This document shows positions 1 through 44,815 of a DNA stretch of 44,815 nt, piece after piece (the stretch's first letter is position 1; each line of letters opens with the position of its first letter). This stretch comes from Deltaproteobacteria bacterium (lineage in GTDB: Bacteria > Desulfobacterota > Desulfarculia > Adiutricales > Adiutricaceae). A program made the position numbers and the translations under genes. Location: assembly GCA_031278475.1 (NCBI GenBank), contig JAITKK010000115.1:1-44815 (forward strand), written 5' to 3'. The notes under the pieces were generated by a model, which was not told the origin of the DNA, made no database searches, and worked only from the letters and a program-made list of their open reading frames with translations.

Positions 1-401
1 GGGCATGTCTTTGCCCCATGACTTCAGGATGCCACACTTGCCGCATGCCCCGCCAAAAGCCATCCTGCATCAAAATTATCTTACTGGATTTAGGTCTTTA
101 TTTTAAGTATATTACGCCCAGGCCGCGGAAGCCCTGGATGGCCTCAAGCCCACGGGCCACGGTGGCAAAGGCCGCGAGCGCACCCATTGGGATGCGACCG
201 GGTGGAGCCCATAGGCGGGATTTTGCGCGGCGATTGGCCACTTTGGGCCTATTTTGGGGCCGAATCATGGCAAGGGGCCCGGAAAGCCCCGTTTTCCGGG
301 GCCGGGAGGGGCGCTCTCCCAAAAAGGGCTTGAAATCACGGCCCCTATCTTGCTATTTTGCCTCTTATCATCATGCCGGCGTCACGGCCAAAAGGTCACA
401 G
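1..401. other. No gene recognised; sequence upstream of recR
   Basis: No convincing coding region is visible. The reading frame of recR stays open leftwards, but the upstream translation is Pro/Arg-rich, has no family resemblance, and precedes the normal RecR N-terminus, so I treat it as non-coding. The stretch around 85-120 is AT-rich and could hold the recR promoter, but I could not fix a clear pair of -35 and -10 boxes. The often-seen upstream partners of recR (dnaX and the YbaB/EbfC gene) are not present in this window. Confidence 0.5.
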
Positions 402-1016
402 ATGAAACACCCACCGCAGATCGAGGAGCTCGTTGAAAGGCTTTCCAAGCTCCCTGGGCTAGGGCGCAAGAGCGCGACCAGGCTCGCATTGCACCTTCTG
501 AGAAGCCCGGAGGATGAGGTGAGCGCCCTGGCCGCGGCCCTCATGGCCGTGAAGGAGCGCATACGCTTCTGCTCGGTCTGCCACGACTACACGGACCAGG
601 ACCCCTGCCCCCGCTGCAGCGATCCCAAAAGGGACAGGGGCTCCATCTGCGTGGTGGAGAGCCCGGCCGATCTCATGGTCATCGAGGCCTCCGGCATCTA
701 CCACGGCCTCTACCACGTCCTGGGGGGGGTGCTGAACCCCTTGGCCGGGATCGGCCCGGACGAGCTCAACATCCAGGACCTTGTGGCAAGGGTGGACGCC
801 CTGGCGAAGACCGATTCGCAGGTAAGGGAGCTGATACTCGCGACCGGAAGCTCGCCAGAGGCCGAGGCCACCTGCTCCTACATCGTCACCCAGCTGGGGG
901 GCAGGGATCTTAGGGTGACCAGGCTCGCGAGGGGGCTTCCCTCGGGCATGGACCTGGAGTTCGTGGACGGGCAGACGCTCAGGCAGGCCCTGGAGTTCAG
1001 GGGCGAGGCACGTTAA
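402..1016 (+). CDS. recR: Recombination mediator protein RecR
   Basis: RecR works with RecO (and RecF) to load RecA on gapped single-stranded DNA in the cytoplasm. The 204-residue product has the family length and layout: an N-terminal helix-hairpin-helix region (LSKLPGLGRKSATRLALHLL), a four-cysteine zinc site with C57, C60, C69 and C72, then a Toprim domain beginning near ICVVESPADLMVIE. The ATG at 402 was chosen because MKHPPQIEELVERL matches the usual RecR start; a longer in-frame reading upstream lacks any family similarity. The ribosome site is weak (AAAGG about 8 bases upstream). ilvB follows 22 bases downstream on the same strand, so co-transcription is possible although the functions are unrelated. 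Confidence 0.96.
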   Translation: MKHPPQIEELVERLSKLPGLGRKSATRLALHLLRSPEDEVSALAAALMAVKERIRFCSVCHDYTDQDPCPRCSDPKRDRGSICVVESPADLMVIEASGIYHGLYHVLGGVLNPLAGIGPDELNIQDLVARVDALAKTDSQVRELILATGSSPEAEATCSYIVTQLGGRDLRVTRLARGLPSGMDLEFVDGQTLRQALEFRGEAR

Positions 1017-1038
1017 AAACCGGGAGGGGCTTAGGATT

Positions 1039-2910
1039 ATGGGCCCAGACGACAAAAACAAAGACAAGGCACCAAGGGCCAAGGCGGCCGACAAGGCCGC
1101 CGCACCCAAGGCCGGGAAGGCGGCGGCCGTGAAGGCCGCCGCGTCCAAGGCCGCCAGCGCCGTGGCATCCAAGGCCGCGAGCGCGGTGAAGGCCATAAAG
1201 GCCTCCAGGGCCGCCAAAGGCCCAGCCAAGGCGGAGGACATCCTCAACGGGGCCCAGGCCATAGTGAGGTTCCTGAAGGAGCGGGGCACTCCCCTCGTCT
1301 TCGGCTACCCGGGCGGCGCCGTCATCCCGCTCTACGACGCGCTCTACGACTCGGGGCTGCGCCACATCCTGGCCCGCCACGAGCAGGGGGCCATACACGC
1401 CGCGGACGGTTTCGCGAGAGCCACGGGCAAGACCGGGGTGGTATTCGCGACCTCGGGGCCCGGGGCCACCAACCTTGTGACCGGGCTCGCGACCGCCCAC
1501 ATGGACTCCGTGCCATTGGTTGCCATAACCGGGCAGGTGCCCACCACCTCGCTGGGGAGCGACAGCTTCCAGGAGGCGGACATCTACGGCATCTCGATTC
1601 CCATAACAAAGTACAATTACCTGATAAAGGACCCCGCCGACCTGCTCCCGGCGCTCTCCGAGGCCTTCCACATAGCCTCCACCGGAAGGCCGGGGCCCGT
1701 GCTTGTGGACATCCCCAAGGACGTGCAGACGGCCGCCCTTTCCTACTTCCCGCCCAAGACGGTCCCCATCCCGGGCTACAGCCCATCCCCCAAGCCGGAC
1801 CCGGAGGGGGTGGCCAAGCTCGCCGAGGCCATCGCCGTCTCTAGGAGGCCGCTTCTCTACGTGGGCGGCGGGGCGATAACCACAGGGGTACAGGCGGATC
1901 TCCTGAAACTCGCCGAGGGCTCCGACATGGCGGTGGTCACCAGCCTCCAAGCCAAGGGGGCCTTCCCGGACACCCACCCGCTCTGCCTGGGGCTCCCTGG
2001 CATGCACGGGCCCAAGTACGCGAACATCGCCATAAACGAGGCCGACCTCATAGTGGGCCTGGGGGCCCGCTTCGACGACCGGGTGGTGGGCGACGTGCGG
2101 CGCTTCGCGCCGCTCGCTAGGGTCGCCCACGTGGACGTGGACCCGGCCGAGATCGGCAAAAGGGTCCCGGCCGACCTCCCGGTGGAAGGGGATCTGAGGC
2201 TAGCCCTGGAGCTGCTTCTGGCTACCATAAGCCCTGAGAGGAAACCCGAGTGGCGGGCGAGGATCCTGGACCTCAAGGCCAAGCACCCCCTGGCGGTGCC
2301 CAAGGCCGGGAAGGACATAAGGCCACAGGCGGCCATAAAGGCCCTCTCGGACAAGGCCGGGGACGGCGCCCTGTTCGTGACCGACGTGGGCCAGCACCAG
2401 ATGTGGTGCGCCCAGTTCCTTAGCGTGTCCAAGCCGAGGCGCTTCCTGTCCTCGGGCGGCCTGGGCACCATGGGCTTCGGGCTCCCCGCCGCCATGGGGG
2501 CGGCGCTGGGCCACAAGGGGGGGCAGGTGTACGCGGTGGTCGGCGACGGCGGCTTCCAGATGACGCTCCAGGAGCTAGCGACGGTGCGCCAGTACGGCAT
2601 ACCCGTGAAGATCCTCATCATCAACAACGGCTGCCTGGGGATGGTCCGCCAGTGGCAGGAGTTCTTCAACGGCCGCCGCTACTCCGAGACGGTCTTCGGC
2701 TACAACCCGGACTTCGCGAAACTCGCGGCGGTCTACGGCATCCCCAGCCGCAGGGTGGACAAACCCCAGGACCTGGACGGGGCCGTGTCCTGGCTGGTGG
2801 CGGAGAAGGGCCCCGCGCTCTTGGACGCCATGGTCGCCAAAGGCGAGAACGTGCTCCCCATGATACCCGCGGGCAAGGGGCAGACGGACTTTTACGAGAC
2901 GGAGGGCTAG
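1039..2910 (+). CDS. ilvB: Acetolactate synthase, large (catalytic) subunit
   Basis: Thiamine-diphosphate enzyme that condenses pyruvate to acetolactate, or pyruvate with 2-ketobutyrate, in the first common step of branched-chain amino acid synthesis. At 623 residues it is longer than the usual 560-590. The catalytic Glu is E115 in RHEQGA, followed by FATSGPGATNLVTGL; the ThDP/Mg motif GDGGFQMTLQEL through LIINN lies near residues 500-530. The first ~60 residues are an Ala/Lys-rich low-complexity segment absent from typical homologues; the conserved enzyme begins around AEDILNGAQAIVRFL. The ATG at 1039 has a good ribosome site (GGAGG at 1023-1027), and no comparable site lies closer to the conserved part, so the extension is probably translated. 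The stop is four bases before the ilvN start, giving a translationally close pair. Confidence 0.96.
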   Translation: MGPDDKNKDKAPRAKAADKAAAPKAGKAAAVKAAASKAASAVASKAASAVKAIKASRAAKGPAKAEDILNGAQAIVRFLKERGTPLVFGYPGGAVIPLYDALYDSGLRHILARHEQGAIHAADGFARATGKTGVVFATSGPGATNLVTGLATAHMDSVPLVAITGQVPTTSLGSDSFQEADIYGISIPITKYNYLIKDPADLLPALSEAFHIASTGRPGPVLVDIPKDVQTAALSYFPPKTVPIPGYSPSPKPDPEGVAKLAEAIAVSRRPLLYVGGGAITTGVQADLLKLAEGSDMAVVTSLQAKGAFPDTHPLCLGLPGMHGPKYANIAINEADLIVGLGARFDDRVVGDVRRFAPLARVAHVDVDPAEIGKRVPADLPVEGDLRLALELLLATISPERKPEWRARILDLKAKHPLAVPKAGKDIRPQAAIKALSDKAGDGALFVTDVGQHQMWCAQFLSVSKPRRFLSSGGLGTMGFGLPAAMGAALGHKGGQVYAVVGDGGFQMTLQELATVRQYGIPVKILIINNGCLGMVRQWQEFFNGRRYSETVFGYNPDFAKLAAVYGIPSRRVDKPQDLDGAVSWLVAEKGPALLDAMVAKGENVLPMIPAGKGQTDFYETEG

Positions 2911-2914
2911 CGAC

Positions 2915-3421
2915 ATGGCAGACAGGGCTCAGATGAGAAAGATCATCTCCATACTGGTCCGCAACAAGCCGGGCGTGCTGTCCCACGTGGCTGGCCTTGT
3001 GACCCGCAGGGCCTACAACGTGGAATCCATCGCGGCGGGGCCTACCGAGGACAACTCCATCACCCGCATAACGCTGGTGGTCTCGGGTGACGAGCAGGTC
3101 CTGGAGCAGGTGACCAAGCAGTTCAGGAAGCTTATCGACGTCATAAAGGTGGACGACATCCCCCACGAGCTCGCCATGACTGGCGAGCTCGCGCTCATAA
3201 CGGTCGCCTTCGACCCCTCCAGGAAGTCCGAGATAATGAACCTCGTGAACGTCCTGGGCATGTCCGTCCAGTCCATAGGCCTTGACAGCATAACCCTGCA
3301 GGTGGCGGGGTCCGCCCAGAGGGTGGACACGGCCATCAACGGCCTGTACCCTTTCGAGATAAGGGCCATGGCCCGGACGGGCCTAGTGGCGCTCCCTGTG
3401 ACCCCCGCCGGGGCCCAATAG
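2915..3421 (+). CDS. ilvN: Acetolactate synthase, small (regulatory) subunit
   Basis: Regulatory subunit that activates the catalytic subunit and confers valine feedback inhibition in characterised homologues. The 168 residues carry an N-terminal ACT domain (ISILVRNKPGVLSHVAGLV, then RRAYNVESIAAGPTED) at about residues 5-80 and the usual C-terminal small-subunit domain containing ELALITVAFDPSRKSEIMNL. The ribosome site GGAGGG (2901-2906) overlaps the end of ilvB, consistent with coupled translation. No ilvC follows, unlike many ilvBNC operons; the next gene is hisB after a 275-base gap with its own promoter candidate. Confidence 0.96.
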   Translation: MADRAQMRKIISILVRNKPGVLSHVAGLVTRRAYNVESIAAGPTEDNSITRITLVVSGDEQVLEQVTKQFRKLIDVIKVDDIPHELAMTGELALITVAFDPSRKSEIMNLVNVLGMSVQSIGLDSITLQVAGSAQRVDTAINGLYPFEIRAMARTGLVALPVTPAGAQ

Positions 3422-3435
3422 CCGCCCCCCCCCAC

Positions 3436-3464
3436 TGGAAAAAGGGCCCTTGGGCGGGTATATT
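3436..3464 (+). promoter_or_regulatory. Candidate sigma-70 promoter for hisB-hisA(-mutS2)
   Basis: TGGAAA (3436-3441), a 17-base spacer, then TATATT (3459-3464). The -10 matches consensus at five of six positions and the -35 at four of six. It lies 232 bases upstream of hisB. Confidence 0.4.
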
Positions 3465-3496
3465 CTTGGGAAGGCCCGAATCCCCGCGGCCCCCTT

Positions 3497-3535
3497 GCCA
3501 AGGCCCAAGGCCCAAGGCCCAAGGGCCAAGGCCAA
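3497..3535. repeat. Short AAGGCCC-type direct repeats
   Basis: About five tandem imperfect copies of a 7-8 base unit (CCAAGGCC/CCCAAGG) in the gap between ilvN and hisB. No function is evident. It belongs to the general pattern of short intergenic tandem repeats in this window. Confidence 0.6.
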
Positions 3536-3696
3536 AAACAAGCCCAAAGGCCAAATGCAAGGGCAAAGGCCGCTGCCTTCGGCCAAAAACCGCCAATAAC
3601 GGCATTCGCCCATGACAACAGACAACCGCCGATGATTTCGGCAGAGAACCGTAAAGGGCCGGCAACGGCCATAATCCCGGCCCAGCAAGGATCCCC

Positions 3697-4290
3697 ATGA
3701 CATCCAAGCCACCCAGGAAAGCCAGCGTCACCCGCGAGACCAAGGAGACAAGGATTAGCTGCTCCCTCTCCTTGGACGGCGGGGCCATCAAGCTCTCGAC
3801 CCCGTCCGGCTTCTTCACCCACATGCTGGACGCCATGGCGCACCACGCCGGCTGGGGCCTGGACCTTGTGGTGGAGGGCGACCCTGAGGTCGATCTGCAC
3901 CACTCAGTCGAGGACTGCGGGCTGGTCCTGGGCGAGTGCCTCGCCATCTCCCTGGGCGACTTCACGGGCCACAGGCGCTTCGCCTCGGCCCTCGTGCCCA
4001 TGGACGAGTCCCTCGCCGAGGCGGCGCTGGACGCGGGCAGGCGCCCGTTCCTTCACTTTTCGGCCGATTTCCCCCAACCCAGCGCGGGCAACTTCGACTT
4101 CTGCCTGGCAAGCGAGTTCTTCCGGGCCCTTGTGACCAAGGCCGGCTGGACATTGCACCTCGAGGGCCGCCGCGGCGGGAACTCCCACCACCTTTGCGAG
4201 GCCCTGTTCAAGGCGACCGGCAGGGCCGCGAGGGAGGCTCTGGCCCCTTCCGGGAAATCGGAGGCGCTTTCGACCAAGGGGGTCCTCTAG
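3697..4290 (+). CDS. hisB: Imidazoleglycerol-phosphate dehydratase
   Basis: Catalyses dehydration of imidazoleglycerol phosphate to imidazoleacetol phosphate, a late step of histidine synthesis, as a Mn-dependent cytoplasmic oligomer. The 197-residue protein is a monofunctional HisB without the phosphatase domain of enteric HisB. Metal-binding His motifs are visible: THMLDAMAHHAGW, DLHHSVEDCGLVLGE and, near the C-terminus, GNSHHLCEALFKATGRA. The ATG is preceded by AAGGAT. hisA starts 23 bases after the stop. The common partner hisH is not between them. Confidence 0.97.
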   Translation: MTSKPPRKASVTRETKETRISCSLSLDGGAIKLSTPSGFFTHMLDAMAHHAGWGLDLVVEGDPEVDLHHSVEDCGLVLGECLAISLGDFTGHRRFASALVPMDESLAEAALDAGRRPFLHFSADFPQPSAGNFDFCLASEFFRALVTKAGWTLHLEGRRGGNSHHLCEALFKATGRAAREALAPSGKSEALSTKGVL

Positions 4291-4313
4291 GGGCCCGAAA
4301 GCCTGGAAGACGC

Positions 4314-5033
4314 ATGCTCCTCATACCTGCCATAGACCTGAAAGACGGCAAGTGCGTGAGGCTCGTGCGCGGCGAGTTCGACCAGGCGACCGTCTACGGC
4401 CATGACCCGGCCATAATGGCCCTGCACTGGGAGTCCCAGGGCGCGGAGTGGATCCACCTTGTGGACTTGGACGCCTCCTTGGGCGAGTCCGGGAACCGCA
4501 GGGCCGTGGAATCCATCCGGGAGAGCGTCAAAGCCAAACTGCAGCTGGGCGGCGGCATAAAGGACATGCGCTCCGTGGACTTCTGGATAGGCGCGGGCAT
4601 CGACAGGCTGATCATGGGGACCGCGCTCCTGGAGGACCCCGGGCTTGTGAGGAAGGCAGCCGGCCGCCATCCGGGGAAGATAGCCGCTGCCCTTGACTCC
4701 AAGGGGACCGCACTGCGCACCTGGGGCTGGAAGGTGGACGCGGGCCGCGATCTCCTCGAAACGGCAGCCTCCCTCGCGTCCTTGGGGATATCCCTTGTCA
4801 TACACACGGACGTCTCGAGGGACGGCACCCAGGAGGGCCCCAACATCCCCCTGACAAAGGAGGTAGCCAAGGCCTCCGGGCTCCCCACCGTAATCTCGGG
4901 CGGCATCTCCGGCCCTGGGGATCTGGCGGCCATAAGGGACGGGGCGCCGGAGCTGTACGGCGCCATCTCCGGGAAAGCCCTCTACGCTGGTACCCTTTCC
5001 TTCGGGGAGGGCCTCGCGGCCCTCGCAGGCTGA
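4314..5033 (+). CDS. hisA: Phosphoribosylformimino-5-aminoimidazole carboxamide ribotide isomerase
   Basis: Amadori isomerase converting ProFAR to PRFAR in histidine synthesis; a 239-residue TIM barrel. The start MLLIPAIDLKDGKCVRL contains the conserved catalytic Asp (IDLKDG), and the second catalytic Asp is in HTDVSRDGTQEG. The two phosphate-binding turns are seen at LGGGIKD and ISGGIS. The ATG at 4314 has GGAAGA just upstream (4305-4310); a longer open frame upstream overlaps hisB out of frame and is not expected. It is followed after seven bases by mutS2. Confidence 0.96.
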   Translation: MLLIPAIDLKDGKCVRLVRGEFDQATVYGHDPAIMALHWESQGAEWIHLVDLDASLGESGNRRAVESIRESVKAKLQLGGGIKDMRSVDFWIGAGIDRLIMGTALLEDPGLVRKAAGRHPGKIAAALDSKGTALRTWGWKVDAGRDLLETAASLASLGISLVIHTDVSRDGTQEGPNIPLTKEVAKASGLPTVISGGISGPGDLAAIRDGAPELYGAISGKALYAGTLSFGEGLAALAG

Positions 5034-5040
5034 GCCCCGC

Positions 5041-7518
5041 ATGCCATACGGATCCGACCCACCCAAGGAAGCGCCAGCCAACCCCGCCCAGGATCCCCCC
5101 GCCCAGCCGCTTTCCGGCCATCGACCCTTGGCGGTTAACCCGCCCTTGCCCGAGACCCCCCCCAACGACCCCATCCGCAAGGAATACCAGGAATACCACT
5201 CGCTTCTGTCCCGCAACGCGCACTCGGCACCCGGGTCTTCCGCGATACTGGGGCTTGCGCCCGTCTTGGAAACCGGGGACATCCTCGCCTCATGGGATCT
5301 GATAGGCGAGGCGGTTAGGGTCCTTTTGTCCCAAGGGGCCCCGCCCCTTTCTGGGCACAGGGATCTCTCGGGGCTCTCCCAGGCGCTATCGGCAGAGGGC
5401 GCGCCCATTCCCGTGGAGGGGCTGCTGCTCGTCTCCGAGGAGGCCGCCTGCGTCGAGGCCGTCAAGGCGTTCGCGAAAAACCTGGGAACGGTTGCGCCCC
5501 TTCTTTCCGAGGGGCTCGCGGGCCTTGGCGACTACCGGGAATTCCTGGAAGCCATGGGACGCTCGATCTCACCCGACTGCGAGATCCTCGACACCGCCTC
5601 GACAGAGCTTGGAAGGCTCCGCCGCGAGCAGGCACTGGCAAGGGACGCCCTTGTCGACAAGCTAAGGGCCCTCATGCGGTCCGCGGACTACGCGCCCCTG
5701 GTGCGCGACGACATAGTGACCACCAGGGGGGATCGCTACGTAATCCAGGTGAGGGCATCCGGGTCCGGCAAGGGCCTTGTCCACGACTGGTCAAAGACGG
5801 GGGCGACCGCCTACCTCGAGCCCATGGAGGCGGTGGACGACAACAACCGCCTGAACTTCCTGAGGGCCCAGGAGCGCAGGGAGGTTGAGCGGATCATATT
5901 GTGGCTGTCCTCCATGTGCCGGGAGAGGATAAGGGACCTTGGCCGCGACGGGGACGCCCTTACCACGCTGGACAGGGTATGCGCCTGCGCGAGGATGGCC
6001 GTGGACCGCGCCTGCTCCCGGCCCGAGCACGGGCCGGGCAAGGGCTACAGGCTGATTGGCCTTAGGCACCCGCTTCTGGAGGAAAGGCTCCGGGGGGAAA
6101 ACCGGGGGATAACGCCCCTTGACTTCCTCATAGAGCCGGAAAAGCCCATGCTGGTCATATCCGGGCTAAACACGGGCGGGAAGACCATAGCCCTCAAGAC
6201 CCTGGGGCTCAACTGCCTGATAGCCAAGAGCGGGCTCTTCGTGCACGCGAAAGAGGGCTCCCGGATGGATCTTCCCGGGGAGCTCCTGGCCGTCATGGGG
6301 GACAACCAGGACCTTGCGTCCGATCTCTCGACCTTCTCAGGCCACGTGAGGGCGCTCAAGGCCGTCTTGGGCAAGGCCTCGGCCGGGACGCTGATACTCT
6401 TGGACGAGCTAGGGAACGGCACCGACCCCCAGGAGGGGGCGGCGCTTGCGCTCGCCGTGCTGGGGCACCTCCTGACGACGGGCGCGACCGTGGTGACGGC
6501 CACCCACTTCCACCTCGTCAAGGCCTGGGCCCTGCTAACCGAAGGGGTCGTCCCGGTCGCGGTGAACTCGTCCGAGGACGGGCTCCCGGCCTACGGCTTG
6601 TCCTACGGAACGCCCGGCTTCTCGGGAGGGCTCAACATGGCCCAGAGGCTGGGGCTCCCGGCCTTCCTGGTGGACGCCGCGAGGGGTTTCCTGGACGAGG
6701 GCCACAGGAGGGCCGACGAGCTGTTGGAAAGCCTCGACAGGGAGCTCTCAAGGCTCGCCCGGGAAAGGGAGGGCCTGGAACTGGAGCGCCGCGGGCTGCG
6801 AGACGAACTTTCCCGCCAAAGGGATCTCCAACTGAAAGAGTCCGAAAGGCGCGACCGGGAGGCAAGGGCGAGGGATCAGGACATCAAGATGGCCCTTAAC
6901 CGCTACCGCAGGGAGTGGGACGGGCTAAAGTCCGAGCTGCGCGCGGCCCTTAAGGACGGGAACCCGCCCAACCCGGTCGCGTTGGGCGCGAGGAAGGCGG
7001 AGTTGGACAGGGACCTTGAGCGGGTCAGGCCCGAGACCCTGGGCACCCGGACCGAGTCCCCGCAGCCCCTGGACCCCAAGGCCGGCGACAGGGTCTTCAT
7101 CCGCAAGCTCGGAAGGGTGGGAACGGTCGTTACCTGGAACCCGGACAAGAACGAGGGCGTGGTCGAGAGCAGGAACGTAAGGGTCAAGGCCGAACTCGCG
7201 GAGCTCGCGGAAGCCAACGGCAAGGACCCCGAGCCAAGGGTGCTGAACATCATAGCAACCCCGGGCTCAACCGACCCGTCGGCCTTGAAGCTTCTGGGCT
7301 TCACTGTCGACGAGGCCTTGCTTGAGATAGACCGGGAGATAGACAGGGCCATACTGGGAGGCAGGGACAAGCTCACCATAATCCACGGCCTGGGGACGGG
7401 GAGGCTCAAATCCGGGATAAGCAGCTATCTCAAAAGACACCCAAGGGTCCGAGGGTTCGGGAGCCCAACGGACATCCCTGGCGGCTCCGGCGTGACCGAG
7501 GTCTTCTTGGATTCCTGA
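5041..7518 (+). CDS. mutS2: Endonuclease MutS2 family protein
   Basis: MutS2 proteins are DNA-binding ATPases implicated in suppressing homologous recombination or in ribosome rescue, depending on species. The 825 residues show the MutS-like core: Walker A GLNTGGKT (residues 375-382), Walker B LILLDELGNGTDP, a long charged coiled-coil region (about 540-640, RERE/LERRGLRDELSRQRD), a KOW-like segment (DRVFIRKLGRVGTVV) and a C-terminal Smr domain with HGLGTG near residue 785. The N-terminal ~45 residues are Pro-rich and not typical. The Smr entry motif is atypical: where family members have LDLR this protein reads LKLL. The ribosome site for the ATG at 5041 is poor, so translation may be coupled to hisA. 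Confidence 0.93.
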   Translation: MPYGSDPPKEAPANPAQDPPAQPLSGHRPLAVNPPLPETPPNDPIRKEYQEYHSLLSRNAHSAPGSSAILGLAPVLETGDILASWDLIGEAVRVLLSQGAPPLSGHRDLSGLSQALSAEGAPIPVEGLLLVSEEAACVEAVKAFAKNLGTVAPLLSEGLAGLGDYREFLEAMGRSISPDCEILDTASTELGRLRREQALARDALVDKLRALMRSADYAPLVRDDIVTTRGDRYVIQVRASGSGKGLVHDWSKTGATAYLEPMEAVDDNNRLNFLRAQERREVERIILWLSSMCRERIRDLGRDGDALTTLDRVCACARMAVDRACSRPEHGPGKGYRLIGLRHPLLEERLRGENRGITPLDFLIEPEKPMLVISGLNTGGKTIALKTLGLNCLIAKSGLFVHAKEGSRMDLPGELLAVMGDNQDLASDLSTFSGHVRALKAVLGKASAGTLILLDELGNGTDPQEGAALALAVLGHLLTTGATVVTATHFHLVKAWALLTEGVVPVAVNSSEDGLPAYGLSYGTPGFSGGLNMAQRLGLPAFLVDAARGFLDEGHRRADELLESLDRELSRLAREREGLELERRGLRDELSRQRDLQLKESERRDREARARDQDIKMALNRYRREWDGLKSELRAALKDGNPPNPVALGARKAELDRDLERVRPETLGTRTESPQPLDPKAGDRVFIRKLGRVGTVVTWNPDKNEGVVESRNVRVKAELAELAEANGKDPEPRVLNIIATPGSTDPSALKLLGFTVDEALLEIDREIDRAILGGRDKLTIIHGLGTGRLKSGISSYLKRHPRVRGFGSPTDIPGGSGVTEVFLDS

Positions 7519-7646
7519 GCTTTTTTTGGCCAAAGGCACTTTGACACCGGCACTTACGGCTATATGGATCGTTTTAGGGCTCAAAATAATGGTTATGACT
7601 GTTTATACCCGAATCATATGGCATTACCAATCAAAGGGGGCATATT

Positions 7647-8018
7647 GTGGCAAAGGAAGATGACGGCAATCACAATGGGGCAGATTCGATTAAGCCTGAA
7701 AACGATAAATCCTTATCGTTTTTTGAACATACTTGTGAAATCCATCCCCCGTTTCATATCGCCGATATCAAGCAAGATCTTGAAAACACTGAAATGCATG
7801 TTTATGTGGAATACGATAAGTCCTTGGGCTTTACTTCAATTTGTTGTGGTGAAAAAGATTCCAAAATCGATCATGTGGAGCCCCGTATATGGCGTGTTCC
7901 TGACTTTCAAAAGTTTAAGTCTTTCATACATATGGACGTGCCCTTTGTCAAGTGCCCGAAATGCGATTCCGTCAAAGAAACCAAATTGCCCATGGGAAGA
8001 AACCCAATAAGATTTTAG
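7647..8018 (+). pseudogene. ISL3-type transposase, N-terminal fragment
   Basis: A 123-residue product with a GTG start and a strong upstream G-rich ribosome site (AAAGGGGG, 7633-7640). The pattern resembles the N-terminal zinc-binding region of ISL3 transposases: an EMHVYVEYD strand, paired cysteines (CCGEKD), then RIWRVPDFQKFKSFIHM, and VPFVKCPKC. Full ISL3 transposases have about 400 residues and continue into a helix-turn-helix and DDE domain. Here a stop follows LPMGRNPIRF and no continuation is visible in any frame downstream. Base composition is clearly lower in GC than the flanking genes, in line with acquired DNA. I saw no convincing terminal inverted repeats. It could alternatively be a small domesticated DNA-binding protein. 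Confidence 0.6.
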
Positions 8019-8426
8019 TTATATGAATTCCTTGGATTACGCATATTTTTGTGTTGCGGCTTTGGGCAATTACCCATAATAATGCCTATTTTGCCGCATA
8101 TATTTGGATATCTCTGGCATGCATGGTTTCCCCTCGCCACATGAATTACCCCACAATCTTCCTGACATTCCTATAATAATCCCACAGCGTCCCGCAGCGT
8201 CCCGCAACATCCCATAACATCCAACGACATCCCACAACAATAACAGCCAATTGCCAAGGATTCTGCGCACGACGCGGGAACCTCGCATCGATTGCAATGC
8301 GCCTGTGTCATATTCGCGCAAAAGGCGTGAGCCGTTTGGTGACTTGGGAATTTGGTGGCTTGCGGGCTTGGGAAGTTAGTGGAACTGGGGAGTGTGCGGG
8401 ATCCGGGCTGTTTGATGTGTCCAGGG
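8019..8426. other. Intergenic region with degenerate CATCCC/CGTCCC repeats
   Basis: No gene is supported. Between about 8178 and 8240 there are repeated units of roughly 10 bases (CGTCCCGCAG, CATCCCATAA, CATCCCACAA). Similar CATCCC-type strings recur at 30470-30750 and 43940-44000. The block separates the transposase remnant from the end of the minus-strand gene that follows. Confidence 0.5.
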
Positions 8427-10484
8427 TTACGGCTTGAAGGGGGCCATGGCCCTTTCCGCGTCCTTCGCGCACCTCGCGATGCCGTAGGAGAAGCACTGGA
8501 CGGCCGGGCCCCTCTGCTTGCGGGCGAAGGCCAGCATCTTGCTCAGGATCTTGTTCGCTATGGGCAGGGTGTCTGGGGCGGCGAAGTGGGTTATCATCTT
8601 CAGCCCGTTGTGGGCGGCGTAGTTCTTGTGGTAGGGGTGGCCGTAGCGCCTGTCGAACATCAGGGTCAGTATCTCAGGGGCGTGCTGCTTCGCAAGGGCC
8701 GGGGTCGCGGAGTTCATCACGAGGGAGGCCGTGTTCAGGTACATCGGGAGATCCCTTGTCTCTGGGTCACCCAGCTTCAGAAACAGCGCCATGGCCTCAT
8801 CGGCCTCGCCCTTCTTGGCAAGGGATCTAATCTTTGCAAGCTTCGGGTTGGCACTGTGCAGGAAGTCGAAGGCCTGGGGGAATTCCCCGGAGGGCACGGG
8901 CTTGACGGGCCCTCTGCGCCCTCTGGGCGTCCCCCGGCGGGGCTTGTCACTTGTTATCCCCTGGATCGGCGTGCCCTTCGGCTCCTTCGCGCCCTGGTAC
9001 CTCCCGGCTATGAAGAGGTCTATGAGCCCCATGGTGGTGGAGGCCTTTATCTCCGCGAAGACCCCGGGCTCGCCCGTGTCCAGCCTCGTTCCGGTGCGGA
9101 TGGGGCCGGGCTCGCCTCTGGCCCGCAGGCCCTCCCGGCTGTTTATGGACATCATCACCCCGTGCATGAACTTGGCCTTCTCGAACTCCTTGAAGCCGCC
9201 GTAGGCAAGCGTCAGCCAGCCCGCGGCCTTCAGCCGGTATGGGTTGGTCACGTAGTAGTCGATGAGGTTCACAAGCTTGAGGCAGGCATCCTCTATCTCC
9301 TCCATGTCGGGCTTGACGGCCCCCTTGGAGTAGAGGGCCCAGGCTATCTCGCAGATGTCAAGGTGGAAGTCGAGGAGGACGGATCTGCCGTGGAAGGGCC
9401 ACCTGCGGCCCAGGGGCCCCGCCGGGGTGGGCGGGGCCTCCCGGAAGGGCGCCCAGAGGCTGGGCGCCCCCTCCAGGAAGCCGACCCTCAGAAGATCCCT
9501 CGAGTCCTTTCCCAGGCCCCCCCTTAGATCGGCGGGGACGTAGGGTATGATGCCGGCCTTCTCGAACTGGTACAGGGACGGGGCTATGAACTGAAGGGTC
9601 TCGTAGAGGCCCTCCTCCACGTCCCGGTTCTTGACGCGCTCCCTGCGGTCCCTCCCCGACCTGCCAAGCATCGCGATTAGCTCCACGGTGCTCCCGGAAA
9701 TGGCCCTGAGGACCCCGTGGAAGGGCGGGAGGGTCTTTAGCTTGTCCATGGCGGCGAAGGCCAGGACCGTCTGCCCGTCGCCCGCCAGGACCCCTATGAG
9801 CCAGGCCCAGGCGATGGCCTGCTCCTCGGATACGAGTGGCCCCGCCCCCACCGGGTGGGTCTCCATCACGAGATCCCAGAGGAAGTCGGAAAGTCCCAGG
9901 ATCGCCGAGAAGTACATGAGCCTCGCCCCTGCCAGCGCGACGCTCCCCTTGAGGCCCCACATGGCCCTGTCCGGAAGCCCCTCGCCCTGGGCGGGGCCCT
10001 TGGCGTCGCCGCCCTCGCCCATGCGCAAAAGCCCCCTCATGCCGTCGTAGAGGCCCCTCGCCTGGGAGAGCAGGTCCTTCTGCCGGTTCCTGATCCTGAG
10101 CCCCAAGGGGCCAAGGTAGAGGGCCGCCAGCCGCTCCCCCACGCCCACGTGCCTGGGGAGCGCGGCCGCCTGGGCCTTGCCCGGGGCCGAGGGCCTGGGC
10201 CTGGCCCCCACGCAGCCCGGGGACTTGCGAAGCTCCTCGGCGAGCTTTCCCAGCTCCCTGGGCCCAGCCTCCCTGAGCCGCTGGGAGAGCCTGTTCTTCC
10301 CGCCCTTGGCGAAGAGATCCGCCTTGGTGGCGACAGCCCCGCCCTTGCCCACGGCCGCGGCCGAGGCCCTCTCGAGCCTCTCGGCCTCCTCGACGAGCAC
10401 GGCCCTCGCGAGCTCCGGGGACTGGGACCTCTCCAGGAGCTGGTAGAACCTGTCCTCCAGCTTTATTATCTGCGAAAGCAGCAT
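8427..10484 (-). CDS. Large hypothetical protein, unknown function (685 residues)
   Basis: I do not recognise a family. Coding is supported by host-like codon use and by the long frame. The start MLLSQIIKLEDRFYQLLE at 10484 has AGAGG five bases upstream; an upstream extension of 45 residues is Pro/Gly-rich and unlikely. The N-terminal ~110 residues look helical and charged, residues ~200-320 contain hydrophobic helical stretches (GARLMYFSAILGLSDFLWDLV, then AIAWAWLIGVLAGDG), and the C-terminal ~150 residues look like alpha-helical repeats of TPR or PPR type (KIRSLAKKGEADEAMALFLKL). A basic Arg/Pro-rich linker (KPRRGTPRGRRGPVKPVPSG) precedes that region. No signal peptide is seen. It is flanked by unrelated genes, so context gives no function. 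Confidence 0.8.
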   Translation of the reverse strand: MLLSQIIKLEDRFYQLLERSQSPELARAVLVEEAERLERASAAAVGKGGAVATKADLFAKGGKNRLSQRLREAGPRELGKLAEELRKSPGCVGARPRPSAPGKAQAAALPRHVGVGERLAALYLGPLGLRIRNRQKDLLSQARGLYDGMRGLLRMGEGGDAKGPAQGEGLPDRAMWGLKGSVALAGARLMYFSAILGLSDFLWDLVMETHPVGAGPLVSEEQAIAWAWLIGVLAGDGQTVLAFAAMDKLKTLPPFHGVLRAISGSTVELIAMLGRSGRDRRERVKNRDVEEGLYETLQFIAPSLYQFEKAGIIPYVPADLRGGLGKDSRDLLRVGFLEGAPSLWAPFREAPPTPAGPLGRRWPFHGRSVLLDFHLDICEIAWALYSKGAVKPDMEEIEDACLKLVNLIDYYVTNPYRLKAAGWLTLAYGGFKEFEKAKFMHGVMMSINSREGLRARGEPGPIRTGTRLDTGEPGVFAEIKASTTMGLIDLFIAGRYQGAKEPKGTPIQGITSDKPRRGTPRGRRGPVKPVPSGEFPQAFDFLHSANPKLAKIRSLAKKGEADEAMALFLKLGDPETRDLPMYLNTASLVMNSATPALAKQHAPEILTLMFDRRYGHPYHKNYAAHNGLKMITHFAAPDTLPIANKILSKMLAFARKQRGPAVQCFSYGIARCAKDAERAMAPFKP

Positions 10485-10552
10485 GGGCGCCTCTGAAACA
10501 CCGAAGCAAGGACTTTGCGTGGGAAACGGACGGGGATACCCCCCCGCGGCCC

Positions 10553-10561
10553 AGTATATCA
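10553..10561 (-). promoter_or_regulatory. Extended -10 element for the 685-residue gene
   Basis: On the minus strand this reads TGATATACT, that is TG-N-TATACT, an extended -10. No good -35 sits at the right spacing. The predicted transcript leader would be about 60 bases. Confidence 0.35.
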
Positions 10562-10954
10562 CATGGGAACGCCGCCCTGGCGGGGCCTCGGGAGGGCCCG
10601 CGGCTGCCAGGGCGGCCATTGTCCCGCGGCCGGCATCCCAAGGCTTCCCCCGGGCGGCGCATAAATGCCGCTGTTATGGCAGATGCCGGGAAAGCGGGGG
10701 AAGGCCGGGAGCCGCGTGAAACCGCGGGAAACCGGGGGTCATTGCGCGAAGTCGCCCGAAACGATTGGGACGCCGCCGGAAACGCGCCCGCAATCGCCTT
10801 CCAAGGGCCTTGCCAGGCTTTGCCAAGCCCTTCCTGGGGCCAAAGCCCGCTTGGCCGGCGCATCCTGGCGGGTCACGGCCCTTCCCGGCCCTGCCCGGCC
10901 CGTTTCGGGCCGGGCCCCGCGCAGCCTAATCGCCCATTTAGGGCAAATTATTTC

Positions 10955-10983
10955 TTGAAAAAAAGGGCCCCTTGCATTAGAAT
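10955..10983 (+). promoter_or_regulatory. Sigma-70 promoter for infA
   Basis: TTGAAA (10955-10960), a spacer of exactly 17 bases, and TAGAAT (10978-10983); both hexamers match consensus at five of six positions. It lies in an AT-rich pocket within GC-rich DNA, about 130 bases upstream of infA. Confidence 0.65.
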
Positions 10984-11113
10984 ATTCAATCGCCGCGAGG
11001 GCCCTTGCCCCGCCCCCTGGGCGGGGCATGGGGGCCGAGGCGGAAAGGATGCGAGCCCCGCCGGGGCCAAGGGCCGCGGCGGCTATCATCAGCCCCCCAG
11101 CAAGGAGAGTTAT

Positions 11114-11332
11114 TTGACCCGCGAAGACCTAATCAAACTCGAAGGCAAGGTCACCAACACCTACGGTGACGGCCGCATGGAAGTCGAGACCCAGGGCGGC
11201 ATAAAGATCAGGGCCATGCTGTCCGGGCGCCTCAAGCGCTTCAAGATCAGAGTGCTCCTCGGCGACCGCGTGGAAGTGGCGGTCTCCCCCTACGATCCCA
11301 CCCACGGGCTCATCACCTACCGCCTCAAGTAG
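11114..11332 (+). CDS. infA: Translation initiation factor IF-1
   Basis: IF-1 binds the A site of the 30S subunit during initiation. The 72-residue product has the exact family length and pattern: KLEGKVTNTYGDGRMEVE, then MLSGRLKRFKIRVLLGDRVE and the C-terminal SPYDPTHGLITYRLK, forming a single S1-like OB fold. The start is TTG at 11114, set by a strong ribosome site (AAGGAGAG, 11102-11109) and by family length; no ATG is available nearby. It stands alone, not in a ribosomal-protein cluster, with its own promoter and a hairpin after the stop. Confidence 0.95.
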   Translation: MTREDLIKLEGKVTNTYGDGRMEVETQGGIKIRAMLSGRLKRFKIRVLLGDRVEVAVSPYDPTHGLITYRLK

Positions 11333-11348
11333 GCGGGCCGCGGGTCCC

Positions 11349-11369
11349 AGCCCGGTGGCTGGCCGGGCT
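11349..11369 (+). terminator. GC-rich hairpin after infA
   Basis: AGCCCGG and CCGGGCT pair across a 7-base loop, 16 bases after the infA stop. No run of T follows, so it is only a possible terminator. Confidence 0.3.
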
Positions 11370-11578
11370 GCCCGGTTCTTCCGGGGCCCCCCGCAAGCCC
11401 CACCGGGGGCGCCCGAACCCCCCAAGGCCACCCTGGGGCCGCCCTCGCCAGAGGGCCCCTCCGGGCCGCCTGGGCCCGGGCCGCGCCCCGGCCCCGCTGG
11501 CCCCGCCAGCCCCCCGAGACCATTCCCCCCAAGCACCCCCCAACAACCCGCACGACCGCGGCGATGCCGCAGGCGCTG

Positions 11579-11607
11579 TTGAATGTCCGGCCCTTTTTCG
11601 GTATAAA
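11579..11607 (+). promoter_or_regulatory. Sigma-70 promoter for ftsH
   Basis: TTGAAT (11579-11584), a 17-base spacer, and TATAAA (11602-11607). The transcript leader would be about 110 bases. The region between infA and ftsH (11333-11725) holds no other gene. Confidence 0.6.
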
Positions 11608-11725
11608 TATTTCTTGTTCGCGATCAGGGCGGCGGCCACGGGCCGCGCCCACCCGGAAGGCCCCGGGCGCCCCTGGCGGGGGCCTCCGGGGGTTGTCGCC
11701 CGGGAGGACGCACTCGGAGAGAACT

Positions 11726-13882
11726 TTGAATACCTTTTCCCGCAACCTTCTCATATGGGCGATGATAGTCCTTGTGATCATTGGGCTGTTCAATTACCTG
11801 AAGCCGGCCGAGGACTCCTCCCGCAGGAGCTACTCGGAGGTCTGGAACCTTGTCCAGGGGGGCTCGGTCCAGGAGGCCACGATAGACACGACCGAGATAA
11901 CGGTCCGCCTGGCCGACTCAGGAAGGCGCATAACGGCCTACATCCCGCCCTACGACCGGGACCTTGTCCCGCTCCTAAGGGACAAGGGCGTGACCATAAA
12001 CGTGGCCCCGCCCGGGTCCACCCACTGGTACACCTTCCTGGGGGGCCTTTTGCAGCTGGTCATAATGATTGCCATCTTCCTCTTCTTCATGAGGCAGATG
12101 CAGGGCGGCGGCAAGGCCATGACCTTCGCCAAGAGCCGGGCCAAGATGCACACGGACGAGCAGAAGAAGGTGACCTTCGACGACGTCGCGGGCATCGAGG
12201 AGGCCAAGGAGCAGCTCGAGGAGATAATAGACTTCCTGAGGGAGCCCAACAAGTTCGTCCGCCTTGGCGGCCGCATACCCAAGGGGGTGCTGCTCATGGG
12301 GGCCCCGGGCACTGGGAAGACCCTCCTGGCGAGGGCCATAGCCGGCGAGGCCGGGGTGCCCTTCTTCTCCATCAGCGGCTCGGACTTCGTCGAGATGTTC
12401 GTGGGCGTGGGGGCATCCAGGGTCAGGGACATGTTCAGCCAGGCCAAGAAGAACTCACCCTGCATACTCTTCATTGACGAGATAGACGCGGTCGGCCGCC
12501 ACCGCGGGGCGGGGCTCGGGGGCGGGCACGACGAGAGGGAGCAGACCCTTAACCAGCTCCTGGTGGAGCTGGACGGCTTCGAGCCCAACGAGGCCCTCAT
12601 TGTCATAGCCGCGACCAACCGCCCGGATGTCTTGGACCCTGCCCTGTTGCGGCCCGGCCGCTTCGACCGCCAGGTGGTGGTCCCGGTCCCGGACGTGCGC
12701 GGCCGGGAGAAGATCCTGGAGGTCCACTCCAAGAAGGTGCCGCTTTCCTCCGACGTGAGCCTCCAGACCGTCGCGAGGGGAACCCCGGGCTTTTCCGGGG
12801 CCGATCTGGAAAACCTCATAAACGAGGCGGCGCTGGGCGCCGCGAGGCTCAACAAGGACAAGGTCGACAGCTCCGATCTGGAGAACGCCCGGGACAAGAT
12901 CATGATGGGCGTGGAGCGCAAGAGCATGATCATGAGCGAGGAGGAGAAGAAGACCACGGCCTGGCACGAGGCCGGGCACACCCTGGTCGCGCTGCTTCTC
13001 CCCAACTCGGACCCCCTCCACAAGGTAACCATCATACCCAGGGGCATGGCCCTGGGCGTGACCCAGTACCTGCCCACCGAGGACCGCTACACCTACAGCA
13101 AGGACTTCTTCCTCACAAGGCTCGCCATACTCCTGGGCGGCAGGGTCGCGGAGGAGGTCTGCCTCGACCAGATGACGACAGGGGCGGGAAACGACATAGA
13201 GAGGGCGACAAAGCTCGCCTACAACATGGTATGCCGCTACGGCATGAGCAAGAAGCTGGGCCCGCTGAACTTCCGCAAGCAGGAGGACCAGATATTCCTC
13301 GGCCGGGAGATAGCCCAGCACCGCGACTACTCGGAGGAAACCGCAAGGATAATAGACTCGGAGGTGAACGCCCTCATAAGCGACGCCTACGACACCGCCC
13401 AGAGGCTCATCACCAAATACAAGCACACGCTGAAGGTGCTTGCCGAGCTGCTCCTTGAAAAGGAGACCCTGGACGCCTCCGAGGTCATAGAGGTGGCGAA
13501 GGACGCGATCCTCAACGAGGGGCTCCCCATCCCAGAGATAGGCGAGAGCTTCGACGCCAAGACCAAGAAGAAGGCCAAGAGGCAGGGGAGAGCCAAGAAG
13601 TCTTCGGACAAGGCCCCCAAGGACAAGGCCCCGCCCGAGGGCGACCAAGCCGACAAAGGCCCGTCCCCCCTGGAAGACGGGCAAGGGGCCGATACCCCAA
13701 AGGCGGATACTTCCAAGGCCGACGCCCCCAAAGACCCGGAAGCCAAGGAAGGGGGACAAAAGGCCGGCGGGGGGGATCCAGCCCCCGAGGAAGGCGAGCC
13801 CGGGGAACAGGGCGACGCCCAGGGGGACCTGGACGACGATGCCGGCGCGCCCCACGAAGACGACGGGGACAATGAGCGCTGA
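11726..13882 (+). CDS. ftsH: ATP-dependent zinc metalloprotease FtsH
   Basis: Membrane-anchored AAA+ protease that degrades misfolded membrane proteins and short-lived regulators. The TTG start at 11726 follows GGAGAG (11716-11721) and gives the typical N-terminus [15 protein letters not shown]; upstream in-frame sequence is Arg/Pro-rich and atypical. Two membrane segments (about residues 7-27 and 107-130) flank a short periplasmic domain. Walker A GAPGTGKT (192-199), Walker B ILFIDEID, the SRH region [15 protein letters not shown], and the zinc site HEAGH (414-418) are all present. At 718 residues it carries an unusual ~110-residue tail rich in Lys, Asp, Glu, Pro and Gly, beginning near [13 protein letters not shown] and ending in an acidic stretch. 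The last bases overlap folP. Confidence 0.96.
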
Positions 13883-14765
13883 GCCCGGGAGGGCCTCGGC
13901 CGGGCTACCCGCGCACCTGGAATGGACCCACCCCTCCGGGAGGGTTTTGCGCCTGGACTTCACCAAGCCGCTCATAATGGGCATCCTGAACCTTACCCCG
14001 GACTCCTTCTCGGACGGCGGGCTGTTCTTCGAGCCCGGGAAGGCAATCGACAGGGCCAGGGCGCTCATAGGCGAGGGGGCCGACATCCTCGATCTGGGGG
14101 CCGAGACCACAAGGCCCGGGTCGCTCCCCACCTCGGCCGAGGAGGAGTGGCGGAGGCTTGGGCCGGTCCTTGAGGCCTTGTCCAAGATCGACGGCTGCCC
14201 GCCCGTGTCGGTCGACACCTACAAGTCCGAGGTGGCCGCAAAGGCAATCGGCCTTGGCGCCTCCATGCTCAACGACATCTACGCCGGGCGCAAGGATCCC
14301 TCGATACTCAAAGTCGCGGCCGAATCCGGGGTCCCCATCGTCCTGATGCACATGCAGGGCGAGCCCAGGACCATGCAGGCCGATCCCCACTACGACGACG
14401 TGGTGACGGAGGTGAGGGACTTCCTCTTGGAAAGGGCCAAGGCCGCGGAGGACGCGGGGGTGGCCCCCTCCAGGATCATCCTCGACCCAGGCCTTGGCTT
14501 CGGCAAGAACCGGGACCACAACCTCAGCCTCCTGAGGCACTTCGACACGGCCATGCCCAGGGAATACAGGGCCATGATGGCCCTCTCCAGGAAGGCCTTC
14601 CTGGGCCAGATCCTGGGCGGGGCCGCCCCCGGGGACAGGGATCTCGTGACCGCGGTGGCCTCGTCTTTCGCCGTGCTCAAGGGGGCCGATATAGTGAGGG
14701 TCCACAACGTCGCCCCCACCAGGGAGGCCCTGCTGGTGGCAAGGGAGGTCATGGCGGCCGCCTGA
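13872..14765 (+). CDS. folP: Dihydropteroate synthase
   Basis: Condenses p-aminobenzoate with hydroxymethyldihydropterin diphosphate in folate synthesis; the target of sulfonamides. It has 297 residues with all main signatures: MGILNLTPDSFSDGG, ADILDLGAETTRPGS, SVDTYKSEVAAKAI, MHMQGEPRTMQ and DPGLGFGKNRDHNLSLL. I chose the ATG at 13872, which overlaps the ftsH stop by 11 bases; another in-frame ATG at 13839, deeper inside ftsH, is possible. The N-terminal ~30 residues before the first strand are longer than minimal enzymes. ftsH-folP-cdaA-cdaR-glmM is a recurring order in deltaproteobacteria. Confidence 0.95.
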   Translation: MSAEPGRASAGLPAHLEWTHPSGRVLRLDFTKPLIMGILNLTPDSFSDGGLFFEPGKAIDRARALIGEGADILDLGAETTRPGSLPTSAEEEWRRLGPVLEALSKIDGCPPVSVDTYKSEVAAKAIGLGASMLNDIYAGRKDPSILKVAAESGVPIVLMHMQGEPRTMQADPHYDDVVTEVRDFLLERAKAAEDAGVAPSRIILDPGLGFGKNRDHNLSLLRHFDTAMPREYRAMMALSRKAFLGQILGGAAPGDRDLVTAVASSFAVLKGADIVRVHNVAPTREALLVAREVMAAA

Positions 14766-15150
14766 CCCGAACATGGGGCCCAGGCCCCGGGATGTCGGCC
14801 CCAAAGGCCCGAGCCATGACGTAGCGGCCCCAAAGGACCCAACCGGCAAGCCCTGTGACAAAAAGCCGGGCATATCAAACCCGATAACAAGCCAATAACA
14901 AAAAAACACAAAACCCCGAACCGGCCGACATTTGCCAACATGCCGGGGCATTCCAAGCGGTCTTTGGGAAAGCCCCTGACAAACGCGGAAGGCGACTGAC
15001 CAGGCACTTACAAAGGCACCAAGCGACCAGACATCAGGCCCATTGGGCCCCAAATCCGAAAGCCATGGGAATATGGCCACCCAATCCAATCCAATCCCGC
15101 GGGCCAAGGCCCGCCGCCACCTTTAGCCCTGCCAGCCAGGAAAAAGACGC
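14766..15150. other. Intergenic region between folP and cdaA; no gene seen
   Basis: No coding region is supported. The middle (14870-14930) is A-rich with repeated AAGCCAATAAC/GATAACA strings, and a short perfect GC hairpin (GCGGGCC-AA-GGCCCGC) lies near 15099-15114, just upstream of cdaA. No clear promoter was identified. Confidence 0.45.
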
Positions 15151-15957
15151 ATGTTCTTCTCGCGCTACTACATAATAGACGCCTTCAGGGCCATCCGCTG
15201 GGAGGACATGGTCGACATCTTCCTGGTGGCGGTGATTATCTATTACGTCATCCGGCTGGTGAAGGGCACGAGGAGCGGGCAGGTGATGGTGGGGCTGGTG
15301 CTCCTCATCGCCGCCTACGCGCTGAGCATAAAGTTCCAGCTCCTTACCTTCAGCTTCCTGATGTCCGCCTTCTTCTCCAACCTCTTTTTGGTCCTGGTGG
15401 TGCTGTTCTCAACGGACATAAGGCGGGGGCTGGCAAGGGCCGGGCGCTTCTCCTTTTCCAAGACCAACCCGCTCACAATCCAGGCGGTGAACGAGGTTGT
15501 CAGGGCGGCGTTCTTCATGGCCGAGAAGCACACGGGCGCGCTCATAGTCTTCGAGCGGCAGGTGAGCCTTGGGGAATACATGGAGTCCGCCGCAAGGATA
15601 TCCGCCGTTGTCTCGGACAGGCTCCTGCTCGCCATATTCAACACCCACGCCCCGCTCCACGACGGGGCCGCCATCATCCAGGAGGGAAAGCTGGAGGTGG
15701 CCGGGGCGTTCTTGCCCCTGCTCCCGGCGGAGGACAACGTGAGCCCCTTCTTCGGGACCAGGCACAGGGCCGCCATTGGCCTCTCCCGGGAGACCGACGC
15801 CCTGGTGGTGGTCGTGTCCGAGGAAAGGGGCCTTGTGTCCCTGGTGCGGGACGGCAAGGTGGAGGTCATGATGGGGGCGGCCTCCCTGCGGGACAACCTG
15901 CTAACCAACCTTGGCTTCACCACCAAGGGGCTTCGCAAGAAGCCGGCCCCCACCTGA
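15151..15957 (+). CDS. cdaA: Diadenylate cyclase CdaA (membrane-bound DAC domain)
   Basis: Makes the second messenger c-di-AMP from two ATP. The 268-residue protein has three hydrophobic helices in the first ~100 residues (DIFLVAVIIYYVIRLV; VMVGLVLLIAAYALSI; LFLVLVVLFSTDIRRGL) followed by the DAC catalytic domain, with the DGA motif at residues 171-173 (LHDGAAII) and RHR at 204-206 (TRHRAAIGLSRETDA). The length fits the CdaA class. It sits directly before cdaR and glmM, the arrangement known for the CdaA-CdaR-GlmM complex of Gram-positive bacteria and also seen in deltaproteobacteria. Confidence 0.95.
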   Translation: MFFSRYYIIDAFRAIRWEDMVDIFLVAVIIYYVIRLVKGTRSGQVMVGLVLLIAAYALSIKFQLLTFSFLMSAFFSNLFLVLVVLFSTDIRRGLARAGRFSFSKTNPLTIQAVNEVVRAAFFMAEKHTGALIVFERQVSLGEYMESAARISAVVSDRLLLAIFNTHAPLHDGAAIIQEGKLEVAGAFLPLLPAEDNVSPFFGTRHRAAIGLSRETDALVVVVSEERGLVSLVRDGKVEVMMGAASLRDNLLTNLGFTTKGLRKKPAPT

Positions 15958-16059
15958 GGGGAATCCCCCAATAACGCCCCATTTGACGCGACAAAACGCG
16001 GTAAAGCCCGATAAGCCCTACAAGCCGACTTCCGCCCCTGGGCGCAACAGAGAGCCACG

Positions 16060-17031
16060 ATGTACGCCTTCCTCCGAGACACGCTGCCGCTAGCCCTCCT
16101 GTCCCTGGTCCTCGCGACCATACTGTGGCTTGTCGTCTCGGGGCAGGACATGACCACCCACGACGTCACGGCGACCCTTGAGCTGGTCGAGATACCCAAG
16201 AACCTGACGGTGAACCAGGACATACCCGAGGACATCAACATAAGGCTGGAGGCCAACACGGCCCAGTTCAAGCTCATGGACGGCAGGAAGCTCAACCTGA
16301 GGCTCAACGCCTCGGGCATCGTCCCCGGCGCCAACATACTGCAGGTGGACGTCACCAAGCTCGACCCGCCGCTCCCAAGGGGCATCAAGGTGGTAAGGGT
16401 CATACCCGAGGAGATTGCCTTCCAGGTCTACCCCTACGTCACCAAGGAGCTCCCCGTGAGGCCGCCCGTGGTGGGCGAGCTCCCCAACTACCTCGAGAGG
16501 ACCGGCCCGGACGAGATCGACCCGCCGTTCGCGAACGTCACCGGCCCGTCCCAGAGGATGGAGACCATCACCGAGGTGCCCACCACGCCCATAGCGCTCT
16601 CGACCATCCACAACAACGAAAACGAGCTTCTGCTGGAGCCCACCCTGCCAGGGATTGACACATGGCTCACGGTCAGTCCCATGGAGTTCAAGGTCCACAT
16701 CCCGGTCGTCATAAAGACGGGCACCGTCACCTTCGAGGTGCCCATTCAGATAATGGGGGAACCCAGGATTGGGCCCGAGCTCCCCGTCGCGCTCGAGCCC
16801 AAGAGCGCGAAGGTGACCCTGAGCTGGCGCATGGACAGGCCCCAGGCCCCGGTCGCAGCCAACGTCTCCCTCCAGATATCCCTGGTCGCGAACGAGCTTG
16901 ACCGGAAAGCCCCCACCAAGGTGGCCCTGAAGGCGGAGACGGTGCCAGGGGTCACGGTGACCGCCGTCGACCCGCCCGAGGTCTCCGTCGTCTGGCTGAA
17001 CGAGTCTAATCACGAAAGGTACAAGGACTGA
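16060..17031 (+). CDS. cdaR: YbbR-domain protein, likely CdaA regulator
   Basis: Predicted membrane-anchored regulator of CdaA. The 323 residues begin with one transmembrane helix (LPLALLSLVLATILWLVVSG, about 5-24), followed by an extracytoplasmic region of repeated YbbR-type beta-rich units, recognisable in NLTVNQDIPEDINIRLEAN and the PLPRGIKVVRVIPEEI strand pattern. The position between cdaA and glmM supports the call more strongly than sequence alone. It ends four bases before the glmM start. Confidence 0.87.
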   Translation: MYAFLRDTLPLALLSLVLATILWLVVSGQDMTTHDVTATLELVEIPKNLTVNQDIPEDINIRLEANTAQFKLMDGRKLNLRLNASGIVPGANILQVDVTKLDPPLPRGIKVVRVIPEEIAFQVYPYVTKELPVRPPVVGELPNYLERTGPDEIDPPFANVTGPSQRMETITEVPTTPIALSTIHNNENELLLEPTLPGIDTWLTVSPMEFKVHIPVVIKTGTVTFEVPIQIMGEPRIGPELPVALEPKSAKVTLSWRMDRPQAPVAANVSLQISLVANELDRKAPTKVALKAETVPGVTVTAVDPPEVSVVWLNESNHERYKD

Positions 17032-17034
17032 TAC

Positions 17035-18498
17035 ATGGCAAGCGCCCGCAAGGATGAGAGCGGCATATGCAAAGGCAGCAAGGGCAAAGGCAAGGCCAAC
17101 GGCGAGGGCAAGGCCGCTGACCACCACAGGAAGGGCCTGAGGCTCCTGTTCGGAACCGACGGCATAAGGGGCGTGGTCAACCGCCCGCCCATCACCGCCA
17201 CCACGGCCATGGCCCTGGGAAGGGCGCTGACCCTCCTCCTCATAGAGGGAAAGGACCTGGGCCGCAGGCCCAAGGTCGTCATCGGGAAGGACACGAGGCT
17301 GTCCGGCAGCATGCTGCTGTCGGCGGTGTCCGCGGGCGTCATGAGCCAGGGCGGGGACGCCTTCCTTGCCGACACCCTGCCCACGCCGGGGCTTGCCAAC
17401 CTCACCTCCAGCACCAGGGCCGACGCGGGGATAGTGATATCCGCCTCCCACAACCCCTTCCAGGACAACGGCATAAAGATCTTCGACGGCCTGGGCTACA
17501 AGCTGCCCGATGCCACGGAGGCGAGGCTTGAGCGGCTCATGGAGGACTTCGCGCTCCTCGACCTCAAGCTCCCCAAGCCGGACCTTGTGGGCCGCGCCTT
17601 CCCCATCATGGACGCCGTGGGCCGCTACGTCGTGTCGCTCAAGAGCACCTTCCCCAAAAAGCTGACACTGGAGGGCATGTCGATAGTCCTTGACTGCGCG
17701 AACGGGGCCGCCTACCAGTCCGCGCCCAAGGTCTTCGAGGAGCTGGGCGCCGAGGTCCACGTGCTTGGCGCCAACCCCGACGGCTTCAACATAAACAGGG
17801 GCCTGGGGGCCCTTCACCCGGAGGTATGCGCCGCCAAGGTGCTGGAAACCGGGGCCGACCTGGGCGTCGCCTTGGACGGGGACGCCGACAGGGCCATATT
17901 CATAGACGGCTCGGGGAGCGTGGTGGACGGGGACCAGATAATGTACCTCAACTCCGTGCACCTGAAGGAGAAAGGCGCGCTAGCGAACAACGCCATGGCC
18001 GCGACCATCATGAGCAACATGGCATTGGAAATCGCCCTGTCGGGGAAGGGCATAAGGCTCTTCCGCACCCAGGTGGGGGATCGCTATGTTGCGGAGTGCC
18101 TGCGCCGGGAGGGGCTGAATTTCGGGGGCGAGCAGTCGGGGCACCTCATATTCCTGGACCATGCGACAACGGGCGACGGCACCTTGGCAGCCCTCCAGAC
18201 ACTCGCCATCATGAAGGAGTCCGGAAAGGATCTAAGGACCCTTGCCGCAAGCGTCGTACCGCTCCCGCAGGTGCTCATAAACGTGAGGGTGAAGAACCCC
18301 GCCGAGGTGGGCAAGCACCCAAAGGTCGAGAGGATGCTAAAGGACGTCGAGGTCAAGCTCAGGGGCAAGGGCCGCATAGTCCTCAGGCCTTCAGGGACCG
18401 AGCCCGTGGTGAGGGTGATGCTGGAGGGCGAGGATGAGTCCCAGATAAGGGGCATGGCCCAGGAGTGCGCCTCCATGGTGGAGTCCTGGCTCAAATAA
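17035..18498 (+). CDS. glmM: Phosphoglucosamine mutase
   Basis: Converts glucosamine-6-phosphate to glucosamine-1-phosphate for UDP-GlcNAc, peptidoglycan and LPS synthesis. It has 487 residues with the phosphoserine loop SASHNP (phosphoserine S138), the Mg site DGDADRAIF, the sugar-binding loop GGEQSGHLI and the phosphate-binding loop RPSGTEPVVRVM. The core begins at LLFGTDGIRG, near residue 38, so about 36 residues rich in Lys and Gly precede the normal start. The ATG at 17035 follows cdaR by three bases. c-di-AMP and CdaR are known to interact with GlmM in other bacteria, which makes this a plausible cell-wall control unit. Confidence 0.96.
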   Translation: MASARKDESGICKGSKGKGKANGEGKAADHHRKGLRLLFGTDGIRGVVNRPPITATTAMALGRALTLLLIEGKDLGRRPKVVIGKDTRLSGSMLLSAVSAGVMSQGGDAFLADTLPTPGLANLTSSTRADAGIVISASHNPFQDNGIKIFDGLGYKLPDATEARLERLMEDFALLDLKLPKPDLVGRAFPIMDAVGRYVVSLKSTFPKKLTLEGMSIVLDCANGAAYQSAPKVFEELGAEVHVLGANPDGFNINRGLGALHPEVCAAKVLETGADLGVALDGDADRAIFIDGSGSVVDGDQIMYLNSVHLKEKGALANNAMAATIMSNMALEIALSGKGIRLFRTQVGDRYVAECLRREGLNFGGEQSGHLIFLDHATTGDGTLAALQTLAIMKESGKDLRTLAASVVPLPQVLINVRVKNPAEVGKHPKVERMLKDVEVKLRGKGRIVLRPSGTEPVVRVMLEGEDESQIRGMAQECASMVESWLK

Positions 18499-18530
18499 GG
18501 GCCGTCTTCCGCCATTTGCGGGATCCATCC

Positions 18531-18608
18531 ATTGCTTGCCTGCTTGCTTGCTTGCTTGCCTGCTTGCTTGCTTGCCTGCTTGCATGCTTGATTGATTGCT
18601 TGCAGGCA
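18531..18608. repeat. TTGC tetranucleotide tandem repeat
   Basis: About 18 units of a 4-base repeat (TTGC, with some TGCC interruptions) in the gap between the convergent ends of glmM and the autotransporter gene. Such repeats often vary by slipped-strand pairing. Here it lies 3' of both genes rather than in a promoter or reading frame, so a phase-variation role is not evident. Confidence 0.85.
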
Positions 18609-18775
18609 TGCCCGGCATGATCCCGCAACGGGAAACCATCCGTGAACCTATGGCCAAACCCGGAAAGCCACCCGCCAAAAACACGCGACAAGCCCACGTT
18701 TAACCAAAAATCCCCAAATCCCCGAAAAATCGCTCACGGATTGCGCGAATACGTTGCCTTGAAAGGGCCCGCGGC

Positions 18776-21244
18776 TCAGAACTCCACGTTGAGGTTAACG
18801 CCGCCACCGAACCCCTTCCGCTTTCCGGTGTATCCTTGCAACCCCACATCCAGGGTAATGGGAACGCCTGACGGGAAACGAAAGGCCACTCCCAGCTCGG
18901 CTATCCCGGTATTGCCTTTTAGTGAGGGGACCTCGGGTATGGCCAAATTGTAGAGGGATCCCCTTGCCTCGCCGTCGAACTCCTTTTCCCAAGCCGCTCC
19001 CACGTAAGGGTTCACCACCTCGGTTGCCATGAAACTGAGCCTTGCGCCCACCCTCAGCCTTTTGGACTCGACGGCACCAAACGAAATCGGCGCCCCGGAA
19101 GGCGTCACGGCATCCGTGCCGTCCCTGCGGTTCTGGAAATACCTGACCCCGAGATCCAGCCTTCCCCACTCGGAGAGGGCGAAATTGTAGCCAAGGCCAA
19201 GGTGGAAGCCACGGTAGTCGGAGCTTATGTCATAGGCGTTGAGTCCGTTTGGCATATCCTCCGAGGAGAATGTGTTCTTCGCACGGCCCATGCGGGCCGT
19301 GGCCTCGACGTAGAAGTTGCCAGGGCCGGTCGGCGGAAGCTCCAAGCGCAGGAGGATACCCGCGCCCAAGTACTCGCTTTTGCCATTTCCCCTCACAACG
19401 ACCGAGTTTGGGTAGTCGTTATAGGTATCGTAGCTTCCGCGGCCGCCCTCAATGAAGGCTCCCACCGTGAACCGGGACCCTCCCACATCAAAACCCTTGG
19501 ACAAGCCAACCTGCACGGAATAGGCGGATGTGTCCACGTGGGAGCCCGTCTCGTAGCGGGAATGGCTAAAACCCATCACAGAGTAGACGCTCCAGCCAAG
19601 GGTTTCATAAGCTGACATCACGGCTACGGGGATTCCCTTGCCTACAGCAAGATCGGCCCCTTCGTTTAAGAGGATTGCCGCCGACATGAAGGCCTCGGAG
19701 AAAGACTTCGACTTAGCGGTTATGCTTAGGGAACGGATGATGGCCTTAAGGTAGGTACCGTCGGGTTGGTAGTCGAGTTCCCACTCGATGCCAATGTTAT
19801 CGCCAAAAGTGCCAGAGGCGCTAGTTTGCGTGAATAGATCGTTTCCTGACCCGTCCGTTGTCAATATCTTTCCTGATACCAGAAACACCTCTGTCCCTAC
19901 CGCGGGCATGCTGTTGCCCTCATCTATGTCGATTCTCTGGATGGTGCTAGCTTTGGAGTTCCCGTCGCTAAGCGTCACGGTTGCGGAACCTGTTACATTG
20001 AGTGCCACTGCCCCGGTTGCGACATCGTGCGGGAATGTGAAATTATAATACTCGAAGTTTTCGACTGGAATATTTACGTTTATCCCGGTAGGACTGCTAG
20101 GGTTCACAACGTTGAGCGTATTTCCAGTGAACATGTCGATATTAGTCACATTAGTATAGCCTCCGGCTAGCTTGCAGGGGCTGCAGTCCGCTGATGATCC
20201 GGTTAGGGAGGTATCGCCCGAAAGGGTAATCTTTGCGCCAGTCAATACAATACCGGATGGGGTTCCATCTATCTTGACATAACCACCTATGACACCCCCA
20301 TCTACTTGTGTGTCCGCCAGCGTTATGACGCTTCCATCGATAATGGCAGTGCCACCTACTTCTATCCATACCTTCCCGCCATAGATATTGCCTCCAATGA
20401 AGTATCCATTTGATGAAATCTCATTGTTTGAAATGTTGACCCAGCCCGTTTTTTCGACATAAACATAAGAACCGGTAACATCAGCTGAAACTGATGAATT
20501 TTCCAGTATGACCTTATTTCCGTTCGCAACAACTAAGTCAGCATCGCCTGCAAGGATATCAGACTCTGCCCCAAAAACTGCAATAGGAATAGTCGAACCG
20601 ACAACTGTCACAATATTTTCCGATATTGTGAAAGTTCCACTACCATAAATTAACATCAATCCGCCGTATAATTCACCGAATGTTGGCTCCGTTATGCTTG
20701 AATCTACAAACCGAACTTCGTTCTTACTGATAGTAGCTCTCGCACAAGTGTTTGGGGGCGATTGTTGGCATGAAATTGTTAAATTAGCTCCAATTACTGA
20801 GTTTTTGATCGTTGAACCAGCATCTACAAATACCATATTTTCGTTTGTGGAGAAGTCGGCTGTACCGTTTGGACTGGCAATAGCCACAGACATATGCCCT
20901 CCAACTGCGTACCAATTCACCGTTGCGCCGTTTGTTATTTTCAGAGTATTGGATTGGACGATGGCATTAGTGTTATTGTTAACGTTATCATAGAAATAAC
21001 CACCATACGCCGAATCCAAATTTCCTCTAACTGTTACATTGTTGCCTTTTAGGCTAGAGGTTGTGAACAGACTGCCAGTGATAGGATCAGGATAATGATC
21101 TGGGGTTAACGGAGCACCAGGATATTCCAAAACCTCGGCAAAAAGCATGGATTTTCCTTGCGCAAATATTGCAAAAGCAACGATTATTGCTAGACTAAGC
21201 AAATAAAACGATTTTATTGGAAAACGTTTAGTTATGACTGACAT
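18776..21244 (-). CDS. Autotransporter (type Va secretion) with beta-helix-like passenger
   Basis: Predicted surface or secreted protein of 822 residues. It starts with a basic, hydrophobic signal sequence (KSFYLLSLAIIVAFAIFAQG). The passenger, roughly residues 35-500, is rich in Gly, Thr, Ser, Asn and Val with repeated strand-turn patterns such as GGNIYGGKVWIEVGGTAIID and VDGGVIGGYVKIDG, typical of pectate-lyase-like or adhesin passengers. The last ~270 residues have the autotransporter barrel pattern of alternating aromatic/hydrophobic strands (FYVEATARMGRAKNTF, YRGFHLGLGYNFALSEWGRL) and end with Phe (LNVEF), as barrels do. Composition changes within the gene: the barrel part is GC-rich like the host, and the passenger part is markedly AT-richer. 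No ribosome site precedes the ATG. The specific function of the passenger is unknown. Confidence 0.85.
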   Translation of the reverse strand: MSVITKRFPIKSFYLLSLAIIVAFAIFAQGKSMLFAEVLEYPGAPLTPDHYPDPITGSLFTTSSLKGNNVTVRGNLDSAYGGYFYDNVNNNTNAIVQSNTLKITNGATVNWYAVGGHMSVAIASPNGTADFSTNENMVFVDAGSTIKNSVIGANLTISCQQSPPNTCARATISKNEVRFVDSSITEPTFGELYGGLMLIYGSGTFTISENIVTVVGSTIPIAVFGAESDILAGDADLVVANGNKVILENSSVSADVTGSYVYVEKTGWVNISNNEISSNGYFIGGNIYGGKVWIEVGGTAIIDGSVITLADTQVDGGVIGGYVKIDGTPSGIVLTGAKITLSGDTSLTGSSADCSPCKLAGGYTNVTNIDMFTGNTLNVVNPSSPTGINVNIPVENFEYYNFTFPHDVATGAVALNVTGSATVTLSDGNSKASTIQRIDIDEGNSMPAVGTEVFLVSGKILTTDGSGNDLFTQTSASGTFGDNIGIEWELDYQPDGTYLKAIIRSLSITAKSKSFSEAFMSAAILLNEGADLAVGKGIPVAVMSAYETLGWSVYSVMGFSHSRYETGSHVDTSAYSVQVGLSKGFDVGGSRFTVGAFIEGGRGSYDTYNDYPNSVVVRGNGKSEYLGAGILLRLELPPTGPGNFYVEATARMGRAKNTFSSEDMPNGLNAYDISSDYRGFHLGLGYNFALSEWGRLDLGVRYFQNRRDGTDAVTPSGAPISFGAVESKRLRVGARLSFMATEVVNPYVGAAWEKEFDGEARGSLYNLAIPEVPSLKGNTGIAELGVAFRFPSGVPITLDVGLQGYTGKRKGFGGGVNLNVEF

Positions 21245-21247
21245 GGC

Positions 21248-21480
21248 TTAACCATTATACCCCTTATAATTGGTAATATCACACAATAAATAATTACAAC
21301 TATTTGTGCAACCAATAAAACCATTGGTTGGGATAATCTCATAAAACCGCGGTTTGGCACTTGACGGATTATCAGCGTATGCGCTACACTTGATAGCGTC
21401 CAAGAGAAAGAATTCAAGATGTTTGCCAAGTCCTTCGGCAAAAGCAACATTCAAGGGTAGCTTTTGCCAATAATCCAACC
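21248..21480 (-). pseudogene. Possible decayed GNAT-acetyltransferase-like fragment
   Basis: The minus-strand translation here contains a stretch reading AEGLGKHLEFFLLDAIKCS and then AKPRFYEIIPTNGFI. That order recalls the acetyl-CoA loop (GLG..LL.DA..R) and the following A..FY...GF motif of GNAT toxins of the TacT type, but the spacing is compressed and the upstream part is missing. It ends just before the autotransporter start. This is a weak resemblance noticed by eye; it may be chance. Confidence 0.2.
21254..21259 (-). promoter_or_regulatory. Consensus -10 element just upstream of the autotransporter
   Basis: The minus strand reads a perfect TATAAT only nine bases before the ATG, so a transcript from it would have a leader of about one to three bases. 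The -35 region is poor (GTGATA at 17-base spacing). Confidence 0.4.
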
Positions 21481-21559
21481 GAGCCGCGGAAGCAATCCGC
21501 GGATAAGGCAATGATGTCTTTGCATTGCCTCGCATCCCGCTTTTTCTTGAAAGAGCGGG
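21437..21559. other. Cluster of four consecutive inverted repeats
   Basis: Four hairpins follow one another: 21437-21468 (9-bp stem GGCAAAAGC/GCTTTTGCC), 21484-21502 (7-bp CCGCGGA/TCCGCGG), 21506-21530 (8-bp AGGCAATG/CATTGCCT) and 21536-21559 (10-bp stem with one G-U, loop CTTG). They are unlike one another in sequence, so this is not a simple repeat array. The region is otherwise without a supported gene. It could be a structured RNA, mobile-element debris or a recombination site. Confidence 0.5.
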
Positions 21560-21659
21560 AAGAAGGTTAGAAAAAACGCACTCCATGGGCGACCCTTCAA
21601 GGGAAAATGCGACAATGCGGCAAAGGCACAAGCCAACAGCTCCGGGCTTTCCAGCAAAG

Positions 21660-22547
21660 CCGGCCTCTAGAAACTATTGCTTGTTGCAATAAAGTGCCGA
21701 TCCAAAAAAGGCGTGCCCAGTTCGCCTTATTTTCGTCTTATCGGCCCATTGCCACTGTCGATGAAATTATACTGCTGCCGACAAATAATCCATACAACTC
21801 TAAATTAACTGCCATTGAATTAAAAATTCAATGCGTCGGCGATAAACTCATCATTTTGTGCCATCCCTCATATTCCAAGTGAAATTCAAAATGTGCCCTG
21901 AAAATGAGATGGCATCTTGTGTGTTTCATGCTTTTCAAAATTATAAAACGCCTTATACTTCCAATAAGGTGATTTTGAACGCACATCACTTTTTTATCAA
22001 ATAACAAAACAATCAGTATGTCAAGGGAGTTGCGGGTCAAAATACATAAAGGCAAACGAATCCCGTGAAATTCCCAAAAAAAACATCGCCAAATACCATT
22101 CAAATATGCCAAATATTAATACTTTAGTATATTTTTACTAATTTACTAATTATTATTTTACTAATTATATACTTTATTATGTTATTATTTCGTATTTTTG
22201 ATATTATAATATAAAACTCTATATCTACAATTCATTTTTTTTCCTGGAGCTTTGGTATTTCTTGGGGTTTTTTGGGATTTTTTTTGGAGTTATTGCTGAT
22301 TCGATGGGGGTTTGCTGGGGATTTATTTGGGATTTATTTGGGATTTATTTGAACTTTATGGCTATTTCTGGCTATCGCCGAAAATGGCTTGCGTAGGGCA
22401 TATCGGGGCTTTGTGGGGGGGTAAGGGAGGATGTGTTGCTTTTGCGGACGGCTCGCTTAAGGCGCATGCCCCCTATCCCGCATGGAAGGGCGCAATCCTT
22501 CCCTGCTTTTAGGAAACACGGGCATCCATTGGCGTTGAGGGCTGGCC
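21660..22547. other. AT-rich gene-free region
   Basis: No gene is supported. 22100-22230 is extremely AT-rich with repeated TTTACTAATTAT strings. A perfect 9-bp inverted repeat (CATTGAATT/AATTCAATG) lies at 21813-21833 and a smaller one at 21675-21691. Three tandem GGGATTTATTT units lie near 22318-22350. No DnaA boxes of good quality were seen, so I do not call an origin. The low GC contrasts with the flanking genes and suggests acquired DNA. Confidence 0.5.
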
Positions 22548-23513
22548 CTACCAGCTCAGGAACTCGGGGACCAGGTAGGTGAGTATCAGGTCGGCACCCG
22601 CCCTCTTGATGCAAACCAGGGACTCCAGTGCGGCGGCCTTGTAGTCGAACGCCCTGATGTCCGCCGCGGCGTTAAGCATGACGTATTCCCCGGACACCTG
22701 GTAGGCCGCGAGCGGCCTCTCCGTAAGCAGGCGGATCTCCCTCACCACGTCCAGATAGGGCCCCGCGGGCTTCACCATGATGATGTCGGCGCCTTCCTCA
22801 AGATCCAGCTCGGCCTCCCGCACCGCCTCGCGGATGTTGGCCGGGTCCATCTGGTAGCCCTTGCGGTCGCCCTCCTTGGGGCTGCTCTGGGCGGCCTCCC
22901 GGAAGGGGCCGTAGAAGGCGGAGGCGTATTTGACGCTGTAGGACATTATGGGTATGTGGGGGAAGCCGTTTTGGTCCAGGGCCTCGCGTATCGCGCCCAC
23001 CCTTCCGTCCATCATGTCGGAGGGGGCCACAAGGTCCGCCCCGGCCTTGGCGTGGGACAGGGCCTGGGCCGCGAGCAGCCCAAGGGTGGGGTCGTTCAAG
23101 ACCCGCCCCCCCTCAAGCACCCCGCAGTGGCCGTGGGAGGTGTACTCGCAGAGGCAGACGTCGGTCATCACCAACAGTTCCGGCACCCTGTCCTTGATCT
23201 CCCGTATCGCGAGCTGCACGGGGCCGTCTGGCTCCGCGCCCGATCCCCCCAGCTCGTCCTTGTGGTCGGGTATGCCGAAGAGCAGCAGCGCCCTGCCCCC
23301 GTCCCTGTGGAAGCCCTCGGCGAAGGCCGCGGCCTTGTCCGGGGACAGGTGGCTCTGGCGGGGGAGCGAGGCTATGGGACGCCGGACGCCCTTCCCGGGG
23401 ACTATGAATATGGGGTAGATCAGATCCTCCGGGAGGACGCGGGTCTCCCTCAGGAGGTCGCGGAGGGACGGGTTGTCTCGCAGCCTGCGGGGCCGCTCAG
23501 CGGGGAAAGGCAT
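22548..23513 (-). CDS. hemB: Porphobilinogen synthase (delta-aminolevulinic acid dehydratase)
   Basis: Condenses two 5-aminolevulinate molecules to porphobilinogen in heme, siroheme and cobamide synthesis. The 321-residue product has the family length. The zinc cysteines are in DVCLCEYTSHGHCG, indicating a zinc-dependent type; Schiff-base lysines are in SYSVKYASAFYGPFREA and MVKPAGPYLDVV. The start MPFPAERPRRLR at 23513 fits the family; an upstream in-frame extension of 63 residues is Pro/His/Arg-rich and not expected. The ribosome site is weak. It lies downstream of dnaJ on the same strand, 251 bases away. Confidence 0.95.
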   Translation of the reverse strand: MPFPAERPRRLRDNPSLRDLLRETRVLPEDLIYPIFIVPGKGVRRPIASLPRQSHLSPDKAAAFAEGFHRDGGRALLLFGIPDHKDELGGSGAEPDGPVQLAIREIKDRVPELLVMTDVCLCEYTSHGHCGVLEGGRVLNDPTLGLLAAQALSHAKAGADLVAPSDMMDGRVGAIREALDQNGFPHIPIMSYSVKYASAFYGPFREAAQSSPKEGDRKGYQMDPANIREAVREAELDLEEGADIIMVKPAGPYLDVVREIRLLTERPLAAYQVSGEYVMLNAAADIRAFDYKAAALESLVCIKRAGADLILTYLVPEFLSW

Positions 23514-23671
23514 GGGTGTCTTTATGGTATTTTGGTGTTTGTTGGGATGGGGGATTGGGTGTTGCCGGGTTTTTTTGGCTTTTCTGGCAATGCCATGGCT
23601 TGGGCGCCAACAGGCGCCTGGGCCTATCGGGGGACAGGCACCAAGGGCGGGGCGTTCAACCCAGGATGACC

Positions 23672-23746
23672 GGCCAATGTTCCCGGCCAAGGGTCTGGCC
23701 AACGTTCCCAGCCAAGGGTCTTGGCCAATCTACCCACCCAAGGGGG
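23672..23746. repeat. Three tandem copies of a ~25-bp unit
   Basis: Units at 23672-23696, 23697-23722 and 23723-23746, each of the form GGCCAA-N-GTTCCC-N-CCAAGGGTCT, with the third copy diverged. It lies between the dnaJ stop and the hemB start. Confidence 0.75.
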
Positions 23747-23764
23747 CCAGGATCAAAAAGCCCG

Positions 23765-24913
23765 CTAGTTCTTGTTGTGGAAGACCTTCTTGAACTTCTC
23801 CTCCACCTTCCGCTTGATGGTCTTGAAGGTGGACTCGTTGCTCTTTTCCTCCTCGATGCGGGCGAACTCCAAAAGGAGCTCCTCCTGGCGCTCGGTGAGG
23901 TCCTTGGGCGTCTTCACGTTTATGGCAACCGAGAGATCGCCCCGCTTGCCTGTTGGGTTGTTCGGGTTGGGGAATCCCAGGCCCTCCACCCTCAGCGACT
24001 TGCCGTTCTGGATGCCTGCGGGGATCTCTATGACCCTGGTCTCGCCGGTCACGGTGGGGATCTCCAGATCGCCCCCGAGGCACGCAAGGACCATGTCTAT
24101 GCTGCGCTCGAGCAGGACGTCGTTATTTTCCCTCTGGAAGATGCCGCCGGACCTCACTATCATCTCGACGAAGAGGTCCCCTGCCGGGGCCCCGCCGTAA
24201 CCGGCGTGGCCCTTGCCGGTGAGCCGCATGCGCTGGCCCGTGTCTATGCCCGGGGGTATCTTCGCAAGGACAGGCTCGTTCCGCCTAATCCTTCCCGAAC
24301 CCCGGCAGGAGGGGCAGGGATCGGGCGCGTACTGGCCCTTGCCGCCGCACTTGTGGCAGGTGGTGGCCATGCGGATGAACCCGTGGCTCTGGTAGATCTG
24401 GCCGGACCCACCGCACTGGGGGCAGGTCTTGAGGCTTTTCGAGCGGGATCCGGTCCCGCCGCAGGCGTCGCAGTTGACCTCCCTGGTGACGTTTATCTGC
24501 TTTTCGAGCCCGGTGTAGGACTCCACGAAGTCAAGCTCTATCTCGTAGGAGATGTCCTGGCCGCGCCTTGCGCCGCCGGATCTCTGGCCGCCGCCGAAGA
24601 AGTCCCGGAATATGTCGCCCATGTCGCCGAAGCCGAAGCCGAATCCCGAGAATATGTCCTCGAAGCTGGTCTTGAAGTTGGTGCCCCTTAGCCCGTCGTG
24701 GCCGTAGGTGTCGTAGAGCCGCCTCTTCTCCGGGTCGGAGAGCACGCCGTAGGCCTCCGACGCCTTCTTGAAGACCTCCTCGGCCTTGGGGTCGTTTGGG
24801 TTGCGGTCCGGGTGGTATTTAAGGGCCAGGGCCCTGTAGGACTTCTTTAGGGCATCCGGTTCGCAGTCGCGGTCCACGCCAAGTATCTCGTAGTAGTCTT
24901 CTTTGTTGCTCAT
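23765..24913 (-). CDS. dnaJ: Chaperone protein DnaJ
   Basis: Hsp40 co-chaperone that stimulates the ATPase of DnaK and delivers unfolded substrates. The 382 residues show the full type I layout: J domain with the HPD motif (ALKYHPDRNP) at about 5-70, a Gly/Phe-rich linker (FGFGFGDMGDIFRDFFGGG), four zinc-finger repeats (CDACGGTG, CPQCGGSG, CHKCGGKG, CPSCRGSG) at about 145-215, and the C-terminal substrate-binding domains. No dnaK or grpE is in the window. It follows the small helical-protein gene, probably in one transcript. Confidence 0.96.
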   Translation of the reverse strand: MSNKEDYYEILGVDRDCEPDALKKSYRALALKYHPDRNPNDPKAEEVFKKASEAYGVLSDPEKRRLYDTYGHDGLRGTNFKTSFEDIFSGFGFGFGDMGDIFRDFFGGGQRSGGARRGQDISYEIELDFVESYTGLEKQINVTREVNCDACGGTGSRSKSLKTCPQCGGSGQIYQSHGFIRMATTCHKCGGKGQYAPDPCPSCRGSGRIRRNEPVLAKIPPGIDTGQRMRLTGKGHAGYGGAPAGDLFVEMIVRSGGIFQRENNDVLLERSIDMVLACLGGDLEIPTVTGETRVIEIPAGIQNGKSLRVEGLGFPNPNNPTGKRGDLSVAINVKTPKDLTERQEELLLEFARIEEEKSNESTFKTIKRKVEEKFKKVFHNKN

Positions 24914-25014
24914 AAACGTCGCGTGTCCTTAGGGAGCGGCCCTTGGGGTGGGCGTGAGGCGGCATCCCCCGCCAAGGGCTCATGGGGGTGTCGCATGCGG
25001 GGGTTATCCTGCCC

Positions 25015-25443
25015 CTAGGGGGAGGGCGGCTTGGGGGGCCCCTTGTCGGGCCCTTTGCCGGCCTTTTTATCGGCCTTTTCGTCGGGCCTTTCGTCGGCCT
25101 CCAGCAGCCCCAAGGCCTTGGCCTCGTAGGCAAGGAGCCCCAGGTCCCTGGCGTTCCCGGCCAAGGCCTTGAGCTCCGAGCGGTCGGGCCGGAGGCCCAA
25201 GGCCTGCCTTGAGAGGGAGTATATGAAAAAATCCCCCTCGCCCACCGCCTGGGAGGCCATGCCCCGGACGGCGTCCCAGGCCTCGGCCTTGCGGAAGAAA
25301 TCCAGGGCCTCGGCCAGGTAGCCCTTTTCCAAAAGGGCGTTTCCGGCCTCGAGGAAATCGGCCGCCGGGACGGATTTCTTGGTGTCGACCAGGGCCCTGC
25401 GGCCCTTCCACTGCAAAATGTCGTCCGGCATGTCTGAACCCAT
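25015..25443 (-). CDS. Small TPR-like helical protein, unknown function
   Basis: A 142-residue protein. The middle has a TPR-like helix pair (FLEAGNALLEKGYLAEALDFFRKAE), and the C-terminal ~35 residues are Lys/Asp/Gly/Pro-rich and probably disordered. A strong promoter lies just upstream and the frame has host-like codon use. Two start codons are possible, at 25443 and 25431; a GGGGGA tract touches the first and is 12 bases from the second, so the second may be used. It precedes dnaJ by 101 bases on the same strand, suggesting an operon, but I cannot assign a role. Confidence 0.7.
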   Translation of the reverse strand: MGSDMPDDILQWKGRRALVDTKKSVPAADFLEAGNALLEKGYLAEALDFFRKAEAWDAVRGMASQAVGEGDFFIYSLSRQALGLRPDRSELKALAGNARDLGLLAYEAKALGLLEADERPDEKADKKAGKGPDKGPPKPPSP

Positions 25444-25460
25444 TCCCCCAAATCACCAAA

Positions 25461-25488
25461 AATATAAGCATTTTTTTTGGCTTGTCAA
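25461..25488 (-). promoter_or_regulatory. Sigma-70 promoter for the small helical protein and dnaJ
   Basis: On the minus strand: TTGACA (25483-25488), a 16-base spacer containing an A8 tract, and TATATT (25461-25466). The -35 is a perfect match. The leader would be about 10 to 20 bases. Confidence 0.6.
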
Positions 25489-25969
25489 GGGGCCCGCCAA
25501 GGGAGTCGGGGAGTTTTTCATTGCGGGCCGCGGCCTTCAGGGCACAATAAGTTAAAAAAGCGTGGCGATCCGGGCCAAAACCCGTCAGCAAAAATAGAAT
25601 TCATTTCAGTACATTTCAACGCAGTTTTCGTTTCATGACATTTATTTTACCATATTTCCATATAAAAACACAAAATTTAAGCGCAAGTCCGCCATTACTA
25701 TACAGGATCACTACCAAATTTATCCCGCCGGAGGCCCCGCCACGGGCAAGGCCCGTGGCGCGTTATTGAAGCCGGCCCGGAAAACGGCTAACATTTCATG
25801 CCAGGGGGGCCGCCCGCCCTTGGCGCGCCATCTGGGGCGGCCGGGCGGCTTCCCCCCGATGCGGCCAAAGATTCGCGTGATTCACGAAGAAGACATTACC
25901 AAGAATTCCCCCACAAAGCACACCAAAAAGCGGCGAGGGCGCGGCCCCCGCCCCAAGGAGACCCAATCC
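25489..25969. other. Intergenic region with a GC hairpin; no gene seen
   Basis: AT-rich from 25540 to 25730, then GC-rich. A perfect 9-bp hairpin (GCCACGGGC-AAG-GCCCGTGGC) lies at 25739-25759. The frame of the next gene is open upstream to 25766, but the ribosome site and signal peptide place its true start at 25970. Confidence 0.5.
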
Positions 25970-26425
25970 ATGAACAGATTCGCGGTTTTTGCCATCCTTC
26001 TTCTGTCGGCCTTCGCGCTTGTGGCGACAGCCGGGGCGCTTTTCGCCCAAGGCGGCTTCCAGTCGCAAGAGCCCCCAAAGGCCCCGGACCCCGCCAAGCC
26101 CCAGGGCGGCTTCCAGTCGCCCGAGTCCGCCAGGCCCCAGGGCGGCTTCCAGGGCCCGGGGATCGACGTCATCAGCGTCTCCCAGGCGGTACGCCTGAGA
26201 GACGACACCTTCGTCATCCTCCGCGGGAAGATAGTGCGCTCCATCGGCAAGGACAAGTTCGTGTTCCAGGACCAGACCGGGGACATCATAGTGGAAATCG
26301 ACAGCCACCTCTGGGGCGGGGAGACCGTGACGCCCGACGATTTGTTGGAGATAGGTGGCGAGATAGACAAGGAATTCATGGGCGACGTGGAGCTCGACGT
26401 GCACAAGCTGACAAAGCTCAAGTGA
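25970..26425 (+). CDS. Periplasmic BOF (bacterial OB-fold, YgiW/YdeI-like) protein
   Basis: Predicted exported OB-fold protein of 151 residues. It opens with a signal peptide (FAVFAILLLSAFALVATAGA), followed by three near-copies of a GGFQS-type segment separated by Pro/Ala-rich linkers (residues ~28-63), and then the BOF domain, recognisable by VSQAVRLRDDTFVILRGKI, DKFVFQDQTGDIIVEID and the final VELDVHKLTKL. Enteric homologues are linked to stress tolerance; the role here is unknown. The ATG at 25970 has CAAGGAG nine bases upstream (25954-25960). The Gly-Gly-Phe repeats mirror DNA repeats of GGCGGCTTCCAG. Confidence 0.87.
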   Translation: MNRFAVFAILLLSAFALVATAGALFAQGGFQSQEPPKAPDPAKPQGGFQSPESARPQGGFQGPGIDVISVSQAVRLRDDTFVILRGKIVRSIGKDKFVFQDQTGDIIVEIDSHLWGGETVTPDDLLEIGGEIDKEFMGDVELDVHKLTKLK

Positions 26426-26435
26426 GCAGGACGCC

Positions 26436-26504
26436 CCCGCCCGGGGGCCCCAGCCCCGGGCGGGCCGGCCAAAAGCGGCCCCGCCCCGGCGCAAGGCGCC
26501 GGGG
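26436..26504 (+). terminator. Two tandem perfect GC-rich hairpins after the BOF gene
   Basis: The first hairpin (26436-26464) has an 11-bp perfect stem CCCGCCCGGGG/CCCCGGGCGGG. The second (26484-26504) has a 9-bp stem CCCCGGCGC/GCGCCGGGG with loop AAG and is followed by TCCCGCCCCTCTTTT. The pair probably ends the BOF transcript. Confidence 0.55.
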
Positions 26505-26585
26505 TCCCGCCCCTCTTTTCGGCTATAATGGACACGCGCCCGACAAGCCCCGGCCGGGGCCGGGCCGGGCGCAAGAACCCGAGGC

Positions 26586-28874
26586 ATGATGGCCCAAGCA
26601 AACGAGCCCGAGAATAACGATCCCCGGGACGGCCCGAAGGGCGCCCCGCCCGGGGACCCGCTTCTCGCGAGGAGCACCAAGGTCAAAAAACGGCAGATAG
26701 CCCTGCTGGCGCTCTCGGTACTGGGGCTTTCGCTCCTCGTGATGGTACAGCGCAGGCTCCTTGACCTGGGCCCGGGGCTCTCCTCCAACCAGGGCGTCAT
26801 AACCCTGGTGAGCATCAACTTCTCGGTCCTCACCCTGGCCTTCCTCCTGTACCTGATCCTGAGGGGGCTCTACAAGGTCTTCTTCGAGCGCACGGGCTAC
26901 GGGAGCCTCCAGACCAAGATGGTGGTCTCCTTTATCAGCCTCTCGCTCATGCCCACCATCCTGATCTTCTACTTCGCCTACCTCCTGATAGGCCAGGACC
27001 ACGACACCTGGTTCGGGAGGACGATAAGGGGGGCCCTTTCCCGCTCGCTCTCGGTCGCGACCGACGCGTCCAAGCGGGAGGCCGAGCTCTTCCGTTTGCA
27101 GTCGGACGCGGCGCTCGCCGAGTTCGGGGCCTTGGGGGCCAGGGCCGGCACGGCGGCCCTTCCGGGCATACGCGAGCGCAACGGGCTCGCGTCGCTCGAG
27201 TGGTACAGCAAGGGGGGCGACCTTCTGGCCTCCTCCTTTGGCCCCATGCTGCAGTCCCTCCCGCACATCCCGCCCGCCGCCTTCGGGGCGGCGGGCGGGG
27301 CCGGGGGCCCGTCCACGCCTGCCAACGGGGAATACCTCCAGGCCGCGGGTTCCGCCCCCGAGCGGCGGCTGCTCCCCTTGGGGGACGGGCCCCCCTCGGG
27401 ATTCCTCGCGGCCGGGAGGGCCCCGGGGAACGGCGGCGACATCGCGGGTTTGGAATCCGAGCTGAGGAGCTACGAGGCGGCGCTCTCCATAGAGCGGCCC
27501 TTCAAGGTGACCCAGCTCACGACTCTCGCGGCGGTGACCCTTCTCGCGGTGTTCCTGTCCATATGGATAGGCAGCAACCTCGCGAAATCCTTGGCGGCCC
27601 CGGTGACCGAGCTGGTGGAGGGGACAAGGAAGGTGGCCCAGGGCGACCTCGACTTCGAGCTCCAGCCCACCCACCGCTCTGGCGAGATGGCGCACCTTGT
27701 CACCGCCTTCAACCTGATGACAAGGGACCTCAAGGCCAGCTACCAGGAGCTGGACCAGCGCCGCCGCTTCGTCGAGACCGTGCTGAGGGAGGTCTCGACC
27801 GGGGTCATCGTGCTCGACGAATCCGAAAGGGTCATGACCGTGAACCGGGCGGCCGCCTCCATGCTGGGGCTTGGCCCCGTCAAGGCCCAGGAAACAGGGG
27901 ACATGGCCCAGGAGGCCGCTGAAAACGCCCAAGGCCCTTCCGACGGGGCCCCGGCCGAGGTTGCCGCGGGCCCCGCGGGGGGTACCCCTGCGCAGGTCCT
28001 GGGGCTTCTCAGGCAGCTGGGCCCGGGCGCAAGCGGGGCGCCCGGCCGGGTCTTCCTGGAACTCCCGGACGGCTCCGCCCTGAGCCTTTCGGCCAGCAAG
28101 ACCTCGCTGAAAGGCGAGTCCGGGGAGCCCTTGGGCTGGCTTCTCACCTTCGACGACGTCTCGGACCTGGAGAAGGCCCAGAGGCTCGCGGCCTGGAGGG
28201 AGGTCGCGAGGCGCATAGCCCACGAGGTCAAAAACCCCCTGACGCCTATCTCCCTCGCGGCCCAGAGGCTTGAGCGCAGGTTCCTGGGCAGGATAGGGGA
28301 CGAAAACGAGGCCAAGATATTCGAGGACTGCGTGGGGGTAATCGTAAGGCAGGTGGAGAACATGCGGGCCCTGGTCTCCGAGTTCTCCGAGTTCGCGAGG
28401 CTCCCGGCCATAAGCCCGAGGCCCTCCAACCTCGCCAAGGTGGTGGAGGGGGGCCTCGCCCTGTTCCGGGAGGCCCACCCCGGCATAACCTACTCCCTGG
28501 AGCAGGACGGCCGCCTGGGCGACTTCGTCTTCGACCCGGAGCAGCTGGGAAGGGCCGTTACCAACATCCTTGGCAACGCCACCGCGGCCCTCAAGGGCGA
28601 GGGCCGCGTGGACGCGAGGATCAGCCTGGACGGCGACCTGGGCGTCGAGCTCAGGATAGAGGATGACGGGCCCGGCATACCCAAGCCCTTGAGGGCCCGC
28701 CTGTTCGAGCCCTATGTCTCCTCCTCCACGGGCGGCCAGGGGCTCGGGCTCTCCATAGTGAAGACCATCGTGAACGACCACGGGGGCTTCGTGCGGGTGG
28801 AGGACAGGCGGCCCAAGGGCACGGCGGTCGTCATCACCCTGCCCTACGTAAGCCCGGGCCCTCCCCCCGCCTGA
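26586..28874 (+). CDS. NtrY-like sensor histidine kinase
   Basis: Membrane sensor kinase of 762 residues. Hydrophobic segments occur near residues 38-55, 78-98, 115-137 and 310-335, then a HAMP-like linker (LAAPVTELVEGTRKVAQGDL), a PAS-like segment (FVETVLREVSTGVIVLDES) interrupted by a Gly/Pro/Ala-rich insert near 430-490, the HisKA box with H546 (RRIAHEVKNPLTPI), the N box around N664 (NILGNATAAL), and G boxes DDGPGIPK and GGQGLGLSIVK. This order matches NtrY. NtrY is usually paired with the response regulator NtrX, but the next gene is cinA-like, so the partner must be elsewhere. Two adjacent ATG codons (26586, 26589) are available. A TATAAT at 26524-26529 lies upstream, without a good -35. 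Confidence 0.88.
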   Translation: MMAQANEPENNDPRDGPKGAPPGDPLLARSTKVKKRQIALLALSVLGLSLLVMVQRRLLDLGPGLSSNQGVITLVSINFSVLTLAFLLYLILRGLYKVFFERTGYGSLQTKMVVSFISLSLMPTILIFYFAYLLIGQDHDTWFGRTIRGALSRSLSVATDASKREAELFRLQSDAALAEFGALGARAGTAALPGIRERNGLASLEWYSKGGDLLASSFGPMLQSLPHIPPAAFGAAGGAGGPSTPANGEYLQAAGSAPERRLLPLGDGPPSGFLAAGRAPGNGGDIAGLESELRSYEAALSIERPFKVTQLTTLAAVTLLAVFLSIWIGSNLAKSLAAPVTELVEGTRKVAQGDLDFELQPTHRSGEMAHLVTAFNLMTRDLKASYQELDQRRRFVETVLREVSTGVIVLDESERVMTVNRAAASMLGLGPVKAQETGDMAQEAAENAQGPSDGAPAEVAAGPAGGTPAQVLGLLRQLGPGASGAPGRVFLELPDGSALSLSASKTSLKGESGEPLGWLLTFDDVSDLEKAQRLAAWREVARRIAHEVKNPLTPISLAAQRLERRFLGRIGDENEAKIFEDCVGVIVRQVENMRALVSEFSEFARLPAISPRPSNLAKVVEGGLALFREAHPGITYSLEQDGRLGDFVFDPEQLGRAVTNILGNATAALKGEGRVDARISLDGDLGVELRIEDDGPGIPKPLRARLFEPYVSSSTGGQGLGLSIVKTIVNDHGGFVRVEDRRPKGTAVVITLPYVSPGPPPA

Positions 28875-28897
28875 AAGGCGGGGGGGCAAAGCCGAAA

Positions 28898-28920
28898 GGC
28901 GGGGCCCGAAGGGCCCCGCC
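28898..28920. other. Perfect GC-rich hairpin between the kinase and cinA genes
   Basis: GGCGGGGCCC and GGGCCCCGCC form a perfect 10-bp stem with loop GAA, immediately followed by the cinA ribosome site AAGGA. It has no T-run. It could attenuate or control translation of the downstream gene, or be one of the dispersed GC hairpins in this window. Confidence 0.5.
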
Positions 28921-28931
28921 AAGGACACAGG

Positions 28932-30203
28932 ATGCCCCCAGACCCGGACACAGGGCCCATAAGGGCCACGCTCATGGCAACAGGGAGCGAGCTCACGGAG
29001 GGGGCCTCCGTGGACAGCAACTCGGCCTTCCTGGCCTCCATGCTGGGGGATCTGGGCGCAAGGGTGGTCCGCATCGTGACCCTCCCGGACGATTTGGAGG
29101 CGCTCGCGAGCGGCATAAGGGAGTCTTTTTCCTCTTCCGAGCTGGTGGTGATGACCGGGGGCCTGGGGCCCACCGAGGACGACTTCACAAGGCTAGCCGC
29201 GGCCAAGGCCTTCGGCAAACCCCTGTGCTACCACAGGGACCTGGAAGAGGGCATCGGCTCCTACATGGCGGCCAAGGGTTTCCAGATGCCCGGGAACAAT
29301 CTGCGCCAGGCCTGGCTCCCGGAGGGTGCCATGCACATCCCGAACCCCCGGGGCACGGCCCCGGCGTTCGCCCTGCGGGTGTCCGGGCGTCTCGCGGTCT
29401 TCCTCCCCGGTGTCCCCCACGAGGCGAGGTTCTTGGCCAAGACGGCCCTCAGAAGGCTTGTGTCCGAGAGCTTCCCTGGAAGGGTAAGGAGGCGCAGGAC
29501 CTACACCATCACGGCCGTGGGCCTGGGGGAGGGCCGGGTGGACGCAATGCTTGCCGATCTTCAGGCGCCCCCCGGGAACCCCTCCATCGGGCTCTCCGCC
29601 GGCCTGTACGAGACCAAGGTTAGGGTAACGGCCGAGGGGAGATCCGAAGAGGAGGCGAGGCTCATGGCCGAGCCCCTGCTCCAGGAGATAGAGGCCCGCC
29701 TGGGGCCCAACTGCGCGGGCGAGGGGGATCTTGGGATACTCTCCGGGATAGCCCGCATGATAAGCCAGAAGGGCCTGCGGCTTGGGATCATAGACTCGCT
29801 CACCCAGGGGCTTCTGGCCCGGAGCCTGCTGCCCATTCTTCCCAAGGAGTGCTCGGCGGGGGCCGTAACCCTGCCGCCCGGGCCGCTCAAGGGTAGCCTT
29901 GCCCAGGACTACCTCTACCACGAGGGGGCCACCTTGGTGCTCAGCCTGTCCTACCAGAGGCCAGGGCCCCAGAACGGCAGCCCTCTTGTGATACCTGGGT
30001 TCGGCGAGAACGAGGAGCAGATGACGGTGCTTACCCACATACTGCTCAACCCCAAAAAGGAGAAGTGGCTGTCCGGGAAAAGCAAGCCCGACAACCAGTT
30101 CTTCCAGCTCACCCCCCTGGAAGGGCCTCCTGGCACCCTGACGGAGAGGGCGAGGGCCCTTGCCGCCTTCCAGCTATGGTCCTACCTGAGGGAAGGCTTT
30201 TGA
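28932..30203 (+). CDS. cinA: CinA family protein (competence/damage-inducible type)
   Basis: CinA proteins join an N-terminal molybdopterin-binding-like domain (often an ADP-ribose pyrophosphatase) to a C-terminal NMN deamidase domain. The 423 residues fit. The N-terminal domain is well kept: ATGSELTEGASVDSNSAFLA, MTGGLGPTEDDFTRLAAAKA, NPRGTAPAFAL and FLPGVPHEA. The C-terminal domain (from about 265) is divergent: the usual ESCTGG-type active loop reads DSLTQG (residues 288-293), and later parts of the deamidase pattern are hard to see. Deamidase activity is therefore doubtful. The ribosome site AAGGA is six bases from the ATG. Confidence 0.85.
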   Translation: MPPDPDTGPIRATLMATGSELTEGASVDSNSAFLASMLGDLGARVVRIVTLPDDLEALASGIRESFSSSELVVMTGGLGPTEDDFTRLAAAKAFGKPLCYHRDLEEGIGSYMAAKGFQMPGNNLRQAWLPEGAMHIPNPRGTAPAFALRVSGRLAVFLPGVPHEARFLAKTALRRLVSESFPGRVRRRRTYTITAVGLGEGRVDAMLADLQAPPGNPSIGLSAGLYETKVRVTAEGRSEEEARLMAEPLLQEIEARLGPNCAGEGDLGILSGIARMISQKGLRLGIIDSLTQGLLARSLLPILPKECSAGAVTLPPGPLKGSLAQDYLYHEGATLVLSLSYQRPGPQNGSPLVIPGFGENEEQMTVLTHILLNPKKEKWLSGKSKPDNQFFQLTPLEGPPGTLTERARALAAFQLWSYLREGF

Positions 30204-30283
30204 GGCCTGTGGGCCCTTTAAAGGCCTCTTACGCAGCCCTTGCCCAACAGGCCTTGCGGGTGGGGATAGGGCTTTAGGGTCCT

Positions 30284-30412
30284 GCCCTATCCAAGCCTAT
30301 CCAAGCCTATCCAAGCCTATCCAAGCCTATCCAACCCTATCCAAGCCTATCCAAGCCTATCCAAGCCTATCCAAGCCTAACCAGCCTATCCAAGCTTATC
30401 CAAGCCTATCCC
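30284..30412. repeat. 10-bp tandem repeat (CCAAGCCTAT), about 12 copies
   Basis: A nearly perfect 10-base unit repeated about a dozen times after cinA, with minor variants (CCAACCCTAT, CTAACCAGCC, CTTATCCAAG). The period equals about one helical turn. No reading frame is supported across it. Confidence 0.9.
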
Positions 30413-30664
30413 ACCCTGCCCAAACGGCCTTTGTCCCTGCCACATCCCAGCCTGCGTTCCCCAACAACCCACAACATCCACCAATATCCAGCAATAACCT
30501 TACATTCATAACATCACACTACATCCCGCAATATCCCGAAATATCCCGCAATATACCAACATCCCAGCAACATCCCCGCAAAAACCCACAACATACCCAA
30601 ATTTTCACATAACATCGCGCGGCATCCCCACATCATCCACGCAACAACCCCCAACAACCCCCAA
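30413..30664. other. Degenerate CATCCC/ATATCCC repeat region
   Basis: No gene. The stretch is built from degenerate strings such as CAACATCC, AATATCCCG and CATCCCCAC, similar to those at 8180-8240 and 43940-44000. Confidence 0.6.
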
Positions 30665-30748
30665 CAACCCCGATATCCCAGCATCCCCGCTACAACCCCG
30701 ATATCCCAGCATCCCCGCTACAACCCCGATATCCCGGCATCCCCGCTA
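30665..30748. repeat. 28-bp tandem repeat, three copies
   Basis: Units at 30665-30692, 30693-30720 and 30721-30748, each starting CAACCCCGATATCCC and ending CATCCCCGCTA. The first two are identical and the third differs at one position. The array ends 14 bases before a promoter candidate. Confidence 0.9.
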
Positions 30749-30761
30749 CAGCCCTGGCCGT

Positions 30762-30791
30762 TTGAAAGGCCATTCACAAAAATGATACAAT
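30762..30791 (+). promoter_or_regulatory. Sigma-70 promoter for the HEAT-like protein gene
   Basis: TTGAAA (30762-30767), an 18-base spacer, and TACAAT (30786-30791); each hexamer matches consensus at five of six positions. Confidence 0.5.
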
Positions 30792-30900
30792 TTTTACTCT
30801 GATTCGAGTCCTTGGGCAGTCCGGCTGGTTTCCCCCGCGAAACCCGCGCCTTTGCTCTCACTTGGGGCCCCCCCGGCCCCGAAAAGACAGGTCGAGCATA

Positions 30901-33198
30901 TTGGATCCCCAAAGGGACATAGCCCCCCATCCCGGTGGGGCGGCCAGGGCCGCCCACGAGTCCGAGCATGCCAGAAAGCTTAGGCTCGGGTTGCAGCAGT
31001 TCCTGGTCACCATGAAGAACCTGGCCCTCTACCCCGAGACCAGCCAGACGAACCGCCAGGGGCTCGCCCAGACCCAGGAGTGGCTCGCGGGCTACATGAA
31101 GGAGTACGGCCCCTTGGCGCTCTTCGTGGAAAAGGACGGGCTCTTCACCCAGGACGCCGAGAGGGTCTACCAGGAGAAGGCGTCGGACCCCATAATCGCC
31201 TTCCCGCTCTTTCGGGACGGGGTGCAGTCCATAATCTTCGAGCCCGGGGTTAGCGAGGAAGAGCTGAAGGCCTTCATGTCCATAATCCTTAGGTTCAGGA
31301 CCATAACCGAGCAGGACCAGGACGACGTGGTGACGGCCATGTGGGAGGCCGCCCTCCCCTCCATCAAGTACACCATAGCGGACGAGTACGAGGCGGCAGA
31401 CCCTGAGTTCGACGTGGGGGCCATGGTGGCGGCCAAGCCCCCAGACCAGAACCGCACGGACCCGGACGCCCCCTGGCAGGCCACCTCCCCGGTGGAGACG
31501 GACGGGTCCGCCCCCGTCGCGAAACCCATGGCGAGCCTCTTCGCATTGGCAGAGAGCCTGGAGTTCGTGGACGCCGGCACCCAGCCCGACCCGCACTCGG
31601 AAAGGGACGATCAGGGCGACCCCGACTGGGAGGACGAGGGCTTCGCGCCTTTCGGGGGGGACGGCGACATAGGCGAGGACGACGGGTTCGGGCCCCTCAA
31701 CGCCCACGGCGGGGAAGGCGATCCTGGATCAGGCTACGATGGCGACGGCTTGGGCGGCATAGGGAGGTCCAGGAAGCCCATGGCCGGGAAAGGCGGGACC
31801 GGCGGGAGGGCCGGGAAGGGCAACGGCTCGGGCGGCGGGGCTATGGGCCACGGCGACGGCACGGGCGCGGGCGCGGGCGACGCCACGGCCGTGGAGTCCC
31901 AGGACGACGACGACGAAGGCGGGATTGGCCAGGGGGGCACGGGCGGCGGCGGCTGGGCCGACGACGCCCTGGGGCTCGATCTCTCGGGGCTGTCGCTTGA
32001 CGACTACGGGGAGACGACCGAGATACAGGCCAAGGTCACAATCAGCGAGGAAGAAGAGAACCTTGCCGCGGGCCGCAAGCAGCGGCTCAAGTTCTGGGGC
32101 ATGTCGGCAAGGGAGATAAAGCAGATATCCGCCTTCATACAGTGGGAGGACACAAGGGCCAAGAACCACTCCGTGCTGGAGGTGGTCATGACGGTCATCA
32201 AGTCCCCGGTCCTCAAGGCCTCCGCGAGGCCCTACCTTGTGCCCTTCATCCTGGAGGAGATCCTTGCCAACGCCAAAACCCTGCAGCTGGCCCATGCGAA
32301 CGCCTTCCTGGCCGAGCTGAGGGAGTTCGCGGGCAAGAGCGGCAAGAAGGCCGTGAAGGACATCCTCGCGGACGTCCGCAAGAAGCTGGACGACCCCGCC
32401 CTCACCCAGGCCCTCGCCGAGGCGGTCCCCTCCGACCAGGAGCTCGAGCCCTGCTACGAGAGCGTGCGCTATTTCCTCTACCAGATGCCGCCCCAGGTGG
32501 CCGTGACGCTCGCCGAAAACGTGGGCCAGGCCAAATCCCTGCTTCTGAAGCGGCTCTTTCTGGAGGTGGTGGCCTACGACGTCTCCTCCTTCCCGGTGGA
32601 GCAGCCCCAGAGGGTGCTCCACCCCCTGAACGAGTGGGCCACCCTTGAGCTCATAACCATGTTCAGGGCCATAAGGCATCCCATGCCCATACCCGTGCTC
32701 ATGGGCCTTGTCAGGCACCAGAGCGCCCAGACGAGGGAGGCGGTGGCCCGCCTGGTCCTCGACCACGAACCCGAGAACACCCAGCTATTGGCGACGCTCG
32801 CGATAGACCCCTCCTACAGGATAAGGCAGCTTGTGACCCCGGCCCTTACCGCCAAAAGGGACCCCCTTGTGGAGAACATGCTCCTTGAGCGGCTCTCGGA
32901 GCTTTGCAAGCAGAAGAAGGTGCCCGAAGGCGAGGAGAGGCTCCTGGACCTCTACCAGGCCCTGGGCCGCTCGGCCAGCGGCAGGTCGCTGGGGTTCCTG
33001 TCGGAGACCCTCCTTAGGAAGGACCTTAAAACCCTGTTCGAGCGGGGCGGCGACGCCCACCGGGTGGGGGCCGCGGTGGCCCTTAACCTTATGCCCAAGA
33101 ACATCGGGGCCGAGGAGCCCTTGGCCAAGGCCGCAAGGAGCGCCTTCCGCAACATCCGTTTCGCCTCCCAGGAGGCCAAGAGGATCCTGAAACTTTAG
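30901..33198 (+). CDS. HEAT-like repeat protein, probable partner of the HD-GYP protein
   Basis: A 765-residue protein. The first ~165 residues form a module (LGLQQFLVTMKNLALYPETS, LALFVEKDGLFTQDAERVY, PLFRDGVQSIIFEPGVSEEE) that resembles the N-terminal part of the HD-GYP protein encoded downstream. Next comes a long Gly/Asp-rich disordered linker (about 195-350), then an all-helical region with HEAT-like repeats (about 380-765; for example LVRHQSAQTREAVARLVLDH and LATLAIDPSYRIRQLVTPAL). No signal or membrane segment is seen. The TTG start at 30901 has ACAGG nine bases upstream; a longer reading from 30862 lacks such a site. Similar pairs with HD-GYP genes are, from general knowledge, seen in deltaproteobacteria. 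The biochemical role is unknown. Confidence 0.8.
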   Translation: MDPQRDIAPHPGGAARAAHESEHARKLRLGLQQFLVTMKNLALYPETSQTNRQGLAQTQEWLAGYMKEYGPLALFVEKDGLFTQDAERVYQEKASDPIIAFPLFRDGVQSIIFEPGVSEEELKAFMSIILRFRTITEQDQDDVVTAMWEAALPSIKYTIADEYEAADPEFDVGAMVAAKPPDQNRTDPDAPWQATSPVETDGSAPVAKPMASLFALAESLEFVDAGTQPDPHSERDDQGDPDWEDEGFAPFGGDGDIGEDDGFGPLNAHGGEGDPGSGYDGDGLGGIGRSRKPMAGKGGTGGRAGKGNGSGGGAMGHGDGTGAGAGDATAVESQDDDDEGGIGQGGTGGGGWADDALGLDLSGLSLDDYGETTEIQAKVTISEEEENLAAGRKQRLKFWGMSAREIKQISAFIQWEDTRAKNHSVLEVVMTVIKSPVLKASARPYLVPFILEEILANAKTLQLAHANAFLAELREFAGKSGKKAVKDILADVRKKLDDPALTQALAEAVPSDQELEPCYESVRYFLYQMPPQVAVTLAENVGQAKSLLLKRLFLEVVAYDVSSFPVEQPQRVLHPLNEWATLELITMFRAIRHPMPIPVLMGLVRHQSAQTREAVARLVLDHEPENTQLLATLAIDPSYRIRQLVTPALTAKRDPLVENMLLERLSELCKQKKVPEGEERLLDLYQALGRSASGRSLGFLSETLLRKDLKTLFERGGDAHRVGAAVALNLMPKNIGAEEPLAKAARSAFRNIRFASQEAKRILKL

Positions 33199-33733
33199 AA
33201 AGCGCTCCCCGAAAGAACCAAAGCCCGCAAGAACCGCAGACCCCGCAAGCCCATTTTGCAAACAAATCCCCGCCATCCCTATTTTAAAAAAGCCCCAAAG
33301 GCACCAGCACCCTAGCTCCTTTGCTCCTTAGCTCCTTAGCTCCTTAGCTCCCAGTTCCTTAGATCCCCCTATCCCAAGCTCCTTTCCCCACCGCGGAAAT
33401 TTTTCCCCCAATGCCCATAAGGCAAAACGATATTCCCGAACTTTTACCCTGACAGCCCAATCCTCATGGCATTTCGAGTTTGCCCCACACTACATGCACA
33501 ATACCGGCATAACCAATACCTACAACCCCTCCCAATCCCCTTCAATCCAAGGTGGCAATCCCCAATAATCCCTGATAATCCACAATATTTCCCCAATAAT
33601 CCCCCAATAATCCCCCGACTGCTTCCCAAGAACCCAGTTATCCCAAGGCAGGAGGCCCCAAAGAGCCCGTCAGGGCTTCCGTGCCATTGCCTTTTGCCCT
33701 TTTGGCCTTGTGGCTTGCGGCCTTTCGCGAAGC
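33199..33733. other. Intergenic region, C-rich with short repeats; no gene seen
   Basis: No gene is supported. It includes the TCCTTAGC repeat and a stretch (33545-33615) of AATAATCCC-type strings repeated at irregular spacing. Confidence 0.5.
33312..33362. repeat. 8-bp tandem repeat (TCCTTAGC), about five copies
   Basis: Short tandem repeat of TCCTTAGC with variants TCCTTTGC and TCCCAGT, between the HEAT-like and HD-GYP genes. Confidence 0.85.
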
Positions 33734-33763
33734 TTTACATGCACGCTGAGTTTGTGGTATAAA
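33734..33763 (+). promoter_or_regulatory. Sigma-70 promoter for the HD-GYP gene
   Basis: TTTACA (33734-33739), an 18-base spacer and TATAAA (33758-33763), about 80 bases upstream of the chosen start. Confidence 0.5.
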
Positions 33764-33843
33764 GTTTGTTTGTTCGGGCCCTTTGGGCCCGCCGTCGCCT
33801 TTGGGCATTTACCCCAAGGCGCGTCCACGCAAGCATCGTGAAG

Positions 33844-35313
33844 ATGATGGCAAACCACTCCCAGATCGTCAACCACCCCGACACAATCCTCCAGTCCCTG
33901 ATGCGGCTCCCACAGCTAGTAAAGATACACCAGCCAAACAACAAGATATTCGTGGAAAACCTGGCCCTGTTCAGGATGTCCTTGCAAGCCGAGTGGGAGA
34001 ATCAGAGCGAGCTCTCTTTCAGGGCCCACAGGGGGAGGATCTACCTGAACAACGGGAAGCTCGCCCCGTCCAACTCCGCCATGGGCACGACCATATCCAA
34101 GCTGATGGAGTCCTGGGAGTCCAAGGGCATGTACGGGTTCACCTTCACCAGGAAGGACGACCTCACAGACCAGGACATAGTGGACTTCATCAGGGCCATC
34201 AACCAGAGCTATGCCCAGCCCAACCCCGCCCAGTGGCTGGAAGAGGAGCGCAAGGGCACCTGGGCGAGGCCCATAGTGGACCAGGACTTCAAGATAGCCG
34301 TGGCCTTCGTGACCGACCAGGAAGGCAGGCCGGTGGGAAGGCCCCTTGTGTGGAACAAGGGGACGAGGACCTTCGCGGCCAAGGCCAGGAGGTCCTACTC
34401 CAGGGCCTTGGCCGTGGTGTCCGGGCTCGATGACAAGCTCCTAAGCGGCGACACCATCAGCATAGCCAAGTCCAGGAGGGTGGTCCAGGACATGGTGGAG
34501 GCCCTCTTCCACGAGGAAAGGCTGCTCCTTAACCTCTCCACCATAAGGGACTACGACGACTACACCTGCACCCACTGCGTGAACGTGGCCATACTCTCCA
34601 TGTGCCTGGGAAAACGCATAGGGTTGAGCAAGATGGCCGTGGTGACACTGGGGCTCACGGGGCTCTTCCACGACCTCGGCAAGGTCGACGTCCCGATCGA
34701 GCTCATCCGCAAGACCGCCAAGTTCACCAAGGAGGAATACGAGACGGTCAAGAACCACTCCCTATTCAGCGTGCTGCGGATCCTCCAGATAAACGCCGAC
34801 CACAAGCTGAAGGCAAAGCTCATACTGCCGCCCTTCGAGCACCACCTGGGGATCGACCTCGCGGGCTACCCGGTGTCCGACAAGCACAGCCCCCTGAGCC
34901 TATTCGGGAGGATCGTTGCCATAGCCGACCACTACGACGCCCTCACCAGCAGCAGATCCTACAGGCCCGTGCCCATGAACCCCGAGCAGGCCCTGGACAT
35001 AATGACCGACCTGTCCGGGAAGGCCCTGGACCCCTTGCTCTTAAAGGTCTTCATCAACATGGTGGGCATCTACCCCGTGGGCACCCTCCTGGTGACCGAC
35101 CAGCGGGAGGTGGCCATGGTGGCCGAGACCCCGCCGGACGCCGTGGACGCGAGGCCGCTTGCCTACCTTTTGGAGAAGCAGGAGGGCTACATCGAGAAAG
35201 GCGACCTCATAGACTTCTCCGAAACCGACGAGGAAGGCCACTTCATACGCAACATCGTCCGCTGCTTCCACCCCTCCGACTTCGGCCTGAACCCAGCCGA
35301 CGTGCTGCTGTGA
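33844..35313 (+). CDS. HD-GYP domain protein (probable c-di-GMP phosphodiesterase)
   Basis: HD-GYP domains hydrolyse cyclic di-GMP and so favour motility. The 489-residue product has an N-terminal module (about 1-120; HQPNNKIFVENLALFRMSL, LSFRAHRGRIYLNNGKLA) resembling that of the HEAT-like protein, and a C-terminal HD-GYP domain: H276-D277 in FHDLGKVDVP, the His pair H333-H334 in FEHHLG, GYP at 341-343, and IADHYDALTSSRSYRP. All main metal ligands appear present. ATG codons at 33844 and 33847 and a GTG at 33838 compete, without a strong ribosome site. Two sigma-28 promoter copies follow downstream, which fits a motility link. No receiver domain is visible, so input may come through the N-terminal module. 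Confidence 0.88.
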   Translation: MMANHSQIVNHPDTILQSLMRLPQLVKIHQPNNKIFVENLALFRMSLQAEWENQSELSFRAHRGRIYLNNGKLAPSNSAMGTTISKLMESWESKGMYGFTFTRKDDLTDQDIVDFIRAINQSYAQPNPAQWLEEERKGTWARPIVDQDFKIAVAFVTDQEGRPVGRPLVWNKGTRTFAAKARRSYSRALAVVSGLDDKLLSGDTISIAKSRRVVQDMVEALFHEERLLLNLSTIRDYDDYTCTHCVNVAILSMCLGKRIGLSKMAVVTLGLTGLFHDLGKVDVPIELIRKTAKFTKEEYETVKNHSLFSVLRILQINADHKLKAKLILPPFEHHLGIDLAGYPVSDKHSPLSLFGRIVAIADHYDALTSSRSYRPVPMNPEQALDIMTDLSGKALDPLLLKVFINMVGIYPVGTLLVTDQREVAMVAETPPDAVDARPLAYLLEKQEGYIEKGDLIDFSETDEEGHFIRNIVRCFHPSDFGLNPADVLL

Positions 35314-35354
35314 CGGGCCGGGCCAAGGGCCCTGCCCCAGGCCTGCCCCAGGGC

Positions 35355-35402
35355 GCCCACGGGCCGTCCACAGTCCGTCCACGGGCCGTCCACGGGCCGT
35401 CT
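35355..35402. repeat. 11-bp tandem repeat (GTCCACGGGCC), about four copies
   Basis: Tandem units GTCCACGGGCC / GTCCACAGTCC directly after the HD-GYP gene and before the duplicated promoter block. Confidence 0.85.
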
Positions 35403-35421
35403 TCCGGCGATTCCAAAAAAA

Positions 35422-35495
35422 TTTGAAAAAAACTTCAGGGAAACCTGAAAAAACCCTTAAGTTTTCCCAAAGGCCGCCGATAAGTCTGTTAAGGG
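35422..35495. repeat. Duplicated ~75-bp promoter block, copy 1
   Basis: Direct repeat of the block at 35699-35773, which lies 277 bases further on. Both contain an A-tract segment (TTTGAAAAAAACTTCAGG), a TTCA/TGAA inverted pair, a sigma-28 promoter, and the tail TAAGTCTGTTAAGGG. Confidence 0.85.
35457..35483 (+). promoter_or_regulatory. Sigma-28 (FliA) promoter, copy 1
   Basis: TTAAGTTT (35457-35464), exactly 11 bases, then GCCGATAA (35476-35483). The classical FliA consensus is TAAAGTTT-N11-GCCGATAA, so only one base differs. Upstream lies a perfect inverted repeat TTCAGG-GAAA-CCTGAA with A-tracts that could act as an UP element. Confidence 0.85.
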
Positions 35496-35698
35496 GGAGG
35501 ATCGCCTTGCGTCTTCGGTCTTTGCCCAGCGAACATGCCGCTTTGACGGGCCGGCCCGATAGCCGGCCCGATACCCGGCCAGACACCTCGCCCGGACACC
35601 GCTTTCCGCCATCCAAGCCAGTCATCCCACCCTACACCCCGCACCCAAACAAAGCCCCCGCGAGCGGCCACATGGCCTCCACAGGCACTCTAAGCAAG

Positions 35699-35773
35699 TT
35701 TGAAAAAAACTTCAGGAATACATGAAAAAAACCCTTAAGTTTCCCTAAGGGCGGCCGATAAGTCTGTTAAGGG
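35699..35773. repeat. Duplicated ~75-bp promoter block, copy 2
   Basis: Second copy of the block at 35422-35495. Divergence is mainly in the inverted repeat (TTCAGG-AATA-CATGAA) and the promoter spacer; the two promoter hexamer regions are unchanged. Confidence 0.85.
35735..35761 (+). promoter_or_regulatory. Sigma-28 (FliA) promoter, copy 2
   Basis: TTAAGTTT (35735-35742), an 11-base spacer of different sequence, then GCCGATAA (35754-35761). Same boxes and spacing as copy 1. It lies 93 bases upstream of the 96-residue gene. Confidence 0.87.
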
Positions 35774-35854
35774 CGTAGGCCCACTGGAATGCCAGGTTCC
35801 AAGGCTTTCCGGATGCAAGGGGAAACGAATAAGGCCTAGCCCGACGAGGTTTTT

Positions 35855-36145
35855 ATGAAGATAATACCTTTTTCACCGGCACCCCGGTCAGGAACCCAGG
35901 GGACGGCCGCCAGGCCCTCCCCCCAAGGGGGGGACGACTTCCAAGGCTACCTGGAGTCCGCCGGGAAGGGGCTCAGGGCCAGGGACAAGGTCGGCCTCGA
36001 GAACCTCATCGCCAACGAGAGCGCCCCGCCGGGGGATCTCTCCCAGGCGGTGGGCCTTGTCGCAACCGTCATCGCCCAGATGGGCCTGAAGGCCCCCTCC
36101 GAGCTCAGCCGGGTCCACGACCTGGACGGGCTGCTCTGCTTCTGA
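35855..36145 (+). CDS. Small protein behind sigma-28 promoters, unknown function
   Basis: A 96-residue product with a Pro/Gly-rich N-terminal third and a helical C-terminal part (GLRARDKVGLENLIANES; LSQAVGLVATVIAQMGLKAP). I do not recognise a family. It has the size of FlgM-like or other small motility factors, but FlgM motifs are not evident. GAGG lies five bases before the ATG. The two sigma-28 promoters upstream imply expression with late flagellar genes. A perfect GC-rich hairpin follows the stop. Confidence 0.65.
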   Translation: MKIIPFSPAPRSGTQGTAARPSPQGGDDFQGYLESAGKGLRARDKVGLENLIANESAPPGDLSQAVGLVATVIAQMGLKAPSELSRVHDLDGLLCF

Positions 36146-36151
36146 GGGCCC

Positions 36152-36177
36152 GCGGGGCGCCGCGCCCGGCGCCCCGC
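36152..36177 (+). terminator. Perfect 11-bp GC hairpin after the 96-residue gene
   Basis: GCGGGGCGCCG and CGGCGCCCCGC pair with a 4-base loop, six bases after the stop codon. There is no T-run, so it is a possible terminator or 3' stabiliser. Confidence 0.45.
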
Positions 36178-36218
36178 CGAGGCCTTCCCAAGGGCTTTCA
36201 AGGGCCTTCCCAAGGCCT

Positions 36219-36247
36219 TTGCAAGGCCTCCAAAAATGCCCTAGAAT
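36219..36247 (+). promoter_or_regulatory. Candidate sigma-70 promoter for the 70-residue gene
   Basis: TTGCAA (36219-36224), a 17-base spacer and TAGAAT (36242-36247), about 65 bases upstream of the next start. Confidence 0.4.
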
Positions 36248-36313
36248 GACGAAATGCCGGGCACCCACCTTAGGGGCCCCGAAGAGCCCAAAAACCGCTA
36301 AGGAGAACCCAAG

Positions 36314-36526
36314 ATGAGCGACAACGCAAGCTCCGCGGAACTCGTGCAGGCGATGGCCTTAAGCAAATCCAAGACCGCGACGGACACGGACGTCCACCTT
36401 GGCCAGCTGCGCCACGAGGTGGTGCGGGACATGGAAAACCAGGCCCAGTTCAGGCTGGAAAAAAACATGCGCGAGGCCGCCCAGCTTGAGATCGGCCGCT
36501 CCCGCAACCTAAGCCGGGTGGTCTGA
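36314..36526 (+). CDS. Small helical protein, possibly YjfB-like motility family
   Basis: A 70-residue, charged, helical product (SSAELVQAMALSKSKTATDT, then RHEVVRDMENQAQFRLEKNM). The early AELVQAMALSKS...TDVHLGQL pattern faintly recalls the YjfB putative motility family, whose members begin with a short helix rich in Ala/Met/Ser followed by a V..LK..LD helix; this is tentative. The ribosome site is strong (AAGGAG, eight bases from the ATG). It lies downstream of the sigma-28 controlled gene but has its own promoter candidate. Confidence 0.6.
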   Translation: MSDNASSAELVQAMALSKSKTATDTDVHLGQLRHEVVRDMENQAQFRLEKNMREAAQLEIGRSRNLSRVV

Positions 36527-36904
36527 CACCATCCCTTGCCCCGCGTCCAAGGCCCGATTCCGCCCCAAAAACCCCCCGTTTCCTTGGATTTCGCCCAACG
36601 CACCCTCCCAGGGCCCACGGATGGCCCGGCATCCCTCCCCTATTGCCCCCAAACTGCCCCAAAACTGCCCAACCGCGCCATAAAATCCCCCAATACCCCA
36701 AAATACCACCCCCAATGACACCGGATTGGCTCCGAATTGGCTCCAAAATAACGCCGCAATATCGCCAAAATAACATCGAAATGTGGTTTCCGGCCCTTGG
36801 CCGCGGCTTTCGGGCCCGGACGCGGCAAAGCCCGCCAGCGGGCCAGTGGCCCGCCAGGGCGGGAGACGTTTTCATCCTGGAAGGGGGCGAAAAGGGTGCC
36901 CAGG
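36527..36904. other. Intergenic region between convergent genes; no gene seen
   Basis: C-rich and CCCCAAAA-rich DNA with irregular short repeats. No coding region, promoter or convincing terminator was identified. Confidence 0.5.
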
Positions 36905-37459
36905 TCACCTGCGGCGCTGGGTGCGTGGCTGGCTGGGGGGAAGCTTGAAGTAGGGGCCGTAGAAGTCCGCGACCGGGCCGCCGCAGCCGCCGGGGTAGAG
37001 GCAGGAGTCCATGAGGCTGAGCTGGGGGGTGACGCCCTGGCAGAAGCCCATGACCGTTGTGGTCCTGCCTGGGCGGGGATTGGCGATGGCCAGGGCCTCC
37101 CAGTCCCACAGGTAGACTATGACGGGCTGGTAGGGGCCTGAGTCTATGGTCACGAAGGGATAGGGGCCGCGGCGGTAGGTCATCTCCGGGGGGAAGATGC
37201 TCCGGATGCGGCCGGTGAGCACCAGGAGCCTCCCCGTGTACTTGGCATCGGCCGTGTGGAAGTCGGTCAGGTAGGCCTCCACCAGGTCCCTGGGGCTTAT
37301 GGGTATGGGCTCGATCCAGTCCCTCTGGGCGAGGGCCTGGGGAATGGGCGGCCTAAAAAAGCAGAGGGCCATCGCCGCGGCCCCCAAGAATAGGAGCGAC
37401 GGGATGGCCGGCTTCCGCCCGGGGCGAAAGCCCCGGGCGGGTCCTTGGTTCTTTCCCAT
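36905..37459 (-). CDS. Exported OB-fold-like protein (tRNA_anti-like family)
   Basis: A 184-residue protein with an N-terminal hydrophobic segment (SLLFLGAAAMALCFF, about 21-35) acting as signal or anchor. The region from SPRDLVEAYLTDFHTADAKYTGRLLVLTGRI resembles the tRNA_anti-like family, where an A.aKY.gK...V.G.I core forms an OB fold. The C-terminal part has four cysteines (GFCQGV, DSCLYPGGCGG) and is not part of the usual domain. A perfect 11-bp hairpin (37415-37440) lies in the early coding region. Function is unknown. A lytic transglycosylase gene lies upstream on the same strand, 71 bases away. Confidence 0.7.
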   Translation of the reverse strand: MGKNQGPARGFRPGRKPAIPSLLFLGAAAMALCFFRPPIPQALAQRDWIEPIPISPRDLVEAYLTDFHTADAKYTGRLLVLTGRIRSIFPPEMTYRRGPYPFVTIDSGPYQPVIVYLWDWEALAIANPRPGRTTTVMGFCQGVTPQLSLMDSCLYPGGCGGPVADFYGPYFKLPPSQPRTQRRR

Positions 37460-37530
37460 TGAAGACCGCCTAAGCGAGGATTGGGGCCCCAGGCCCCTCG
37501 GAATGGATGCCGGGCCCGGGCCCGGCGGCC

Positions 37531-38199
37531 TCAGGAGTCGATATGGGACTGGTAATACTCCATGACCTGCGAAACGAAATGCCTGGTCTCGGTGATGGGG
37601 GGCATCTGGTTGCCGTAGCGCCTGACCTTGTCAGGGCCGCAGTTGTATGCGGCTATGGCCAGGGCCTCCTCGTTCCCGAACTCGTTTAACAGGACCCTGA
37701 GGTAGCGGACCCCCGCCCTGACGTTGTCCCTGGGGATCTGGGGCGAGGAAAAGCCCATGGATCTGGCTGTCGCGGGAAGTATCTGCATGAGCCCAACCGC
37801 CCCCTGGGCGGAGACCGCGTGGGAGTTGAAGCGGGACTCGGCCTGGATGACCGCCTTGACGAGGACCGGGGAGACCGAGTTCTCCTCCGCCGCCTCTTTT
37901 ATTATCTGCTCGTAGTTGCCGGCCTTGTGATCGAAGCTGGGCTTGCCCTGGATCCTCTCGGCCACCATATCTAGTATGCCGGTATCGGGGGAAAGGCTAA
38001 ATGTCTTATCGGCCTCCGGGGCCGTTTCGGGGGCCGGCACCGCCCCTTCCTTGGGGGCCTGGGCCTGGCTTTGCGCCAGGATCTCCCGAGTGTTATGCTC
38101 GTAGACCGCCGGAATAATCGCCAAACCCACGGCCGACACCGCCAGAAGCGAGCGTATCTTGAACGCCGTAAGTATGCTGTGCACCGTTGATGTTCTCAT
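37531..38199 (-). CDS. Lytic transglycosylase (SLT domain)
   Basis: Periplasmic enzyme that cleaves peptidoglycan. The 222 residues start with a hydrophobic signal or anchor (LLAVSAVGLAIIPAV, about 18-32), then a Pro/Ala-rich linker and a C-terminal SLT domain. The catalytic Glu is E121 in AVIQAESRFNSHAVS, followed by GAVGLMQILPATA, GVRYL and AIAAYNCGP, all typical of MltC/Slt-type domains. No ribosome site precedes the ATG; the only upstream signal is a promoter whose -10 ends eight bases before it, suggesting a leaderless message. Confidence 0.92.
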   Translation of the reverse strand: MRTSTVHSILTAFKIRSLLAVSAVGLAIIPAVYEHNTREILAQSQAQAPKEGAVPAPETAPEADKTFSLSPDTGILDMVAERIQGKPSFDHKAGNYEQIIKEAAEENSVSPVLVKAVIQAESRFNSHAVSAQGAVGLMQILPATARSMGFSSPQIPRDNVRAGVRYLRVLLNEFGNEEALAIAAYNCGPDKVRRYGNQMPPITETRHFVSQVMEYYQSHIDS

Positions 38200-38207
38200 A
38201 ATGTGTT

Positions 38208-38236
38208 ATTATTGCGACGCAACGCGTCGTTGTCAA
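38208..38236 (-). promoter_or_regulatory. Sigma-70 promoter of the lytic transglycosylase gene with a palindrome in its spacer
   Basis: Minus strand: TTGACA (38231-38236), a spacer of exactly 17 bases and AATAAT (38208-38213). The spacer contains the palindrome CGACGC-GTT-GCGTCG, a good position for a repressor operator. The -10 is only eight bases from the start codon. Confidence 0.65.
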
Positions 38237-38783
38237 GTGTTGAAGCCATTGCCACAACACACTTATAAAAATAAACAATGAATCCGACATGTCAAGCCCG
38301 TAATTCAGGCCAATACCCCCGCAAACGGCTTTGATTGGCCATTTTAAGCTGAAAAATATTTTTTTTTCGTAATATATAAGGATTTTAGTAACAGATTTGA
38401 AAAAAATCCAATAATCTCAGTGCATTATCCAGACGTAAAAAAATCGAAATCAGCTCTAAATTCGCCCAATTACGCCAAAAAATAATTTTAAGAACCTAAA
38501 AAACCCATGCGCGGCTAAAATGGGAATAATCGCCAATCGTTGCGACACAAGGGGTCCCGCAAGATACAAAGCCCAATGCGCGAATACCGTGAGTTTGTCA
38601 AAATTAAAAAACGGCGGAAAAAACAAAGCAAGGCGCGAAATTTGCGAAATATTCTCCGAACGCACGGGATTATCGGCGCGAATTATCCCGCAAATGATGC
38701 GGATTCCCAATGTGGGAGCGGACTTTGCGGGGCAAAGGCGCTTTTTGGGTGGGCTTGCGAGGCACGGGATTATCAATAGGAAA

Positions 38784-38801
38784 GCTCCCGGAAGGGAGCT
38801 C
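38784..38801. other. Hairpin with a GGAA tetraloop
   Basis: AGCTCCC-GGAA-GGGAGCT, a perfect 7-bp stem with a GNRA-type loop. The downstream sequence (CTTGGTTCACC) is not a T-run. Confidence 0.4.
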
Positions 38802-38845
38802 TTGGTTCACCTATAGTGGAGATAGGGCTTGATATTTCGCTAAAA

Positions 38846-38863
38846 ACATACAAATATGTATGT
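38846..38863. promoter_or_regulatory. 18-bp palindrome, possible operator for the permease gene
   Basis: ACATACA-AATA-TGTATGT, perfect 7-bp arms, 125 bases upstream of the permease start, in AT-rich DNA. Its form is that of a dimeric regulator site; no regulator gene lies adjacent. Confidence 0.4.
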
Positions 38864-38987
38864 ATTTATGGCAAGTGCGGAAATATTTGCGAAAAATTAC
38901 GTTTTTGTAAGAAGTCCAAACTAATGAAAAAGTTAAGTAATTAGCTCTAATTGACGTATAATTAACCTAACAAAATTGAAAATTTAA

Positions 38988-39965
38988 ATGACATTTCTCG
39001 ACAAAATCGAGCCATTATTGCTTATCCTGGCGGTAGGCGCGGGGCTTCTCCTTGGGCTCAACCCGTTTTTGCGGGAGATGTCCAAGGCCTTCGTCTCTCC
39101 CTTTCTCACCTGCATGCTGCTGGGGCTGTTCTGGGAGGTGCCGCTGAAGGACATATCGAAAAGTTTTCATAACGTGAAGTTCACGTCCACTAGCCTCATC
39201 ATAAACTTCATATGGACGCCCGCCTTCGCATGGACGCTCTCCAGGCTCTTCATGGACAACCAGCCCATGCTGGCCCTGGGCTTCGTGCTCCTGATGGTTA
39301 CGCCCTGCACGGACTGGTACCTGGTGTTCACCGGCATGTCCAAGGGGAACGTCCCGCTCTCGGTCGCGCTTCTCCCGCTCAACCTCATATGCCAGGTGCT
39401 GCTGCTCCCGGTCTACATCCTTATCCTGGGCGGCGACGTGGGCTGGACGGACCCGGGCCTTCTTTTGAAGAGTGCGGTACTGGCGCTGGTTGTGCCCTTC
39501 TGCCTCGCCAAGGCCCTCAAATGGCTCCTTGAAGGCAAGGCGGGCCCCACCCGCCTTATGGAGACCCTCTTCGCCAAGAGGCAGTTCGTGTGGCTGTGGC
39601 TCGCCATATGCATGATGTTCGCGTCGGAAAGGATTATTGGCGAAGGCTACCTGCCGGTGTTCCTGTCGATACTCTTCCCGGTCCTGATCTTCTTCCTGGC
39701 GAACTTCTGGGTCTCAAGGACCACGGGGAGGCTCATGGGATTCGACCGGCCGGACACGGTTAGCCTGATATTCACGACTCTCGCGAGGAACTCGCCGCTC
39801 GCCCTGGCCTTCGCCCAGAGGGCGTTCCCCGGCGAGAGGCAGGTGCTGCTCCCGTTAATAATAGGGCCGCTGGTGGAGCTTCCCATACTCGCGCTCATCG
39901 CGCAGCTTATCGTCACTTGTTGGAAGGGGAAGGAAAACGGCGAACCCGCGGAAAAGGGAGCATAG
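38988..39965 (+). CDS. BASS/ACR3-type permease (bile acid:sodium symporter family)
   Basis: Predicted inner-membrane transporter of 325 residues with about ten hydrophobic helices (for example EPLLLILAVGAGLLLGLNPF, LIINFIWTPAFAWTLSRLF, LAICMMF, FPVLIFFLANFWVS). The segment LMVTPCTDWYLVFTGMSKGN followed by LNLICQVLLLPVYIL resembles the central part of ACR3/BASS carriers, and LARNSPLALAFA matches the second crossover region of the superfamily. Arsenite efflux is possible, but no ArsR or ArsC gene is adjacent, so the substrate is open. No strong ribosome site precedes the ATG. The gene is host-like in GC, while its upstream region is AT-rich. Confidence 0.8.
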   Translation: MTFLDKIEPLLLILAVGAGLLLGLNPFLREMSKAFVSPFLTCMLLGLFWEVPLKDISKSFHNVKFTSTSLIINFIWTPAFAWTLSRLFMDNQPMLALGFVLLMVTPCTDWYLVFTGMSKGNVPLSVALLPLNLICQVLLLPVYILILGGDVGWTDPGLLLKSAVLALVVPFCLAKALKWLLEGKAGPTRLMETLFAKRQFVWLWLAICMMFASERIIGEGYLPVFLSILFPVLIFFLANFWVSRTTGRLMGFDRPDTVSLIFTTLARNSPLALAFAQRAFPGERQVLLPLIIGPLVELPILALIAQLIVTCWKGKENGEPAEKGA

Positions 39966-40023
39966 TTTAACGCTTAAGCCTAACGGGCCCACAAATCCGC
40001 GGGATTTGCGCCTTCCCGGAAAA

Positions 40024-42513
40024 TCATGGGCCCAGTGAGGCCCCCACCCCACCGGAACGCGCCTCGGAAGCCGCCACCGGCTTTGCAAGGATCGTGAAGT
40101 GGAAGGTGGTCCCGCTTCCTTCCTGGCTCTCGCACCAGATCCTCCCGCCCATCATGCCGACAAGGCTCTTGGAAAGCGCGAGCCCCATCCCGGTGCCGCC
40201 ATGCCTGCGCTTTGCCGAGCGGTCGCCAACGGAGAACGCCGTGAAAAGCTCCTGCCTCGCTTCCTGCGAAAGCCCGATGCCGGTGTCTTTTACCGAGAAG
40301 CTTAAGACCACCTTCCCCTCGGTGTCGGGCAGAACTTTTGGCTGATGGCCCTGCGGCTTGCGACCTTGGGGCTTGCCATCCTGCGAAAGGCGGGCATCCG
40401 CCCACCCTGAGGGAAGCCGCTCGCCCGCGAGGGTCCCGCCGTCGTCCAAGGATAGAAGCTCGGGATCCTCCGGGTCTTCATCCGAGTCGCCCTCGTGCCT
40501 TATCAACGAGGAGGAGCTCGCGACGCTCCGCTCCCTTACGGTAATCTGGACAAAGCCCTCTTCCGTGAACTTAAGGGCGTTGCTTATGAGGTTGTTGAGC
40601 ACCTGGTAGAGCTTACCGGGGTCGCCCACATAGGACTTCAGGGCATCCGGGCTCACGTCCAGGACTATGGGGACGCCCTGGAAGGTGGATTGGGCCTGGT
40701 TGAACTCCACCACGTCGTTTAAGACCTTTTCGATGGAGAACTCCTTGCCCACCAACGTGAGCCTCCCGGACTCCAGCTGGGAGTAGTCGAGGATGTTCTC
40801 GATTATCCCCAGGAGGGCGCCGGCCGACTCCTCGAGGCTGTATAGGTAGTCCCGCTGCAGCTTGGAGAGATCGGTCCCCAACAAGAGCCTTGTGAGACCC
40901 ATTATGCCGTTCATGGGGGATCTTAGCTCGTGGCTCATCTGGGCAAGGAAATTACTCTTCGCCTGGGTAGCCACCTCGGCCTGCTCCTTTGCGAGCCTGA
41001 GATCGGCCTCGGTCATGTTGCGCTCTTTTAGATCCTTTATGTAGGTGAGCAGGCAGCTGTTGTTGTTGAAGTCCACGGGGATGTAGGAGAGCTCCACGGG
41101 TATGAATGACCCGGACTTCGAGACAAGCGAGCTTTCCTCCCGCTCGGAGCCTGAATCCAAGGCCTTGTAGTACATCTCCCTTAGGTGCTGGACCGAAAAA
41201 CCGAAGTGCTGATAAGAGACGCCAAACTCGTCAACCGAGTCTATGCCCAGAAGCTTCAAGGCCCCGGGACTCACGAACTCAACCGTCTTTTTGTTCCAGA
41301 CGATGTAACCGTCAAGGCTCGCATTGAAGACAGCGTGCATCAGTTGCTCGAGATCGTTCTTGCGGGCCGCCTCCCCTTCCAGGAAATTGGTCTGGATGTA
41401 AAGGCCAGAGAGATGCTCGCTGAAAATATCCAAGAGTTTGGCAAGCCTGCTTATCTCAAGAATTAGAATGAACGGGGCATCCATGGTGGTTTTGCCTGCC
41501 CTTAACCTGTTCATCTTTTCGGTGGTCCAGAGAAGCGGCCTGGAAATTGAGTAGTTCAGTATGAAAAAGTCGATAATTATGACAAGTATTATGATGCAGA
41601 AGAGGATATAGGACGATCTTTCGGTAGCCAAGGTGTTGCTGATGATTACCGAGAGCATGTTCCTGACGGAGCTTTCCGTCCCGAGCCTTACCTTGTCGCG
41701 CATGTTCCTGAGCAACATGTCTATCTCGTCCCATTTGAGCTGCATTTCGTCAGAGAGGGTGTCTAACTCATTGGTGGAGGTCGCGATGGTCTGGAGTGAG
41801 AGCTCAAGGGATGCGTAGGCTTCATCAATCGACTTCTTGCCAGTCTGGGAAAGCCCAGGGCGGGCCTTGTCATGGAGGGCCCGCAGGAGGCCAAGATGGG
41901 TCTCAAGGCTTTTGTTGAACTCCCCGGGCGGCATCTCCTTTGGCTTTTGGTCGGCTGTCAGGAAATTGATGAGGAAAAAATCGTATATGGAGCTATCGTA
42001 GTTTTGGGCGTCCAGGTTGTGCGCGAACTGGGAGAGCGCATCGACGTATTCCTTCATGGCGGAACGAAGGTCAAGTTGGTGCTTGTCCAGTTGGTTCCGG
42101 ATCCTCACAAGGCTGTCTATGGCCCTGGCCGCCAACAGGCTGTCATTATAGAGTTCCTCCGAGGAAAGGGAGACTGACACCGACACAAGCTCCCTTGCGT
42201 TAAGCCTTGCCTCCCGCCTTATGTTCGCATCCTCGGATATATAGGCAACCTCCGCGTAACGCCTGAGGTTCTCTATGTTCATCAAGAGTTTTTGGTTGTC
42301 AATAAGCTCGGGAAGGGCTGCCTCGTAGATCTGGGAGACAAGGATGTTCACAGCTTTGATGTTGTTGATTTCCTTAAGGCCGGTGAACGCCACTATAACA
42401 AGGAGGCTAAGGAACATAAGACCCAAAAAGATCGATATCCTTATCTTGAAGGATAAATCCTTGGGCCTCTCCTTCCCGTCATTGGGCGTTATGTCCACAA
42501 AATCGGATTTCAA
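40024..42513 (-). CDS. TorS-like sensor histidine kinase without receiver
   Basis: Inner-membrane sensor kinase of about 829 residues. TM1 (about 26-46, [15 protein letters not shown]) and TM2 (about 302-321, [15 protein letters not shown]) enclose a ~255-residue helical periplasmic domain of TorS type. A PAS-like domain ([17 protein letters not shown]), a HisKA box with H528 ([14 protein letters not shown]) and an HATPase domain ([36 protein letters not shown]) follow. Between the N and G1 boxes lies an unusual ~70-residue hydrophilic insert rich in Asp, Glu, Gly and Lys. There is no receiver or HPt domain. I chose the TTG at 42513 because AAGGA lies upstream; a TTG at 42558 extends it by 15 residues. 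It follows a periplasmic binding protein gene in the same direction. Confidence 0.87.
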
Positions 42514-42595
42514 GCTGAGATTCCTTAACCGCGTCCCCTTGGCCTTTGACCATGACAAAGGTCAATGTCAAAAACAAGGCCTTCCTAAAAATGCA

Positions 42596-43372
42596 CTAAT
42601 AGATGTTGTAGTCGAAATATTTCAAGTTGATAAGGTCATACTCCCCGGTCTGCCGCAGCTCCTTGATCGCGCTGTTTATGGCATCCCTGAGTTCCACGGA
42701 GTCCCGGTTCAGGACCATGAGGCAGTCATCGTCTATCATGGGTACAGGATCCCCCGCTATGTCCAGCGGCCTGCCGCTGGGTGAGCGCAAATATGTGTAG
42801 GTGGCTATTCCGTCAGCGAGGCCCAGGTCGGCCCGTTTCGCCTTGACGGCCTCCATCACGTCATCGAAGGTGTTGCACAGGAGTATCTTCACGATGTCCC
42901 GGTAAGTCATCCTCAGGTATTGCTCCTGCATGGTCCCCCGCTGCACGGCAACAGTCATCCCGCTAATCGTCTCAGGCGTTATTTCCATTATGTCTTGGTC
43001 CCTTTGGATGAATATGCTGTTGGAGCGGTAGTATTTGTCCGTGTACAGGATCACCTTCGCCCTTTCCTCGGTATAGCCGAACCCGGCGGTGCCGATGTCA
43101 AGATCCCCCCTTTCAACCATGGGTATTATGTCGTCGAACATTACCGCAAACACCTCGCATTGTATCCCGATGTGCTTGCATATCGCGCGCGCTATGTCCG
43201 CATCGAAGCCCACCACCTCGCCTGTCCGCTGGTCCACAGAGGAAAATGGCGGGTAGCCTATGTCCACCCCGACCTTGTAAACCTTTTCCTTGTCCAAGGC
43301 CAGGAGGGCATTTTGCCATATCAGCATGGAAAACGCTGTCAAAATTACCGTTATCCAAAGTTTCCGGCTCAT
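42596..43372 (-). CDS. Periplasmic solute-binding protein (family 3), probable co-sensor
   Basis: A 258-residue exported protein of the amino-acid-type binding family (SBP_bac_3). It has a signal peptide (LWITVILTAFSMLIWQNALL), then the family start YKVGVDIGYPPFSSVDQRTG, GFDADIARAICKHIGI, GDLDIGTAGFGYTEERA and the C-terminal DDCLMVLNRDSVELRDAINS. No ABC permease or ATPase gene is adjacent. The kinase gene begins about 80 bases downstream, so the protein probably presents a ligand to the kinase periplasmic domain, as TorT does for TorS. The ligand is unknown. Confidence 0.88.
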   Translation of the reverse strand: MSRKLWITVILTAFSMLIWQNALLALDKEKVYKVGVDIGYPPFSSVDQRTGEVVGFDADIARAICKHIGIQCEVFAVMFDDIIPMVERGDLDIGTAGFGYTEERAKVILYTDKYYRSNSIFIQRDQDIMEITPETISGMTVAVQRGTMQEQYLRMTYRDIVKILLCNTFDDVMEAVKAKRADLGLADGIATYTYLRSPSGRPLDIAGDPVPMIDDDCLMVLNRDSVELRDAINSAIKELRQTGEYDLINLKYFDYNIY

Positions 43373-44268
43373 AATCTGCTACCGCCTAATGTCCGTGCCT
43401 CGCAGGCACAAGCGGGTGGATCGTTTTTCGGTGAAAGCCCCTGATTCGGAACCAACGATCCAATACCCCCAAATTGGTCCTAATGTTCGTGCGTCTTTAA
43501 GTTAATGGGCCTTGTCGTTCGTGGGCCTAATTGGGCCAGCTGTTAATGGGTCAGGTTGTTTGTGCCCGGATGATCATGTCTTAATGTCTTTGGTGGAGTG
43601 ACACCAAAATATGCCGGATGGGTGCGAAAGGATGCTCCTTTGGAGGTCCATCAAGCCTTGGGGCAACGCGTTGCCCGAAAGCCAGGTGGCTCCCCTTGAG
43701 AATGTCAGTACCAGCGGGCAATTATAATTATACTATTTTTGGCAGAATAATCCACACATTTTTCAGGGGCCCGCCCTTGGGCCGCCTGGCCCTTGGCAAA
43801 ACAAGCTACCACATACCGTAAATCATTCCCAACCCTGCTTGGGGCCAGGGATTGAAAGCGTTATAGCCCCAGACGCTCCCACTCTTATCGGCAGTCCATG
43901 GCGTTTTCACGACTTTCTTCCATCGTCCCCGGTTTCCTTGCATGCCCCCGAATTTTCCTGACATTCCCGCATAATTTCCTAACACATCCCAACATCCGCC
44001 CTTCGTAAGCCATTTTTTTCCTATCCCCCAAAGAGCCATCCCGCCTTCCCGCATACACCACAACATAAAGCCCTTAGGCTTTTAAAGCTTTTCCCTATTG
44101 CGCCTTCCACACTTGAGTCTTCGGAAAAAGGCCAGACTTCGGCAATTGTTATATTAAATTAATTTAGCCTTTAAAGCATACCACTTAGAGCGTAATAAAA
44201 AGCTAAAATAAATAATCGCCTATATTTTCACATAAAAAGCATAAAAGATATCCACTACCATTGAATTA
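43373..44268. other. Intergenic region; no gene seen
   Basis: No coding region is supported. It contains TCCTGACATTCC and CATCCCAACATCC strings like those at 8150-8240, and becomes AT-rich from about 44090. A TATAAT at 43730 lacks a -35 at proper spacing. Confidence 0.5.
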
Positions 44269-44454
44269 ACCCACAGAAAACCCTAACTCTAAAACATTAC
44301 CCCACAGACAACACCCACTCTAAAACATTGCCCCACAGACAACACCCACTCTAAAACATTGCCCCACAAACAACCCCCACTCTAAACCATTGCCCCACAG
44401 ACAACCCCCACTCTAAAACATTGCCCCTCAAACAACCCCCACTCTAAAACATTA
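44269..44454. repeat. 31-bp tandem repeat array, six copies plus a partial
   Basis: Units at 44269-44299, 44300-44330, 44331-44361, 44362-44392, 44393-44423 and 44424-44454, then a partial copy to about 44465. Each is of the form CCCCACAGACAACACCCACT followed by CTAAAACATTG. Copies 2 and 3 are identical; the others differ at one to five positions. Copies abut without spacers, so it is not a CRISPR array. Confidence 0.93.
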
Positions 44455-44573
44455 CCCCACAAGTCCCCGCAATTTAGTGATTTTTTTCGCGTTTCTCGTT
44501 CGAACTCTGCCCTCACTCCACGCCCGCTCTACGTCAACCCCACGCATTTGCCTACATTGGCAAGGAGGACACC

Positions 44574-44753
44574 ATGGACCACAGCGTCTTATCCCATTCC
44601 CAACAGCGGCTCATTTGCGGCCTATGCGACTATAGCGAAGGGTTCCCTCCCATGCCCCTTCCCATGCCCTTGCCGCTCCCCTTCCCGCCGCCGCCCCCCT
44701 TCCCGCAGCCAACGCCCATGCCGCCCTTCCGGCGGCCGCCCAGCCCCGTTTAG
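44574..44753 (+). CDS. Small proline-rich protein with a CxxC motif (59 residues)
   Basis: An ATG at 44574 follows a near-perfect ribosome site (AAGGAGGAC, 44562-44570). The 59-residue product begins MDHSVLSHSQQRLICGLCDY and continues as a Pro/Met/Leu/Phe-rich tail (PMPLPMPLPLPFPPPPPFPQ) ending with a stop at 44751-44753. The leading ~20 residues include a CGLC pair. I recognise no family. It lies about 110 bases after the 31-bp repeat array. It could be a structural or adhesive small protein, a peptide precursor or a leader peptide; downstream context is cut off by the window end. Confidence 0.55.
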   Translation: MDHSVLSHSQQRLICGLCDYSEGFPPMPLPMPLPLPFPPPPPFPQPTPMPPFRRPPSPV

Positions 44754-44815
44754 CCCGCTAGCCAGGCGCGGTAACGTCCAAGGCACGCTTCTTCCCAAGG
44801 TAGCCCATGGGACCG

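Follow-up and report, generated by a model that had tools for sequence, protein, structure and literature searches.

In the usual description, a sigma-28 promoter consists of two boxes and is switched on by the release of FlgM alone; few exceptions, such as aer, are known. The consensus is printed as TAAAGTTT-N11-GCCGATAA in PMC2859248. The aer gene of Escherichia coli is transcribed from a sigma-28 promoter which CRP activates from -49.5, and this activation is abolished when the CRP site is moved to the other face of the helix (PMC2859248). An UP element has been described for the sigma-D promoter of the Bacillus subtilis flagellin gene hag (Fredrick 1995 and Caramori 1998, both as cited in PMC4495994). 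The family Adiutricaceae (order Adiutricales, class Desulfarculia) has been described in the termite-gut literature (PMC9137090).

The window analysed here is a stretch of 44,815 nucleotides of contig JAITKK010000115.1 (assembly GCA_031278475.1). It belongs to a draft metagenome genome of 3.18 Mb in 249 contigs, the closest named relatives of which are termite-gut 'Deltaproteobacteria' metagenome genomes; Adiutricaceae is its likely family. Two double boxes of the form TTAAGTTT-N11-GCCGATAA were found on the plus strand without mismatch, namely TTAAGTTTTCCCAAAGGCCGCCGATAA at 35457-35483 and TTAAGTTTCCCTAAGGGCGGCCGATAA at 35735-35761. Dinucleotide shuffles gave a mean of 0.11 double boxes even with three mismatches permitted, and a scan of the whole draft genome at one mismatch or fewer returned these two window sites only. 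Each double box agrees with the consensus at 15 of 16 positions and keeps the N11 spacing; the class-3 sigma-28 promoters of E. coli and Salmonella have the same boxes and spacing (PMC2859248). Unlike these, the window promoters include some 30 bp of conserved module upstream of the boxes and carry a conserved CCT in the spacer. The boxes lie in two direct copies of a block of about 75 bp (66 of 76 aligned bases identical, one internal base inserted), with the -35 boxes 278 apart; an ungapped direct repeat of 65 nt (78% identity, spacing 277) was found independently. The two direct copies, 277 bases apart, with FliA boxes one base off the consensus at perfect spacing, are therefore present as reported in a preliminary description of the sequence. 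That description missed that the copies are also identical over 20 bases starting at the -10 box (GCCGATAAGTCTGTTAAGGG). The block occupies the gap between an HD-domain gene and two small genes of the same direction (Table 1). It is very probably a class-3-type sigma-28 promoter with a conserved upstream module, present as two tandem copies before an operon of small flagella-associated genes.

Table 1. Features of the duplicated promoter block and of the neighbouring genes in the window
Feature	Position	Strand	Basis
HD gene upstream of the block; 515-aa protein, HD-GYP-like (HD_5) domain	33766..35313	+	Pfam HD_5 E=7.9e-16; same neighbourhood in orthologues
Last codons and stop of the HD gene, original of the duplicated tail	35280..35324	+	local alignment with 35513-35557
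Copy 1, distal A-tract (A7)	35426..35432	+	sequence; A-rich columns conserved across genomes
Copy 1, CTTNAG box of the upstream module (here CTTCAG), 23 bp ahead of CTTAAG; also left arm of the TTCAGG-N4-CCTGAA pair	35433..35438	+	
Copy 1, proximal A-tract	35448..35453	+	sequence; present in the majority of genomes, genus g7 having lost it
Copy 1, sigma-28 -35 box TTAAGTTT	35457..35464	+	
Copy 1, sigma-28 -10 box GCCGATAA; predicted start ~35490	35476..35483	+	
Decayed copy of the HD tail, mark of the tandem segmental duplication	35513..35557	+	35/45 identical; none of 500 shuffles scored as high
Copy 2, distal A-tract (A7)	35703..35709	+	sequence; A-rich columns
Copy 2, CTTNAG box of the upstream module (here CTTCAG), 24 bp ahead of CTTAAG; the inverted pair at 35711-35726 is imperfect	35710..35715	+	
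Copy 2, proximal A-tract (A7)	35725..35731	+	sequence
Copy 2, sigma-28 -35 box TTAAGTTT	35735..35742	+	
Copy 2, sigma-28 -10 box GCCGATAA; predicted start ~35768	35754..35761	+	
P0001, 96-aa protein, family-specific; unordered N-terminus, helical C-terminus ending (I/V)H-LDG-L	35855..36145	+	
P0002, 70-aa protein, strongly conserved in the family; predicted single long helix	36314..36526	+	

The identification of the window blocks as sigma-28 promoters, already proposed in the preliminary description, is well supported by sequence comparison. The genome contains flagellin genes, fliA (G000:C31; FliA_WhiG match 266.3 bits above cut-off) and flgM (G000:C125; FlgM match 59.7 bits above cut-off). 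Sites of the type T(T/A)AAAG-N-NCCGATAAGA precede the flagellin genes of the host genome and its relatives (L010, L012, L164, L162 and others), and the sigma-28 code of the family is therefore taken to be the usual one. Before the orthologues of P0001, the sigma-28 site was kept together with the upstream module in 20 genomes, even where the surrounding sequence diverges; shuffled upstream regions contained 0.007 sites with three or fewer mismatches per 750 nt. The presumed first bases of the transcript, just after the -10 box, also look conserved, with GA-N3-CTGAA in many flagellins (L162-L201) and often TTAAGG in the blocks. Elsewhere in the genome, a sigma-28-like CTAAAGTC...TCCGATAAGA (L209, G000:C151:15594-15620) lies 33 bases upstream of a 498-aa open frame and is a possible further FliA target.

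The block was aligned across the family with 23 blocks from 18 genomes, and conservation was found to start about 30 bp upstream of the -35 box. The conserved stretch of about 60 bp reads A-tract-CTTNAG-N17-CTNAAGnTTTnCCT-N7/8-NCCGATA. Its elements are, in order, the A-tract, CTTNAG, some further bases, frequently CTGAAAAAA, CTNAAG as the -35 box, TTT, CCT (conserved at about 1 bit in the promoter spacer), 7-8 bases and NCCGATA. Nearly all blocks place CTTNAG 23 bp ahead of CTNAAG; the spacing is 22 in G011 and 24 in window copy 2. The CTTNAG unit and the -35 unit are alike at offset 23 (identity 0.55, compared with 0.17-0.40 at other offsets), and the module therefore in part repeats the -35 unit in direct orientation. 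The CTTCAG of the window, which had been overlooked, forms such a repeat with the -35 box.

Whole genomes were searched with a profile built from the block (R1), which matched the P0001 locus and almost nothing else. Matches were obtained in 30 of 37 family genomes; 12 of these 30 had been outside model building (G005, G017, G040, G041, G043-G048, G050 and G051); some genomes were unscorable at contig ends. The same small gene pair follows the block in 11 of these 12 genomes, and the contig ends in the twelfth (G017). The other block-bearing genes, both preceded by the full block, are a flagellin gene in G012 and a gene for a short helical protein in G040. The latter (L229, G040:C1:390400-392700) encodes a Q-rich protein (MNIGTVSMTGMASQAARVASN...) that by eye resembles small motility proteins. 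Retention of the block in 30 of 37 genomes upholds the earlier claim of selection on the promoter, and the block alignment and the R1 matches agree that the upstream element is conserved together with it. Judged from these alignments, the module is real and conserved, and is more than A-tracts plus a chance palindrome.

Two conserved runs of A-rich columns lie at about -37 to -43 and about -60 to -66, with A-/T-tracts directly upstream of the -35 box. These tracts could form a plain UP element that binds the alpha C-terminal domains by itself, with CTTNAG merely part of the UP sequence. Such an element would resemble hag, which shares an AT-rich upstream element, the sigma family and the character of a highly expressed flagellar gene (cited in PMC4495994); giant-flagellin promoters with AAATTTTTTTCTAAAAA just before the -35 box point the same way. 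What the window block has beyond hag is a sequence-specific CTTNAG box that recurs at 23 bp. Upstream, conservation is strongest at the T-AG of CTTNAG (1.4-1.5 bits), not in the tracts. The A-tracts are largely lost in genus g7, where the sigma-28 boxes are retained, which weakens a pure UP reading, and G014 retains CTTCAG-CTTTACCT with both A-tracts gone. A plain UP element is thus regarded as a real though lesser possibility.

Flagellin promoters were compared as a set of 35 with a recognisable sigma-28 site, and the CTTNAG module was absent from most of them. In 11 of the 35, TNAG(A/G)TTT was found at one identical distance from the -35 box (maximum of 2 in 1000 shuffles), although these 11 sequences represent fewer than 11 independent events because flagellins within a family share ancestry. 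This box lies 11 bp, or one helical turn, nearer to the -35 box than in the block. A shift of one turn is tolerable for a protein site, and the two spacings therefore fit a bound protein; a fixed, helically phased spacing of this kind would fit a protein-bound element. Giant flagellins are a separate observation: flagellin-domain genes stand in frames of about 1650-1700 aa in the host genome (L162, with its upstream region at G000:C159:11856-12266) and in G001, G006, G008, G013 and G031. In their promoters the AAATTTTTTTCTAAAAA that immediately precedes the sigma-28 -35 box is UP-like, close to the E. coli UP consensus, and distinct from the CTTNAG module.

The fixed helical phase upstream of the -35 box (23 bp in the blocks, 11 bp nearer in the 11 flagellins) is shared with aer. 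The dyads of the window are centred at about -48.5 and about -49.5, assuming predicted starts 7 bases past the -10 box. The CRP site is TGTGA-N6-TCACA, and the window dyad is shorter than and unlike it. The candidate partner, with about an even chance, is a family-specific activator dimer that would act through the alpha subunit. An activator is ranked slightly above a plain UP element, because CTTNAG is best conserved and G014 keeps the CTTNAG box without A-tracts, and both are ranked well above a repressor.

The TTCA..TGAA inverted pair that had been noted in both copies is exact in copy 1 only (TTCAGG-GAAA-CCTGAA, 35434-35449) and carries one mismatch in copy 2 (TTCAGGAATACATGAA). The genome was scanned for TTCAGG-N4-CCTGAA, each place being listed on both strands. 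With one mismatch or fewer, 13 places were found, compared with 4 for the reversed control, and one of the 13 was exact. Of these places, the window pair was considered at the level of genes, and a genome-wide regulon of this element was set aside. The arms of the palindrome do not covary (0.597 observed, compared with 0.573 with arms taken from different genomes), and a two-fold symmetric site of the aer type, kept by paired changes, was thus not found in the blocks. Of the shared operator postulated in the preliminary description, the conserved upstream element stands, whereas the palindrome has arms without covariation and a perfect form that occurs once in the genome. The palindrome is a consensus-level feature, and the better description of the 'operator' is a repeat of the -35 unit, in direct orientation and at 23 bp, together with A-tracts.

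The same symmetry might serve a repressor dimer on TTNAG-N6-CTNAA near -49, which with a partial site over the -35 box (TTAAG-N6-CT) would block sigma-28 polymerase. The consensus dyad at -17.5 from the AAG of the -35 box, a second partial dyad at +5.5, the conserved spacer CCT and the flagellin box abutting the -35 box would be in keeping with this. Repression is nevertheless considered improbable: in addition to the missing covariation, the right arm is not retained in the flagellin class, and no linked regulator gene was found among the neighbouring genes.

Weak minus-strand stems with T-runs over both copies (35433-35450 and 35731-35752) were returned by a terminator scan. They would face any antisense transcripts that come from the minus-strand genes at 36905-38199. 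A minus-strand pair of intrinsic terminators, or an RNA element, in place of a promoter is nonetheless highly improbable. The scan gave 5 sites where 3.4 were expected in shuffles, the weak stems show no covariation, and the block had no match in Rfam. Genus g7 has kept the sigma-28 boxes but not the T-runs, and the block recurs before a flagellin gene.

The HD gene is a conserved neighbour of the block in several relatives, and its tail recurs in the window as a decayed copy (Table 1). The two window copies of the block are 83% alike, and each is 66-67% like the single copy of G001, a genome of the same genus. Because the HD tail was copied and the copies are closer to each other than to that of G001, they are attributed to a tandem segmental duplication within the host lineage. 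The duplicated segment measures about 230-280 bp and includes the HD gene tail, a reach that had been missed. The proposal of selection rather than recent copying alone is thus supported by the family-wide conservation of the block, but has to be amended in that the copies do come from a tandem duplication inside the lineage. Within its genus, the duplication is confined to the host genome, and 372 bases separate the distal copy from the start codon; both would be in keeping with a neutral duplication, in which the proximal copy alone is functional and the distal one a mere remnant. This appears rather unlikely, since the boxes are perfect in both copies while the flanks between them carry many insertions, and since tandem blocks are also retained in six genomes of genus g6 (G006, G013, G031, G035, G047 and G048), 116 to 319 bp apart. 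Between the window copies, the flanks have diverged further (62 of 87 aligned positions identical, with 45 gap positions in addition) than the block (66 of 76 identical), which would agree with selection on both copies.

The two downstream proteins had no known family in Pfam, NCBIfam, PHROGs or PDB sequences. The N-terminus of P0001 is variable among relatives, and its predicted fold is of low confidence (pLDDT 64) and gave no structural match; P0002 is 47-84% identical to its relatives, and its predicted long helix gave no structural match either. In the order-level relative G022, the P0001 orthologue follows a FliD-like gene, the one piece of neighbour evidence for a flagellar role. Since neither protein has a recognised family, a flagellar role is argued from the promoter type and this FliD-like neighbour. 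Identity of the 96-aa P0001 with FlgM was rejected, the canonical FlgM being encoded elsewhere in the genome. At L119 (G005:C66), the P0001 gene is shortened (77 aa, without the LDG end) and lies in a different neighbourhood, behind a PtsI-like gene; the block is nonetheless present. In G004, the intact P0002 gene is followed by another copy, which is interrupted (L070, G004:C36:13000-13206).

In the proposed mechanism, FliA would recognise T(T/A)AAG...NCCGATA, as suggested by the sequence and by the like sites of flagellin promoters, and both tandem copies would point at the operon of P0001 and P0002. The upstream module (A-tract, CTTNAG, A-tract) would lie on a fixed helix face and be contacted by a protein aiding the binding of sigma-28 polymerase. 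We infer FliA binding, a bound partner, and activation rather than repression. Output of the small genes would be high only after FlgM releases FliA, that is, late in flagellar assembly, and the duplication would add a second start about 280 bp upstream, with a presumed gain in output. Tentatively, a protein present throughout the family may read CTTNAG one or two turns above the -35 box, so that a subset of sigma-28 promoters would need a second signal besides FlgM release. That subset could, with similar reserve, comprise the small-gene operon and some flagellins.

Across the family, the block gives some of the sigma-28 promoters a second element that is locked in helical phase, and tandem copies of it occur in two genera. 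It suggests that these flagellar genes may be under more control than that of the flagellar sigma factor alone. We know of no studied flagellar regulation in gut Desulfarculia, and in these bacteria the locus offers a compact, testable case in which late flagellar genes may be subject to an additional level of control. It also points to P0001 and P0002, both uncharacterised small proteins, as putative late flagellar products.
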